A stretch of 42,799 nt of DNA from a virus, in IMG/VR virus record IMGVR_UViG_3300005288_000094, positions 1 to 42,799 of that record; one strand, 5' to 3'. Shown piece after piece: positions 1 to 42,799 of this stretch (positions are counted from its first letter, which is position 1; every line of letters starts with the position of its first letter). The notes beneath the pieces are model-generated. The model searched no databases. It saw nothing but the letters and a program-made list of their open reading frames with translations, and had not been told where the DNA came from. Both the position numbers and the translations under genes were made by a program.

Positions 1-122
1 CAACTGCCGAAGCCGGAACCGTGCCAGTGGCACATAGGCGAGAAAGCCCACAACTGCCGATGTTGTGCGGCAGACCGAAAAGCAGAAGCACCACTCGAAG
101 CCGTCCCAACCGGGGCGGCTTC
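1..122. repeat. Left copy of 122-bp exact terminal direct repeat
   Basis: These 122 bases are identical to 42678-42799 at the other end of the window. A gene starting at 42453 runs through the repeat and stays open until a stop at 148-150, so the two ends join in frame. This is what a circular or circularly permuted phage genome looks like when an assembler leaves one overlap unmerged. A genuine short terminal repeat in the virion cannot be excluded from sequence alone. Confidence 0.95.
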
Positions 123-150
123 TGTCATATCCGAAGGGAACAACCAATGA
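1..150 (+). CDS. 3' end of Cys-containing hypothetical gene that starts at 42453
   Basis: Bases 1-150 are the C-terminal part of a 124-residue protein whose start codon is at 42453. After the repeat the frame adds the residues SVISEGNNQ and stops with TGA at 148-150. The C-terminal half has a CQWH...CRCC arrangement typical of small metal-binding phage proteins. I do not recognise the family. Its stop overlaps the ATG of the next gene (ATGA at 147-150). Confidence 0.75.
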   Translation, partial: QLPKPEPCQWHIGEKAHNCRCCAADRKAEAPLEAVPTGAASVISEGNNQ

Positions 151-386
151 GCATGACCCGAGGCAAGATCGAACGCGCGAAAGCCGAAGCAAGGGAACTC
201 GTCATTGCGTGCGAGGCGCTACTTGAGCGACTCGACGGCGAACGCGCCACGTACAACTACCACTCGAAGCAGTACGACATCCGGCCATCGACCGCCAACG
301 ACTACTCGTACGGCTCACCCGAGTCAGGCACGCTACGCCGCAAATCGATGGACCTCACCCGCACCCTCGCCAACCTCCGGAAGTAG
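147..386 (+). CDS. Small helical hypothetical protein (79 aa)
   Basis: The start ATG overlaps the preceding stop as ATGA, which fixes the start against a longer open frame from position 21. The product is charged and largely helical at the N-terminus (KIERAKAEARELVIACEALLERL), suggesting a short coiled coil, and Tyr/Ser/Thr-rich in the second half. I do not recognise it. It belongs to the rightward early operon that crosses the assembly junction. Confidence 0.7.
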   Translation: MSMTRGKIERAKAEARELVIACEALLERLDGERATYNYHSKQYDIRPSTANDYSYGSPESGTLRRKSMDLTRTLANLRK

Positions 387-392
387 GAGCTC

Positions 393-812
393 GTGAAATT
401 CAAAATCGGTGATCACGTCCGCGTCATCAGCCGCACGGATCGCTACTTCGATGAGGTGGGCATGGTGGTGGAGATCGACGCCGCACCGGACCGGCCATTC
501 CGCGTTAGTGGCCTGTTTTCCGGATACCCGCTCTACTACGCCGCCCACGAACTCATCCTTGCCGAACCGGAGCCGCAGACTGCCACACAGGACGCTACGG
601 GAGTGGCTGAAGGGGAGGAAGTGCCGGGAGGGGAATTTGGGGCGCTCAGAGAAGCGCCCAGCGATCCGGTCAAGCATCCGACCATCACCGACGCGGACAA
701 GCTGCGGATGATCGCGGACACGGTGCACGGTCAGACGGCATACGGTACCGAGCTGGCCAACTTCCGACGCCGGCTACTAGCGATCCTGAGCATCGGGAGG
801 GGCGACCTATGA
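393..812 (+). CDS. Hypothetical protein with KOW/SH3-like N-terminus (139 aa)
   Basis: Translation starts at GTG 393, seven bases after the previous stop, with GGAG of aGGAGctc upstream. Residues 1-56 (KFKIGDHVRVISR...GMVVEID...YYAAHELIL) have the pattern of a small beta-barrel of the KOW/SH3 type seen in many phage proteins of unknown role. The middle is acidic and low in complexity, and the C-terminal 35 residues are helical (DKLRMIADTVHG...RRRLLAI). Function is unknown; the barrel call is pattern recognition only. Confidence 0.65.
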   Translation: MKFKIGDHVRVISRTDRYFDEVGMVVEIDAAPDRPFRVSGLFSGYPLYYAAHELILAEPEPQTATQDATGVAEGEEVPGGEFGALREAPSDPVKHPTITDADKLRMIADTVHGQTAYGTELANFRRRLLAILSIGRGDL

Positions 813-1144
813 GCGCCGATTGGTGGACCGAAGACCGACGAGGCCAGACCATCGGCTACGGCATCCGCTGGGGCAACAAGTGGGCGCACATAACCCACAT
901 CACCGACAGCGGGCCCGGAGCAAACAGCGTCCGTCCACTCTGCGGCGGCATCCAAGGCGTCTGCCATATCAACAGCGGACTTGACTTAGACAACCAAGCC
1001 GACTGTGAGGACTGGAAGCACCAAGAAATCCGATTCCCGCTCAACTGTGCCGTAGAGGTTGCCATCACCAAGCCGAACAGGATTTCTTCCGTCTGCCCGA
1101 AGTGCCGGACCATCTACGAACGCAAAACGGAGGTTAGCTCATGA
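809..1144 (+). CDS. Hypothetical Cys/His-rich protein (111 aa)
   Basis: The gene overlaps the preceding one by 4 bp (ATGA). The product contains several Cys and His residues, ending with a CPKC pair near residue 99, so it may bind zinc. The N-terminal part is rich in Trp and Gly. I do not recognise a family. It sits directly before the RusA-like gene in the same operon. Confidence 0.65.
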   Translation: MSADWWTEDRRGQTIGYGIRWGNKWAHITHITDSGPGANSVRPLCGGIQGVCHINSGLDLDNQADCEDWKHQEIRFPLNCAVEVAITKPNRISSVCPKCRTIYERKTEVSS

Positions 1145-1533
1145 TCCACGCATTCATCCCCGGCACGCCAGTCCCGCAAGGCTCGGTCAACAACTACGGC
1201 GGGCGCATCGTTGCCGTGACGCCCAAGCTGCGTGCATGGCGACTGAAGATCCGGGCCGCGACCATGGCCAAGCATGAGGGCGAACCACTGGACGGGCCCA
1301 TTACGGTGCACATGGTGTTTCAAATTGCGCCGCCGAAACGTCCGCGTTGGCCACTGCCAGCCGTAAAGCCGGATTTGGACAAGCTGGTAAGAGCCTGCCT
1401 GGATTCGCTGTCCACCACCAAGCATCTGCGCGGCGTCATCACCGACGATGCGCGAGTTGTTTCACTCACCGCAACCAAGACGTACCACGGGAATCCGGGC
1501 GTCATGATCACGATTATGCAGGAGGAATCATGA
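1141..1533 (+). CDS. rusA: RusA-like Holliday junction resolvase (130 aa)
   Basis: RusA-family enzymes are dimeric, metal-dependent endonucleases that cut Holliday junctions and branched phage DNA. The N-terminus has the family pattern F.PGTPVPQGSVNN (residues 5-18). The catalytic region is visible as KPDLDKLVRACLDSL (residues 76-90) and ITDDARVVSLTATK (100-113), giving Asp78, Asp80, Asp88, Asp102, Asp103 and Lys113. Length (130 aa) fits the family. It overlaps the genes on both sides by 4 bp. It probably resolves recombination intermediates made by the exonuclease module at 36010-39060 before packaging. Confidence 0.9.
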   Translation: MIHAFIPGTPVPQGSVNNYGGRIVAVTPKLRAWRLKIRAATMAKHEGEPLDGPITVHMVFQIAPPKRPRWPLPAVKPDLDKLVRACLDSLSTTKHLRGVITDDARVVSLTATKTYHGNPGVMITIMQEES

Positions 1534-1736
1534 GCGCAGTTGACCAGCGCACGAAGACCACCACGCGCCACGAGTACACGATCCCCCGGCCGGCCTGCTG
1601 GTCAGACGTGAAGCTGGCCATGCGCATGGCCGCGGGAGATCGGGAGGCTGCCGGGCTTAGCAATGACTGGGATGACGCGATCCGGGTGGATTCGGACGAC
1701 GAAAGCGTCATCGTCTTTTGGGAGGAAGTCAAGTGA
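1530..1736 (+). CDS. Small acidic hypothetical protein (68 aa)
   Basis: The ATG overlaps the RusA stop by 4 bp, and a GGAGG sequence lies 6-10 bases upstream. The C-terminal half is strongly acidic (NDWDDAIRVDSDDESVIVFWEEV). I do not recognise it. Its position and coupling to rusA suggest an early accessory gene. Confidence 0.65.
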   Translation: MSAVDQRTKTTTRHEYTIPRPACWSDVKLAMRMAAGDREAAGLSNDWDDAIRVDSDDESVIVFWEEVK

Positions 1737-1954
1737 GCCTGTACGACGACATGACCGCCGCTCAGCCACCCGAACCGCGCCCGCGCCGGAAGTTCATCTA
1801 CCGCGCATACCCCGACGCACTAGAGCGGGAAATCAGCGCCCACGAAATCTACATCTACGACGCCGGTCGGATTGGATTCTGGGACGACGACGGAGATGAA
1901 CGGGTGCTGGTGCTCGGGACTAAGGCTTTTGATGTGCGGGAGGTGAGGGGATGA
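1733..1954 (+). CDS. Hypothetical protein (73 aa)
   Basis: Translation probably starts at GTG 1733, overlapping the previous TGA. Upstream is GGGAGGAAGTCAA, a usable ribosome binding site. The product is rich in acidic and aromatic residues and has a beta-like segment (RVLVLGTKAFDVREV) at the end. No family is recognised. Confidence 0.6.
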   Translation: MSLYDDMTAAQPPEPRPRRKFIYRAYPDALEREISAHEIYIYDAGRIGFWDDDGDERVLVLGTKAFDVREVRG

Positions 1955-2154
1955 GCAAGCGCAAATTCGGCGGCGATGACGTCACGTACTGGTCGAGCAC
2001 GGCGGTTGCGGTGTGGATGGTGTGGCTTGCTACCGGAGCCCACACTGACCGTTCCGCGATGTTCTACCTATTCGCCGCGGCTTTCATGTTGATCCACGCG
2101 CACGGCCGACGCATCCATTCGGCTATCAAGAATCAATCGAAGGAGCAGTCATGA
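1951..2154 (+). CDS. Small membrane protein, two TM segments (67 aa)
   Basis: The 4-bp overlap with the preceding gene fixes the start. Two hydrophobic stretches are visible, about residues 17-30 (TAVAVWMVWLATGA) and 36-49 (AMFYLFAAAFMLIH), followed by a basic tail. Lying among early genes far from the lysis genes, it is more likely an accessory or superinfection-type membrane protein than the holin. That role is inference only. Confidence 0.65.
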   Translation: MSKRKFGGDDVTYWSSTAVAVWMVWLATGAHTDRSAMFYLFAAAFMLIHAHGRRIHSAIKNQSKEQS

Positions 2155-2438
2155 CCACGCCCACCAAGTACCGCAAGAAGCCTGTCGTCATCGAAGCCAT
2201 GCGCAACGACGGCGAGATTGGAACCACTGCGGAAATCCTCGATTGGATCAACGGCGGACCGGGAGAGTTTGGGCCCGCGACTTATGACCTCACTGGAAGG
2301 CCGGGCATGGCAATCCATATCGCCACGCTCGAAGGCGTCATGCGTGCCGATGTTGGCGACTTCATCATCCGTGGCGTGAATGGTGAATTTTATCCGTGCA
2401 AGCCGGACGTCTTCGCCAAGACCTACGAGGCGGCATGA
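2151..2438 (+). CDS. Conserved phage protein, KYRKKPVVIEA...GEFYPCKPDVF type (95 aa)
   Basis: An AAGGAG ribosome binding site precedes the ATG by five bases. The pattern is familiar from many unrelated phages: KYRKKPVVIEAM at the start, TLEGVMRADVGDFIIRGVNGEFYPCKPDVFAKTYE at the end (key elements TLEG, GD, RGV, GEFYPC, Y). The family is widespread but has no assigned biochemical role that I know of. It overlaps both neighbours by 4 bp. Confidence 0.75.
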   Translation: MTTPTKYRKKPVVIEAMRNDGEIGTTAEILDWINGGPGEFGPATYDLTGRPGMAIHIATLEGVMRADVGDFIIRGVNGEFYPCKPDVFAKTYEAA

Positions 2439-2632
2439 GCCAGTTCGAAGCGAAGTATGCCGGCGAGTGTTCGGCGTGCGGTGAGCGCATCCATGCTGGC
2501 GACCTAGCCACTTACTTAGATGACTCCATCGTGCATGTTGACTGCGAGGGATCGGCTCGACCTATGCGCAAGGCCGACGTCTGCATCAGGTGTTGGCTGA
2601 CTAAACCCTGCGACTGCGAGGAGGACGCATGA
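2435..2632 (+). CDS. Small zinc-ribbon-like protein (65 aa)
   Basis: The product has two Cys clusters, CSACGERIHAGD (residues 12-23) and, near the C-terminus, CIRCWLTKPCDC, the first followed by a lone DC. The first resembles the half-ribbon found in many small actinophage proteins. It probably binds zinc; the target is unknown. It overlaps both neighbours by 4 bp. Confidence 0.65.
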   Translation: MSQFEAKYAGECSACGERIHAGDLATYLDDSIVHVDCEGSARPMRKADVCIRCWLTKPCDCEEDA

Positions 2633-3234
2633 CGCTCGCTGACAACATTTTCAGGTTGACGTCCGAGCACATGACCATTGCCGACGATGGATCATTCACC
2701 AAGGCGCCGCCGCTGCTGGCCGAGTTGAGGGCGGCGATCCGGTCCGATCTTGGGGCAAAGGGTGGAGGCTCTGGCGGCGCTGGGATGATCGTCAACTCCG
2801 CTGCCGTCAAGCTCGAATCCGAGATCCGGGAGGCTGCGCTGTATGAGCATTTCGAGATGGCTGGATCCGAGTATCACGGACCCCTAGTGCCGATGCTCAA
2901 GACGTGGCCGCTCATCAATATGGACGAATGGCAGGACTATCTTGAGCATGTGACGCTGGACTGGATTGACCACATTCGGTCAGTCCTCGAATCCAAGCGC
3001 CCACCATGGCGCCCGTCGATGCCATGCCCAGCGTGTGGGCAGCGATTCCATGGGCCAGAGCGCGAGCCATGCCTAGCCGTCCACTACTGGGACCATGAGG
3101 CCGAATCTATTGCACCGCCCGCACTATGGACGGCCGAGTGTGACGGGTGCGGCGCTGAATGGAACGGCGACAATCTCAAGTGGCTCCGGGCTGCATCGGA
3201 CACGCCGAAAGTGGAAGTAGCGCATGTGAGTTAA
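2629..3234 (+). CDS. Hypothetical protein with C-terminal zinc-ribbon-like pairs (201 aa)
   Basis: The N-terminal 70 residues are helical with a Gly-rich linker (KGGGSGGAG). The C-terminal part has CPACGQRFHG near residue 132 and CDGCGAEWNG near residue 181, two CxxCG knuckles that could form one zinc ribbon. This is the last gene of the early operon; a terminator follows at 3282. I do not recognise the family. Confidence 0.65.
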   Translation: MTLADNIFRLTSEHMTIADDGSFTKAPPLLAELRAAIRSDLGAKGGGSGGAGMIVNSAAVKLESEIREAALYEHFEMAGSEYHGPLVPMLKTWPLINMDEWQDYLEHVTLDWIDHIRSVLESKRPPWRPSMPCPACGQRFHGPEREPCLAVHYWDHEAESIAPPALWTAECDGCGAEWNGDNLKWLRAASDTPKVEVAHVS

Positions 3235-3281
3235 TTCCCGCTATGCTTAGTGGCGGTGAGGGAAGTAGTCTCACTAATCCA

Positions 3282-3308
3282 GGTCGGTTCAGATGAGCCG
3301 GCCTTTTC
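3282..3308 (+). terminator. Rho-independent terminator closing the early operon
   Basis: A nine-pair stem GGTCGGTTC / GAGCCGGCC with an AGAT loop is followed by TTTTC. Two of the pairs are G-T wobbles. It lies 48 bp after the stop of the 201-aa gene. The stretch 3235-3421 holds no convincing gene. Confidence 0.7.
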
Positions 3309-3421
3309 TGTGCCCGGAACTTCCACCCGGACCATGGAGGTCAACATCTGCCGCGCAGGCTTACCGCGCACGGGCCATGTCGAGAGACGCGCCCCCACAC
3401 ACTTTCCCCATAGGAGTAGCC

Positions 3422-3643
3422 ATGAGTCAGATCACCGCAGTAGCCAACGTGTTCAGCAAGAAGGACGCCGGCAACGGCCAGACCGCACTCCAGTTCGGCG
3501 CCGACTACAACGACGAGCGCAACAAGTCATGGGCGAAGTACACGCCCGGACTGTCGCTCCATGTGACGGTGCTCGATTCCGTGGCCGAACAGTTCGAGCA
3601 GGGCGGGCGATACTTGCTCACCTTCGAACGCGCCGAGGACTAA
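3422..3643 (+). CDS. Hypothetical protein (73 aa)
   Basis: The start is ATG 3422, with TAGGAG seven bases upstream. The product (SQITAVANVFSKKDAGNGQ...LHVTVLDSVAEQF) looks like a small beta-rich protein. I do not recognise it. It stands alone between a terminator and a tRNA, so it is probably the first gene of a separate transcript. Confidence 0.65.
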   Translation: MSQITAVANVFSKKDAGNGQTALQFGADYNDERNKSWAKYTPGLSLHVTVLDSVAEQFEQGGRYLLTFERAED

Positions 3644-3655
3644 CCCCCCACAACT

Positions 3656-3690
3656 TGAGGCCGCGACAACCCCCATGCGTCGCGGCCTCA
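3656..3690 (+). terminator. Long perfect hairpin directly upstream of the tRNA gene
   Basis: TGAGGCCGCGAC (3656-3667) and GTCGCGGCCTCA (3679-3690) form a perfect 12-pair stem with an 11-base loop. No T-run follows, so it may not terminate by itself. It ends five bases before the tRNA acceptor stem and could act as an RNA-processing signal or protective structure; both roles are inference. Confidence 0.5.
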
Positions 3691-3694
3691 GCAC

Positions 3695-3765
3695 ATCGAT
3701 ATGAGCGAGTGGCCAGCTTGGCGTCTGCAAAACGCTGCACGTCGGTTCGAGTCCGACTATCGATT
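3695..3765 (+). tRNA. tRNA-Cys (anticodon GCA)
   Basis: A full cloverleaf can be drawn by hand. The acceptor stem ATCGATA (3695-3701) pairs perfectly with TATCGAT (3758-3764). The D arm is short (AGC/GCT). The anticodon stem GGCGT/ACGCT encloses loop CTGCAAA, giving anticodon GCA at 3727-3729. The T arm is GTCGG-TTCGAGT-CCGAC. The discriminator base is T73, the expected identity element for cysteinyl-tRNA synthetase. CCA is not encoded. The molecule is 71 nt including T73. The virion-associated role is unknown; many small phage proteins here are Cys-rich, which gives one possible reason to carry it. Confidence 0.9.
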
Positions 3766-3780
3766 CTTAGGAGCTCCCAG

Positions 3781-3882
3781 ATGATCTGCCGACTATTCGG
3801 GCATAAGGGCAAGTGGTGGCCATGGTCCAAGACGTGGCGCTGTCGCTGGTGCCATGAGGAAGTAACTCCGGTCTACAGGTAA
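3781..3882 (+). CDS. Tiny basic Cys/Trp-rich protein (33 aa)
   Basis: TAGGAG precedes ATG 3781 by seven bases. The product begins MICRLFGHKGKWWPW and continues with WRCRWCHEEVTPVYR. The C...CxxC arrangement suggests zinc binding. Proteins of this shape (short, FGHKW, CxxC) are frequent in phages but have no known role. Its stop overlaps the next start by one base. Confidence 0.6.
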   Translation: MICRLFGHKGKWWPWSKTWRCRWCHEEVTPVYR

Positions 3883-4241
3883 TGGCATCGCGCATCTGCT
3901 CTACCTCAGGCTGTCCCGCTATCCACGATGGACCGGGCTCACGATGCCCCGACCATGCCAAGGATGCACAACGCAAGCACTGGGATAACACGAGGGCGTA
4001 CAACACCAAGGCGCACCGCATCACGTTCAGACTGGGTGTGCTCGACCGTGACCCTATCTGCGTACTGTGCAACGTTCGGCCCAGTGTTGTTGCTGACCAC
4101 TACCCGCACGGCAGGGCTGATCTGGTAGCGCTCAACCTGGATCCGAACGATCCACGCTATGGGCGTGGGTTGTGTACTGATTGCGACAAGCGACAGACGG
4201 CACAGCGGCAACCGGGTGGATGGCATCAGGCAGTGACCTAG
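3882..4241 (+). CDS. HNH endonuclease beside the terminase genes (119 aa)
   Basis: The protein carries an HNH-type layout: an N-terminal Cys cluster (CSTSGCP, CPDH), then LDRDPICVLCNVRPSVVADHYPHGRAD (about residues 54-80) with the DH dyad, then N, and GLCTDCDKR with the last CxxC. Small HNH proteins encoded next to terminases cooperate with the packaging motor at cos sites in several phages (HK97 gp74 is the known case). Position immediately upstream of terS supports that role. No other function is indicated. Confidence 0.85.
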   Translation: MASRICSTSGCPAIHDGPGSRCPDHAKDAQRKHWDNTRAYNTKAHRITFRLGVLDRDPICVLCNVRPSVVADHYPHGRADLVALNLDPNDPRYGRGLCTDCDKRQTAQRQPGGWHQAVT

Positions 4242-4279
4242 GGTTATCCACACCCTGTGGATAACCCGGGGGTACCCCC
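4241..4279. promoter_or_regulatory. Palindrome of paired DnaA-box-like sequences plus GGGGGTACCCCC palindrome
   Basis: GGGTTATCCACA (4241-4252) and TGTGGATAACCC (4256-4267) form a perfect 12-pair inverted repeat around CCC. Each arm contains TTATCCACA, the textbook DnaA-box consensus. A perfect 12-bp palindrome GGGGGTACCCCC follows at 4268-4279. The rest of the gap up to 4440 holds short repeats (gggTTTCAAAaG, GGCGCCTGGCGCC) but no gene. The location between the HNH gene and terS fits a cos/pac site or a replication origin. Confidence 0.7.
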
Positions 4280-4440
4280 ACCGAAGGGGCCTGCTCTGGA
4301 CGCGCCGGGTAGGCCGGAAAAACCGGCGATGGGTTCAAAGGGTTTCAAAAGTGGCGCCTGGCGCCGTGTTTCACTGCCAGCCAGCGCAATGCGGCCGGCT
4401 CCTTCTAGTGCCCGCAATGGGCGATTGGAGGCCCCCTAAA

Positions 4441-4944
4441 ATGACTCGTGGTGGCGCAAGGGCTCGAAGTGGCCCCGTTCCTGATCTTGATGCTTTTGCC
4501 CGTGATCGTGACGGCTCCGAGTGGGTCATGCTCCCCAACTCATGGCCGCACCCGGCACCAGAGTGGCCGCTGTCCGATCCGTCCAATCCCGAAACCGGAC
4601 TTCCCGAGTATGACAGCGACCGCGAGTCCGAACTGTGGTCCAAGCTTTGGTCTCAAGGTCAAGCCCCGGCGTGGATCCTGGATAAGCAGGAGTTCGCCGT
4701 TGCGCTGTACGTTCGGCTACTGACCGTCGTTGAGTCCTCGATGGGCGTCAAGTCTGCTCCACTACTGGCTGAGTTGCGCCGGCAGCAGGAGATGCTTGGG
4801 CTGTCTACAGATGGCCTTCTGCGGAACAAGTGGCGATTCGGTGGCCATAAGGAAATGTCCGCCGCCGCCGATGGTGAGAAGCCCTCCAAGCCCACTGGTA
4901 ACGTTACCGACCTTTTCTCTGGCGTGAAGGTCCGTGGAGCATGA
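4441..4944 (+). CDS. terS: Terminase small subunit-like protein (167 aa)
   Basis: The start is ATG 4441 behind GGAGG with a nine-base spacer. Its place directly before the large terminase, overlapping it by 11 bp, and its size identify it as the small subunit, which recognises the packaging site and feeds DNA to the large subunit. The C-terminal half is helical (EFAVALYVRLLTVVE, LLAELRRQQEMLGLSTDGLLRNKWRF), like the oligomerisation region of actinophage small terminases. I see no clear helix-turn-helix, so this call rests mainly on context. Confidence 0.75.
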   Translation: MTRGGARARSGPVPDLDAFARDRDGSEWVMLPNSWPHPAPEWPLSDPSNPETGLPEYDSDRESELWSKLWSQGQAPAWILDKQEFAVALYVRLLTVVESSMGVKSAPLLAELRRQQEMLGLSTDGLLRNKWRFGGHKEMSAAADGEKPSKPTGNVTDLFSGVKVRGA

Positions 4945-6553
4945 TTACACCATCCCGAAGATTCACATGGGCCGGCTGGCTACGGGGTGGATTCAGGCTC
5001 ATTGCGTAGTTCCTGAGGGCGATACTGCTGGCGATCCGTTCACGCCGACCGTGGATCACGCCGTCTACCTTGCGAACTACTACGAGGTTCGGCCCACCGC
5101 GCAGTTTGGTGAGAAGAACGTAGCGTTTGCTCACCGCGTAGGGCTATGGATGGCCGCTCAGAAGATCGGCAAGTCTCCTGGTATCGCATCTCAGGCCGTC
5201 TTTGAGTTCGTCGGGCCCTCCCTATTCAACGGCTTTGCTGATCTCGGGCAGTCTTACCGCTGCAAGGACTTCGGATGCCCGTGCGGTTGGGAGTACGACT
5301 ATGCCGCGGGTGAGCCGATGGGGCGACCGTGGGCTACCCCGCGCATTCAGATTGCCGCCGTCGTTGAAGATCAGGTAGAGAACACATGGGGCGCGCTAGT
5401 GCCCATGATCGACAATGGCCCGCTCGCCAATCTCCTGAAGACTGGCGAGGCGTTCATCAAGCATCCGAACAAGAACCGTGACTCACGTATCGAGACGGTG
5501 ACTTCGAAGGCTGATGGACGACTCGGCGCGCGAATCTCGCACGCTTTCCCGGATGAGATTGGTCTGTGGACTGATTCGAACAAGATGAAGAAGTTCTTCC
5601 GCACACTGGCCCGCGGTACTGCTGGCATGGGCGGCCGGATGTCGTGCTCGACAAACTGCTATGACCCTGCTGAGAATTCGCAGGCGCAGTCGTTGTATGA
5701 GTCTCGGCAGAAGGACGTCTACAAGCACTACTTCCCGCCTGATCCCAAGCTGAATTTCAAGCTGAAGGCTGACCGCAAGAAGATTTTCGCGTTCAATTAC
5801 CAGTTTTCGCCGTGGGTTGATATCCGTTCGATTGAGGCTGAGGCCGCATCGGTCATGGAGGCTAACCCGGCCGAGGCTGAGCGGTTCTTTGGCAACCGGA
5901 TTGTGGCTGGTTCGCGGTCGTGGTTGCAGCCTGGCCAGTGGGAGGAGCGGAAGGCCGAATTCACGGTCAAGCCGCGCACGAAGGTCTGCGCAGGGTTCGA
6001 CGGCTCGGAAACGAACGACGTCACCGGCATCCGGCTGGAGACGTTGGACTTCAAACAGTTCACGCCGCGCTATTTCGATGGCGAGCGGGAAACGATTTGG
6101 GATCCGCGCAACTGGGATGGCCGCGTGCCACGTCCGGAGATTCACCGGGCCTGGGAGGACATCAATAATCAGTTCGAGATCGTCCGCGCCTACTGTGACC
6201 CGTTCAAGTTCGAGACTGAGCTTGACGAGTGGAAGTCCATTTATGGAGACAAGGTGTTTTTCGAGTGGCGGACAAACCGCATCTCGCAGATGCACGCGAC
6301 TCTTGAGCGGATGAAGACGGACATCATCGAGCCTGATTCAAAGTTCTCCCATGACGGATGCGAGACCACCGGCTTCCATATGCGGAATGCGGTAGAGCGC
6401 GCCCGTCAAGGTCAGACCTACATTCTCGGCAAGGCGTCCGAGCTCCAAAAGATCGACCTTGCCATGTCGTCGGTGCTGGCCCATGAGGCTGCTGCTGATG
6501 CCGTGGCGTCAGGTGCCAATAAGTCCGACGAGGACGAGTACGTGTATTTCTAA
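4934..6553 (+). CDS. terL: Terminase large subunit (539 aa)
   Basis: This is the DNA-packaging motor: an N-terminal ATPase that translocates DNA into the prohead and a C-terminal RNase H-like nuclease that cuts it. Translation probably starts at GTG 4934, overlapping terS. A Walker A-like loop AAQKIGKS lies at residues 74-81, and a Walker B-like HAFPDEIGLW has Asp207-Glu208. The nuclease half begins with VCAGFDGSETNDVTG (about 346-360) and continues with AYCDPFKFETELDEW and a final acidic stretch. Between the ATPase motifs there is a Cys cluster (YRCKDFGCPCGWEYD, residues 108-122) that may bind a metal. Confidence 0.93.
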   Translation: MEHDYTIPKIHMGRLATGWIQAHCVVPEGDTAGDPFTPTVDHAVYLANYYEVRPTAQFGEKNVAFAHRVGLWMAAQKIGKSPGIASQAVFEFVGPSLFNGFADLGQSYRCKDFGCPCGWEYDYAAGEPMGRPWATPRIQIAAVVEDQVENTWGALVPMIDNGPLANLLKTGEAFIKHPNKNRDSRIETVTSKADGRLGARISHAFPDEIGLWTDSNKMKKFFRTLARGTAGMGGRMSCSTNCYDPAENSQAQSLYESRQKDVYKHYFPPDPKLNFKLKADRKKIFAFNYQFSPWVDIRSIEAEAASVMEANPAEAERFFGNRIVAGSRSWLQPGQWEERKAEFTVKPRTKVCAGFDGSETNDVTGIRLETLDFKQFTPRYFDGERETIWDPRNWDGRVPRPEIHRAWEDINNQFEIVRAYCDPFKFETELDEWKSIYGDKVFFEWRTNRISQMHATLERMKTDIIEPDSKFSHDGCETTGFHMRNAVERARQGQTYILGKASELQKIDLAMSSVLAHEAAADAVASGANKSDEDEYVYF

Positions 6554-6573
6554 ATAGGGGTAGGTGATTGCTT

Positions 6574-8070
6574 GTGGCTCCTGTCCTGACGCCAGAAGAG
6601 GCAGCGGACAAGTTGAACTACCTGGAGATCACGCGTACGTCACGTGCTCAAGAGGCTGTTGAGCTGAAGCAGTATTTCCGTGGTGAGCAGCCGCTGAAAT
6701 ATGCGTCTCCCGAGTGGGCGGCAGAGCATCAGGCGAAGTTCCGGGATTTTTCGGACAACTGGTGCGAGGTGGTTGCCAACGCGAACGCTGAGCGGATTAA
6801 CCTGATTGGGTTCCGGCTGCCTGAAGACTATGGCGAGAAGGACGATTCGGGCATGTCGGAGGCTGAAAAGCTTCTGTGGGATGCGTGGCGTCGCGCTGGC
6901 ATGGAAGAGGGTATGCAGCAGGGATCCCTTGAGTCTGTCGTTGCCCGCCGAAGCTTCCTGTACGTGTGGGGTGCCGAGGATGGCGAGCCGGTCATTGCGT
7001 TCAAGGAGGCCGGCTCCTGCATCATCCAGTACGACCCGATCCGCCAGACTGACCCGATTTATGGGGTTGTCACGTGGGATGACCTGGATACGCAGCGGCA
7101 GTATGCGCACCTGTACACGAAGACGCAGGTTTTCGAGTTTTGGCGTACCCGGCTCCGGTTGAACACTCCCGGGCTGCTGCTGTCTGACGGGAACGTGACG
7201 CTGGCTGGCGGCTGGATTTTCGACGCTGAAGCTTCCGGCGATAATCACCTAGGCGTCGTGCCGCTGGTGGAGTTCCCGAACCGTCCGCAGCTCGGTCATG
7301 GTCCACTCTCGGATATTGCTGGCGTCCGGGCGATGCAGGATGCCATCAACCTGTTGTGGGCGTACCTGTTTGTTGCCGCGGACTATGCGTCGATGCCGGC
7401 GCGCGTGATTATGGGCCAGTCGCCGCCGAAGATTCCCCTGCTTGATGCGTCCGGGAACAAGATTGGCGAGCAGGTCATCGACGTGGAGCAGTTGGCTCGC
7501 GGGCGCATGTTGTGGCTGACTGGCCAGAATGCGAGCATCGGGCAGTGGGACGCGGCGAAACTGGACGTGTTCACTGATGTTGTAGAGCACGCCGTTGGTC
7601 ATATTGCCGCGCAGACCCGCACGCCGCCGCATTACCTTGTGTCGAACAAGGGGCTGTCTAACCTGTCCGGCGATGCGATCACGAACGCTGAGGCCGGGCT
7701 CGTGTCGAAGGTCAGGCAGACTATCAGCTACCTGAATCGTCCCGTGCGTGAGTCTTTCCGGCTGATCGCATTGCAGTTGGGCCAGAAGGCCCTGGCTGAG
7801 GCGTGCCGGGTTGGTACTCCGGACTGGGCCGACCCCGCGAACCGCTCTGATGCTCAGGCTGCGGACGCGATGCAGAAGAAGTCCACTATTGGCTACCCGT
7901 TCCAGTACTTGCTTGAAGAGGCTGGAAAGTCGCCGTCTGAGATCTCGCGGATTATGGACATGAAGGAGGACGAGACGCAGCGGAACATGGCCGCGGGTAT
8001 TGGTGACCTTCTGAATGCGTCCCAGCCGCCGCCCGTGAATCCGCCCGCCCCAGTTCCTGCTGAGGTTTAG
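6574..8070 (+). CDS. Portal protein (498 aa)
   Basis: The portal forms the dodecameric ring through which DNA enters and leaves the head. Family features seen are the long N-terminal part with IIQYDPIRQTDPIYGVV, the PLVEFPNRPQLGHGPLSDIAGVRAMQDAINLLWAYLFVAADY stretch, and the C-terminal HYLVSNKGLSNLSGDAI motif typical of SPP1/actinophage-type portals. I chose GTG 6574 because AGGTGA lies seven bases upstream; TTG 6568 would add two residues. The tail is Pro-rich. It is followed after 2 bp by the head morphogenesis gene. Confidence 0.9.
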   Translation: MAPVLTPEEAADKLNYLEITRTSRAQEAVELKQYFRGEQPLKYASPEWAAEHQAKFRDFSDNWCEVVANANAERINLIGFRLPEDYGEKDDSGMSEAEKLLWDAWRRAGMEEGMQQGSLESVVARRSFLYVWGAEDGEPVIAFKEAGSCIIQYDPIRQTDPIYGVVTWDDLDTQRQYAHLYTKTQVFEFWRTRLRLNTPGLLLSDGNVTLAGGWIFDAEASGDNHLGVVPLVEFPNRPQLGHGPLSDIAGVRAMQDAINLLWAYLFVAADYASMPARVIMGQSPPKIPLLDASGNKIGEQVIDVEQLARGRMLWLTGQNASIGQWDAAKLDVFTDVVEHAVGHIAAQTRTPPHYLVSNKGLSNLSGDAITNAEAGLVSKVRQTISYLNRPVRESFRLIALQLGQKALAEACRVGTPDWADPANRSDAQAADAMQKKSTIGYPFQYLLEEAGKSPSEISRIMDMKEDETQRNMAAGIGDLLNASQPPPVNPPAPVPAEV

Positions 8071-8072
8071 CC

Positions 8073-10079
8073 GTGGCGTCCGTCGCTGAGGTTGCTACTG
8101 ACTTTCAGGCGCGGCAGATCAGCCTTGCAGATCGAACCGCTGCGGCTGTGGTTGGTTTGTGGCGTGGCGTGAATCCGGCGTCAATGTCCGCGGGCTGGGG
8201 CAATGTCGCGTATCAGGCTGGCGTATTGGTGCAGCGGGCCCAGTTTGTAATGGCCGCGAATGTGGATCCGTACATGGAGTCCGTGGCGGGTGCGTTCGGC
8301 GCCGAGTCCATCACTGAGGCGGCACTGAGGCCCAATGGGTTCGCTGCCGGGTTCACTGACGACGGCCGATCCATGAACGGCCTGCTGCTGACGGGCCCGG
8401 TCAATGCCAAGCGGTCCATCGCGGGCGGCGCGACACTTACCGCTGCGATGGATGCCGGTGCTGCGGCGTTGCGGACTGCCGTGGAGTCGCAGATTGCCGG
8501 GGCTGGTTCTGCGGCGTCGATGGTGTCCATGTTCATGCGTGATGCACCACCGCCCGTGACTGCTGAGCCGATCAAGGGCGCTGGCGGGCGCATGTACATC
8601 AAGGGCTCGGATGGGCTCATGAAGCCGTACTTCCGGCCCAAGTCGTACGTGCGCATGGTGCAGGCGGGCGCGTGTTCCCGGTGCATCATCCTGGCGGGCA
8701 AGCGGTACGGCAAGGTGACGCCATTCGCTAGGCATCCACGCTGCTTCCCGGCCGGGACGATTGTCGCCGGCCCCGGCCTACTGGGCGCCACGCGGCGGTG
8801 GTACGAGGGGGAACTCACCACTCTCACTACCGCAAGCGGCGAGAACCTGTCCTTGACCGGTAATCACCCGGTACTGACACGTCGCGGGTGGGTTCCGGCG
8901 AGCCTCCTCCAGGAAGGTGACGATGTATTCCGCAGCGCCGGGACCGAGAGCGCTCACGCCCTCATAGTCCCAGACCATGATCAGGTGCCATCCCGCATTG
9001 AGGATGTATGGCGTTCGTTCAGCATGGCCGGCCTTGAGACTGTGCCAACCGCCGCCGAGTACTTCCACGGCGACGGGCAGGGCGGCGAGATCGACATTGT
9101 AAGGGCCGATGGCTCGCTGGGGGGTAACTTCCAGTCCATACTGTCGGCTGAGCATGGCGTAGAGCTCGGACTCTCCCTTGGATTGGGTCACTCCATTGAA
9201 TTCAACTCGCAGGGCGCGGCGGAGCTTGTCTATGGCGGGCATCTTTCGCTTGCGGGCGGCCTCGTTGGCGGCGCGCACTTGGAGCTTCCTTTCATCCTCG
9301 GTCATCGCGGCATTTCGCGTGACTTGGGCCTCGCCAGCGGTTCGCCGTTCGATCCCGGATTCCGCAAGGCGTCGGGCGATCACATTTCGCCCGACGCCAT
9401 ACTGGCGGGCGAGGGCATATTCGCTGGCGCCGGACTGATAGGCGGCAATGATGGCACTGACAGGAATCTCGACGGCCTTCCGCGTTGGGATGCCCCTAGC
9501 GGTCCTCTCACGATGGAGAACAGTGGCCGATACGCCAGCCTTGGCATTGATCTGCGGGATAGGCTCACCGGCCAGGTAGAGGCGGATCGCGTGGTCAAGC
9601 TTGTCCGTGCTGAGTTTAGGGGGCATGTGTACAGTCTCGATTCATCTGAGGGTTGGCACTCCGCCAACAATCTCATTGTATCAAATTGTCACTGCACGCA
9701 CATACCCGTTGACGAGGACATCGAGGACTACCCCGCGACGGACCCGAAAGCCTATTACGACTCACTGTCCCCTGGTGCCCGCGTGAAGGCGTTCGGCAAG
9801 GCTGGCGTGGAGGCTATCGACGCGGGCGCGGACATGAACCAGGTTGTCAACGCACGCCAAGGAATGTACGTCACCAAGTCGGGCCAGATGGCCACGCGCA
9901 TGGGGACGACGAAGCGCGGCCTGTATGGCGTGACGCAGACGGAGTTCACTAAGGATGGCGCGACGTCGAAGTATGGCCGCACGGTACAGGCGCGCCTCAT
10001 GCCTGAGGAAATCTTCAAGATTGCGCCAAGCCGCGAGGATGCCATCCGCCTACTGAGGCATTACGCCTACATTTTCTAA
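8073..10079 (+). CDS. MuF-type head morphogenesis protein interrupted by an intein (668 aa precursor)
   Basis: The start is GTG 8073 just after the portal stop. Residues 1-223 and 539-668 are the exteins (353 aa after splicing). The N-extein ends with the MuF core: CSRCIILAGKRYGK followed by RHPR. The C-extein begins CHCTHIPVDED, so splicing rebuilds the family motif HPRCHC. Residues 224-538 are an intein with its own evidence below. MuF proteins sit inside the head beside the portal and assist assembly or DNA ejection. Until splicing, the conserved Cys pair is separated from the HPR part, so the precursor should not fold properly. Gene order portal-MuF-scaffold-capsid is standard. Confidence 0.92.
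   Translation: MASVAEVATDFQARQISLADRTAAAVVGLWRGVNPASMSAGWGNVAYQAGVLVQRAQFVMAANVDPYMESVAGAFGAESITEAALRPNGFAAGFTDDGRSMNGLLLTGPVNAKRSIAGGATLTAAMDAGAAALRTAVESQIAGAGSAASMVSMFMRDAPPPVTAEPIKGAGGRMYIKGSDGLMKPYFRPKSYVRMVQAGACSRCIILAGKRYGKVTPFARHPRCFPAGTIVAGPGLLGATRRWYEGELTTLTTASGENLSLTGNHPVLTRRGWVPASLLQEGDDVFRSAGTESAHALIVPDHDQVPSRIEDVWRSFSMAGLETVPTAAEYFHGDGQGGEIDIVRADGSLGGNFQSILSAEHGVELGLSLGLGHSIEFNSQGAAELVYGGHLSLAGGLVGGAHLELPFILGHRGISRDLGLASGSPFDPGFRKASGDHISPDAILAGEGIFAGAGLIGGNDGTDRNLDGLPRWDAPSGPLTMENSGRYASLGIDLRDRLTGQVEADRVVKLVRAEFRGHVYSLDSSEGWHSANNLIVSNCHCTHIPVDEDIEDYPATDPKAYYDSLSPGARVKAFGKAGVEAIDAGADMNQVVNARQGMYVTKSGQMATRMGTTKRGLYGVTQTEFTKDGATSKYGRTVQARLMPEEIFKIAPSREDAIRLLRHYAYIF
8778..9626 (-). 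CDS. Vsr/EDxHD-like homing endonuclease encoded antisense inside the intein (282 aa)
   Basis: The protein has two helix-turn-helix-like units (about residues 10-47 and 53-93) followed by a basic linker and a Vsr-like nuclease core. The core shows GESELY (Glu152/Glu154), YNVDLA (Asp179), VAVEVLGGGWH (Glu188, His195), Arg204 and NAGWHLIMVW (210-219). This order matches the EDxHD/Vsr-type homing endonucleases represented by I-Bth0305I. Codons are in exact register with the intein: Asp179, Glu188 and His195 face intein Ile117, Phe108 and Val101. The C-terminal 36 residues, antisense to splicing blocks A/B, look unstructured. The start ATG (9624-9626) is antisense to intein His295; only a weak ribosome binding site is visible. 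It likely cuts intein-less MuF alleles. Confidence 0.88.
   Translation of the reverse strand: MPPKLSTDKLDHAIRLYLAGEPIPQINAKAGVSATVLHRERTARGIPTRKAVEIPVSAIIAAYQSGASEYALARQYGVGRNVIARRLAESGIERRTAGEAQVTRNAAMTEDERKLQVRAANEAARKRKMPAIDKLRRALRVEFNGVTQSKGESELYAMLSRQYGLEVTPQRAIGPYNVDLAALPVAVEVLGGGWHSLKAGHAERTPYILNAGWHLIMVWDYEGVSALGPGAAEYIVTFLEEARRNPPATCQYRVITGQGQVLAACGSESGEFPLVPPPRGAQ
9675..9683 (-). promoter_or_regulatory. Candidate extended -10 promoter for the antisense endonuclease
   Basis: On the minus strand the bases read TGATACAAT, an extended -10 (TGn followed by TACAAT, five of six matches to TATAAT). It lies about 50 bp upstream of the endonuclease ATG. On the plus strand these bases are the intein codons Ile312, Val313 and Ser314. 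No good -35 is seen. The surrounding codons are unusually AT-rich for this gene. The promoter is an inference. Confidence 0.35.
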
Positions 10080-10097
10080 CCAGGACGGAGCGCGATC

Positions 10098-10244
10098 ATG
10101 GCCCACACTGATCAGACCGGCACCACCCACCCGGACGCCGCCGACGCCGTAACAAGCGAGGGGCTGGAACACATCGACCATTGCGACGAGTGCAAGGCGC
10201 GCATGCCCTGGCTCTCCAGTAACCGGACTCCCAGTAGTCGGTAG
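10098..10244 (+). CDS. Small hypothetical protein with HxxxxC..C pattern (48 aa)
   Basis: GGAG lies seven bases upstream of ATG 10098. The product begins MAHTDQTGTTHPDAADAV and contains EHIDHCDECKARMP, a possible zinc site (HxDHCxxC). Small genes at this place between MuF and scaffold occur in related phages, without known role. A terminator-like hairpin follows. Confidence 0.55.
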   Translation: MAHTDQTGTTHPDAADAVTSEGLEHIDHCDECKARMPWLSSNRTPSSR

Positions 10245-10258
10245 CTATCAACCACCAC

Positions 10259-10289
10259 CAACCCCTTGCCGCAATGGCTGGGGGTTTTC
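10259..10289 (+). terminator. Terminator-like hairpin before the scaffold gene
   Basis: AACCCC pairs with GGGGTT and an inner GCC with GGC, giving a bulged stem followed by TTC and TT. It could be a partial terminator that lowers or separates transcription between the portal/MuF genes and the scaffold/capsid genes. The inner loop sequence CCGCAATGG recurs a few bases later as CCCGCAATGGG. Confidence 0.45.
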
Positions 10290-10325
10290 TTATGCCCGCA
10301 ATGGGCTGACGAATAGGAAAACACA

Positions 10326-11003
10326 ATGCCCGATCTCATCGCACCGCCCGCCGTAACCGATCCGCCCGCAGATCCGCCCGCGGATCCGGCAGGCACTCCC
10401 CCGGCAGATCCTCCCGTAGTCGATCCTGACGGCGTAGAGACGGACCCGGACGGCGCCGAAGCACTGGGTGATCCCGGTAAGCGCGCCCTGGATTCCATGA
10501 AGGCCAAGCTTGCCACCGAGAAGGCCGCAAAGAAGGCGCTTCAGGACAAGCTGGACGCACTCAGCGCGCCCAAGCCCGGCGACGAGCTCACCCCCGAGCA
10601 GATCAAGGCGGCGGCGAAAGCTGAAGCCATGGCCGAGCTCCGGGCGCCGCTGTTCCAGACGCAGGCGAAGTCCGCGGCGCTGGCTCTTGGGTTCAATGAC
10701 CCGGCCGACGCGCTGCTACTGCTGAGTGCAACAGATTTCGAGGTTGGTTCTGACGGCACGTTCGATGCCGAGGAACTGAACGACAAACTTTCCGACGTGC
10801 TGGCCGCAAAGCCGTACCTCGCGAAGAACAACCCAGCCGGGCAACCCGGCGACCCGGCACCGCGCACTGTGGCACCGGCCAAAGCAGGCGGATCCCCAAA
10901 GTCACCAACCATCGATGAGCGCATCGCGAAAGCACGCGCTGACGGTGATGTTGACCTCCAGATCAGCCTGCAAAACATGAAGCTCGCAAACGCGAGCCGA
11001 TAA
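10326..11003 (+). CDS. Scaffold protein (225 aa)
   Basis: TAGGAAAACACA precedes ATG 10326. The first 45 residues are a low-complexity Pro/Asp/Ala tract, followed by an Ala/Lys-rich coiled coil (about 58-110) and a C-terminal helix rich in charged residues (IDERIAKARADGDVDLQISLQNMKL). This composition and the position directly before the major capsid gene are typical of scaffolding proteins, which guide capsid assembly and then leave or are degraded. Confidence 0.85.
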   Translation: MPDLIAPPAVTDPPADPPADPAGTPPADPPVVDPDGVETDPDGAEALGDPGKRALDSMKAKLATEKAAKKALQDKLDALSAPKPGDELTPEQIKAAAKAEAMAELRAPLFQTQAKSAALALGFNDPADALLLLSATDFEVGSDGTFDAEELNDKLSDVLAAKPYLAKNNPAGQPGDPAPRTVAPAKAGGSPKSPTIDERIAKARADGDVDLQISLQNMKLANASR

Positions 11004-11027
11004 GTCCAACCTTTCTAAGGAGACATG

Positions 11028-12221
11028 ATGGCTGGAGCCATTACCGGGCTGGGAACAACCTATACCCTGCCGAACTACACGGGCGTGCTGTACCAGCTCA
11101 GCCCTTCCTCTACCCCGCTGTACTCTGCAATCGCGGGCAGCTCCAATGGCGGCGGGCAGGTTACGTCCACTGAATTTGAATGGGAGACTGCCGACCTGCG
11201 CGCACCCGATCAGAACGTTGCGCTTGAAGGTCAGGATGCGCCGAACTCTCAGGAGCGCATCCGTGGCAACGTGACCAACGTGGCGCAGATCCACCAGGAA
11301 ACTGTGGGCGTCAGCTACTCGAAGCTTGCCGCGTACGGGCAGAAGGCCGGCACGAACAACGCCGAGGTCAACCCGATCACAAACGAGCTGGATTGGCAGG
11401 TTCGCCAGATGCTCACGCAGATGGTGCGCGACATCAACTGGTCCTTCTGGAACGGCAAGTACAACAAGCCGACCGACAACACCACGAAGCGCCAGACTCG
11501 CGGCATCCTGTCCGCGCTGTCCACGAACAGGCTGACGGCTACGGGCTCCGTGGATTACACCGCGGCCACGTCGGCAACGGACACGATCACCGTGACTCAC
11601 GCACTCTCGGTGGGCGACAAGGTTGTGTTCACGAGCCGTGGCGGCGCGTCCGGCATTGTTGAGGGCCGCGTGTACTACGTGCAGTCCGTTTCCACCACCG
11701 TGTCATTCAAGGTGGCAGCTACCAGTGGCGGCACCGCTATCACGGTCGGCACTGGCGCGGGTATCGCGTTCACCAAGACCTCGGGCACGGCAACTACCCG
11801 CGACGTGATCAACAGCCTTGCTCAGTCCGTATGGGACAACGGTGGCGTGGACAACGAGATGCAGGCCGTGTTCGCGGTGAACTCGCAGCAGAAGGTGGCG
11901 ATCTCTCAGGCGTACGGCTCGCTGTACCAGGAGAACTCGCGCACCATCGGCGGCACGAACATCTCCACCGTCATCACGGACTTCGGAACCTTCGGCGTGA
12001 TGAAGGAGCGTGCGATCCGCCAGGACGCCATCGCTCTTGTCTCGCTGGATGAACTTCAGCCTGTATGGCTGGAAACTCCGGGCAAGGGTCACCTGTTCGC
12101 TGAGCCGCTGGCCAAGACTGGCGCGTTCGAAAAGACCATGCTGTACGGCGAAGTTGGCCTGAAGTACGGCGCCGAGTCGCACCACGGCATTATCACCGGC
12201 CTGAAGCTCCCGAACGCCTAG
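11028..12221 (+). CDS. Major capsid protein, SU10/DUF5309-like, with beta-rich insertion (397 aa)
   Basis: Two ATGs are adjacent; the second (11028) is five bases after AGGAG and is preferred. The sequence has the pattern of the SU10/DUF5309-type HK97-fold capsids: SSTPLYSAIAGSS near the start, EFEWETADL, DINWSFWNGKYN, and GEVGLKYGAESHHGII at the end. Residues about 166-256 are a Thr/Ser/Val-rich insertion (TDTITVTHALSVGDKVVF...GRVYYVQSVS) with beta-repeat character; it likely forms a surface domain. It is followed by connector genes. Confidence 0.9.
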   Translation: MAGAITGLGTTYTLPNYTGVLYQLSPSSTPLYSAIAGSSNGGGQVTSTEFEWETADLRAPDQNVALEGQDAPNSQERIRGNVTNVAQIHQETVGVSYSKLAAYGQKAGTNNAEVNPITNELDWQVRQMLTQMVRDINWSFWNGKYNKPTDNTTKRQTRGILSALSTNRLTATGSVDYTAATSATDTITVTHALSVGDKVVFTSRGGASGIVEGRVYYVQSVSTTVSFKVAATSGGTAITVGTGAGIAFTKTSGTATTRDVINSLAQSVWDNGGVDNEMQAVFAVNSQQKVAISQAYGSLYQENSRTIGGTNISTVITDFGTFGVMKERAIRQDAIALVSLDELQPVWLETPGKGHLFAEPLAKTGAFEKTMLYGEVGLKYGAESHHGIITGLKLPNA

Positions 12222-12236
12222 CAAGGGAGGTTGGCC

Positions 12237-12827
12237 ATGGTGGTTTTTGTTCAATCAGCGTTCGCTACCGTGGCCGACCTCCAAGCGCGGACTAAGGTCA
12301 CGTACGCCGGGGCGGACATTGACTGGGTAAACACCCTGCTCAATGACGCTTCGGCGCACCTCCGGGACATCATTGGCTGGCAGGTTTACCCCGTCAGCCA
12401 GGTGAGCTACACGACGAAGTTGCAGGCGGGAATGTTCCATCGATTCCCGCAGCACCCTGCGGCAAGCGCAACGGTTTCATACCTTGACACGTCAGGGCCC
12501 GTACCGTCCGCGCCTGCCGTGTTTGATGGCGGGTACATTCCATCAAAGTCTGGCATTGCGACCGTGACACTACTGGTTGGCTATCAACTCCCGCCCAACT
12601 CGCTGACGTCATGGTGTTGCGTGCTTGCTGCGCAGGTCATTGACGCGGTGACGAAGCTGGGGATGCTGGGCAACGGCGGGCTGTCGTCAGTCGCGATTGA
12701 TGACTTCAAGCTCACATGGTCACAGTCCGCGGAGAACGGCCTAGGCGGCTACACGCTGCCGGATCGTGTTGTGGCGCAGCTCCGGGCCGCATACGGCCCG
12801 ACGACGTACGTTACGGGCTCGCCATGA
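12237..12827 (+). CDS. Head-tail connector (adaptor) protein (196 aa)
   Basis: GGGAGG lies six bases before ATG 12237, so I prefer this start to TTG 12231. The N-terminal part (FATVADLQARTKVTY...DIDWVNTLLNDASAHLRDIIGW) is the helical pattern of gp6/gp15-type adaptors that dock beneath the portal. The middle and end are beta-rich. Position after the capsid gene supports the call. Confidence 0.8.
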   Translation: MVVFVQSAFATVADLQARTKVTYAGADIDWVNTLLNDASAHLRDIIGWQVYPVSQVSYTTKLQAGMFHRFPQHPAASATVSYLDTSGPVPSAPAVFDGGYIPSKSGIATVTLLVGYQLPPNSLTSWCCVLAAQVIDAVTKLGMLGNGGLSSVAIDDFKLTWSQSAENGLGGYTLPDRVVAQLRAAYGPTTYVTGSP

Positions 12828-13219
12828 GTACCGCATCGGCACTGACTCTCGCTGGCCGGGCGTTCCATGAGCAAATCATGGACGACTCGTGCACCATTGC
12901 CCGCGAGGGTGCACGAGTCCTTGATGAGGCGACCGGGCAATATGCGGTCACGCTGACAGCGATCTACACCGGTATGTGCCGTCTCGTGGTTCAGCCTCGC
13001 CAACCGCAGGACGCCAATGCGGTGGGCCAGGTTGAGGCGGTCACGCACGCACGCCTTGACCTGCCGGTGTCAACGTCAACCGCCGTCCGGGAAGGTGACG
13101 TCGTGACATTCACGGCGTCCATCGATCCGGCGCTAGTGGGCGTCAAGTATCGACTGCGCGGCCTCGCTGGGCAGACGCACGCAACGGCCCGCCGATTCTT
13201 TGTGGAGGCGTACACGTGA
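12824..13219 (+). CDS. Putative head-closure (stopper) protein (131 aa)
   Basis: The gene overlaps the connector by 4 bp. The product contains a small beta-barrel-like region (IYTGMCRLVVQP, VTHARLDLPVSTSTAVREGDVVTF, KYRLRGLAG) like the head-closure proteins of siphoviruses. In this gene order the second small gene after the capsid is normally the stopper. The assignment is by pattern and order. Confidence 0.65.
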   Translation: MSTASALTLAGRAFHEQIMDDSCTIAREGARVLDEATGQYAVTLTAIYTGMCRLVVQPRQPQDANAVGQVEAVTHARLDLPVSTSTAVREGDVVTFTASIDPALVGVKYRLRGLAGQTHATARRFFVEAYT

Positions 13220-13599
13220 GCTTCAGCATGGAAGTCAATGGCATCGAGCGCGTGATCGAAGCGTTCAAGCTCGCGGATAAAGTCTCTGGCGCGAACGTGA
13301 CCAAGGCTGTGGAGGTCACGTCACGCCACATCAAGGATGACGCCAAGAAGAACGCCCGCGAAATCCTGGGCGATTCGGTCAGGCATCAGGCATCCACCTA
13401 CCAATACGAGATCAAGCACCCGTCAAAGGGCATCGTTGAGGGCTGGATTGGCCCGGTGAAGGGTTGGAAGCAGGCGGCTATCCCACTGGAGTACGGGACG
13501 CCGCATACTGCCGCCAAGCCGGCCCTAGAGCCCGCGCTGACCGGCAATGTCGAGGACTTGGTAAAGGGCATCAGCATGGCGGTTGGTGAGGCCTTGTGA
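13216..13599 (+). CDS. HK97 gp10-like neck/tail-completion protein (127 aa)
   Basis: Translation starts at GTG 13216, overlapping the preceding stop. It has the HK97 gp10 pattern: an N-terminal helix (NGIERVIEAFKLADKV), DAKKNAREILGDSV, then GWKQAAIPLEYGTPHTAAKPALEPAL (EYGT.....PAL motif). These proteins act at the head-tail joint. Confidence 0.8.
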   Translation: MSFSMEVNGIERVIEAFKLADKVSGANVTKAVEVTSRHIKDDAKKNAREILGDSVRHQASTYQYEIKHPSKGIVEGWIGPVKGWKQAAIPLEYGTPHTAAKPALEPALTGNVEDLVKGISMAVGEAL

Positions 13600-14009
13600 T
13601 CCGCGCACACAAGGCGGCTATTCTCGCTCGACTGCGCGCCGATCCCCCGATGGCAAACATTGTCATCGACGGCATCGTTGACCCGAACGCGCAGCCGGTC
13701 CTGCCGCCGTATGTTGCGGTGTCGATGAACTCCGGTCGGCGCACGGTTGAGCGAGAGTCATCCGAGCAGCCCACCATGGCCGAGTTCCGGATCACCGTCC
13801 ATTCCGTGGGTATCGACGCTGATCAGGCAGGGTACTTCGCTGAGCACGTATTCAAGCAGTTCGACGCGTGGCGCCCAACGGTAGCCGGCTGGACGCCACA
13901 AGCCGTCCAGCACTCCCGATCAGCGGAAGTCCAGCCGGATACGACCGTGAATCCTGCCACGCAGTACATCACGGACGTATTCACTCTCACATCCCGCAAG
14001 GCCACCTAG
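13596..14009 (+). CDS. Tail terminator protein (137 aa)
   Basis: Translation starts at GTG 13596. The layout (short N-terminal helix, then beta strands with PYVAVSMNSGRRTVERESSEQPTMAEFRITVHSVG) and the place between the gp10-like and tail tube genes match tail terminators, which cap the tail tube and join it to the head. No catalytic motif is expected. Confidence 0.7.
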   Translation: MIRAHKAAILARLRADPPMANIVIDGIVDPNAQPVLPPYVAVSMNSGRRTVERESSEQPTMAEFRITVHSVGIDADQAGYFAEHVFKQFDAWRPTVAGWTPQAVQHSRSAEVQPDTTVNPATQYITDVFTLTSRKAT

Positions 14010-14018
14010 GAGACATCC

Positions 14019-14225
14019 ATGGCACAAATCCCCGTCATTAACAACCATACGGGCGACGAAGGCACGGTCGATGAGACCTGGCTGGAACGTTGGCCCGACG
14101 ACTTCACCGCACTCAGCGATGACCACACTCCGCTTGTGGAGCAGGCCGCCGCCATCGAAGACCCCGGCCCGGATTTCCCGGAGACGGAAGAGCCGGCAGA
14201 CGGCACAAACCAAGGAGAGATTTAA
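14019..14225 (+). CDS. Small acidic hypothetical protein (68 aa)
   Basis: TAGGAG precedes ATG 14019 by seven bases. The product is strongly acidic with a WLERWPDDF segment; the C-terminus is rich in Pro/Glu/Asp. Small acidic proteins here, directly before the tail tube gene, are common in actinophages but have no known role. Confidence 0.6.
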   Translation: MAQIPVINNHTGDEGTVDETWLERWPDDFTALSDDHTPLVEQAAAIEDPGPDFPETEEPADGTNQGEI

Positions 14226-14717
14226 TTGACTCTGGAAATCACACCGCTCTCCGTAGCGTCTGACGGCAACCTTCTGGTTGCCTACGTCCCTACGGGCAAC
14301 GCACTGTCAGTCGCCAACCTGGTAGCTGTCACCACGAAGGCAATCACATATTCGATGACCCCGGGCGGATTCAACCGCTCCACGGCACAGGACACCGTGT
14401 CAGATGAGCGCCTGACGAACACCCAGCTTTTCGAGCAGGCCGGGCGCGTCAAGGAAATGCTTGAAGTCGAGTACGTCTACGGCGATGCCGGCGACGTCGC
14501 TTCCGCGGCCCTGGTCAAAGACGCCGTGGGCTGGATCGTGGTCCGCTATGCGGTCCCGAACGCCACCGCGTGGACCATTGGCCAGAAGGTTGATGTCATT
14601 CCGATTCGGTGTGGTATTCAGGCGAAGAACGCCCCGACCGCCAACGGCCTGTTCACGAAGAAACAGAAGCTTTTCGTGACCGGCCCGGTGCAGACTGACG
14701 CGGTTCTGATCGCTTAG
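14226..14717 (+). CDS. Major tail (tube) protein (163 aa)
   Basis: Translation probably starts at TTG 14226, directly after the previous TAA, with AAGGAG upstream. The protein is beta-rich (YVPTGNALSVANLVAVTTKAITYSMTPGG, VDVIPIRCGIQAKNAP, KLFVTGPVQTDAVLIA) and lies before the tail assembly chaperone genes, as expected for the tube subunit. Length is short but in the range seen in actinophages. Confidence 0.8.
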   Translation: MTLEITPLSVASDGNLLVAYVPTGNALSVANLVAVTTKAITYSMTPGGFNRSTAQDTVSDERLTNTQLFEQAGRVKEMLEVEYVYGDAGDVASAALVKDAVGWIVVRYAVPNATAWTIGQKVDVIPIRCGIQAKNAPTANGLFTKKQKLFVTGPVQTDAVLIA

Positions 14718-14816
14718 AAACTCCTGCGCGCCCGTGCGTTGTGGGACCGCGGGCGCGCAGGCCTCCACCTGTTGCACCTGTCCCACTCTGTAGTCCCACT
14801 ACTTCAGGAGCACCCC

Positions 14817-15131
14817 GTGACACTGATGCCCAGCATTGGCAGCATCGTCCACTACCACTCCCATGGAACGCCCGGCGGTGAGTACCTCCCCAAACCCCGC
14901 GCAGCCATCGTCACATGCGTATCCGAGTTGGAACCAAATGACATCCCCGACCTGCTGCACGTTGGGCTGGCCGTCCTGAATCCAATGGGAATGTTCTTCA
15001 ACCAGCGCGTCCCATTCTCTGAGGATCCAAAGCCCGGCCACTGGTCCTGGCCCCCTGTCGCGACTCCCAAGTGGAGTGCTAACGATCTAGCCCTCGCCCA
15101 GTTCATCGACAGTCAGAACAAACGCAAGTAG
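14817..15131 (+). CDS. Conserved phage protein of VHYHSHGTP...WSWPP type (104 aa)
   Basis: CAGGAG precedes GTG 14817 by six bases. The product has the pattern VHYHSHGTPGGE...AAIVT, LHVGLAVLNPMGMFFNQ, HWSWPP, which recurs in many actinobacteriophages between tail genes. The function is unknown. A GC-rich 99-bp gap with a GCGCGC...GGGCGCGCAGG repeat separates it from the tail tube gene. Confidence 0.7.
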   Translation: MTLMPSIGSIVHYHSHGTPGGEYLPKPRAAIVTCVSELEPNDIPDLLHVGLAVLNPMGMFFNQRVPFSEDPKPGHWSWPPVATPKWSANDLALAQFIDSQNKRK

Positions 15132-15166
15132 CTATCTCAGTCCCACCACCCCTTAGGAGATTTGTT

Positions 15167-15739
15167 ATGTCGAAGCTGCGTAAGAGCCTGGATAAGGCCA
15201 CGTTCCGTTTTGAAGACGTCGATGTCTGTCTCGATGGTGAGGCGAGCGTCGAACGTGACCGGCTGTACAAGGAGCTTGGCGAGGCTGCGAATGCTCCCCG
15301 CGCAACGATGGGCCCGCCGCCCATCGCTGAAGTTCAGGCGCGCATTGACGCGCTGGAAGAAACGATGCGCGATTCGCTGGTGACGCTGCGGTTCTGGGCA
15401 CTGTCCTTTGATCGATGGAATGCCATCATCGCGCTGCGTCCCCCGCGTGAAGGTGTGGCTGTGGATGCGCGCAAGGGCTACGACATTGTCGGTGTCACGA
15501 AGGCAGCGGCCGAAGCATCCGGCCGGGTAGTTGACGGCGACACTACCGAGAGTGTGCCCGCTGATGAGTGGGCGGATCTGTGGGAGAACCTGTCTGGCGG
15601 CGACTTTGACCGCGTGTGGGGCGCCGTCACCCGCCTGAATGAAACCGATGGCTGGGCTGGGGTTGCGTTCCTAAAAAAAGACTCCACGAAGACGCCCGAC
15701 TCTACCGGGACGTCCGACTCGCCCGCGACCTCGGAATAG
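15167..15739 (+). CDS. Tail assembly chaperone, upstream frame (190 aa)
   Basis: TAGGAG precedes ATG 15167. This is the lambda gpG-type chaperone, which keeps the tape measure soluble during tail assembly. It is acidic and ends in a low-complexity tail (DSTKTPDSTGTSDSPATSE). Near its end, at 15673-15679, the ribosome meets A AAA AAA, where a fraction should slip into the -1 frame and make the longer G-T fusion of about 314 residues. Confidence 0.88.
   Translation: MSKLRKSLDKATFRFEDVDVCLDGEASVERDRLYKELGEAANAPRATMGPPPIAEVQARIDALEETMRDSLVTLRFWALSFDRWNAIIALRPPREGVAVDARKGYDIVGVTKAAAEASGRVVDGDTTESVPADEWADLWENLSGGDFDRVWGAVTRLNETDGWAGVAFLKKDSTKTPDSTGTSDSPATSE
15673..15679 (+). promoter_or_regulatory. 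Programmed -1 frameshift site (A AAA AAA)
   Basis: The codons read CTA AAA AAA GAC, so the last A of CTA with the two Lys codons makes a perfect slippery heptamer in the correct phase. After a one-base backward slip the new frame begins at 15679 and stays open to 16110. I see no strong downstream pseudoknot by eye. Confidence 0.88.
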
Positions 15740-16110
15740 CACCTAAGCGGCTCTGGGGCTGGGAGCCGACAACGCGCCACGAGTATGACGACGACGGAGC
15801 GTTGATTGCCTCCACCCCGGATCCGGAGTTTGACCGCTCGCAGTATGAACTATTGGCGGCGCTCATGGACTACGAGGCGGATCTCGGGCCGCATGGGCAG
15901 CTCATCAGTGAAGCCATGTCCACCGACGCAGACCCCGGCAACCAGAAGCGCAAGTATCGGTTCGCGGCTGGTCCCGAATCAGCACCCGGCCTGCCCCTTA
16001 TCGACTTCGCCGCGCAGGCCAGAGACAAGGCGTCTGAGGCGTACTACAAGCAGTATCCGGACGTTGACCGATCCGGGCATGTGTGGGTTGTCAGGAAAGT
16101 TCCCTCTTAG
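15679..16110 (+). CDS. Tail assembly chaperone, -1 frame extension (T part, 143 aa)
   Basis: This reading frame has no good independent start near its beginning; it is entered by the -1 slip at 15679. It begins RLHEDARLYRDVRLAR and continues DLGIAPKRLWGWEPTTRH, EYDDDGALIASTPDPEFDRS. These are the hallmarks of the T part of actinophage chaperones (arginine-rich helix, then L.GW.P...Y..DG). The fusion protein binds the tape measure, while the short form is made in excess. Confidence 0.88.
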   Translation, partial: RLHEDARLYRDVRLARDLGIAPKRLWGWEPTTRHEYDDDGALIASTPDPEFDRSQYELLAALMDYEADLGPHGQLISEAMSTDADPGNQKRKYRFAAGPESAPGLPLIDFAAQARDKASEAYYKQYPDVDRSGHVWVVRKVPS

Positions 16111-16303
16111 AGAATGTCCGGATGGCGTGTCCGACGCTGATAAGGATGACGCCGCCAATGAAAGCTGCTGGCGTCATGAGTGATGCAGTGCCGGCGCCAA
16201 GCAGCGACACGATCACAAGCGCCCATCCGATGATCACCATGCGAGTTCCCGGCACGTGCATGAAGAAGGTTTTTTTGGGCGCGTCCAGCTTTATCTGAGT
16301 CAT
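16091..16303 (-). CDS. Minus-strand small membrane protein between chaperone and tape measure (70 aa)
   Basis: The product has two hydrophobic segments, about residues 22-38 (MVIIGWALVIVSLLGAG) and 43-58 (LMTPAAFIGGVILISV), with charged ends (KLDAPKKTFF, RTFSKRELS). It fills an otherwise empty 240-bp gap on the strand opposite to all neighbours and overlaps the chaperone end by 20 bp. It may be a lysogenic-conversion or moron-type gene. The ribosome binding site is weak. Function is unknown. Confidence 0.6.
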   Translation of the reverse strand: MTQIKLDAPKKTFFMHVPGTRMVIIGWALVIVSLLGAGTASLMTPAAFIGGVILISVGHAIRTFSKRELS

Positions 16304-16349
16304 GCCCGCGATTGTACGGCATCCACATCAATTTCATAGGAGCGCGACC

Positions 16350-19310
16350 TTGACCACTAACGATCACACAATTGACGTCAAGGTCCGCGCTGACGTTACG
16401 GCCCTCTCTAAGGGCTTGGGTGATGCGCAGAAGGATCTCGAAAAGCTGCGGGAGGAATTCTCCAAATACAAGAAGAAGACCGAAGAGTCGTCCAACGCAA
16501 CGCAGTCCTTTGTGGAGAAGAATCGCGGACACATGGAGTCCGTGGGCAAGGATGCCATGATCATGGGTGGCGCCATCCTCGCGGGGATGGGCCTAGCCAT
16601 CCATGCCTACTCGGAGTTCTCGGGCCGGATGGCTCAGGTGCAGTCACTTTCCCACGCTTCCGCCGCTGAGATGGACGTGCTGACGACCTCGGCACTGTCG
16701 ATGGGTACCGCGTTCGGGCTCTCGGCTAATGACGTGGCTGACGCTGAGATTGAGCTGGTCAAGGCTGGCGTCTCGGTCAAGGAGATGATGGGTGGCGCGC
16801 TGCCTGGCGCGCTTGCCCTCGCTGCGGCTGGTCAGATCGACGTGGGCAAGGCTACTGAGATCGCCACGATTGCGCTGACTCAGTTCAACCTGAAGGGCAA
16901 GGATGTTCCGCACGTCGCTGACCTTCTGGCGGCTGGTGCTGACAAGGCGCTGGGTGGAGTCTCTGAGCTTGGCGACGGGCTGAAGCAGGGTGGCCTGATT
17001 GCGTCCCAGTTCGGGCTGACGATTGACGATACCGTGGGCACGCTCTCAGCATTCGCTAACGCGGGGCTGCTGGGTTCCGATGCTGGCACGTCCATGAAGA
17101 CCATGTTCCTTGCCCTCGCGTCCCCGTCGAAGCAGGCGCAGAAGGCGCTGGATGAGTACAACATCACGGCGTACGACGCAAAGGGGCAGTTCAAGGGCGT
17201 TGCTGACCTCGCCGGGCAGTTGCATGACAAACTCGGCCCCCTTTCCGACGCACAGCGTAACGCGGCACTGTCTACGATCTTCGGCACGGATGCCATGCGT
17301 TCCGCGTCGGTTCTCATGAAAGAGGGCTCTACCGGGATTCAGAAGTGGATCAAGGACGTCAACGATCAGGGGTTCGCCGCATATCAGGCTGGCAAGAAGA
17401 TGGATTCCCTGAATGGCGACTTCAAGAAACTTCAAGCCTCATTTGAGACTGGTCTGATCAAGATGGGATCCGCATCCGATGGATTCCTGCGTCCCGTAGT
17501 GCAGGGGCTGACGGACACCATTAGGGCTTTCAGCAACATGGACCCGGCCGCGCAGGGATTCGTGCTTTCTGTTGCCGGAATTACGGGCGGCGCGCTGCTG
17601 CTCGGCGGCGCATTCCTTACCGCAGTACCGAAAATCTACGAAACCATCACCGCATTCCAAGCGCTCAAGGCAGCTGAGCCGGGAATTTCCAGCGCGCTCG
17701 GCGGAATCGGCAAGGCGGCGACCGGGGCTGCTGCTGGCGTGGCTGCTGCTGGAATCGCGGGCAGTATCCTGCAAGCAAACAGCGCGCAAGCCAAGTCCAT
17801 GAATCAGTCCCAAGAGTCACTATTGGAACTCAGCAAGTCTGGCGCCGACGTAAACAAGGTGTTCAGTAGCGGCTTTTTCGATAACACCAAGCAGCGATTC
17901 GGGATGCAGGGCGATTCCATCAATGGGATTGGCGACGCCATCAAGCGCGTCAGTAACTTGAACTTTGGCGACGTCATGAACGACGCGCTGGCATGGCTCC
18001 CCGGCGCTGATTATCAGGTCAAGGAAATCCGTAAGTCACTCAGCAATGTTGACTCCGCAATGGTGACAATGGCCACCGGGGGAAATTTCACCATCGCTGC
18101 CAACGGATTCAAGCAGATATCTGACGAAGCCAAAAAGCAGGGCATTTCTGTAGAGACAACAGCCAAATCGTTCCCTGGATATATGGACAGCCTGCGGAAG
18201 ATGAATGTCGATCTAAAGGCCGGGCTGAACGATCAGGAGCTATTGAATCTTGCGGTTGGTGACGTCCCTCAGAAAATGCTCGACGCGCAGAACTCCACCG
18301 AGGGTCAATCGAAGGCTGCGGAGATCGCCGCCAAGCAGACCGAGGAACAGCAGAAAGCCCTGGACGCGCTCGGCATATCGGCTGACGGCACGATCCTGCA
18401 CCTTGACAAGCTGGTGGCGTCGATGATCGCATCCGGCCTTATCACCCTGTCAGCACGCGACGCGGCCCGGAACTTTGAGAAGTCCATGGACGACCTCGAT
18501 GCAACGCTGAAAAAGAACGGCACCACTCTGGATATCACCACGGAGAAGGGCCGCGAGAATCAGGCCGCATTCGATGGTGTTGCAGGGGCTGGGCTCAAGT
18601 CTGCTGAGGCGATGGCAAAGGCTGGGGCGACTCAGCCGGAAGTGCAGAAGCAGCTACAGGGCACCTATGACGCGCTGATCCGGGCTGCTGAAAAGTTCGG
18701 GATTACCGGCGCCGACGCGGATACGATGGCGCGCCAGGTGATGGGCATCCCCAAGGACGTCCCGATTGAAACGGCGATCAAGAACTACGCCGACACGATG
18801 GCGAAGGCTCAGGAAATCAAGCGGGCCGTGGATGCGATCAATGACCGCAATATCGCCATCAACATCCGCCACACAGAAACCTACGAGAAGCGTGTAGCTG
18901 ACTCGGGCGGCAATGAGCCCGATGGCGGCGGGCTGTACGGCTCCGACCGTGGGCACGCTTCCGGTGGTGCGATCTACGGCAGCGGACCCAAGGGTGTCGA
19001 TTCGGTGCGCACCAGACTGGCGCCCGGTGAGCACGTGCTCACCGATGCCGACGTGGACGCAATGGGCGGGCAGTCGGCTGTCTACGCCTTCCGTAACCAG
19101 CTGCATGACGGCGGCGTCCGGCCCAGCTATGGGGCGCCGGCACCATCAGCGCCCGCGGCAATTGGTGGGTTCGGCCAGCCCGGGCAGGCGATGGGCGACA
19201 TCTATGTGCAGAACCCATTCACGGGCGAGTACCTACTCGCACAGGTCGATGGCCGCGTGGGCGCTGGGCTCAATCAGGTTTCCCGTCAAGTAGGAGGTAT
19301 GCGCCGATGA
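16350..19310 (+). CDS. Tape measure protein (986 aa)
   Basis: Translation probably starts at TTG 16350, with AGGAG seven bases upstream; an ATG at 16302 lacks a binding site. The N-terminus has coiled-coil character (DVTALSKGLGDAQKDLEKLREEFSKYKKKTEES). Then follows a TP901-type core with hydrophobic segments (AMIMGGAILAGMGLAIHAY; GFVLSVAGITGGALLLGGAFL near 403; GAAAGVAAAGIAGSIL). The C-terminus carries the HASGGAIYGSGPKGVDSV and LAPGEHVLTDADVDAMGG motifs typical of actinophage tape measures. It sets tail length and may form the channel for DNA entry. Confidence 0.93.
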   Translation: MTTNDHTIDVKVRADVTALSKGLGDAQKDLEKLREEFSKYKKKTEESSNATQSFVEKNRGHMESVGKDAMIMGGAILAGMGLAIHAYSEFSGRMAQVQSLSHASAAEMDVLTTSALSMGTAFGLSANDVADAEIELVKAGVSVKEMMGGALPGALALAAAGQIDVGKATEIATIALTQFNLKGKDVPHVADLLAAGADKALGGVSELGDGLKQGGLIASQFGLTIDDTVGTLSAFANAGLLGSDAGTSMKTMFLALASPSKQAQKALDEYNITAYDAKGQFKGVADLAGQLHDKLGPLSDAQRNAALSTIFGTDAMRSASVLMKEGSTGIQKWIKDVNDQGFAAYQAGKKMDSLNGDFKKLQASFETGLIKMGSASDGFLRPVVQGLTDTIRAFSNMDPAAQGFVLSVAGITGGALLLGGAFLTAVPKIYETITAFQALKAAEPGISSALGGIGKAATGAAAGVAAAGIAGSILQANSAQAKSMNQSQESLLELSKSGADVNKVFSSGFFDNTKQRFGMQGDSINGIGDAIKRVSNLNFGDVMNDALAWLPGADYQVKEIRKSLSNVDSAMVTMATGGNFTIAANGFKQISDEAKKQGISVETTAKSFPGYMDSLRKMNVDLKAGLNDQELLNLAVGDVPQKMLDAQNSTEGQSKAAEIAAKQTEEQQKALDALGISADGTILHLDKLVASMIASGLITLSARDAARNFEKSMDDLDATLKKNGTTLDITTEKGRENQAAFDGVAGAGLKSAEAMAKAGATQPEVQKQLQGTYDALIRAAEKFGITGADADTMARQVMGIPKDVPIETAIKNYADTMAKAQEIKRAVDAINDRNIAINIRHTETYEKRVADSGGNEPDGGGLYGSDRGHASGGAIYGSGPKGVDSVRTRLAPGEHVLTDADVDAMGGQSAVYAFRNQLHDGGVRPSYGAPAPSAPAAIGGFGQPGQAMGDIYVQNPFTGEYLLAQVDGRVGAGLNQVSRQVGGMRR

Positions 19311-20158
19311 GTATTGTCTACTCGACATCCGGGCCCTACCTGCTTGAACTGGAAACCATCGATGGTACACCGCCGTCAGTCAGGGTCACAGTCTCCGGCG
19401 TAACCACCACAACGACGTTCACCCTGACCCGGCTGTGTGAAGGCCGGACGGAAACAGTTCCGGGATGGCGGGCTAAGCAGTTTATCGACACGTACGTGGA
19501 CATGGACTGGGCCGCACCACTCAACCGGCCCACGACGTACACGCTGCTGGTCAACGGGGTGGTGGTCGCGGCGGCAACCATCACCCTCCCCGGCGATACG
19601 GCGTGGCTACAGGATCCGTTGCAGCCGGACAAGTGCCTGCCAGTAAAAACGGGTGGCATAAACCCTGGATTCCTCACCATGGACGGCCCGTCACTAAAGT
19701 CCGTGACCTACAAGAACAAGTCCAACCTGATCGACGTCATTGGTTCGACGTACCCTGTCGCGTTCGGCGGCCAAGTAAATGGGGCTTCCGGGGTCAATGC
19801 CTCCATGAAATCAGACGACGCCACGACAGCGGCGGCGTTCCGGGTAATCACCCAAGAGGCGACAATCCTCCTACTGCGAACCACGGCGGACATGGTGCCA
19901 CTTCCCGCGCTCGCGTACATGCAAGCGCAGGTAGCCGAGCAGCCCGTCACGGTCCATTGGGGCGGGGCTCTCACGGCATGGTCCGTCACTGGCGATCTGA
20001 TTGCCGCCGTCCTCCAAGCCGCGGTGACCGGCTCCGTGACCTACGACCAGGTGCAGCAGCTCCTTGCCGGCTACACGTACGACCAGGTGCAGGCGAAAGC
20101 TGCGGCGACGACGTATCTGGACTGGCAGAAAAACCCGCTCATCTTCAGCACACTCTAG
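19307..20158 (+). CDS. Minor (distal) tail protein (283 aa)
   Basis: The gene overlaps the tape measure by 4 bp. Its position immediately after the tape measure is that of the distal tail protein, which forms the ring at the tail tip. The sequence is beta-rich with many Thr and Val residues (VRVTVSGVTTTTTFTLTRL, TTYTLLVNGVVVAAATITLPG). The C-terminal repeat YDQVQQLLAGYTYDQVQAKAA is a short tandem motif. Confidence 0.8.
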   Translation: MSIVYSTSGPYLLELETIDGTPPSVRVTVSGVTTTTTFTLTRLCEGRTETVPGWRAKQFIDTYVDMDWAAPLNRPTTYTLLVNGVVVAAATITLPGDTAWLQDPLQPDKCLPVKTGGINPGFLTMDGPSLKSVTYKNKSNLIDVIGSTYPVAFGGQVNGASGVNASMKSDDATTAAAFRVITQEATILLLRTTADMVPLPALAYMQAQVAEQPVTVHWGGALTAWSVTGDLIAAVLQAAVTGSVTYDQVQQLLAGYTYDQVQAKAAATTYLDWQKNPLIFSTL

Positions 20159-20167
20159 GAGTCCTTT

Positions 20168-21328
20168 GTGAGAACCCTATCGGCGGGGATGCTTGACGCC
20201 CTCGCAGGCTCCGTCCCGGATGCCCGTCTGACCGTCGCCGCATGGTACGACGGGATCCTAAAAGAACCGTCCCTGCCCATCACCAACTGGTCCATCGGCT
20301 GGGATGGATCGGACTCCACCCTTGTGCAGGGAAAGGCGTCGGTCACAGTGGCCGACCCGACCGGACGGCTCGCGCCGTGGGGGTTTGACGAACCACTGTC
20401 TGCGGCCGGGTCGAGGCTGTTGCTGACGTTCCGCTGCGGGGTGGAGTCCGTGGACCTCGCATGGCTGACGGTCTCGGATAATCAGCCGACCGAACAGTGG
20501 CGGATCGTCGGGCCCAAACTGACATGGGTGTCCGGTGGCGCATCCATCCCTGTACAGGCTGATGACCTGACCCTGCTCATTCAAGATGCGCAGTTCCTCG
20601 CCCCCGAAGCCCCGCCGTCCGGGGCGACAGTTGTGTCGGAGATTCGCCGCCTACTGGTGGGGATCTGCCCCGTCATCATCAACACCGCCGTGGTGGACGC
20701 GGCAGTGCCGGCTTCCATTGTGTACAAGGATGACCGGCTGGCCGCCGTGCAGGACCTCGCCCGGGTCGTGAATGCACGCTACCGGATGACCGGGAACGGT
20801 TCCCTTGAAGTGTTCCCGCTGACGAAGACCGCGCCCGTGTGGACGATCCAGGGAGGCGACGGCGGGGCTCTCGTGTCCCTGAACCGGCAACAGACCCGCC
20901 GCGACCTCATCAACGGTGTCGTCTCCACCTCCACCGACCCGTCACTGGAAATCCGCGCCCTATCCACCGTCACGGCCGGGCCGCTCCGCTGGGATGGTCC
21001 ATTCGGGCGGAAGATCACCCGGCACAACGCCATAGCAAACACCCAGACCGGGGTGCAGGCCGACGCGGACACGTACTTGGCGAACACGGCAACCCTAAAA
21101 ACGGTGTCCCTGACTGTGATGTGCAAACCGCACCCGGGGGTCCAGACCGGCGACTGGGTCCGGGTCGCCCAGCCAACCATCAAGGGCGCAGCGTACCCGC
21201 TCGACGGGATCGTCACAGCCGTCCAGCTGAAGGGCTCCACATCGGGTGTTGACCCGATGCAACTGACCGTCCAGTGCGCCATCGAAGACGTCCAGGCTGT
21301 GGGCCTGTTCGTGAGGGGGGCGGCGTGA
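20168..21328 (+). CDS. Tail tip/hub protein, DUF5047-like (386 aa)
   Basis: TAGGAG precedes GTG 20168 by seven bases. The N-terminus (MRTLSAGMLDALAGSVPDARLTVAAWYDG) and ITNWSIGWDGSDSTLVQGKASVTVADPTGRLAPWG match a family common in actinophages. Two beta-domains are followed by a helix-rich centre and a strand-rich end (PHPGVQTGDWVRV). The place as second gene after the tape measure suggests a tail-tip hub that joins the tube to the receptor-binding parts. Confidence 0.75.
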   Translation: MRTLSAGMLDALAGSVPDARLTVAAWYDGILKEPSLPITNWSIGWDGSDSTLVQGKASVTVADPTGRLAPWGFDEPLSAAGSRLLLTFRCGVESVDLAWLTVSDNQPTEQWRIVGPKLTWVSGGASIPVQADDLTLLIQDAQFLAPEAPPSGATVVSEIRRLLVGICPVIINTAVVDAAVPASIVYKDDRLAAVQDLARVVNARYRMTGNGSLEVFPLTKTAPVWTIQGGDGGALVSLNRQQTRRDLINGVVSTSTDPSLEIRALSTVTAGPLRWDGPFGRKITRHNAIANTQTGVQADADTYLANTATLKTVSLTVMCKPHPGVQTGDWVRVAQPTIKGAAYPLDGIVTAVQLKGSTSGVDPMQLTVQCAIEDVQAVGLFVRGAA

Positions 21329-22278
21329 GTCTCGCGGACGAGGTGGCGGCCCCGCGGGACCGGGTAGTGATTGTGCCCGGGTTCGCGGACACTTACCCGA
21401 ACGTCCTGACCGGTGGGGTATCGAAGCGTGCAGCGTGGCCATCCGGGGTGTATGCGGCCCCGGGAGAGCCGGTGTTGATCGCGGAGCTCGTGAGGGCTGA
21501 CGCGCCGGCACAGTACGTTGTGCTCGGCAGGGTCGGTGCTGACGGCCCGCGGGAGGGCACGGTTACGACCGTGCCGGGCGGTTCGGATACCATCACCGTC
21601 ACGGCCAACTCTGTCGCCTACACGGCGACGTTCCTCGCTTCATACACCCCGCTCGTGGGGGACAGGGTCCGGCTGTTCTGGCAGGGCCGGGATGTGACCG
21701 TCGTGGGGAAGGTTGGAGTCACCCCGGGCGCAGGGACCATTGACGCGGGCATCGGCGCGCCACCGCCACCTAAATCTTCGGGAACGTTCAACGCTCCTGC
21801 CACCGATTCGGCCACATACTGGTCTGGCGGCGGCTGGGATTCGATCCGACCCTATGGGGGGATCGTCGGCCAAGGAACCATTTACGGGACATCGAATGTG
21901 ATTACCGGGGCATGGTTCTACGGCAACACGATGGCCGAACTTGCGGGGGCGAGGATCGACAGGGTCCGCTTCCGGGTCCCTCAACGCCGCAGTGTCGGGG
22001 ACTTGAATAGTGCGCTCACCCTGCACCTGTACGCGCACACATCCCCCGGCAGGCCGGGCGGTGACGTGTCCCGGGTGGTCGGACCAACCGACATTAGTAT
22101 CCCGGCGGGCTGGAACCCTGATCCCGGCGACGGGTTCATTGACCTGCCAACCTCCTACGCCTCCACCCTCATTGCCGGTGGGGGCATTTCCATTTCCGGG
22201 GACCCGTACCTGAGCTTCCTCGGCAAACCATCAGACCCCGCCTCCGGGCAACTTAGATTGGACTGGTACCGCTCATGA
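21325..22278 (+). CDS. Minor tail protein (317 aa)
   Basis: Translation starts at GTG 21325, overlapping the previous stop. The first half contains an OB-like beta segment (GTVTTVPGGSDTITVTANSVAYTATF..YTPLVGDRVRLFWQGRDVTVVGKV), a pattern common in tail-tip proteins. The second half (STFNAPATDSATYW, GARIDRVRFRVPQRR) resembles a jelly-roll-like beta domain. The function within the tail tip is inferred from position. Confidence 0.75.
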   Translation: MSLADEVAAPRDRVVIVPGFADTYPNVLTGGVSKRAAWPSGVYAAPGEPVLIAELVRADAPAQYVVLGRVGADGPREGTVTTVPGGSDTITVTANSVAYTATFLASYTPLVGDRVRLFWQGRDVTVVGKVGVTPGAGTIDAGIGAPPPPKSSGTFNAPATDSATYWSGGGWDSIRPYGGIVGQGTIYGTSNVITGAWFYGNTMAELAGARIDRVRFRVPQRRSVGDLNSALTLHLYAHTSPGRPGGDVSRVVGPTDISIPAGWNPDPGDGFIDLPTSYASTLIAGGGISISGDPYLSFLGKPSDPASGQLRLDWYRS

Positions 22279-22931
22279 CTGGTGTCACACGGTGGAACAA
22301 AACCAAAACCCCTGCCGGGGCGGACGGGTGGAACCTCACCCCCGACATCGGCACGGCCCTCGACTCGGTCAACGGGATCGTGCCCGTAGCAAACGCCGCC
22401 GAACGCGACGGGCTCACACCACCCCTGGGGAAGTATGTGGGCATGGCCGTCACCCGGGCCGACCTGGGCGGCGTCATCGAAGTGTGGAACGGGACCATAT
22501 GGCTGTCGCCGGTGAAACGGTTGCACGCCGAGTACACCGGCCCCGGAATCACTACCACCGCCGCGAGTGGCACAAACTTTTCCGGCGGCACCGGCGGCAC
22601 AGCCTTCACCGTTGACGCGGCCAAAACCTTCAACAACGACTTTGTTCAACCCGATGTCGGCGGCCGGGTGAAGATCCTCATGGACGGTGAGTATGCGTTG
22701 TCCGGCCTCATCCTGCCGACCACAGTCCCGGCGTCGTACTCGATCAACATCACCGACGTCACCAACGCGACACGGCTGGCATCCATCGGCGGGGTTGGTT
22801 ACGGCGACAAGGAGCAGTCCGCTTCCGTCCCCAACGCTTACATCCTCGCCAACACTGTGATCGAGTTCAACATCACCACGTCCAACGCGATCACGATGGG
22901 GTCCCGTATCCGGATCTCGAAGAGGTCCTGA
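22275..22931 (+). CDS. Minor tail protein (218 aa)
   Basis: The gene overlaps its neighbour by 4 bp. Residues 1-100 (VTRWNKTKTPAGADGWNLTPDIGTALDS...VANAAERDGLTPPLGKYVGMAVTRADLGGVIEVWNGTIWL) match a pattern seen in tail needle or fibre-attachment proteins of actinophages. The C-terminal part is a beta-sandwich-like domain. Its exact role is unknown. Confidence 0.7.
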   Translation: MTGVTRWNKTKTPAGADGWNLTPDIGTALDSVNGIVPVANAAERDGLTPPLGKYVGMAVTRADLGGVIEVWNGTIWLSPVKRLHAEYTGPGITTTAASGTNFSGGTGGTAFTVDAAKTFNNDFVQPDVGGRVKILMDGEYALSGLILPTTVPASYSINITDVTNATRLASIGGVGYGDKEQSASVPNAYILANTVIEFNITTSNAITMGSRIRISKRS

Positions 22932-23284
22932 TGAGCGAGGACGTGACGCCCCGCGTGGCCGAGTCCGTGCCCGTCATGCTCGTCCGCATGGAGGGCAAGC
23001 TTGACCGCGTAAACGACAGGGTAGATGACCTCATCCCCCGAGTAAACAAGATCGAGGCCAGGCTCACCGCCCAGGAGATCCTGACTCTCAGCCTATCCAA
23101 GGATGCCGACGCGGAAGAGGCGAAGAAGATCGCACTTGCCCTTGCGCTCAAAGAGGCTGACGAAACCCGCCGCAACCAGTCGGAACGGTCATGGACACCC
23201 ATCCAAAGGTTCATGGCCGTCCTTGCCAGCATCATCGGCGCCGTAACCCTGGCCATCTACCTCTACTCAACCGTCAAGGGATAG
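22931..23284 (+). CDS. Coiled-coil protein with C-terminal TM segment (117 aa)
   Basis: A long helix of charged heptads (VMLVRMEGKLDRVNDRVDDLIPRVNKIEARL) is followed by a single membrane segment near residues 94-112 (FMAVLASIIGAVTLAIYLY). This layout is common next to endolysin genes in actinophages. It may be a holin accessory or spanin-like lysis protein. It overlaps the previous stop by one base and lies 8 bp before the lysin gene. Confidence 0.7.
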   Translation: MSEDVTPRVAESVPVMLVRMEGKLDRVNDRVDDLIPRVNKIEARLTAQEILTLSLSKDADAEEAKKIALALALKEADETRRNQSERSWTPIQRFMAVLASIIGAVTLAIYLYSTVKG

Positions 23285-23292
23285 GAGGCGTC

Positions 23293-24270
23293 GTGACGAT
23301 CACGCTTATGCGGCCCCACCGCGGCCCGGTAACCCAGCGGTACGGCAACATCCAGCCGGACGGCCTGCCCCACGCCGGGCAGGACTATGGCTACTCCGAC
23401 GAAAACGGGGTTTACCCGGAGATCTTCGCGGCCGCTGACGGCGTCGTCCTCTTCGCCGGGGACAGCCGGGATCTCGGATGGCCCAACGATTTCTACGTCA
23501 ACCCGGACTTCAACCGCAACGACGACGTAGACAACTCGGCCGGCAACCTCACCGTCATTGGACATTACGAGAGCGGGAAGCTTGTCGCCGTTACCGGCTA
23601 CGGGCACCAGGCATCCATCAGTGTCCACGCCGGCCAGTCAGTCCGCGCCAACCAGCAGATCGGCATCACCGGCGATACGGGCTACGCCTTCGGGAAGCAC
23701 CTGCACTTCTTCCTAATGCTCCTGCCCTACAACTACGCCACCCCAACGTATGGGTGCTCGGACCCCAACCCATATTTCGCCGACTCGCTGTCCTACGCGG
23801 GCGGACCAATCACACCCTTGGAGGACGACATGCCCATCACCGATACCGACGCCGCGAAGATCGCGGACGTCCTGCTTGACCGTGTCCGGGGCGAATCGAC
23901 CCTCGGACAGATGCTCTCTGAATACCGGGGTCACGCCCTCGACATCATCAGGGTCGTCAACCGGGTCCCGGACACGGTCTTGGATACCGCCGTGGCCGGT
24001 GTCGCGGGGGACAACAACACCCTCCGGCAGCTCCTCTCCGAATACCGCTCCCACATCCTGCAAATCGTGGGGGGCACAGCGAACGTCCCCAACGCCGTCC
24101 TGAACGCCCAGTTCACCCTCCCGGACGGCACCATCACCAACCTCGCGGGCATCCTCGCCGCGATCCACGCCCAACCTGTCACGACAGGGAACGTCAACAC
24201 CCCGAACGCCGACCCCCAAGCCATCGCCAAAGCCGTCCTCGACGGCATCCGGGACAAGTGGAGCAAGTAA
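23293..24270 (+). CDS. Endolysin with M23-type peptidase domain (325 aa)
   Basis: AGGAGG lies four bases before GTG 23293. The N-terminal 160 residues show the M23 metallopeptidase pattern: His27 and Asp31 (HAGQD), His105 in GYGHQ, and His136/His138 (HLHF). Such enzymes cut peptide bridges of peptidoglycan. The C-terminal half has an internal repeat, LGQMLSEYRGHALDIIRVVNRVPDTVL and LRQLLSEYRSHILQIVGGTANVPNAVL, which may mediate cell-wall binding or oligomerisation. The final Ala/Pro-rich tail is Q/N-rich. No signal peptide is seen, so release should need a holin. Confidence 0.85.
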   Translation: MTITLMRPHRGPVTQRYGNIQPDGLPHAGQDYGYSDENGVYPEIFAAADGVVLFAGDSRDLGWPNDFYVNPDFNRNDDVDNSAGNLTVIGHYESGKLVAVTGYGHQASISVHAGQSVRANQQIGITGDTGYAFGKHLHFFLMLLPYNYATPTYGCSDPNPYFADSLSYAGGPITPLEDDMPITDTDAAKIADVLLDRVRGESTLGQMLSEYRGHALDIIRVVNRVPDTVLDTAVAGVAGDNNTLRQLLSEYRSHILQIVGGTANVPNAVLNAQFTLPDGTITNLAGILAAIHAQPVTTGNVNTPNADPQAIAKAVLDGIRDKWSK

Positions 24271-24407
24271 TGACCGCCTCGCGTGTGGCCCTGCTGTCCT
24301 TCACGGCTGGCGCGTCCCTAGCGTGCGGATGGATGGCCGCCCTGGCTGTCCGCGCCGCCTGCACCATCACCGCCGGCCATCGCTGGTACCAACTCAAAAG
24401 ACTCTAG
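24270..24407 (+). CDS. Small membrane protein of the lysis cluster (45 aa)
   Basis: The ATG overlaps the lysin stop by one base. The product is MTASRVALLSFTAGASLACG followed by WMAALAVRAACTITAGHRWYQL, with one long hydrophobic helix. Its size, position between lysin and holin candidate, and hydrophobicity suggest a holin or anti-holin. It is short and has no recognised family. Confidence 0.55.
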   Translation: MTASRVALLSFTAGASLACGWMAALAVRAACTITAGHRWYQLKRL

Positions 24408-24415
24408 GAGCACCC

Positions 24416-24799
24416 ATGGAAACCCCCATCTCCCCCAAGGTCATCGTCTCCGTCATCGTCGGCATCGTCCTGACCGCGCTCGTCTCAAACGCTTCCGCGA
24501 TAACCCCGGACATGCTCAACTTCCTCGGCCCGTGGAAGCTGTTCGTCTTCGGCTCCCTGATCACATCCCTGATGGGTCTGGCCGCGTGGTGGAAGACTGA
24601 CCCGCTGCGCATCAACCCGGAACAGAAGAACGCCGTCACAGACCTCGCAGCAGTTGAGGCATCCAAGCAAACTTCTCTCGCCACAACCTCCATTGACGCC
24701 CCGGCCACCGTGTTCCCCGCCGCCAAGGTAGACGCCGCACTCGCCGCACCTGTCGAGCCGGTCACTGTCACCCCCGTCTTCACTCCGCCCGCAGCCTAA
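24416..24799 (+). CDS. Holin candidate, two TM segments (127 aa)
   Basis: TAGGAG precedes ATG 24416 by six bases. Two membrane segments are visible: residues 9-27 (VIVSVIVGIVLTALVSNAS) and about 41-57 (FVFGSLITSLMGLAAWW), separated by a short loop with Pro. The C-terminus is a soluble Ala/Thr/Val-rich tail. This layout and place beside the lysin fit a class II holin that opens the membrane for lysis. Confidence 0.75.
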   Translation: METPISPKVIVSVIVGIVLTALVSNASAITPDMLNFLGPWKLFVFGSLITSLMGLAAWWKTDPLRINPEQKNAVTDLAAVEASKQTSLATTSIDAPATVFPAAKVDAALAAPVEPVTVTPVFTPPAA

Positions 24800-24817
24800 C
24801 CACCCAGGAGCCGCACC

Positions 24818-27508
24818 GTGACCGTCTACGCCTTTTCGCGGATCCCCGCATTCAACCCCAACACGAACCCCGCCAGTGTGGCGAAGTCCGCTACCGGCTC
24901 CGTCTATGACATCGGGGACACGGGGTTTTTGACCCCGCTGAACCTGACCCTTGTGGCAACGAACACGGTCACGACGACGCTGATCTCTGACGCGAACGGC
25001 ATGTTCCCCGACTTCACGTTGGTAGACCGGACGCAGTGTGCGTTCAAGTCCGGGACTCAGGTGTTTGTCCTGACCACCAGCACGCCCGTTCCGGGACCGC
25101 AAGGCGACCCGGGCCCGGCCTCCATCGTCCCTGGCCCGCCGACCACGGATGCGTCCCTGCTGACGGCTGGGACAGTTGCCGATGCGCGCCTCCCCGTTCG
25201 CCTTGGGGATGCGGCACTTACTGCCACTTATATCCCTAAGTGGAAGGCCAACACTGAGTACCTTGCGGGCGACAAGGTACTCAGCCCAGGCGGGGACGTT
25301 GTCTCCGCCAAGGTCGACTTCACCTCCGGCGCGTCCTATAGCGCGGCGAACTGGAACCTCTCGGGCAGCTACGCCCCGGCCACTGGATCAACAACCTACG
25401 CCACCAAGGGCGAACTGCCGAACGCCACGACCCTCGAAAAGTGGTTCTCTGGCGGCGTCAAGGGCAAGAAGATCGTATTCGTGGGCGATTCGACCACGGA
25501 CTACGCCTATGGACTGACCCGCGCCATGAATTACTACACCCGCCGTGGGCGGGAACTTGCCGGGGTTGGATTCCTGAACTACGGCGTGAACGGGCAGACC
25601 CTCGCCTCATGGCAGGCCGACAGCGGCACGCGGTACGGCGTGGCAGGGACCGTGGCGCAGAACGCCGACCTCTACGTCCTGTCCTACGGCATCAATGATG
25701 TCCGCACCGGCGCAATGAGTGAAGACACGCTCGTCACGAACCTGTCCACCGCCGTCGATTCGCTACGCGCCAACGGCACGTCCACTGTCCTGCTTAGGAT
25801 GCCGCCGACGTTCACGACCACCGACACCGCAGCACTCGGGTCCGTCGTGCCGAATAGCTCCGCACAGGCGTATTCCACACTGCTCCGCAACGCCTACATT
25901 AGGGTTGCAGCGGCGAAAGGATGCGCACTGCTCGATACCCAGGCGCTCGTATTCGGGCTGACATCCAAGGCAGACACCCAGTCGCCGTACATGCTCAACC
26001 AGATCCACCCGAACGACTCCGGCAACACCGCTATCGCTCGGGAGCTGGTGAAGATGATCGGCGTTCCTGCCACAGCTCCGCCCGTCTCGTTCTCCATGCC
26101 GGGGAAGGTAGCCGTGGGGACCATTGGCGCGCAGGTGTTTCCGAACGGTGGGCGGGTCGCATACGGGTTCGCCAACTACCGGCCCATCAATGCCAGCGGC
26201 TCGCTCACCATTGAACTGCGGAAACTGCCGGCCAACACCCTGATCGGGACCGTCACATATACGGGCGGCTACGGGGCTCAGAACGTCATGACGCCCGACG
26301 CCGCAGCCGGCGACTGGGTAGCGCTGGCAGCCGGTGATTCGGTGCAGGTCGCGGTGACAGCCTGCACAGTCGCTACCTATGACCTCGAAGTCCTGCTCAT
26401 TGCCGACCAGACGCCCCCTGCGAGGGTCTACCCCCTACAGTTGCGCGGGGCCGGGCTGGTGTCCTCGCTGGACGGCAGCGTGGTATATGCGGCAACGGAG
26501 GGCCTGCCTGCCGGTTCCGAGCGGGCCGTCGCTGACATGAAGGCGGTTTCCTTCAAGCGCCTGAACTCGAACAGGTTCACCAAGTACAGCCAGGACGTCA
26601 CGAAGTCGGCGGTGTGGACAACCAGCAACGTCACCATCACCGGAACGCCAGGCAATCAGGTAATCACAGCAACAGCAACGGCGTCCATCGCCGCGCTTAA
26701 TGCTCCGGTCACACCGGGTGAGCAGTTGACGTTCTCATGGCGTGCCACCGCCACCGGCACCCCGAAACATGCGGTTTACGACTCGATCAATGGCGCGTTC
26801 ATTGTCGCGGCGGCTAACTGGCCAGCGGCGGACGGTAGCGGATGGCGCTCGGTGACTTTCACAGTGCCGGCAGGCTGCACGAGCCTCCGCTGCTACCCGC
26901 TCTCGGCTTCCGTGGCCATCGGCGATGCGGTAACCCTGACCGGGATGCAGCTCAGTGTCGGGGCAACCATGACGCCGTTTGCTCCCACCAACGCCATCGG
27001 CACGGCCATGACCGTCAACACGGGAGCGCTCCCCTCAGAGTTCACCCTCATCAACATGCTCAAGTACGACGGAGGCGTTGGCACGGGCGTCGCTTCACCG
27101 GGCGGCCCGAACACGGACGGCAACCCTACCCTACAGACCGCCAACGGCACCAACTTTGGGTACACGGCAATCGCAACTCGTGGTGTGGCACCACGCGGCG
27201 CCAACGGGGCATGGCAGGCAGCGGTTCTGAGGGTCACGGGAGGGAACGCCTACGGCACCGTCAATGACCAGGCGCAATCAGTGGCCTACGCCAAGGCGGT
27301 CAACGCGACAGACCTCCGCTGGAACTACCTCAGCGCAGGCGACACCACAGGATCATTCCAGACATGGGACGGGGAGATCATCGCGTTCTACTTCCCCTAC
27401 CTGCTCACCGAGGGCGAAGCCGCAGCATTCGTGCGGGCCAAGCTGCTGACGTTGCGGGCGGCGGGAGAAACCCTGACCGCTGACATCCAGGACCGGAAGC
27501 TCTACTAG
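24818..27508 (+). CDS. Receptor-binding tail spike/fibre with SGNH esterase domain (896 aa)
   Basis: CAGGAG precedes GTG 24818. Residues 1-95 form an attachment domain with a collagen-like stretch (GPQGDPGPASIVPGPP). About residues 215-415 make an SGNH/GDSL hydrolase: KIVFVGDST with Ser225, NYGVNG with Gly256, SYGINDVR with Asn293 and QIHPND with His397. The residue three before His397 is Asn394 where most members have Asp. The C-terminal half (about 570-760) is a beta-rich carbohydrate-binding-like region, and 790-880 resembles a lectin-like fold. The enzyme probably removes acetyl groups from cell-surface glycans during adsorption. Confidence 0.85.
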   Translation: MTVYAFSRIPAFNPNTNPASVAKSATGSVYDIGDTGFLTPLNLTLVATNTVTTTLISDANGMFPDFTLVDRTQCAFKSGTQVFVLTTSTPVPGPQGDPGPASIVPGPPTTDASLLTAGTVADARLPVRLGDAALTATYIPKWKANTEYLAGDKVLSPGGDVVSAKVDFTSGASYSAANWNLSGSYAPATGSTTYATKGELPNATTLEKWFSGGVKGKKIVFVGDSTTDYAYGLTRAMNYYTRRGRELAGVGFLNYGVNGQTLASWQADSGTRYGVAGTVAQNADLYVLSYGINDVRTGAMSEDTLVTNLSTAVDSLRANGTSTVLLRMPPTFTTTDTAALGSVVPNSSAQAYSTLLRNAYIRVAAAKGCALLDTQALVFGLTSKADTQSPYMLNQIHPNDSGNTAIARELVKMIGVPATAPPVSFSMPGKVAVGTIGAQVFPNGGRVAYGFANYRPINASGSLTIELRKLPANTLIGTVTYTGGYGAQNVMTPDAAAGDWVALAAGDSVQVAVTACTVATYDLEVLLIADQTPPARVYPLQLRGAGLVSSLDGSVVYAATEGLPAGSERAVADMKAVSFKRLNSNRFTKYSQDVTKSAVWTTSNVTITGTPGNQVITATATASIAALNAPVTPGEQLTFSWRATATGTPKHAVYDSINGAFIVAAANWPAADGSGWRSVTFTVPAGCTSLRCYPLSASVAIGDAVTLTGMQLSVGATMTPFAPTNAIGTAMTVNTGALPSEFTLINMLKYDGGVGTGVASPGGPNTDGNPTLQTANGTNFGYTAIATRGVAPRGANGAWQAAVLRVTGGNAYGTVNDQAQSVAYAKAVNATDLRWNYLSAGDTTGSFQTWDGEIIAFYFPYLLTEGEAAAFVRAKLLTLRAAGETLTADIQDRKLY

Positions 27509-27512
27509 AAGG

Positions 27513-27680
27513 TCACCACTGCCGGGATTCCATGACCTCAATCGCGCACTCGTCGGAGCAGGCTTGTTCTGCTTCGGCGGGGTGGTTGTCAGGCAGGGTC
27601 GTCTTGCAGTTCAGGCAGCGGCCACGCTTCAGCTTGTCGTTCATTCGGACGCGAGCGAAGGCATCAAGTAGTTTCCCCAT
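27513..27680 (-). CDS. Small Cys-pair protein, minus strand (55 aa)
   Basis: The proposed start is ATG at 27680 (MGKLLDAFARVRMNDKLKRG). The C-terminal half holds CLNCKTTLPDN and ACSDECAIEVMES, four Cys spaced as in small zinc fingers (CxxC...CxxxC) of actinobacterial regulators. It stands alone on the minus strand between the tail spike and the integrase terminator. No strong ribosome binding site is seen. Function is unknown. Confidence 0.55.
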   Translation of the reverse strand: MGKLLDAFARVRMNDKLKRGRCLNCKTTLPDNHPAEAEQACSDECAIEVMESRQW

Positions 27681-27735
27681 GCGGTCAAGTGTAGGGGTTA
27701 CATAAGACCGGAATAGGTCACTAACTGAAATGCTA

Positions 27736-27776
27736 CAAAAAGCAGCGCCCACCGTTCACGCGGTGGGCGCCTTTTT
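27736..27776. terminator. Bidirectional terminator between tail spike and integrase
   Basis: A perfect ten-pair stem GCGCCCACCG / CGGTGGGCGC (27745-27770) with a six-base loop has an A-run on the left (ACAAAAAG) and CTTTTTG on the right. It can end both the rightward structural transcript and the leftward integrase transcript. Confidence 0.85.
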
Positions 27777-27787
27777 GTGTTGGTGGA

Positions 27788-28984
27788 TCAGTCGCGCGCC
27801 GGTTCGAGCATCTTGGACATCTGCTCAAGCGCTCCGGTCAGCCGCTTCATGTCCGGCTTGCTGCGGTAGGCCTTAGACATCTTGGTGGTGGAGTGGCCAA
27901 CGATGTCTTTGATCGTGTCCCAGTCCACCCCAGCCGCATCAAGCAGGTCTACAGCAGTATGCCGGGCGCCGTGAAGCACGACGTCGGACGGCAACCCCGC
28001 GCCGGCCAGCAGTTTCGCCCACTCGTCTGTAGCGGCGTCGGGGTCCCACGGCTCACCGTCGCGAGTAAATACCAGCCCATCCCCGCGCCCGTGCATGTGA
28101 AGCGCCAGGATGGACCGCAGCGGCTCAACCAGTGGTATTACCCGCTGGCCAGACTGTGACTTGGGGCGGGTCAGGTAGATCGTCCCGCGCATATGCCGGT
28201 ACTCATAATCGGCCGGAGCCTTTGATATGTCCGTGATGCGCTGGAGTTGCCAGCTCAAGTCGAGCGAGTCGGTTACGCGGTCAGCCTCAAGGCCTAGGAT
28301 CTCGCCACGTCGTGCGCCGGTCAGGAGATAGCAAGCCCATAGCGCACGATCCGTCCGGGCCGTCAGGTGCGCCATTAGCTCGATGGCCTGGTTGGTGCTG
28401 AGTGCGGCCTGCTCCACCTTGGCCTTACGTGGCGGATCAACCATCTCGCAGACGTTCCGCGTTGCCTTACCCTCGCGCATGGCAGTCTTGAGCGCGGATG
28501 ACAGGACCGCGTGCGCTTTGATGGCGGTGTCTGCCCCAACCATGGGCGTGCCCGGTGGCAGGTCTTTCTTCCCGCGCAACCCATGGGCCTTGGGCGTGGA
28601 CTGGATCTCCTTGAACATATGGCGCACGTGATCAGCCGTGAGTGAGTCGATCTTGTGATGCCCGATTAGTGGGATGATCCAGCCGTCCACAGTGGACTTG
28701 TAGGCGGCGTACGACTTGGGGCGGATCTCGGTAGGGGCGATGTCGTCAATCCAGCGACGCAGCCAGCGCTCAAGAGTCAGACTCGCCGTGGGTAAGTCGC
28801 CATGCTTACGTAGCTCGGACTTGAGAGCGTCCATCTCATTCAGTGCAGCGCTTTTGTCTTTGCGCCGGATGACCTTCTGCCGGCGCCGCCCATCCACGCC
28901 ACGTGGCAGCTCGATCCGGACAGTCCAGAAACCGCGGGCGTCTTTGAATAGAGAGCCCTCACCCTTGCCGCGAGTGCTAGCCAC
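27788..28984 (-). CDS. int: Tyrosine integrase (398 aa)
   Basis: The enzyme joins attP and attB through a 3'-phosphotyrosine intermediate. The N-terminal part is an arm-binding domain (STRGKGEGSLFKDARGFWTVRIELP, with a repeated KxxR pattern), followed by a SAM-like core-binding domain (LTLERWLRRWIDDIAPTEIRPKSYAAYKSTV). The catalytic domain shows Arg in LLTGARRGEILGLE, HxxR in LHGARHTAVDLLDAAG, GHSTTKMSKAYRS with the nucleophile Tyr. I prefer GTG 28984 because GAGGTG lies seven bases upstream and its codons overlap the preceding TAG; ATG 29002 would add six residues. Confidence 0.93.
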   Translation of the reverse strand: MASTRGKGEGSLFKDARGFWTVRIELPRGVDGRRRQKVIRRKDKSAALNEMDALKSELRKHGDLPTASLTLERWLRRWIDDIAPTEIRPKSYAAYKSTVDGWIIPLIGHHKIDSLTADHVRHMFKEIQSTPKAHGLRGKKDLPPGTPMVGADTAIKAHAVLSSALKTAMREGKATRNVCEMVDPPRKAKVEQAALSTNQAIELMAHLTARTDRALWACYLLTGARRGEILGLEADRVTDSLDLSWQLQRITDISKAPADYEYRHMRGTIYLTRPKSQSGQRVIPLVEPLRSILALHMHGRGDGLVFTRDGEPWDPDAATDEWAKLLAGAGLPSDVVLHGARHTAVDLLDAAGVDWDTIKDIVGHSTTKMSKAYRSKPDMKRLTGALEQMSKMLEPARD

Positions 28985-29147
28985 GGCCAGCCACCTCACC
29001 ATGTTCCAGAGCGGCTTTCGCTTCGGTCTTGGTGCGGAACCCGCCGAAGGTCACGGCGCCGCAAGTCTCGCAGCTCGCCGCGTAGCCCTCGTGTTGGCCC
29101 TGATCTCCGGATGTTCCGCGCTCGAACGCGACAGCCTTGTGCTTCAT
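28977..29147 (-). CDS. Small Cys-pair protein upstream of integrase (56 aa)
   Basis: AAGGGG lies six bases before the start at 29147 (MKHKAVAFERG). It has SCETCGAVTFGGFRTKTEAKAALEHGEVAG, a CxxC zinc-knuckle-like segment followed by a helix. It overlaps the integrase by 8 bp, implying translational coupling. It may be a recombination directionality or regulatory factor; this is inference only. A longer start at 29186 would run through the arm-type repeats. Confidence 0.6.
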   Translation of the reverse strand: MKHKAVAFERGTSGDQGQHEGYAASCETCGAVTFGGFRTKTEAKAALEHGEVAGRG

Positions 29148-29164
29148 TTCGATCCCCTTGCTAG

Positions 29165-29184
29165 GTGTACTCATTAGTGTACTC
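29165..29184. promoter_or_regulatory. Integrase arm-type repeats, left pair
   Basis: Two GTGTACTC copies start at 29165 and 29177, spaced 12 bp apart. A matching pair lies on the other side of the attP core at 29409-29428. The layout is that of arm-type binding sites for a tyrosine integrase. The pair lies 18-37 bp upstream of the small gene that precedes the integrase, so bound integrase could repress its own operon. Confidence 0.7.
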
Positions 29185-29284
29185 ATAGATGCGGTTCAAT
29201 GCGATAGCGCACGGCGTTTTCATACCCCTAGATTCCGCTGGTTTCCGCGTGTTTCCGGGGTTGCTCATGCCTCAATTCTACCCC

Positions 29285-29335
29285 AGCGTTTCACTCGTAA
29301 TGAAAAGGTCATCAGTTCGATTCTGATAGGAAGCT
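29285..29335. other. attP core: 3' half of tRNA-Thr(CGU)
   Basis: The bases form the 3' half of a tRNA: anticodon arm TTTCA-CTCGTAA-TGAAA (anticodon CGT), variable AGGTC, T arm ATCAG-TTCGATT-CTGAT, acceptor 3' strand AGGAAGC and T73. The 5' half is missing, so it is not a functional tRNA gene. Phages that integrate into tRNA genes carry this 3' segment to rebuild the gene. The match may extend to 29375, where AAACCCTC...GAGGGTTT looks like a host terminator downstream. Confidence 0.85.
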
Positions 29336-29408
29336 CGGGATAAACCCTCTAGAATCCGCGGATTTTGGAGGGTTTCTCGCTGGCATGAGAGCTTCAAAGA
29401 CGGCTCAG

Positions 29409-29428
29409 GTGTACTCGGTGGTGTACTC
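29409..29428. promoter_or_regulatory. Integrase arm-type repeats, right pair
   Basis: Two GTGTACTC copies start at 29409 and 29421, again 12 bp apart, in the same orientation as the left pair. With the left pair they bracket the attP core at about 100 and 75 bp. The extended sequence is AGGTGTACTCGGTGGTGTACTC. Confidence 0.7.
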
Positions 29429-29434
29429 CAAGTG

Positions 29435-29474
29435 AAAAAGCCCCCATCCTCAGTGCGAGGATGGGGGCTTTTTT
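29435..29474. terminator. Bidirectional terminator between attP and the repressor
   Basis: GCCCCCATCCTC (29440-29451) and GAGGATGGGGGC (29457-29468) form a perfect twelve-pair stem with a five-base loop. AAAAA precedes and TTTTTT follows. It ends the leftward repressor transcript and stops transcripts crossing attP. Confidence 0.9.
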
Positions 29475-29484
29475 GCGTTGTGGT

Positions 29485-29748
29485 CTATCGCCGCGTGGCC
29501 CTGACTGCGGCCGTCACGATCGCCAGCAGATCTTCACCCAGGACCTTACAGCTCAACTCGACGTCGTTGGCCGTGAATGCGGCGCCATAGTTCAGCCGCT
29601 TAGAGACGTAGGTCTGTGAGCGGCCGATCATTTCAGCGAGCCGCGTCCCACTCACCCGATGCCGGGCCATGGCAAGCCGTATCTCATCCGAAACGGCGCG
29701 TGCGAACGGGCCGGGTTCCGGCTCTTTTCCTGAGGGCATGATCGTCAT
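29485..29748 (-). CDS. XRE/Cro-C1-type HTH regulator (87 aa), immunity repressor candidate
   Basis: AGGAG precedes the start at 29748 by seven bases. The product has the HTH core VSGTRLAEMIGRSQTYVSKRLNYGAAFTANDVELSCKVLG near residues 34-74. Its place near attP, pointing leftward with a terminator directly after it, is typical of a repressor gene. Short repeats 5' of the gene (see 29817-29911) could be its operators. It could instead be a modulator of the second regulator at 30078. Confidence 0.8.
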   Translation of the reverse strand: MTIMPSGKEPEPGPFARAVSDEIRLAMARHRVSGTRLAEMIGRSQTYVSKRLNYGAAFTANDVELSCKVLGEDLLAIVTAAVRATRR

Positions 29749-29816
29749 TGTATGGCTCCTATGGGGCAGAAAACCCCTTGACCAGCAGTTATACCTCATA
29801 TGCGCTGGACTAGTCC

Positions 29817-29911
29817 ATATGGGGCAAATTAGACCAGCCTGAGCACTACTCGGGAGTAGCCGGATTGTCGTGGTTTAGATTTAGCCATCAAGTTTATATG
29901 GGGTAGATTAG
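29817..29911. promoter_or_regulatory. Direct repeats ATATGGGG(C/T)A(A/G)ATTAG, operator candidates
   Basis: ATATGGGGCAAATTAG at 29817-29832 and ATATGGGGTAGATTAG at 29896-29911 differ at two of 16 bases. A partial third copy, ATGGGGCAGA, is at 29761. They lie upstream of the leftward regulator gene in an AT-richer non-coding region. The space 29749-30010 otherwise holds no convincing gene. Confidence 0.5.
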
Positions 29912-30010
29912 CGCACGAATCATGAGCCAAAACAGCACGCAACTGGATGTCGGTTGCGTGCTGTATGGTCTTTGATAAATCGAACAAATATTCTAATGCG
30001 GGGGCACTAC

Positions 30011-30142
30011 ATGAAGCGTGTGAACATCGAGGCAATGACCGTCTGTGAACTGGGCAATGCAGCCGTAGTGCGTGGGGTTACGCCGTCTGAGCTTCTGGTT
30101 GGATGCGAGACTCTGCGCGCTGCATCAGCACCTGAGCGCTAA
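30011..30142 (+). CDS. Possible tiny protein (43 aa), antisense overlap with regulator
   Basis: ATG 30011 opens a 43-codon frame (MKRVNIEAMTVCELGNAAVV) that overlaps the 3' end of the minus-strand regulator at 30078 by 65 bp. The amino-acid pattern looks helical and protein-like, but there is only a weak G-rich binding site (GGGGG). It may be an artefact or a small switch gene. Confidence 0.35.
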   Translation: MKRVNIEAMTVCELGNAAVVRGVTPSELLVGCETLRAASAPER

Positions 30143-30335
30143 GCCCCAAGACTTCCGCCACCTTGAAGAATGTTGGCATCGGCATACTGCGCTTGCCGGT
30201 CATGTAGCGGTTCAGCGTGGCGCGCTCGATGCCGACAGCCTCAGCCAGGTCCTTCTGATCCATATCCCGCTCGACCAGTTCAACTGCGATCTGCTTTGAC
30301 AGTGCCGCTTCTAGACGCTCTCCATATGTTTCCAT
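30078..30335 (-). CDS. XRE-type HTH regulator (85 aa)
   Basis: The product carries a classic HTH_3 pattern: VERDMDQKDLAEAVGIERATLNRYMTGKRSMPMPTFFKVAEVLGLS (about residues 21-66). It is transcribed leftward from the divergent intergenic region 30336-30475, so it is a repressor candidate of the switch. The ATG at 30335 has no evident ribosome binding site, so translation may be leaderless or weak. Confidence 0.85.
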   Translation of the reverse strand: METYGERLEAALSKQIAVELVERDMDQKDLAEAVGIERATLNRYMTGKRSMPMPTFFKVAEVLGLSAQVLMQRAESRIQPEAQTA

Positions 30336-30337
30336 AC

Positions 30338-30470
30338 GGACAACACTAGTGTCCTATCTGCGCGTTTTGCAATAGCGCCGGTAATCCGGTAGTACGCGCG
30401 AGTACTCGAATTACAAGTTTGCAATTACTCGCTCTCGTACTTGCAATTGTCCAAACGGACACTTAGAGTG
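30338..30470. promoter_or_regulatory. Divergent switch region with operator-like palindromes
   Basis: GGACAACACTAGTGTCC (30338-30354) contains the perfect palindrome ACACTAGTGT. A related GGACACTTAGAGTG (30457-30470) has arms CACT/AGTG. A perfect palindrome CGAGTACTCG is at 30399-30408. A rightward promoter candidate is TTGCAA (30419) - 17 bp - TGCAAT (30442). A leftward candidate uses TTGCAA on the minus strand near 30370 with a weak -10 overlapping the first palindrome. The arrangement fits a lysis-lysogeny operator region. Confidence 0.6.
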
Positions 30471-30475
30471 GACGC

Positions 30476-30742
30476 ATGGACAACGACAAGGCCACTGGGG
30501 CCGAAACCACAGACGCTGAAATTGCAGACCGCATCAACAACGCTTTGATCGTCCGAGGCGTCAACAAGAAATTGCTAGCCGAGAAGATCGGCCTAAGCTA
30601 CTCCACCCTACGGCGCAGCCTGGACCAGGAACGTGGCGACCGGCGCAGCCTCACAATCCGAGAGCTGGGCAAGATCGCTGAAGTCCTGGAGGTCCAGCCC
30701 GCCATCCTCCTGCCAGCCACGCTGACGGCGGTGGCAGCATGA
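30476..30742 (+). CDS. Cro-like HTH regulator (88 aa)
   Basis: The gene starts just after the operator-like sequence GGACACTTAGAGTG. The HTH core is VRGVNKKLLAEKIGLSYSTLRRSLDQERGDRRSLTIRELGKIAEVLE (about residues 25-71). As the first rightward gene of a divergent pair it is a Cro-type regulator candidate. It overlaps the excisionase-like gene by 4 bp. Confidence 0.8.
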   Translation: MDNDKATGAETTDAEIADRINNALIVRGVNKKLLAEKIGLSYSTLRRSLDQERGDRRSLTIRELGKIAEVLEVQPAILLPATLTAVAA

Positions 30743-30927
30743 CCGCAGCGAAGCTCTCATACACCATCGAAGAAGCCGCGAAGATGACCGGCTACGGAGT
30801 CACAACGATCCGAGAGCATATCGGCAAGGGCAACCTCATCGCCAAGTACGCCAACAAAAAAGGCGTCATCCGGCACTCGGACCTCGAAGCCTGGCTAGAC
30901 CGGCTCCCAGCAGAAGCACCGCACTAA
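30739..30927 (+). CDS. Excisionase-like MerR-type HTH protein (62 aa)
   Basis: The sequence LSYTIEEAAKMTGYGVTTIREHIGKGNLIAKYANKKGVIRHSDLEAWLDRL is a winged HTH_17 domain as in phage excisionases. It would bind attP DNA and direct the integrase to excision. It starts with GTG/ATG overlap behind the Cro-like gene. A role as a general DNA-binding regulator is possible. The stretch 30928-31052 holds no gene. Confidence 0.8.
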   Translation: MTAAKLSYTIEEAAKMTGYGVTTIREHIGKGNLIAKYANKKGVIRHSDLEAWLDRLPAEAPH

Positions 30928-31052
30928 CACCAGCACCACCAGCCGCAGCCCACGCGCCGGCACCCGCACCACCTCGCCCGACTCTAGGGCAATACCCAAC
31001 CCAAAGTCCGTCGTTCACGGCAAGCCGCAAGGCTCTAAGCAAGGGGACAACT

Positions 31053-31271
31053 ATGCCCGAAAACAGTTTCATGACCGTCAAATCATGGCTTCGTACGGCG
31101 GCCGACCGACTGGAGATCTCGCTATCCAGTCGCCAGGCCCACAAGGTGACTCACTCCTATATCGCGATCCTGTCCGATGAGCAGTACGACCGGATGCATG
31201 CGGATCCCACGGGAGAAACCGCCGTCCGCAACGTAATGGCGTGGATGACGTCAAGGAGCGCCGCCGCATGA
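31053..31271 (+). CDS. Hypothetical protein (72 aa)
   Basis: AAGGGG precedes ATG 31053 by six bases. The product (SFMTVKSWLRTAADRLEISLSS...AHKVTHSYIAILSDEQYDRM) is amphipathic and not recognised. It opens the long chain of small early genes. Confidence 0.6.
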   Translation: MPENSFMTVKSWLRTAADRLEISLSSRQAHKVTHSYIAILSDEQYDRMHADPTGETAVRNVMAWMTSRSAAA

Positions 31272-31471
31272 TCCCCGACAACACCGTCCGCATCGCCGTC
31301 CGCCAAGGCATCAAAACCTCCCGCACCATCCGCGCCGCATCGTCCCTGCGCAAGACAAGCCAGTTCGCCTATACGCCCGAAGAGATGGCGGCGGTACTGG
31401 ATCAGCAGCGAGTCAAGCGCGCCAATGCAGACATGGCGGCCTACGCGATCCGCAAGCGTTCCAGTGAGTGA
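31268..31471 (+). CDS. Basic hypothetical protein (67 aa)
   Basis: The ATG overlaps the previous stop (ATGA). The product is Arg-rich and helical (VRIAVRQGIKTSRTIRAASSLRKTSQF, YTPEEMAAVLDQQRVKRANADMAAYAIRKR). It may bind nucleic acid. The family is not recognised. Confidence 0.6.
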   Translation: MIPDNTVRIAVRQGIKTSRTIRAASSLRKTSQFAYTPEEMAAVLDQQRVKRANADMAAYAIRKRSSE

Positions 31472-31820
31472 CCATATCCGCCGTGGTGCGTGCCCATCTA
31501 CCGGCAAACGCTGCTTCACCACCCGGGACGCGGCCAAGCACAACATGCGCATCAACAATCTGAAGCTGGCCGTATTCAAGTGCGAGTGCGGTTACTTCCA
31601 CCAGGGCGGCTGGCAGGGGTTGAAGGATCGGGCCGCGCATCGTGGCGAGATCCCATCCGACGCCATGACATTGGCCGACGCAGCGCGCGAGCTCAACGTG
31701 TCGCCCGCATTCATCACGCGGCTGATTGAGTCCGGCAAGATCCGCGCAGACAGTGGCATGCCGAACCGGTTTGATATCGAGCGGCTTACGAAAATCACGA
31801 TTGAAAGCAGGGGGTTATGA
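31464..31820 (+). CDS. Zinc-ribbon plus HTH protein (118 aa)
   Basis: I chose GTG 31464, which overlaps the previous stop. Residues 1-56 form a Cys/His-rich region (CPSTGKRCFTTRDAAKHNM, FKCECGYFHQGGWQ) with the AAxxHNM..NNL pattern of phage zinc-ribbon proteins that mimic a C-terminal ribbon. Residues 70-118 are a HTH_17 domain (MTLADAARELNVSPAFITRLIESGKIRADSGMPNRFDIERL). The fusion suggests a DNA-binding regulator. A role in early regulation is inferred. Confidence 0.7.
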   Translation: MSDHIRRGACPSTGKRCFTTRDAAKHNMRINNLKLAVFKCECGYFHQGGWQGLKDRAAHRGEIPSDAMTLADAARELNVSPAFITRLIESGKIRADSGMPNRFDIERLTKITIESRGL

Positions 31821-31909
31821 GCGTCTGCACATGTACCGGCGGGGCTGTTTGCCGCATCGAGCGAACCGGCAACCTGATCGTGCACCACCCGGTTAGGCCG
31901 CGGACGTGA
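31817..31909 (+). CDS. Tiny Cys-containing protein (30 aa)
   Basis: ATG 31817 overlaps the preceding stop by 4 bp and the stop overlaps the next GTG. The product is MSVCTCTGGAVCRIERTGNL with a short tail. The tight coupling on both sides supports translation. Function is unknown. Confidence 0.5.
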   Translation: MSVCTCTGGAVCRIERTGNLIVHHPVRPRT

Positions 31910-32190
31910 CAGCCGCCGCGGTCCTCGAAGATTCCCATGAGGCGTGGGCTGAGGAAGCGCTGAATATCGTCATTGGCCTATCCCACATCCACCACATATT
32001 CACAGCGGATGATCTGGGCCGAAATATCCGCAAGCCGCCGCACCCGAACCTGCCCGGCCAAGCATTCAGCCGCGCCCGGTCACTCGGATTAATCGAGGCG
32101 GTTGGGTTCCAAACATCCACATCCAAAAGCAGGAAGAACGGCGTGCTGAGAGTTTGGCAGCGCCGCATCAACAAAGGAGCTACATCATGA
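31906..32190 (+). CDS. Winged-helix-like hypothetical protein (94 aa)
   Basis: Translation starts at GTG 31906, overlapping the previous TGA. The sequence AEEALNIVIGLSHIHHIFTADDLGRNIRKPPHPNLPGQAFSRARSLGLIEAVGF resembles a winged-helix domain found in many phages. It may bind DNA or a host protein. No more precise role can be given. Confidence 0.6.
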   Translation: MTAAAVLEDSHEAWAEEALNIVIGLSHIHHIFTADDLGRNIRKPPHPNLPGQAFSRARSLGLIEAVGFQTSTSKSRKNGVLRVWQRRINKGATS

Positions 32191-32603
32191 AATTCAAGAC
32201 CATCGAACTTATCGCCCGCATTGACGACCTGATTGCCGAGCGCATCAAGAGGGCCGATGACAAGCATGCCGAAGACGTTGCGGCTCACGAGTCATTCCGT
32301 GCGCAGTGGCTTGACGATCACGGCCCCGCTTATGTCGAGTTCGCCAACCGGATCAAAGAAAAGATCCGCAAGGGCCGACCGATTGTTCAAGGCGACCTCC
32401 CCCAAGGCGTCATTGGCCGCTACCGAGAGTTTGCAACCTTCCAGTCATCCAATCCGCCCAAGCATCAGGCCGCGCAGATTGGCGACCTGACGACACTCAA
32501 GGCCGCACTGTCCGCCGTCTCGGATGACTACGTGACCACTACCGGCCTGCGTGAAGTCGGATTCCGGGACATTGCCATGCTGTTTGCTGGCGGCACCAAA
32601 TGA
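32187..32603 (+). CDS. Hypothetical helical protein (138 aa)
   Basis: AAAGGAG precedes ATG 32187 by seven bases, and the start overlaps the previous stop. The product is helical and charged with a conserved-looking KFKTIELIARIDDLIAERIKRAD start and KHQAAQIGDLTTLKAALSAVSDDYVTTTGLREVGFRDIAMLF end. The family is not recognised. Confidence 0.65.
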   Translation: MKFKTIELIARIDDLIAERIKRADDKHAEDVAAHESFRAQWLDDHGPAYVEFANRIKEKIRKGRPIVQGDLPQGVIGRYREFATFQSSNPPKHQAAQIGDLTTLKAALSAVSDDYVTTTGLREVGFRDIAMLFAGGTK

Positions 32604-32779
32604 TGCTCAACGGCATATACGTCCTGGCATGGGTCGCGGTCATCGTGGGCGCGGTCTACTGGATCCCCCGCGCTATCCGGCACGACAGGATCATGGCGAC
32701 CATCGAGGCCCTTGACGATGAAGAACTGGCCGCCGCGCTGGAACTGTATCCGGACCTGTTCACGCGGCGGTGGGCATGA
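32600..32779 (+). CDS. Small membrane protein (59 aa)
   Basis: The start is ATG 32600, overlapping the previous stop by 4 bp. The N-terminus is one membrane helix (MLNGIYVLAWVAVIVGAVYWI), followed by a basic stretch and an acidic soluble tail (ALDDEELAAALELYPDLF). It is below common ORF length cut-offs. Function is unknown. Confidence 0.6.
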   Translation: MMLNGIYVLAWVAVIVGAVYWIPRAIRHDRIMATIEALDDEELAAALELYPDLFTRRWA

Positions 32780-32955
32780 GCGCCGAGGTCCGCGCCGTAT
32801 ATGTCGCCTACTGCGCGGCGTGTGCGGATGGTGATGGGCCCCATGACTACGAGTCCGAAGCCGAGGACTGGGCCGAGAACCACGACGCCGAAAATCACAA
32901 CGGGCCAGACCGCTTTGAGAACGATGCAGACAGCTACCGAAAAGGTGAATCATGA
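32776..32955 (+). CDS. Small acidic hypothetical protein (59 aa)
   Basis: ATG 32776 overlaps the previous stop by 4 bp. The product has a YCAACADGDGPHDY segment followed by a very acidic part with repeated ENHDAENHNG. Function unknown; very acidic small phage proteins sometimes mimic DNA, which is speculation here. Confidence 0.6.
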   Translation: MSAEVRAVYVAYCAACADGDGPHDYESEAEDWAENHDAENHNGPDRFENDADSYRKGES

Positions 32956-33056
32956 GACCCGCACAACACGCCCGCCAATGGACCCGCATCCGCCGACTTG
33001 CTGACCGACTCCCGCGCATCATGCCGGGCCGTCACCATCCGATCTGGGGCTCGTGA
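32952..33056 (+). CDS. Tiny basic protein (34 aa)
   Basis: ATG 32952 overlaps the previous TGA by 4 bp and the stop overlaps the next start. The product is MRPAQHARQWTRIRRLADRL plus a short tail, strongly basic. The coupling argues for translation but the length leaves doubt. Confidence 0.45.
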   Translation: MRPAQHARQWTRIRRLADRLPRIMPGRHHPIWGS

Positions 33057-33271
33057 TGGCGCGGGGCCGATTGACCGTGGAGGATATCGAGTTCGGCAAG
33101 GCGCTGGCTGACCGGCTCGGACTGCGGCATAACGACACTATCCGCGAGTGGTCCGCCGAGAGTTCCGGCGACACGGTATGGGTCACCATGCAGACCATCA
33201 AGGCCATCCCGCTGGACGAATTCAACGAACTGCGCAGAGTCGCCTCTGAGCGCGCTGAGGGGAAGTCATGA
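33056..33271 (+). CDS. Small hypothetical protein (71 aa)
   Basis: The start is ATG 33056 (GTG 33053 is an alternative). The product has the pattern LTVEDIEFGKALADRLGLRHNDTIREWSAES. Function is unknown. It overlaps its neighbours by one and four bases. Confidence 0.6.
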   Translation: MARGRLTVEDIEFGKALADRLGLRHNDTIREWSAESSGDTVWVTMQTIKAIPLDEFNELRRVASERAEGKS

Positions 33272-33444
33272 TCCGCTGGTTCAAACGCCGCCGACCGACA
33301 CCACCCGCACTGCCCACGCTCGCCATTGAGGACCTCATCATCCTGCGCTGGGCCGGGCTCACACTGGCCAAGTGGGACGCAATGCCCATACTCGCCAAGA
33401 TCGACGTCCGCGAAGGATTCCACAAAGCAAGGGGGATGGGATGA
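33268..33444 (+). CDS. Small hypothetical protein (58 aa)
   Basis: ATG 33268 overlaps the previous stop by 4 bp and is preceded by GGGGAAG. The product starts MIRWFKRRRPTPPALPTLAI and continues with a Trp-containing helix. It is basic at the N-terminus. No family is recognised. Confidence 0.5.
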   Translation: MIRWFKRRRPTPPALPTLAIEDLIILRWAGLTLAKWDAMPILAKIDVREGFHKARGMG

Positions 33445-33719
33445 GCGCCAGTGACGAACTTTTCCAGTTGATGCTGGGACGCGCCACAACGAAGGCCGTA
33501 GAGCGGATCCTCGATGCAGGATACCGCAAGCCCCGCACCATCAACTCGGCAGATGAGTTGCTTTCACTTCCAGAGTCGTCCGTCGTCCTCGACTATGAGG
33601 GGGATGTTAGCCAGAAACGTGGTGGTCTGTGGTGCGGTTACGAGACGGCCCCGATAAACAGCAACAAGCTGGCGCGCATGGCCGGACCAGTCACCGTCCT
33701 TTGGGAGCCCCAGCCATGA
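33441..33719 (+). CDS. Hypothetical protein (92 aa)
   Basis: ATG 33441 overlaps the previous stop by 4 bp, which fixes the start. The second half has a pattern typical of actinophage early proteins: INSADELLSLPESSVVLD...PVTVLWEP. Function is unknown. Confidence 0.65.
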   Translation: MSASDELFQLMLGRATTKAVERILDAGYRKPRTINSADELLSLPESSVVLDYEGDVSQKRGGLWCGYETAPINSNKLARMAGPVTVLWEPQP

Positions 33720-33871
33720 GCACAGGGGTTGATTGCCAATGCGGCCACGAAGGGACAATCCACTTCCAAGATGGGTGCTTATCCAAGGCAGGCGGAGGTT
33801 ACTTCTGCGAATGCATGGAGTTCGAGCCCGCCACACTCCACGCCCCCACTACCCCGAAGGAAAACCAATGA
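33716..33871 (+). CDS. Small Cys-rich protein (51 aa)
   Basis: The gene overlaps both neighbours by 4 bp. It has the pattern CQCGHEGTIHF..GCLSKAGGGYFCECMEF, with five Cys and two His that could hold one zinc ion. Such small proteins are common in actinophages with no known role. Confidence 0.6.
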   Translation: MSTGVDCQCGHEGTIHFQDGCLSKAGGGYFCECMEFEPATLHAPTTPKENQ

Positions 33872-34188
33872 GCGAGAACACCGAATTTGAAGTCCACCAC
33901 CTTGGCGAAGACGGCGAAGACTGGCTGGTCACTGGAACCACCAAGGAAACGCCTGACTCAGCTATCCATGTGGCTGTTGCGAAGGAGGTCCTAGACGTTC
34001 TCGGAATCGACAAGGACACCCTTGATCTCATCGGATCGCTGCCGGAGCTGGCTTGCCTAACCTTCCGCCCGGACTGGGGATATGAGCCAATCGACCCGCG
34101 ACAGCCTGACGATGAGTGTTACCTCGTGCACGGCGACAAAGTCCCGGAAGGTACCGAGAAGTTCGCCGGGACGCGGGTGTTCCTGTGA
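33868..34188 (+). CDS. Hypothetical acidic protein (106 aa)
   Basis: The gene overlaps both neighbours by 4 bp. The sequence starts SENTEFEVHHLGEDGEDWLV and is acidic throughout, with a predicted alpha/beta fold. I do not recognise it. Confidence 0.6.
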   Translation: MSENTEFEVHHLGEDGEDWLVTGTTKETPDSAIHVAVAKEVLDVLGIDKDTLDLIGSLPELACLTFRPDWGYEPIDPRQPDDECYLVHGDKVPEGTEKFAGTRVFL

Positions 34189-34649
34189 CCGCCCCGGACC
34201 CGCGACTGGGTGAGATCGAGGGGCGTTTGGGTGCGGCAACACCCGGACCGTGGGACTTTGCCGGGAATGAGATCGACAACATCCCGGATTACGCCAGCGC
34301 CAACCCTGTCCCATGGGCGCAGGTGATGGAGTGCGAAGTTAGCTGCATGTCCTACTGCTACGGCGGTTCCATCAATATGACGATCAGCGAAGGGAACCGG
34401 GAGTTCATCTCTCACTCCCCTGCTGATGTCGCGTACCTCCTTGCCGAGCTGCGGAAACGGGACGACGCGCTGGCGAAGGTGGAGGGTGTGGCTGCTGACC
34501 TTGCAGAGCGCGGCGGTGCCATCGACGCGAAGGGCCACAACGGATCCATCAACGGCTATAGGCATGAAGGTCGGGGCGTCGGCTACCAAGAAGGCTCACG
34601 GCTGATACGCGCCGCTGTGACTGCTGCGATGGGGGACGAAGATGCCTAG
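34185..34649 (+). CDS. Ea22/ead-like hypothetical protein (154 aa)
   Basis: Translation starts at GTG 34185, overlapping the preceding stop. The pattern RLGEIEGRLGAATPGPWDFAGNE...FISHSPADVAYLLAELRKRDDAL is shared by many phage proteins sometimes called Ea22-like. No biochemical function is known. It overlaps the HNH gene by 8 bp. Confidence 0.7.
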   Translation: MTAPDPRLGEIEGRLGAATPGPWDFAGNEIDNIPDYASANPVPWAQVMECEVSCMSYCYGGSINMTISEGNREFISHSPADVAYLLAELRKRDDALAKVEGVAADLAERGGAIDAKGHNGSINGYRHEGRGVGYQEGSRLIRAAVTAAMGDEDA

Positions 34650-35106
34650 AGTTCTGAAAACCAGCTGCCCTCAGGGGCACGCCTACGACGAAGAGAACAC
34701 CTACGTCTCACCCAAAGGCATTAGGGGCTGCATCGCATGCCGACGTGAGTCAAAGCGCAAATTTATCGAGCGGAAGACAGGGAATCTTCCCACCCCTATC
34801 CCACCCTACGAGGATCGGTTCAGAGAGAGGATGCAGCCGACGTCTACCGGATGCATCCTATGGACGGGTCACCTCAATTGGAACGGATATGGGCGCGTCA
34901 CATATAAAGGCCGGCTGGCTGGTGCTCACAGGGTGGCGTACGAGATCTTCAAGGGCCCAATCCCGGATGGCCTGCAATTGGACCACCTCTGCCGCGTTCG
35001 GAATTGCGTCAATCCAGAGCACCTAGAGCCAGTCACGCCGAGCGAGAACACCCTTAGGGGCTACCGCGCCCGCGCTGAGTATAAAACATCGGGGGGTGGG
35101 GAATGA
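34642..35106 (+). CDS. HNH_3-type (homing-like) endonuclease (154 aa)
   Basis: The N-terminus has a zinc-ribbon-like segment (CPQGHAYDEENTY....GCIACRRESKR), then GCILWTGHLNWNGYGRVTYKGR, and the HNH core: AHRVAYEIFKGPIPDGLQLDHLCRVRNCVNPEHLEPVTPSEN with the LDH, N and H elements. This layout is that of free-standing phage HNH nucleases, which may be mobile. It is inserted in the operon chain without breaking it. It overlaps its neighbour by 8 bp. Confidence 0.85.
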   Translation: MPRVLKTSCPQGHAYDEENTYVSPKGIRGCIACRRESKRKFIERKTGNLPTPIPPYEDRFRERMQPTSTGCILWTGHLNWNGYGRVTYKGRLAGAHRVAYEIFKGPIPDGLQLDHLCRVRNCVNPEHLEPVTPSENTLRGYRARAEYKTSGGGE

Positions 35107-35222
35107 GCGGGTGGAGGATCCTGTGCTGGATCACCGGACACGACTGGAAAACCCACGTGGAATGGGGCGTCTCATACCTCCAGACCTGCAAGTTCTGTGA
35201 TGCCCAAAGGAGTATGCCATGA
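35103..35222 (+). CDS. Tiny Cys/Trp-containing protein (39 aa)
   Basis: ATG 35103 overlaps the HNH stop and the product ends in an overlap with the next ATG. It reads MSGWRILCWITGHDWK...YLQTCKFCDAQRSMP, with a TCKFC knuckle like that in the 33-aa protein at 3781. Function unknown. Confidence 0.5.
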   Translation: MSGWRILCWITGHDWKTHVEWGVSYLQTCKFCDAQRSMP

Positions 35223-35500
35223 CCGCCAAGACCATGGCCGAGGTAATCGCCTGCCACCGGATCGACGTCGTGCTTTATGACGGGGAAGGTCAAGAGCACG
35301 TCTGCATCTGCGGAGATCGGGGACGTAGCCACCCATCGCACATCGCCGCCGCGCTCACTGCTGCGGGGTTTGGGTTGGTGGCCGATGCGAAAGGTGAGGC
35401 GTGGGACGAGGGCATGGCTACGGGGCTTGAGGATGCTCACGCAACATGGTCGCCCACCCCTAACCCCTACCGTGCTGCGGCCGTGAGGGGCAAAGGGTGA
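35219..35500 (+). CDS. Hypothetical protein (93 aa)
   Basis: The gene overlaps both neighbours by 4 bp. The product has a Cys/His pair (EHVCICGDRGRSHPSHIAAALTAAGFGLV) seen in other actinophage proteins and ends in a helix with NPYR. Function unknown. Confidence 0.6.
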   Translation: MTAKTMAEVIACHRIDVVLYDGEGQEHVCICGDRGRSHPSHIAAALTAAGFGLVADAKGEAWDEGMATGLEDAHATWSPTPNPYRAAAVRGKG

Positions 35501-35622
35501 GCGGCTGGGCAACTTCCGGGACTCGCCTCGTTGCCAGCATCCTGAGGCGCCGAAGACTCCGCTGCGCACGGGAGCGGCGCCACACCATCGGGCACTGCCT
35601 CAATTGCGGGGTGCACCAGTGA
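35497..35622 (+). CDS. Tiny basic protein (41 aa)
   Basis: GTG 35497 overlaps the preceding stop. The product is Arg-rich (RLVASILRRRRLRCARERRH) and ends HCLNCGVHQ. The basic residues and Cys pair suggest nucleic acid or metal binding. The call is weak. Confidence 0.45.
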   Translation: MSGWATSGTRLVASILRRRRLRCARERRHTIGHCLNCGVHQ

Positions 35623-35825
35623 TCTGCGAGGTATGCGACATGGACCACGCGAAAGGCTGGCCCGACCTGTCACACGGCATAATCCGGGTCATGCAGCACC
35701 AGCAAGAACGCGTGGACTGGATGGACTTCCCCATAAGCGGCGACCAGATCGCACGGCAGCGCGCAGGGATCAACGGGCCCAGCCTCCTGCACTCCGTCTA
35801 CTGGGACGAGGAAGGCGATGCCTAA
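35619..35825 (+). CDS. Small hypothetical protein (68 aa)
   Basis: GTG 35619 overlaps the preceding TGA. The product starts ICEVCDMDHAKGWPDLSHG with a CxxC pair and continues MQHQQERVDWMDFPIS. No family recognised. Confidence 0.55.
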   Translation: MICEVCDMDHAKGWPDLSHGIIRVMQHQQERVDWMDFPISGDQIARQRAGINGPSLLHSVYWDEEGDA

Positions 35826-35974
35826 TGGACCACGACGCACGAAAAGAAAACTGGTCACGCGGCAACAATAAGCAGCCCGGATGCAGCTGCCCACCATGGC
35901 GATATTCACCGCAACACCCGCGACCTACTAACCCAGACTGCGAGCAGCACGGCAGCCACCACGACGGAGCCTAA
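35825..35974 (+). CDS. Small Cys/Pro/His-rich protein (49 aa)
   Basis: ATG 35825 overlaps the previous TAA by one base. The product (MDHDARKENWSRGNNKQPGC...PNCEQHGSHHDGA style, with three Cys and several His) is the last gene of the small-gene chain. The terminator stem overlaps its 3' end. Confidence 0.5.
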   Translation: MDHDARKENWSRGNNKQPGCSCPPWRYSPQHPRPTNPDCEQHGSHHDGA

Positions 35975-35990
35975 ACGGGCTCCTTTTTTT
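35966..35990 (+). terminator. Terminator ending the small-gene operon
   Basis: GGAGCC (35966-35971) pairs with GGCTCC (35978-35983) around a short loop and is followed by seven T residues. It lies just before the recombination operon starting at 36010. Confidence 0.85.
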
Positions 35991-36009
35991 ATGCACAGAT
36001 TGGGGACAC

Positions 36010-36825
36010 ATGAGCTTGGAAATATTCAACTTCGAACAAGGAACGCCGGAGTGGTTCGCCGCCAGATGTGGCGTCGTTACGGCATCCGTCGCCGGCCAAT
36101 TCGTTTCATCACGCCAGCCAACAGCCATCGAGTCAGACTGTCCCGAGTGTGGGGCATCCGCGGCCAGCCCGTGTATTGGCAAGCGGTCACCTGAGCCGAT
36201 CAAAACGCTGCACCCGGCACGCGCATCAGCAGCCCGCGACATGCCGCGAAGGATCACCGCCGACATTGACGGCGACGTAGCAAGGGGGCTAGTGACCCTA
36301 TTGGTATCCGAGCGCATCACGGGGCTAGTCGAAGAAACCCCTACGAGTCAGGCAATGCTCAGGGGCCAGCTTGACGAGCCGTACGCCAGAGACGCATACG
36401 GAGAGCACCACGCGCCCGTCGATCAAGTCGGGTTCATGGTCCGTTCCGATTGGGGCTATCGGATTGGCTACTCTCCCGATGGCTTGGTGGGCGATGACGG
36501 GTTGATTGAGATCAAGTCACGCGCCCCGAAGAAACATGTTGCCACGATCCTGGCCGATGAAGTGCCCGCCGAGAATATGGCCCAGTGTCAGGCCGGGCTT
36601 CTCGTATCCGGCCGCGAATGGCTGGACTACGTGAGCTTTTGCGGAGGGCTGCCACTGTGGACGAAGCGCGTATTTCCAGACGAGCGATGGCAGTTCGCCA
36701 TCATCGAAGCCGTTCAAATCTTCGAGGAAAACGCGGCATCCATGATCGGCCGCTATGAGTCGGCCGTCAAAGGCCTGCCACTCACCGAACGCATCGACCA
36801 CTTCGCAGAAATGGAGATTTTCTGA
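36010..36825 (+). CDS. YqaJ-type exonuclease (lambda Exo fold) (271 aa)
   Basis: The enzyme would digest 5' ends of double-stranded DNA to give 3' tails for recombination. The N-terminal motif is GTPEWFAARCGVVTAS (residues 11-26). The catalytic residues are Asp157 (GYSPDGLV), Glu167 and Lys169 (LIEIKSR), with the later QCQAGLLVSGREWLDYVSF segment (about 197-215). A zinc-ribbon-like insertion with CPECGASAASPC lies between residues 44 and 57. GGGG precedes the start. The gene begins the recombination/replication operon. Confidence 0.9.
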   Translation: MSLEIFNFEQGTPEWFAARCGVVTASVAGQFVSSRQPTAIESDCPECGASAASPCIGKRSPEPIKTLHPARASAARDMPRRITADIDGDVARGLVTLLVSERITGLVEETPTSQAMLRGQLDEPYARDAYGEHHAPVDQVGFMVRSDWGYRIGYSPDGLVGDDGLIEIKSRAPKKHVATILADEVPAENMAQCQAGLLVSGREWLDYVSFCGGLPLWTKRVFPDERWQFAIIEAVQIFEENAASMIGRYESAVKGLPLTERIDHFAEMEIF

Positions 36826-37373
36826 TGGACATGACCGAGAGCATTACCCCAAAGTCCGACCAGCTCAATGCGGACGATCTAATCAGCGGGCCCGTGACTG
36901 TGACCGTCGCGGAAGTCGTCAAGGGCAATCCCGAGCAGCCCGTAGACGTGCGCCTGGTTGAGTTCCCCGGCCGCGCTTACCGCCCGTCTAAGAGCATGCG
37001 CCGGATCATGGTCAGTGCGTGGGGCAAGGAAGCATCTGCCTATGCGGGCCATCGGCTGACCTTGTTCCGGAACCCTGAAATCACGTTCGGCCGCGACAAG
37101 GTGGGTGGCATTGAGATAAGCCATCTGAGCCACATCGACAAGCCGCTGACCGTGGCGCTCACTGCAACCCGCGGCAAGCGTAAGAACTTCACCGTCCAGC
37201 CCCTCCCCGACGCCGCACCATCCACCCCCACAATCCCCGCCGACGTCGTAGCTCAGACTCAGCGCGCGATCACCGAGGGCAAGACCGCCGAATACCTCGC
37301 ATGGCTGACCGGGCAGAACGCGCCAAGTCACATCCTCGAATACGTACAAGCAGCAAAGGAATCGCAAGCATGA
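36825..37373 (+). CDS. Conserved hypothetical protein of recombination module (182 aa)
   Basis: The gene overlaps the exonuclease by one base. The first 125 residues are beta-rich (ISGPVTVTVAEVVKGNPEQPVDVRLVEFPGRAYRPSKSMRRIMVSAWG, HRLTLFRNPEITFGRDKVGGIEISHLSHI) and the end is helical. The family is conserved in many phages between exonuclease and ATPase or SSB. It might be an annealing or loader protein, but that is inference. Confidence 0.7.
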   Translation: MDMTESITPKSDQLNADDLISGPVTVTVAEVVKGNPEQPVDVRLVEFPGRAYRPSKSMRRIMVSAWGKEASAYAGHRLTLFRNPEITFGRDKVGGIEISHLSHIDKPLTVALTATRGKRKNFTVQPLPDAAPSTPTIPADVVAQTQRAITEGKTAEYLAWLTGQNAPSHILEYVQAAKESQA

Positions 37374-38584
37374 GCAAGATTATCCGACTCGAATCGACCA
37401 ACTACAAAAGGCTCAAAGCCGTGGAGATCGCCCCGGACCCGGACGGCAACCTTGTTATCGTCGCGGGCAAGAACGGGCAGGGTAAGACGTCCATCCTCGA
37501 TAGCATCACCGCGGCCCTTGGTGGAGTGAATGCCAAGACCACGCCGAAGCCGATTCGGGATGGTGAGGACCGCGCAGAGATCGTCCTCGAAACTGAGGAT
37601 CTGATCGTCACCCGCAAATTCACCGCCTCCGGATCGACGCTCACGGTGAAGTCTCATGATGGCGCCGTGTACTCCAAGGGGCAGGCCAAGCTTGACGACC
37701 TACTCGGCAAGCTATCCCTTGACCCGCTGGCATTCACTCAGTTGTCCGACCGCGACCAGCTCGCCACGCTGCTGGATCTCGTTGACCTGCCGTTCGACAT
37801 TGACGAGCTGGCAGCCGAGCGCAAGGAATTGTTCGACCGGCGCACTGACGCCAACCGCCGCGTCAAGGAACTGGCAGCCCGTGCATCCGAGTTCACCGGC
37901 TCGCTGGCTGACCTGCCCAAGGAAGAAGTCAGCGTATCCGCGCTCATTACTGCCTACCGCGACGGACAGTCGCTCAATCACAACATCGACGTAGCCCGAA
38001 CGGCTCGCGACGGATGGGCGGAAAAGGTGGAGCGCGTCAAGCGCGAGCTTGTGGACGCCGAGCGACAGCTTGCCGACGCAATAGACCGCGCCGATTCAGC
38101 ACCGCCCAAAGTAGACATTGACGCGATCCAGGCTCAGATCGACGGCGCCGAAGATGTCAACGCCGCCATCCGCCACCACAAGACTGGCATGGATGTCCAC
38201 GCAAGCCTTGATGCTGCCAAGCACGAAGCCGCTGAACTCACGGACGCGCTGACAGAGATCGACTATCAGAAAGCGGGCGGACTCGCCGCCGCCGTCTTCC
38301 CAATCGAAGGACTCGGCTTTGACGATTCGGGCGTGACCTATCAGGGCGTGCCGTTCAAGCAGGCATCCGGCGCCGAGCAGTTGCGCGTCTCGCTGGCTAT
38401 GGCAATCGCGCTGAATCCGAAGCTGCGGGTAATCCGTATCGCGGACGGCTCGCTGCTGGACTCGGACAACCTCGCGCTTGTGGAGGAAGTTGCCAAGTCC
38501 AACGATTTCCAAGTCTGGATAGAAATGGTGGGCGACGGAGATGGCCGCGGGATTGTTATCGAGGACGGGGCGGTGCGCGCGTAA
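37370..38584 (+). CDS. SbcC/RecF-like AAA ATPase (404 aa)
   Basis: The ATG overlaps the previous stop by 4 bp. The Walker A motif VAGKNGQGKTS includes Gly33-Thr40. A long coiled-coil middle (about residues 140-300) is followed by the signature SGAEQLRVSLAMAIALNPKLRVIRIADGSLLD. The last part replaces the usual Walker B DE with ADGS, as in many phage homologues. Such proteins work with the exonuclease as a Rad50-like partner. It overlaps ssb by one base. Confidence 0.88.
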   Translation: MSKIIRLESTNYKRLKAVEIAPDPDGNLVIVAGKNGQGKTSILDSITAALGGVNAKTTPKPIRDGEDRAEIVLETEDLIVTRKFTASGSTLTVKSHDGAVYSKGQAKLDDLLGKLSLDPLAFTQLSDRDQLATLLDLVDLPFDIDELAAERKELFDRRTDANRRVKELAARASEFTGSLADLPKEEVSVSALITAYRDGQSLNHNIDVARTARDGWAEKVERVKRELVDAERQLADAIDRADSAPPKVDIDAIQAQIDGAEDVNAAIRHHKTGMDVHASLDAAKHEAAELTDALTEIDYQKAGGLAAAVFPIEGLGFDDSGVTYQGVPFKQASGAEQLRVSLAMAIALNPKLRVIRIADGSLLDSDNLALVEEVAKSNDFQVWIEMVGDGDGRGIVIEDGAVRA

Positions 38585-39060
38585 TGGCCGAAATCATATT
38601 CACCGGCAACCTTGGCGCTGACAGCGAGATTCGCTATACAGTCAGCGGCTCCCCGGTCCTGAACTTTCGCGCCGCCGATACCAAGTCCAAAAAGGACGGC
38701 AATGGCGGATGGGAGAAAGTTACCGAACAATGGTTCCGCGTCGAGCTCTGGGGATCCACTGCCGAGTTCCTGGCAGACCATCTCAAGTCCGGCGTCCGAG
38801 TCAAGGTCTACGGCCAGTTCTACAAGCGCGACTACGACGGCACCAACGGCCCCGGCGTATCGCTTGATGTCAAGGCATCGGCCATTGAAATCCTCACCAG
38901 CAACAAGGATCGGCAAAAGCTGGCCGGTTCTAGTCAACCCGCCAATGACTGGAACGCGACCCAGCCGGCTTCTAGTCCGCAAGCATCCGATCCGTGGGCC
39001 GCGCCGCAAGCATCCAATGCGGGCGGCTGGCCACCTGCCGACAATTCCGCACCGTTCTAA
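38584..39060 (+). CDS. ssb: Single-stranded DNA-binding protein (158 aa)
   Basis: Residues 1-107 form the OB-fold (MAEIIFTGNLGADSEIRYTVSGSPVLNFRAAD, VTEQWFRVELWGSTAEFLADHLKSGVRVKVYG). The C-terminal tail is Ala/Ser/Pro-rich and ends PPADNSAPF, resembling the acidic tip of SSB that binds partner proteins. It overlaps the ATPase by one base. Confidence 0.95.
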   Translation: MAEIIFTGNLGADSEIRYTVSGSPVLNFRAADTKSKKDGNGGWEKVTEQWFRVELWGSTAEFLADHLKSGVRVKVYGQFYKRDYDGTNGPGVSLDVKASAIEILTSNKDRQKLAGSSQPANDWNATQPASSPQASDPWAAPQASNAGGWPPADNSAPF

Positions 39061-39072
39061 GGAGATCTGAAA

Positions 39073-39678
39073 ATGCCTATCGAATTCAAGGAGTGGCCCA
39101 AGACGCCGCGCCTACTCCGCAACATCGTCATCACCGAGAAGATTGACGGCACCAATGCTGCTATTGGCATAGTGCCGGTTGACAACGAGATTGACGACCC
39201 GTGCATCATCGACCACGTTAGGCTCCACGGCCAGCGCTACGGCGTCTATGCGCAGTCCAGAACGCGACTCATCACTCCGGGCAAGCAGACAGATAACTAC
39301 GGGTTTGCCGGATGGGTTCAGGCCAACTCGGGCGAACTCGTGGAACTGCTTGGCGAGGGTCTGCATTACGGCGAGTGGTGGGGAAACGGAATCCAGCGCA
39401 AGTACGGCATGGCCGAGAAGTGGTTCTCACTCTTCAACACCGCCCGGCACTCGGATCTAGAGACGGACATCAACCTGTCAGTCGTCCCGGTGCTTTATCA
39501 GGGCCCGAACGACACGGCGGCAATCGCGGGGGCGCTGGAGCTGTTGCGCGCGAACGGCTCAGTTGCGGCTCCTGGCTTCATGAATCCTGAGGGGATCTGC
39601 ATCTACCATGCCGCATCCCGCCAAGTCTCCAAGGTCACGCTCGACAAGGACGACGCCGGTAAATGGGAAGCTGCCTAG
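39073..39678 (+). CDS. Rnl2-like RNA ligase (201 aa)
   Basis: RNA ligases seal 3'-OH/5'-phosphate ends through an adenylated lysine. Motif I is ITEKIDGTNAAI with Lys23. Motif IIIa is YGEWWGNGIQRKYG (about 96-109), motif IV is EGICIYH, and motif V is KVTLDKDD near the C-terminus. The protein is shorter than T4 Rnl2 and lacks the C-terminal domain. It might repair host or phage tRNA cut by defence nucleases; no kinase/phosphatase partner is seen nearby. AAGGAG lies upstream of the ATG. Confidence 0.88.
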   Translation: MPIEFKEWPKTPRLLRNIVITEKIDGTNAAIGIVPVDNEIDDPCIIDHVRLHGQRYGVYAQSRTRLITPGKQTDNYGFAGWVQANSGELVELLGEGLHYGEWWGNGIQRKYGMAEKWFSLFNTARHSDLETDINLSVVPVLYQGPNDTAAIAGALELLRANGSVAAPGFMNPEGICIYHAASRQVSKVTLDKDDAGKWEAA

Positions 39679-39708
39679 TCAAATAGCACACCCGCACTAA
39701 ATCCCACG

Positions 39709-39730
39709 CCGCCACATAGGCGGTTTTTTT
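39709..39730 (+). terminator. Terminator after the RNA ligase gene
   Basis: CCGCC (39709-39713) pairs with GGCGG (39719-39723) around ACATA and is followed by seven T residues. Confidence 0.8.
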
Positions 39731-39790
39731 ATGCCAACTTTCGCGGCGCTCGGCACATGTCGGGCGCCGCTTGCATACCCAAAGGAAACC

Positions 39791-40087
39791 ATGACCATCA
39801 CCGAACTTGCCCCGCACATCCAGGCCCGCAATTCCGCCGCCGTGACCGTTTACACCAAGCCCAACTGCGTGCAATGCACGCGCACATTCCGAATGCTGGA
39901 CCGCGCCGAGATCGTATACACCGCCGTGAACGTGACCGAAGATCAGACCGGGCTCGACTACATCAAGGGTCTGGACTACTCATCGGCGCCCGTCGTTTTC
40001 GTGTCCACCATCGAAGGCGACGTGCATTGGGGCGGATTCCGGCCTGACCTGATCGAGCGCCACATTACGCATGTTGATGCTGCATGA
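39791..40087 (+). CDS. nrdH: NrdH-like glutaredoxin (98 aa)
   Basis: The start is ATG 39791 (an earlier ATG at 39731 lacks a binding site). The redox motif is KPNCVQC with Cys26 and Cys29. The cis-Pro loop SSAPVVFV and the end motif WGGFRPDLIERH fit NrdH-redoxins, which donate electrons to class I ribonucleotide reductase. No reductase gene is in this window, so it probably serves the host enzyme. Confidence 0.88.
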   Translation: MTITELAPHIQARNSAAVTVYTKPNCVQCTRTFRMLDRAEIVYTAVNVTEDQTGLDYIKGLDYSSAPVVFVSTIEGDVHWGGFRPDLIERHITHVDAA

Positions 40088-40719
40088 AGCCGCTGAAGGT
40101 GCACGAGAGCACCAACTACCACCCGCACGCGCTGTCCAGATTCAATTCAGACACCACTGAGCATCAGATGGAGATCCTGCTAGATCAGGGACTCTATCGG
40201 CACCTGCGATTCAAGAAGCCCGGCACTGGCATGTACTACTTCGACCTCATCACCAGCCCAGGCCTACTGACTATCCGGGCCGACATGGGCACCTACGTAT
40301 TTTCCCGAGTGGAGGACATGTTCGAGTTCTTCACCGGCAACGGATATGTCAACGCTGGATATTGGGGTGAGAAGCTACAGGCCACCGACAGCGCCGGATA
40401 TCGCCAGCATGACGAGGATCTGTTCAAGAAGTGGCTCATTCAATACTTCTGGGAAAACCGCGATCAGTATGAGCTGGAGGACGCCCGCTCGATCTGGGAG
40501 GCGATCCGACGAGACATTCTTAGCGACTACGAATGGCGCGGATCCAGCGAGGCGTGCAGATCCCTCATCGATTCATTCCGAGAGTGCGGGTTCGAGTTCG
40601 GTGAATCGTGGGAACTCAACTGGGATGACTACACCTTCCACTACCTGTGGTGCTGCCACGCGATACTGGCCGGCATCCGCGACTACCGGGCATACAAGGC
40701 GGCGGACGATGCCGCTTAG
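40084..40719 (+). CDS. Conserved hypothetical phage protein (211 aa)
   Basis: The ATG overlaps the redoxin stop by 4 bp. The pattern NSDTTEHQMEILLDQGLYRHLRFKKPGTGMYYFDLITSPGLLTIRADMGTYVFSRVEDMFEFF and WCCHAILAGIRDYRAYK recurs in many phages, but I know no function. It is rich in aromatic residues and predicted helical at the end. Confidence 0.75.
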   Translation: MKPLKVHESTNYHPHALSRFNSDTTEHQMEILLDQGLYRHLRFKKPGTGMYYFDLITSPGLLTIRADMGTYVFSRVEDMFEFFTGNGYVNAGYWGEKLQATDSAGYRQHDEDLFKKWLIQYFWENRDQYELEDARSIWEAIRRDILSDYEWRGSSEACRSLIDSFRECGFEFGESWELNWDDYTFHYLWCCHAILAGIRDYRAYKAADDAA

Positions 40720-40903
40720 TCCCTGTGCCCGCGGCTGCTGCTGGACGCCGTGGGACGCATGCGCACTATCCGGGACATGCGGCTGCCACTGGGGCGACTG
40801 GCTCAAGGTGGACGCGCCAAAAACTGGGGCCGTGGTGACCCATCGAGACCCCACCGCAAATGAAGCAATCGGCAACGTAATGAAAGGAGGTAAGGCGCGA
40901 TGA
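40709..40903 (+). CDS. Small Cys-rich protein (64 aa)
   Basis: ATG 40709 overlaps the previous gene by 11 bp. Six Cys appear in the first 30 residues (CARGCCWTPWDACALSGTCGCHWGDW), suggesting metal binding. The stop overlaps the next ATG. Function unknown. Confidence 0.6.
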   Translation: MPLSPCARGCCWTPWDACALSGTCGCHWGDWLKVDAPKTGAVVTHRDPTANEAIGNVMKGGKAR

Positions 40904-41208
40904 CCGCCTACACCCACAACAGCAAGCGCGCCCACCTTGACGCGCTCCGGATTCGCCAGCAGATCGCAGCGGCCGAGCTTGAGCGGGAAGAGGCCGAGCT
41001 GGCGACACTGCTGGATGCTGAGCGCGGCCTACGACAGATCCAACTCAGGCGCCGCAACGTCGCCAAGGACCTCCAGCAAGCCCGCGAACGGACCACCACG
41101 GCGCGGGGACAGTTGGTGCTGCCACCGGTTGTGCACGGCGGGCGTGAGGGGCTAGAAGCGGCGGCTAGGGAAGCTGCCGGATGGTGGACCAGGAAGAGGG
41201 CGGCGTGA
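40900..41208 (+). CDS. Coiled-coil hypothetical protein (102 aa)
   Basis: AAAGGAGGT lies eight bases before ATG 40900, a near-perfect ribosome binding site that implies strong translation. Residues 9-72 form a long charged helix (ALRIRQQIAAAELEREEAELATLLDAERG). Function unknown. Confidence 0.7.
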   Translation: MTAYTHNSKRAHLDALRIRQQIAAAELEREEAELATLLDAERGLRQIQLRRRNVAKDLQQARERTTTARGQLVLPPVVHGGREGLEAAAREAAGWWTRKRAA

Positions 41209-41528
41209 TGGAGCAGATCGCCGGGCAGGTGGACATATTTGCCGAACTCGGGGAATCCGCGCCCGTGCCACCATTCACCGTGTTCACCTGCGTTTGGGCG
41301 TCGAGCCGGACATGCGGATGGTGCGACGGCAAGGGACTTGACGGCGGCGGGGCGTGCCGGAATCCGAAGAACGACAAGGAGTCATTCTTCTACGACTATT
41401 GCCGCCCATGCCGCGAAAAATACGGGTACCCGAAAGTCACCGCCGATGGATTCCCACTGATTATCGACCGGACCATGAAGCCGCGCCCCGGTGGAACGCT
41501 GCCACCATACGAACCACTACCCGATTAG
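41208..41528 (+). CDS. Cys-rich hypothetical protein (106 aa)
   Basis: ATG 41208 overlaps the previous stop by one base (GTG 41205 is an alternative). The product has CGWCDGKGLDGGGACRNP and DYCRPCREKYGYPKV, two Cys pairs likely to bind zinc, in a pattern found near actinophage replication genes. Function unknown. Confidence 0.65.
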   Translation: MEQIAGQVDIFAELGESAPVPPFTVFTCVWASSRTCGWCDGKGLDGGGACRNPKNDKESFFYDYCRPCREKYGYPKVTADGFPLIIDRTMKPRPGGTLPPYEPLPD

Positions 41529-41543
41529 GAAAGGAGAAGCTAA

Positions 41544-41981
41544 ATGGCCGAGCCCGAAGAGAAGGATCGGCGGCTTTGGGCGAAGCTCGATGTGGACTAC
41601 TTCGACAACCCTAAGATCGATGAGCTATCCGACTCCGCGCAACTACTCCACGTCGGCCTAATCCTGAAGGCCAAGAAGCAGCAGAAGGGCGGAGTGCTGT
41701 CATCCAGGCTATGCAAGGCGCGTGGTGATGCGGCGTTACGGGAACTCATTGACGGCAACCTGATCCACAAGATAGACGCCCGAAGCTACCAGTTGCATGA
41801 CTACGTGAAGCACCAGACGGACAACGTTGAACTATCGAAAACACGGTCCGAAGTTGGCCGTTTCGGTGCGCACAAGACCAACCATGAAAAGCGCTTCAAA
41901 TACGTCGATACTTGCGAGCACTGCCAAAATGCCGCCGTAGCTGGTGAAAGTTGGCTGAAGCACGCGGAACTAGCCGCCTAA
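41544..41981 (+). CDS. Replication initiator/organiser N-terminal-like protein (145 aa)
   Basis: AGGAG with good spacing precedes ATG 41544. Residues 10-90 match the winged-helix N-terminal domain of phage replisome organisers (LWAKLDVDYFDNPKIDELSDSAQLLHVGLILKAKKQQKGGVL...YQLHDYVKHQ). The usual long C-terminal part is missing; it ends soon after a Cys pair (CEHCQNAAVAG). Iteron-like repeats directly follow, and no other replication initiator is seen. Confidence 0.75.
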   Translation: MAEPEEKDRRLWAKLDVDYFDNPKIDELSDSAQLLHVGLILKAKKQQKGGVLSSRLCKARGDAALRELIDGNLIHKIDARSYQLHDYVKHQTDNVELSKTRSEVGRFGAHKTNHEKRFKYVDTCEHCQNAAVAGESWLKHAELAA

Positions 41982-41997
41982 CCTACCCAAAACCAGA

Positions 41998-42070
41998 GCG
42001 GCAAAAGCGGCAAAACGAGCGGCAATTGCCGCCAATTAGCCGCGGCAAAAACCCCGGCAACAGAGCGGCA
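41998..42070. repeat. Iteron-like GCGGCAAAA repeats with a GCGGCAATTGCCGC palindrome
   Basis: GCGGCAAAA occurs at 41998, 42007 and 42042, with partial copies at 42055 and 42065. A perfect 14-bp palindrome GCGGCAATTGCCGC lies at 42019-42032. The cluster follows the replication-organiser gene, a common place for a phage origin. The stretch up to 42213 holds no gene and is AT-richer than the rest. Confidence 0.6.
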
Positions 42071-42079
42071 GAGTTAAGA

Positions 42080-42097
42080 GACCTACTTACGTAGGTC
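42080..42097. other. Perfect seven-pair hairpin downstream of the iterons
   Basis: GACCTAC and GTAGGTC form a stem around TTAC. A T-run starts only 11 bases further on (CCTTTTTC), so this is a poor terminator; a structural origin element is also possible. Confidence 0.4.
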
Positions 42098-42213
42098 CCG
42101 AATCTCGCCTTTTTCAGTACTCATCTTTTAGAGAAGTGATGAAAAAAGTTTCCAACCAAACATCACCTACTTAAACGCGAGGCTGAGCAATTTTTGGCTG
42201 AAAGGAATTTCCA

Positions 42214-42456
42214 TTGACCGAATGCCCATACGGAGAGTGCCCACGCGGTGGTGGCGACTGGTGCGACTGCTGGATGCCGGAACAGATCCGGCCCACGTAC
42301 CCACCGGAACCGTGCGAAGCCTGTTGGTACTGGTCCGGAGCGATGAAGGTGTGCGATCGATGCTGCGAGGGTCACACGGACCGCCAGTGGAAGAACCTGA
42401 TGCTTGGGCCCGCATGGGACGGGCGTCAGATGATCCACAAGGGAGGCAAGCCATGA
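42214..42456 (+). CDS. Cys/Trp-rich hypothetical protein (80 aa)
   Basis: The best start is TTG 42214, with AAGGA eight bases upstream. The product has CPYGECPRGGGDWCDCW, PCEACWYWSGAMKVCDRCCEGH, with at least nine Cys. It probably holds two zinc ions. It overlaps the next gene by 4 bp. Confidence 0.6.
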   Translation: MTECPYGECPRGGGDWCDCWMPEQIRPTYPPEPCEACWYWSGAMKVCDRCCEGHTDRQWKNLMLGPAWDGRQMIHKGGKP

Positions 42457-42799
42457 CCATCACGGATCAGCAGGGACGGGCCATCGCATACCTGCTCCAC
42501 GAGATCCGACCGGACTGGGGCATCGCATCGCTGATGTCACTGATCGACAAGCACCGCGACGCCGTAGAGCTTGGGCCACTGATCATCGCCGCGACAACCA
42601 AGGCCATGGAGCCGAGCTGCCTAACTCCGGCGCCGATCTTCCATCCAGGCGCACACTGGCCGGCCAAAGCTAAAGCGCAACTGCCGAAGCCGGAACCGTG
42701 CCAGTGGCACATAGGCGAGAAAGCCCACAACTGCCGATGTTGTGCGGCAGACCGAAAAGCAGAAGCACCACTCGAAGCCGTCCCAACCGGGGCGGCTTC
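42453..42799 (+). CDS. 5' part of hypothetical gene continuing at position 1-150
   Basis: ATG 42453 overlaps the previous stop (ATGA). The protein begins MTITDQQGRAIAYLLHEIRP and continues DWGIASLMSLIDKHRDAVELG; the N-terminal half is helical like a small winged-helix protein and the C-terminal half is Cys/His-containing. At the window's right edge the frame is still open; joined to position 123 it ends at 150, giving 124 residues in total. Confidence 0.75.
   Translation, partial: MTITDQQGRAIAYLLHEIRPDWGIASLMSLIDKHRDAVELGPLIIAATTKAMEPSCLTPAPIFHPGAHWPAKAKAQLPKPEPCQWHIGEKAHNCRCCAADRKAEAPLEAVPTGAA
42678..42799. repeat. Right copy of 122-bp exact terminal direct repeat
   Basis: Identical to 1-122. 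See the left copy for interpretation; the open frame that passes through it shows that joining the copies is biologically sensible. Confidence 0.95.

Follow-up and report, generated by a model that had tools for sequence, protein, structure and literature searches.

A phage head-gene intein opposed codon against codon by a putative endonuclease gene, with constraint unevenly shared between the strands

A split head gene and its opposing products

We analyzed a 42,799-base virus record, IMGVR_UViG_3300005288_000094, referred to in its entirety as the window. The product of its plus-strand head gene (Table 1) matches phrog_1522, head maturation protease, with E 2.3e-61. The gene is flanked by those encoding the portal (6568-8070) and major head (11025-12221) proteins, and an intein interrupts it directly after RHPR. 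Phage Rowa carries an intein-free allele: there the same head gene is unbroken and reads RHPKCDC. Elsewhere the window encodes a tRNA-Cys with anticodon GCA upstream of the terminase gene (3695-3766, plus strand), an endolysin (23191-24267), a RecE-like exonuclease (36010-36822) and an integrase-like protein (27791-29002, minus strand; phrog_1, E 3.1e-53), on account of which we consider the phage probably temperate.

Table 1. Features of the head-gene locus, in window coordinates (strand "." denotes zones described for both strands)
Feature	Position	Strand	Remarks
Host head gene	8073..10079	+	Head maturation protease / MuF-like head protein, split by intein
Class 1-like intein, 315 aa	8742..9686	+	Sequence motifs, Hint-fold model, Pfam
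Intein block A, outside endonuclease	8742..8777	+	Plus-strand constraint only
Antisense endonuclease gene (putative), 282 aa	8778..9626	-	Two helix-turn-helix-like N-terminal units and Vsr-fold nuclease
Endonuclease 260-282	8781..8849	.	Intein constrained; nuclease near-passive in distant relatives, constrained in window's clade
Clade-specific endonuclease C-terminal motif EFPLxPPPRG, residues 271-280	8787..8816	-	Null test
Doubly constrained: block B versus endonuclease strand 251-255 and G257/G259	8850..8891	.	Null ratios, ACC lock
Doubly constrained: endonuclease 176-245 versus intein IEDV and FHGDG region	8892..9101	.	Locks, codon positions, null
Intein motif FHGDG	9063..9077	+	Opposite endonuclease residues 184-188, including conserved AVE
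Endonuclease-only constraint, residues 50-175; intein 121-246 passive	9102..9479	-	Null, more changes at position 1 than position 3, pLDDT
Endonuclease 1-49 versus intein segment before block F	9480..9626	.	Both constrained, leaning plus in close relatives
Endonuclease start codon ATG	9624..9626	-	Antisense to His codon CAT of block F (GHVY)
Expected ribosome-binding region of endonuclease	9627..9650	-	Antisense to block F; weak in window, strong in most relatives

The intein reads, in order, CFPAG (with Cys1), TGNHPVLT (block B), GHVYSL (block F) and IVSN, followed by Cys+1 at 9687-9689. Cys1, the T..H of block B, the terminal Asn and Cys+1 are all present in the window and invariant across 35 aligned members, though these were selected in part on Cys1, the Asn, Cys+1 and a relaxed form of block B. 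The Pfam profile Intein_splicing matches 29 of 30 family members at E<=0.01 and the window's intein at E 0.0019, below the curated cut-off. An AlphaFold2 model of the intein (mean pLDDT 64.3) is confident at both ends (residues 1-65 and 250-316), of moderate confidence over ~80-125, and shows disorder across 126-244 (pLDDT <50). Its fold is of the Hint type, with a splicing region at each terminus, and aligns to the Hedgehog autoprocessing domain with Z 12.1 and to solved inteins with Z up to 11.7 (e.g., 2imz, 106 residues, 1.4 A). Motifs and modeled fold together place the element in class 1 and predict self-splicing. No endonuclease domain lies in frame within it; the nuclease is on the other strand, and in-frame residues 126-244 are those predicted to be disordered.

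For the minus-strand protein, Pfam searches gave HTH_7 (E 0.0006) and MTES_1575 (PF18741; E 0.009), the latter at 16.6 bits against a cut-off of 38.2. Among 36 family members, 27 match MTES_1575 at E<=0.01 (best E 1.8e-10), and many match helix-turn-helix families. The AlphaFold2 model (mean pLDDT 91.2, pTM 0.64) shows a Vsr-like catalytic fold: it aligns to Vsr endonuclease (1cw0, Z 10.2, 110 residues, over model residues 147-266; also 1vsr, Z 9.4) and, among homing endonucleases, to I-Bth0305I (3r3p; Z 9.5, 91 residues). A Foldseek search with the model returned 3hrl (E 0.006) and 3r3p (E 0.023), with no match at E<=0.001. Residues N177, D179, E188 and R204 are conserved, to within rounding, in all 82 distinct sequences of the family; E152, D179, E188 and H195, candidates for the catalytic set of the EDxHD family, reach 94, 100, 100 and 94%. 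We regard the antisense product as a putative Vsr-fold nuclease. An earlier note on this DNA ended its core near residue 245 and took the last 37 residues to be unstructured. That is wrong: strands are predicted at 251-255 and 261-266, the Vsr alignment runs to 266, and block pLDDT stays at 80-95 up to residue 280.

An opposing frame kept open across the family

The antisense reading frame overlaps the intein within the head gene just as the earlier note described, plus-strand TGNH (8856-8867) facing endonuclease residues 257-254. The two frames lie codon on codon, such that plus position 1 pairs with minus position 3 and middle bases face each other. In this phase the sole nuclease codons that would stop the intein frame are TTA, CTA and TCA; all have synonyms, making the arrangement easy to keep.

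We collected relatives through nuclease scans, which yielded 13, 10 and 207 loci (the best 80 of the 207 were kept), and through tblastn, which found 126 phage records with endonuclease relatives. The resulting 95 related loci (L002-L096) comprise 91 from the scans and 4 from phage records found by tblastn. Removal of 14 near-duplicates from a sample of 96 sequences left the 82 distinct ones. Every one of the 95 loci has a stop-free frame facing the nuclease in this phase, whereas the remaining two antisense frames carry 2-38 stops each, and the overlap is therefore not a matter of chance. Relatives with a GC content of 0.42-0.48 also keep the opposing frame open. The 82 distinct endonuclease genes contain no TTA, CTA or TCA, against 426.5 expected; openness is thus maintained by synonymous choice. 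In three of the 95 loci (L072, L073, L092) the nuclease match has one internal stop while the head-gene frame is still open, and we list these as candidates for decaying nuclease alleles.

The phages of the family infect Gordonia, Mycobacterium, Salmonella, Escherichia, Klebsiella, Pseudomonas, Vibrio and Aggregatibacter. In 14 of 14 annotated phage records examined that have a nuclease match, the nuclease lies on the strand opposite a long CDS. The sole annotation it bears in Salmonella phage PK2 (L180, 1411-2220) is that of a hypothetical protein, in overlap with the head gene. Scanning with the intein gave 523 relatives, and the best 80 of these all have a long, near-full-length antisense frame in the same phase. 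A DNA-level search of phages gave no match, and a plasmid search gave two records. The same element occurs in a bacterial contig of Microbacterium sp. CSI-V (L019); it is nearly identical to a viral contig (L011), from which we conclude that it probably sits in a prophage.

Putative expression signals for the nuclease also recur within the block F codons. Opposite the first block F residue (His, rarely Gln), a start codon is found in 71 of 72 loci (ATG 53, GTG 16, TTG 2, other 1); the other 10 of the 82 were omitted from this count, the intein end or the block having been missed by the pattern search. Upstream of the start, on the strand antisense to block F, Shine-Dalgarno 4-mers or better are present in 49 of 60 loci, compared with a mean of 17.9 when synonymous codons were resampled (maximum over 2000 runs, 29), and GGAGG in 23 of 60 compared with 7.8 (maximum 17). 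CTC encodes the block F Leu in 50 of 60 loci, compared with 24% in exteins, a codon count from which 22 of the 82 were omitted because the pattern search missed the block or the intein end. The window's own ribosome site is weak (duplex -3.0 kcal/mol). A search of 9500-10700 for a promoter-like site found none, in what is a weak test for a GC-rich phage.

Constraint on each strand

The earlier note proposed that in each zone of the overlap one protein is constrained and the other passively encoded, with plus-strand selection at the ends and minus-strand selection across 8880-9620. We examined codon positions in 25 distinct relatives at >=45% identity (57 of the 82 being excluded), in which codon homology derived from the plus frame matches that from the minus frame at 97.8%, counting parsimony (Fitch) changes per codon and taking log2(position 3/position 1) on plus codons. 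This value is +0.53 in the N-extein and +0.60 in the C-extein, and it reaches +1.93 in block A outside the nuclease (8742-8777; 2.50, 1.83 and 9.50 changes per codon at positions 1, 2 and 3) and +1.75 in blocks F-G outside the nuclease. Opposite the nuclease it is +0.41 at residues 260-282 (interval -0.18 to +1.11), +0.40 at 246-259 (-0.68 to +1.50), -0.04 at 209-245 (-0.46 to +0.37), -0.68 at 176-208, -0.60 at 130-175, -0.80 at 90-129, -0.88 at 50-89, +0.44 at 21-49 and +0.52 at 1-20 (-0.22 to +1.19); several of the end-zone intervals include zero. The predicted change of sign between the intein-only ends and 9003-9479 is present. Minus-strand selection had been expected at 8892-9002 and 9480-9626 too, but the value lies near 0 in the first of these stretches and between +0.4 and +0.5 in the second.

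We also compared each protein with a null of passive encoding, in which the other protein was held fixed, its synonymous codons were resampled from each gene's own usage, and the identity of the facing protein was compared with that observed. For the distant sequences, the nuclease served as the basis of the zone alignments. The z-values of this test are inflated because related sequences are treated as independent, and the ratio of ~1.00 in 9102-9479 serves as an internal control. Over nuclease residues 130-175, 90-129 and 50-89, observed/null for the intein is 0.98, 1.00 and 1.00, with 1.90-2.27 for the nuclease (82 sequences), and the intein is therefore passive there; this zone coincides with the disordered intein residues 126-244. 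Elsewhere among the 82 sequences the nuclease and intein ratios are 1.64 and 1.46 at residues 1-20, 1.50 and 1.26 at 21-49, 1.95 and 1.46 at 176-208, 1.55 and 1.36 at 209-245, 1.65 and 2.03 at 246-259, 1.14 and 1.84 at 260-269, and 1.22 and 1.97 at 270-282. On passing from the 57 distant to the 25 close sequences, the nuclease ratio rises from 1.16 to 1.37 at 260-269 and from 1.12 to 1.59 at 270-282.

The nuclease tail is conserved independently of the intein, a result the earlier note had named as contrary to its proposal, at residues 252-259 family-wide and in parts of 267-280 within the window's clade. Tail residues Y252, R253, V254, G257 and G259 exceed the null in the 82 sequences, Y252 and G259 being conserved although the opposite intein residue varies. 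Among the 25 sequences of the window's clade, the EFPLxPPPRG residues P277, P278, R279 and G280 (p=0.0002) and P273 (p=0.0005) exceed it as well; several other tail columns there do not reach significance.

At conserved residues with four synonymous codons, the third base reveals whether the other strand matters. It is free at nuclease G20, A138, G212 and G259 and at intein G8886 and T8877. It is locked at nuclease A186 (GCC, 80 of 80), V187 (GTG, 69 of 71), V254 (GTG, 76 of 76) and G257 (GGT, 75 of 75) and at intein T8856 (ACC, 75 of 79) and P8868, with milder departures, likewise below the corrected threshold, at nuclease G45, G66, A181, G191 and G192 and intein G8916. The codon for E188 is GAA in 76 of 82. 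Judged by these locks, neither strand leaves block B or FHGDG free to vary; a lock that faces a Trp codon is dictated by the genetic code itself and gives no clue to which strand leads.

Both frames are thus held open and both products are under purifying selection, with the constraint unevenly shared. The sequence is kept for the intein at the splicing ends, residues ~1-120 and ~246-315, and for the nuclease at residues ~1-259, extending to ~280 in the window's clade. A passive intein stretch exists, as the earlier note proposed, yet it spans 9102-9479 rather than 8880-9620 and covers only about residues 121-246. The same note saw no recognizable intein function in residues 61-285, which does not hold: residues ~61-120 carry the conserved pattern PD..VP..IEDV...VP..PEDFHGDG..G.V.VV and are partly ordered in the model, and ~250-285 are ordered. 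The FHGDG and IEDV stretches likewise rule out a plus frame unconstrained through the whole nuclease core. FHGDG is not known to be one of the splicing blocks; we sought family inteins without the antisense nuclease to judge its role, and there are none among the best 80 of the 523. A passive nuclease stretch amounts at most to 8781-8849, and within the window's clade it is shorter still. Much of 8778-8895, where the earlier note set a division between the strands, is doubly constrained. We rejected the tail as a free rider in view of its predicted strands, its excess over the null and the locked EFPLxPPPRG.

A proposed mobile element and the readings that compete with it

On sequence and modeled structure, we propose that a mobile intein occupies this phage head gene and that a homing endonuclease gene lies antisense to it, codon against codon, with constraint unevenly divided between the two (probability roughly 0.85). 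The head protein would be made from the plus strand, with the intein splicing itself out, and an antisense transcript would supply the nuclease, its translation beginning within block F. Cleavage of alleles lacking the intein, at their HPxC|xC codons, would be followed by repair that copies the element. We further think it likely that the pair is phage-wide and long-standing and that both products are functional; the conserved AVE lies opposite a conserved intein motif, the last nuclease strand opposite block B, and the start and ribosome site opposite block F. Exteins and nucleases have diverged discordantly: L006 and L030 share 94% identity in their exteins and 59% in their nucleases, L004 and L005 share 81-83% and 55% with L029, and L003 and L013 share 27% and 66%. 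One member of the Guernseyvirinae is described as having no inteins, unlike others of the subfamily (PMC6763661). Such discordance, together with intein-free alleles, is consistent with horizontal replacement, without thereby proving homing.

A strict division of labor, with one protein constrained in each zone, the other passive and endonuclease residues 245-282 a free rider, accounts for 9102-9479 and roughly, in the 57 distant sequences, for 8781-8849. We consider it improbable as a whole, and it is already refuted for 8850-8891: neither protein is passive by the null test at 8850-9101 or 9480-9626, and the tail contains predicted strands, residues conserved opposite variable intein positions (Y252, G259) and, in the window's clade, a locked motif. 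If the doubly constrained stretches were instead retained for a nucleic-acid feature, such as RNA structure or a protein binding site, the start and ribosome-site region would partly qualify; but the locks obey amino-acid logic on each strand, with degenerate positions free opposite residues 247 and 250 and fixed opposite G257 and A186, and we hold this explanation to be very unlikely.

Codon bias in a GC-rich genome might generate an antisense frame that is no gene. Other long antisense frames do run over the head gene outside the intein (8181-8735 and 8213-8827, both minus strand), and by themselves such frames mean little in this genome. Nearly all probability is nonetheless removed from a chance frame by its persistence at low GC where other antisense frames accumulate up to 38 stops, by invariant residues of catalytic type, by a position bias reversed to the minus strand and by the absence of stop-creating codons. 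The nuclease might also serve another role, for example the exclusion of competing phages, with the intein merely a shelter and homing secondary or lost. Internal stops in just three of 95 loci are fewer than a decaying homing gene might show, but a location inside an intein, discordant exteins and nucleases, intein-free alleles and kinship to I-Bth0305I all fit homing, and we rate another role as unlikely.

Canonical inteins combine a splicing domain with an in-frame homing endonuclease domain and insert in conserved motifs of key genes. The mobile intein proposed here resembles them in its splicing domain, homing-type nuclease and conserved-motif insertion in a key gene, and differs in that the nuclease is neither fused to the splicing domain nor on the same strand. 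Its nuclease shares a fold with I-Bth0305I and the DUF559/MTES_1575 nucleases, from which its N-terminal helix-turn-helix units and nested antisense location set it apart. Escherichia phage Snoke (L178) has a Guernseyvirinae head-gene intein of the same family and site, annotated as 273 residues; unlike the annotation presented here, its record includes no annotated antisense nuclease. In our literature search we found no antisense endonuclease inside an intein, and a 2025 preprint (Gosselin et al., on actinobacteriophage inteins with "non-canonical architecture") may overlap with these findings.

The nearest described systems are same-strand HNH insertions (PMC11855218) and antisense endonuclease genes of group I introns (PMC9548176). 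The former, found in phage methylases, include the ShiLan domain and other out-of-frame HNH insertions like it, in which a homing-type endonuclease gene likewise overlaps an in-frame insertion of a phage gene with both frames open; those cases have an HNH nuclease on the same strand in another frame and no intein motifs, whereas here the nuclease is on the opposite strand, its fold is Vsr-type and a full Hint-fold intein is present (PMC11855218). I-DsqI, in nuclear group I introns, is similarly encoded antisense to a self-splicing host element, but its host, as portrayed there, is an RNA intron in rDNA without protein-coding duty, while here both strands code for protein (PMC9548176).

Overlapping genes are usually judged on one strand only. 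How two folds share one duplex can be measured here in a family spread over many phages, a natural experiment with replicates and, in its passive zone, an internal control. The arrangement, as read from sequence, uncouples the intein from its endonuclease in expression and could time the nuclease apart from the late head gene. Sense/antisense coding has reportedly been proposed for early genes in the Rodin-Ohno idea; if the codon-against-codon pair is what we believe it to be, it would constitute a natural case of such coding.
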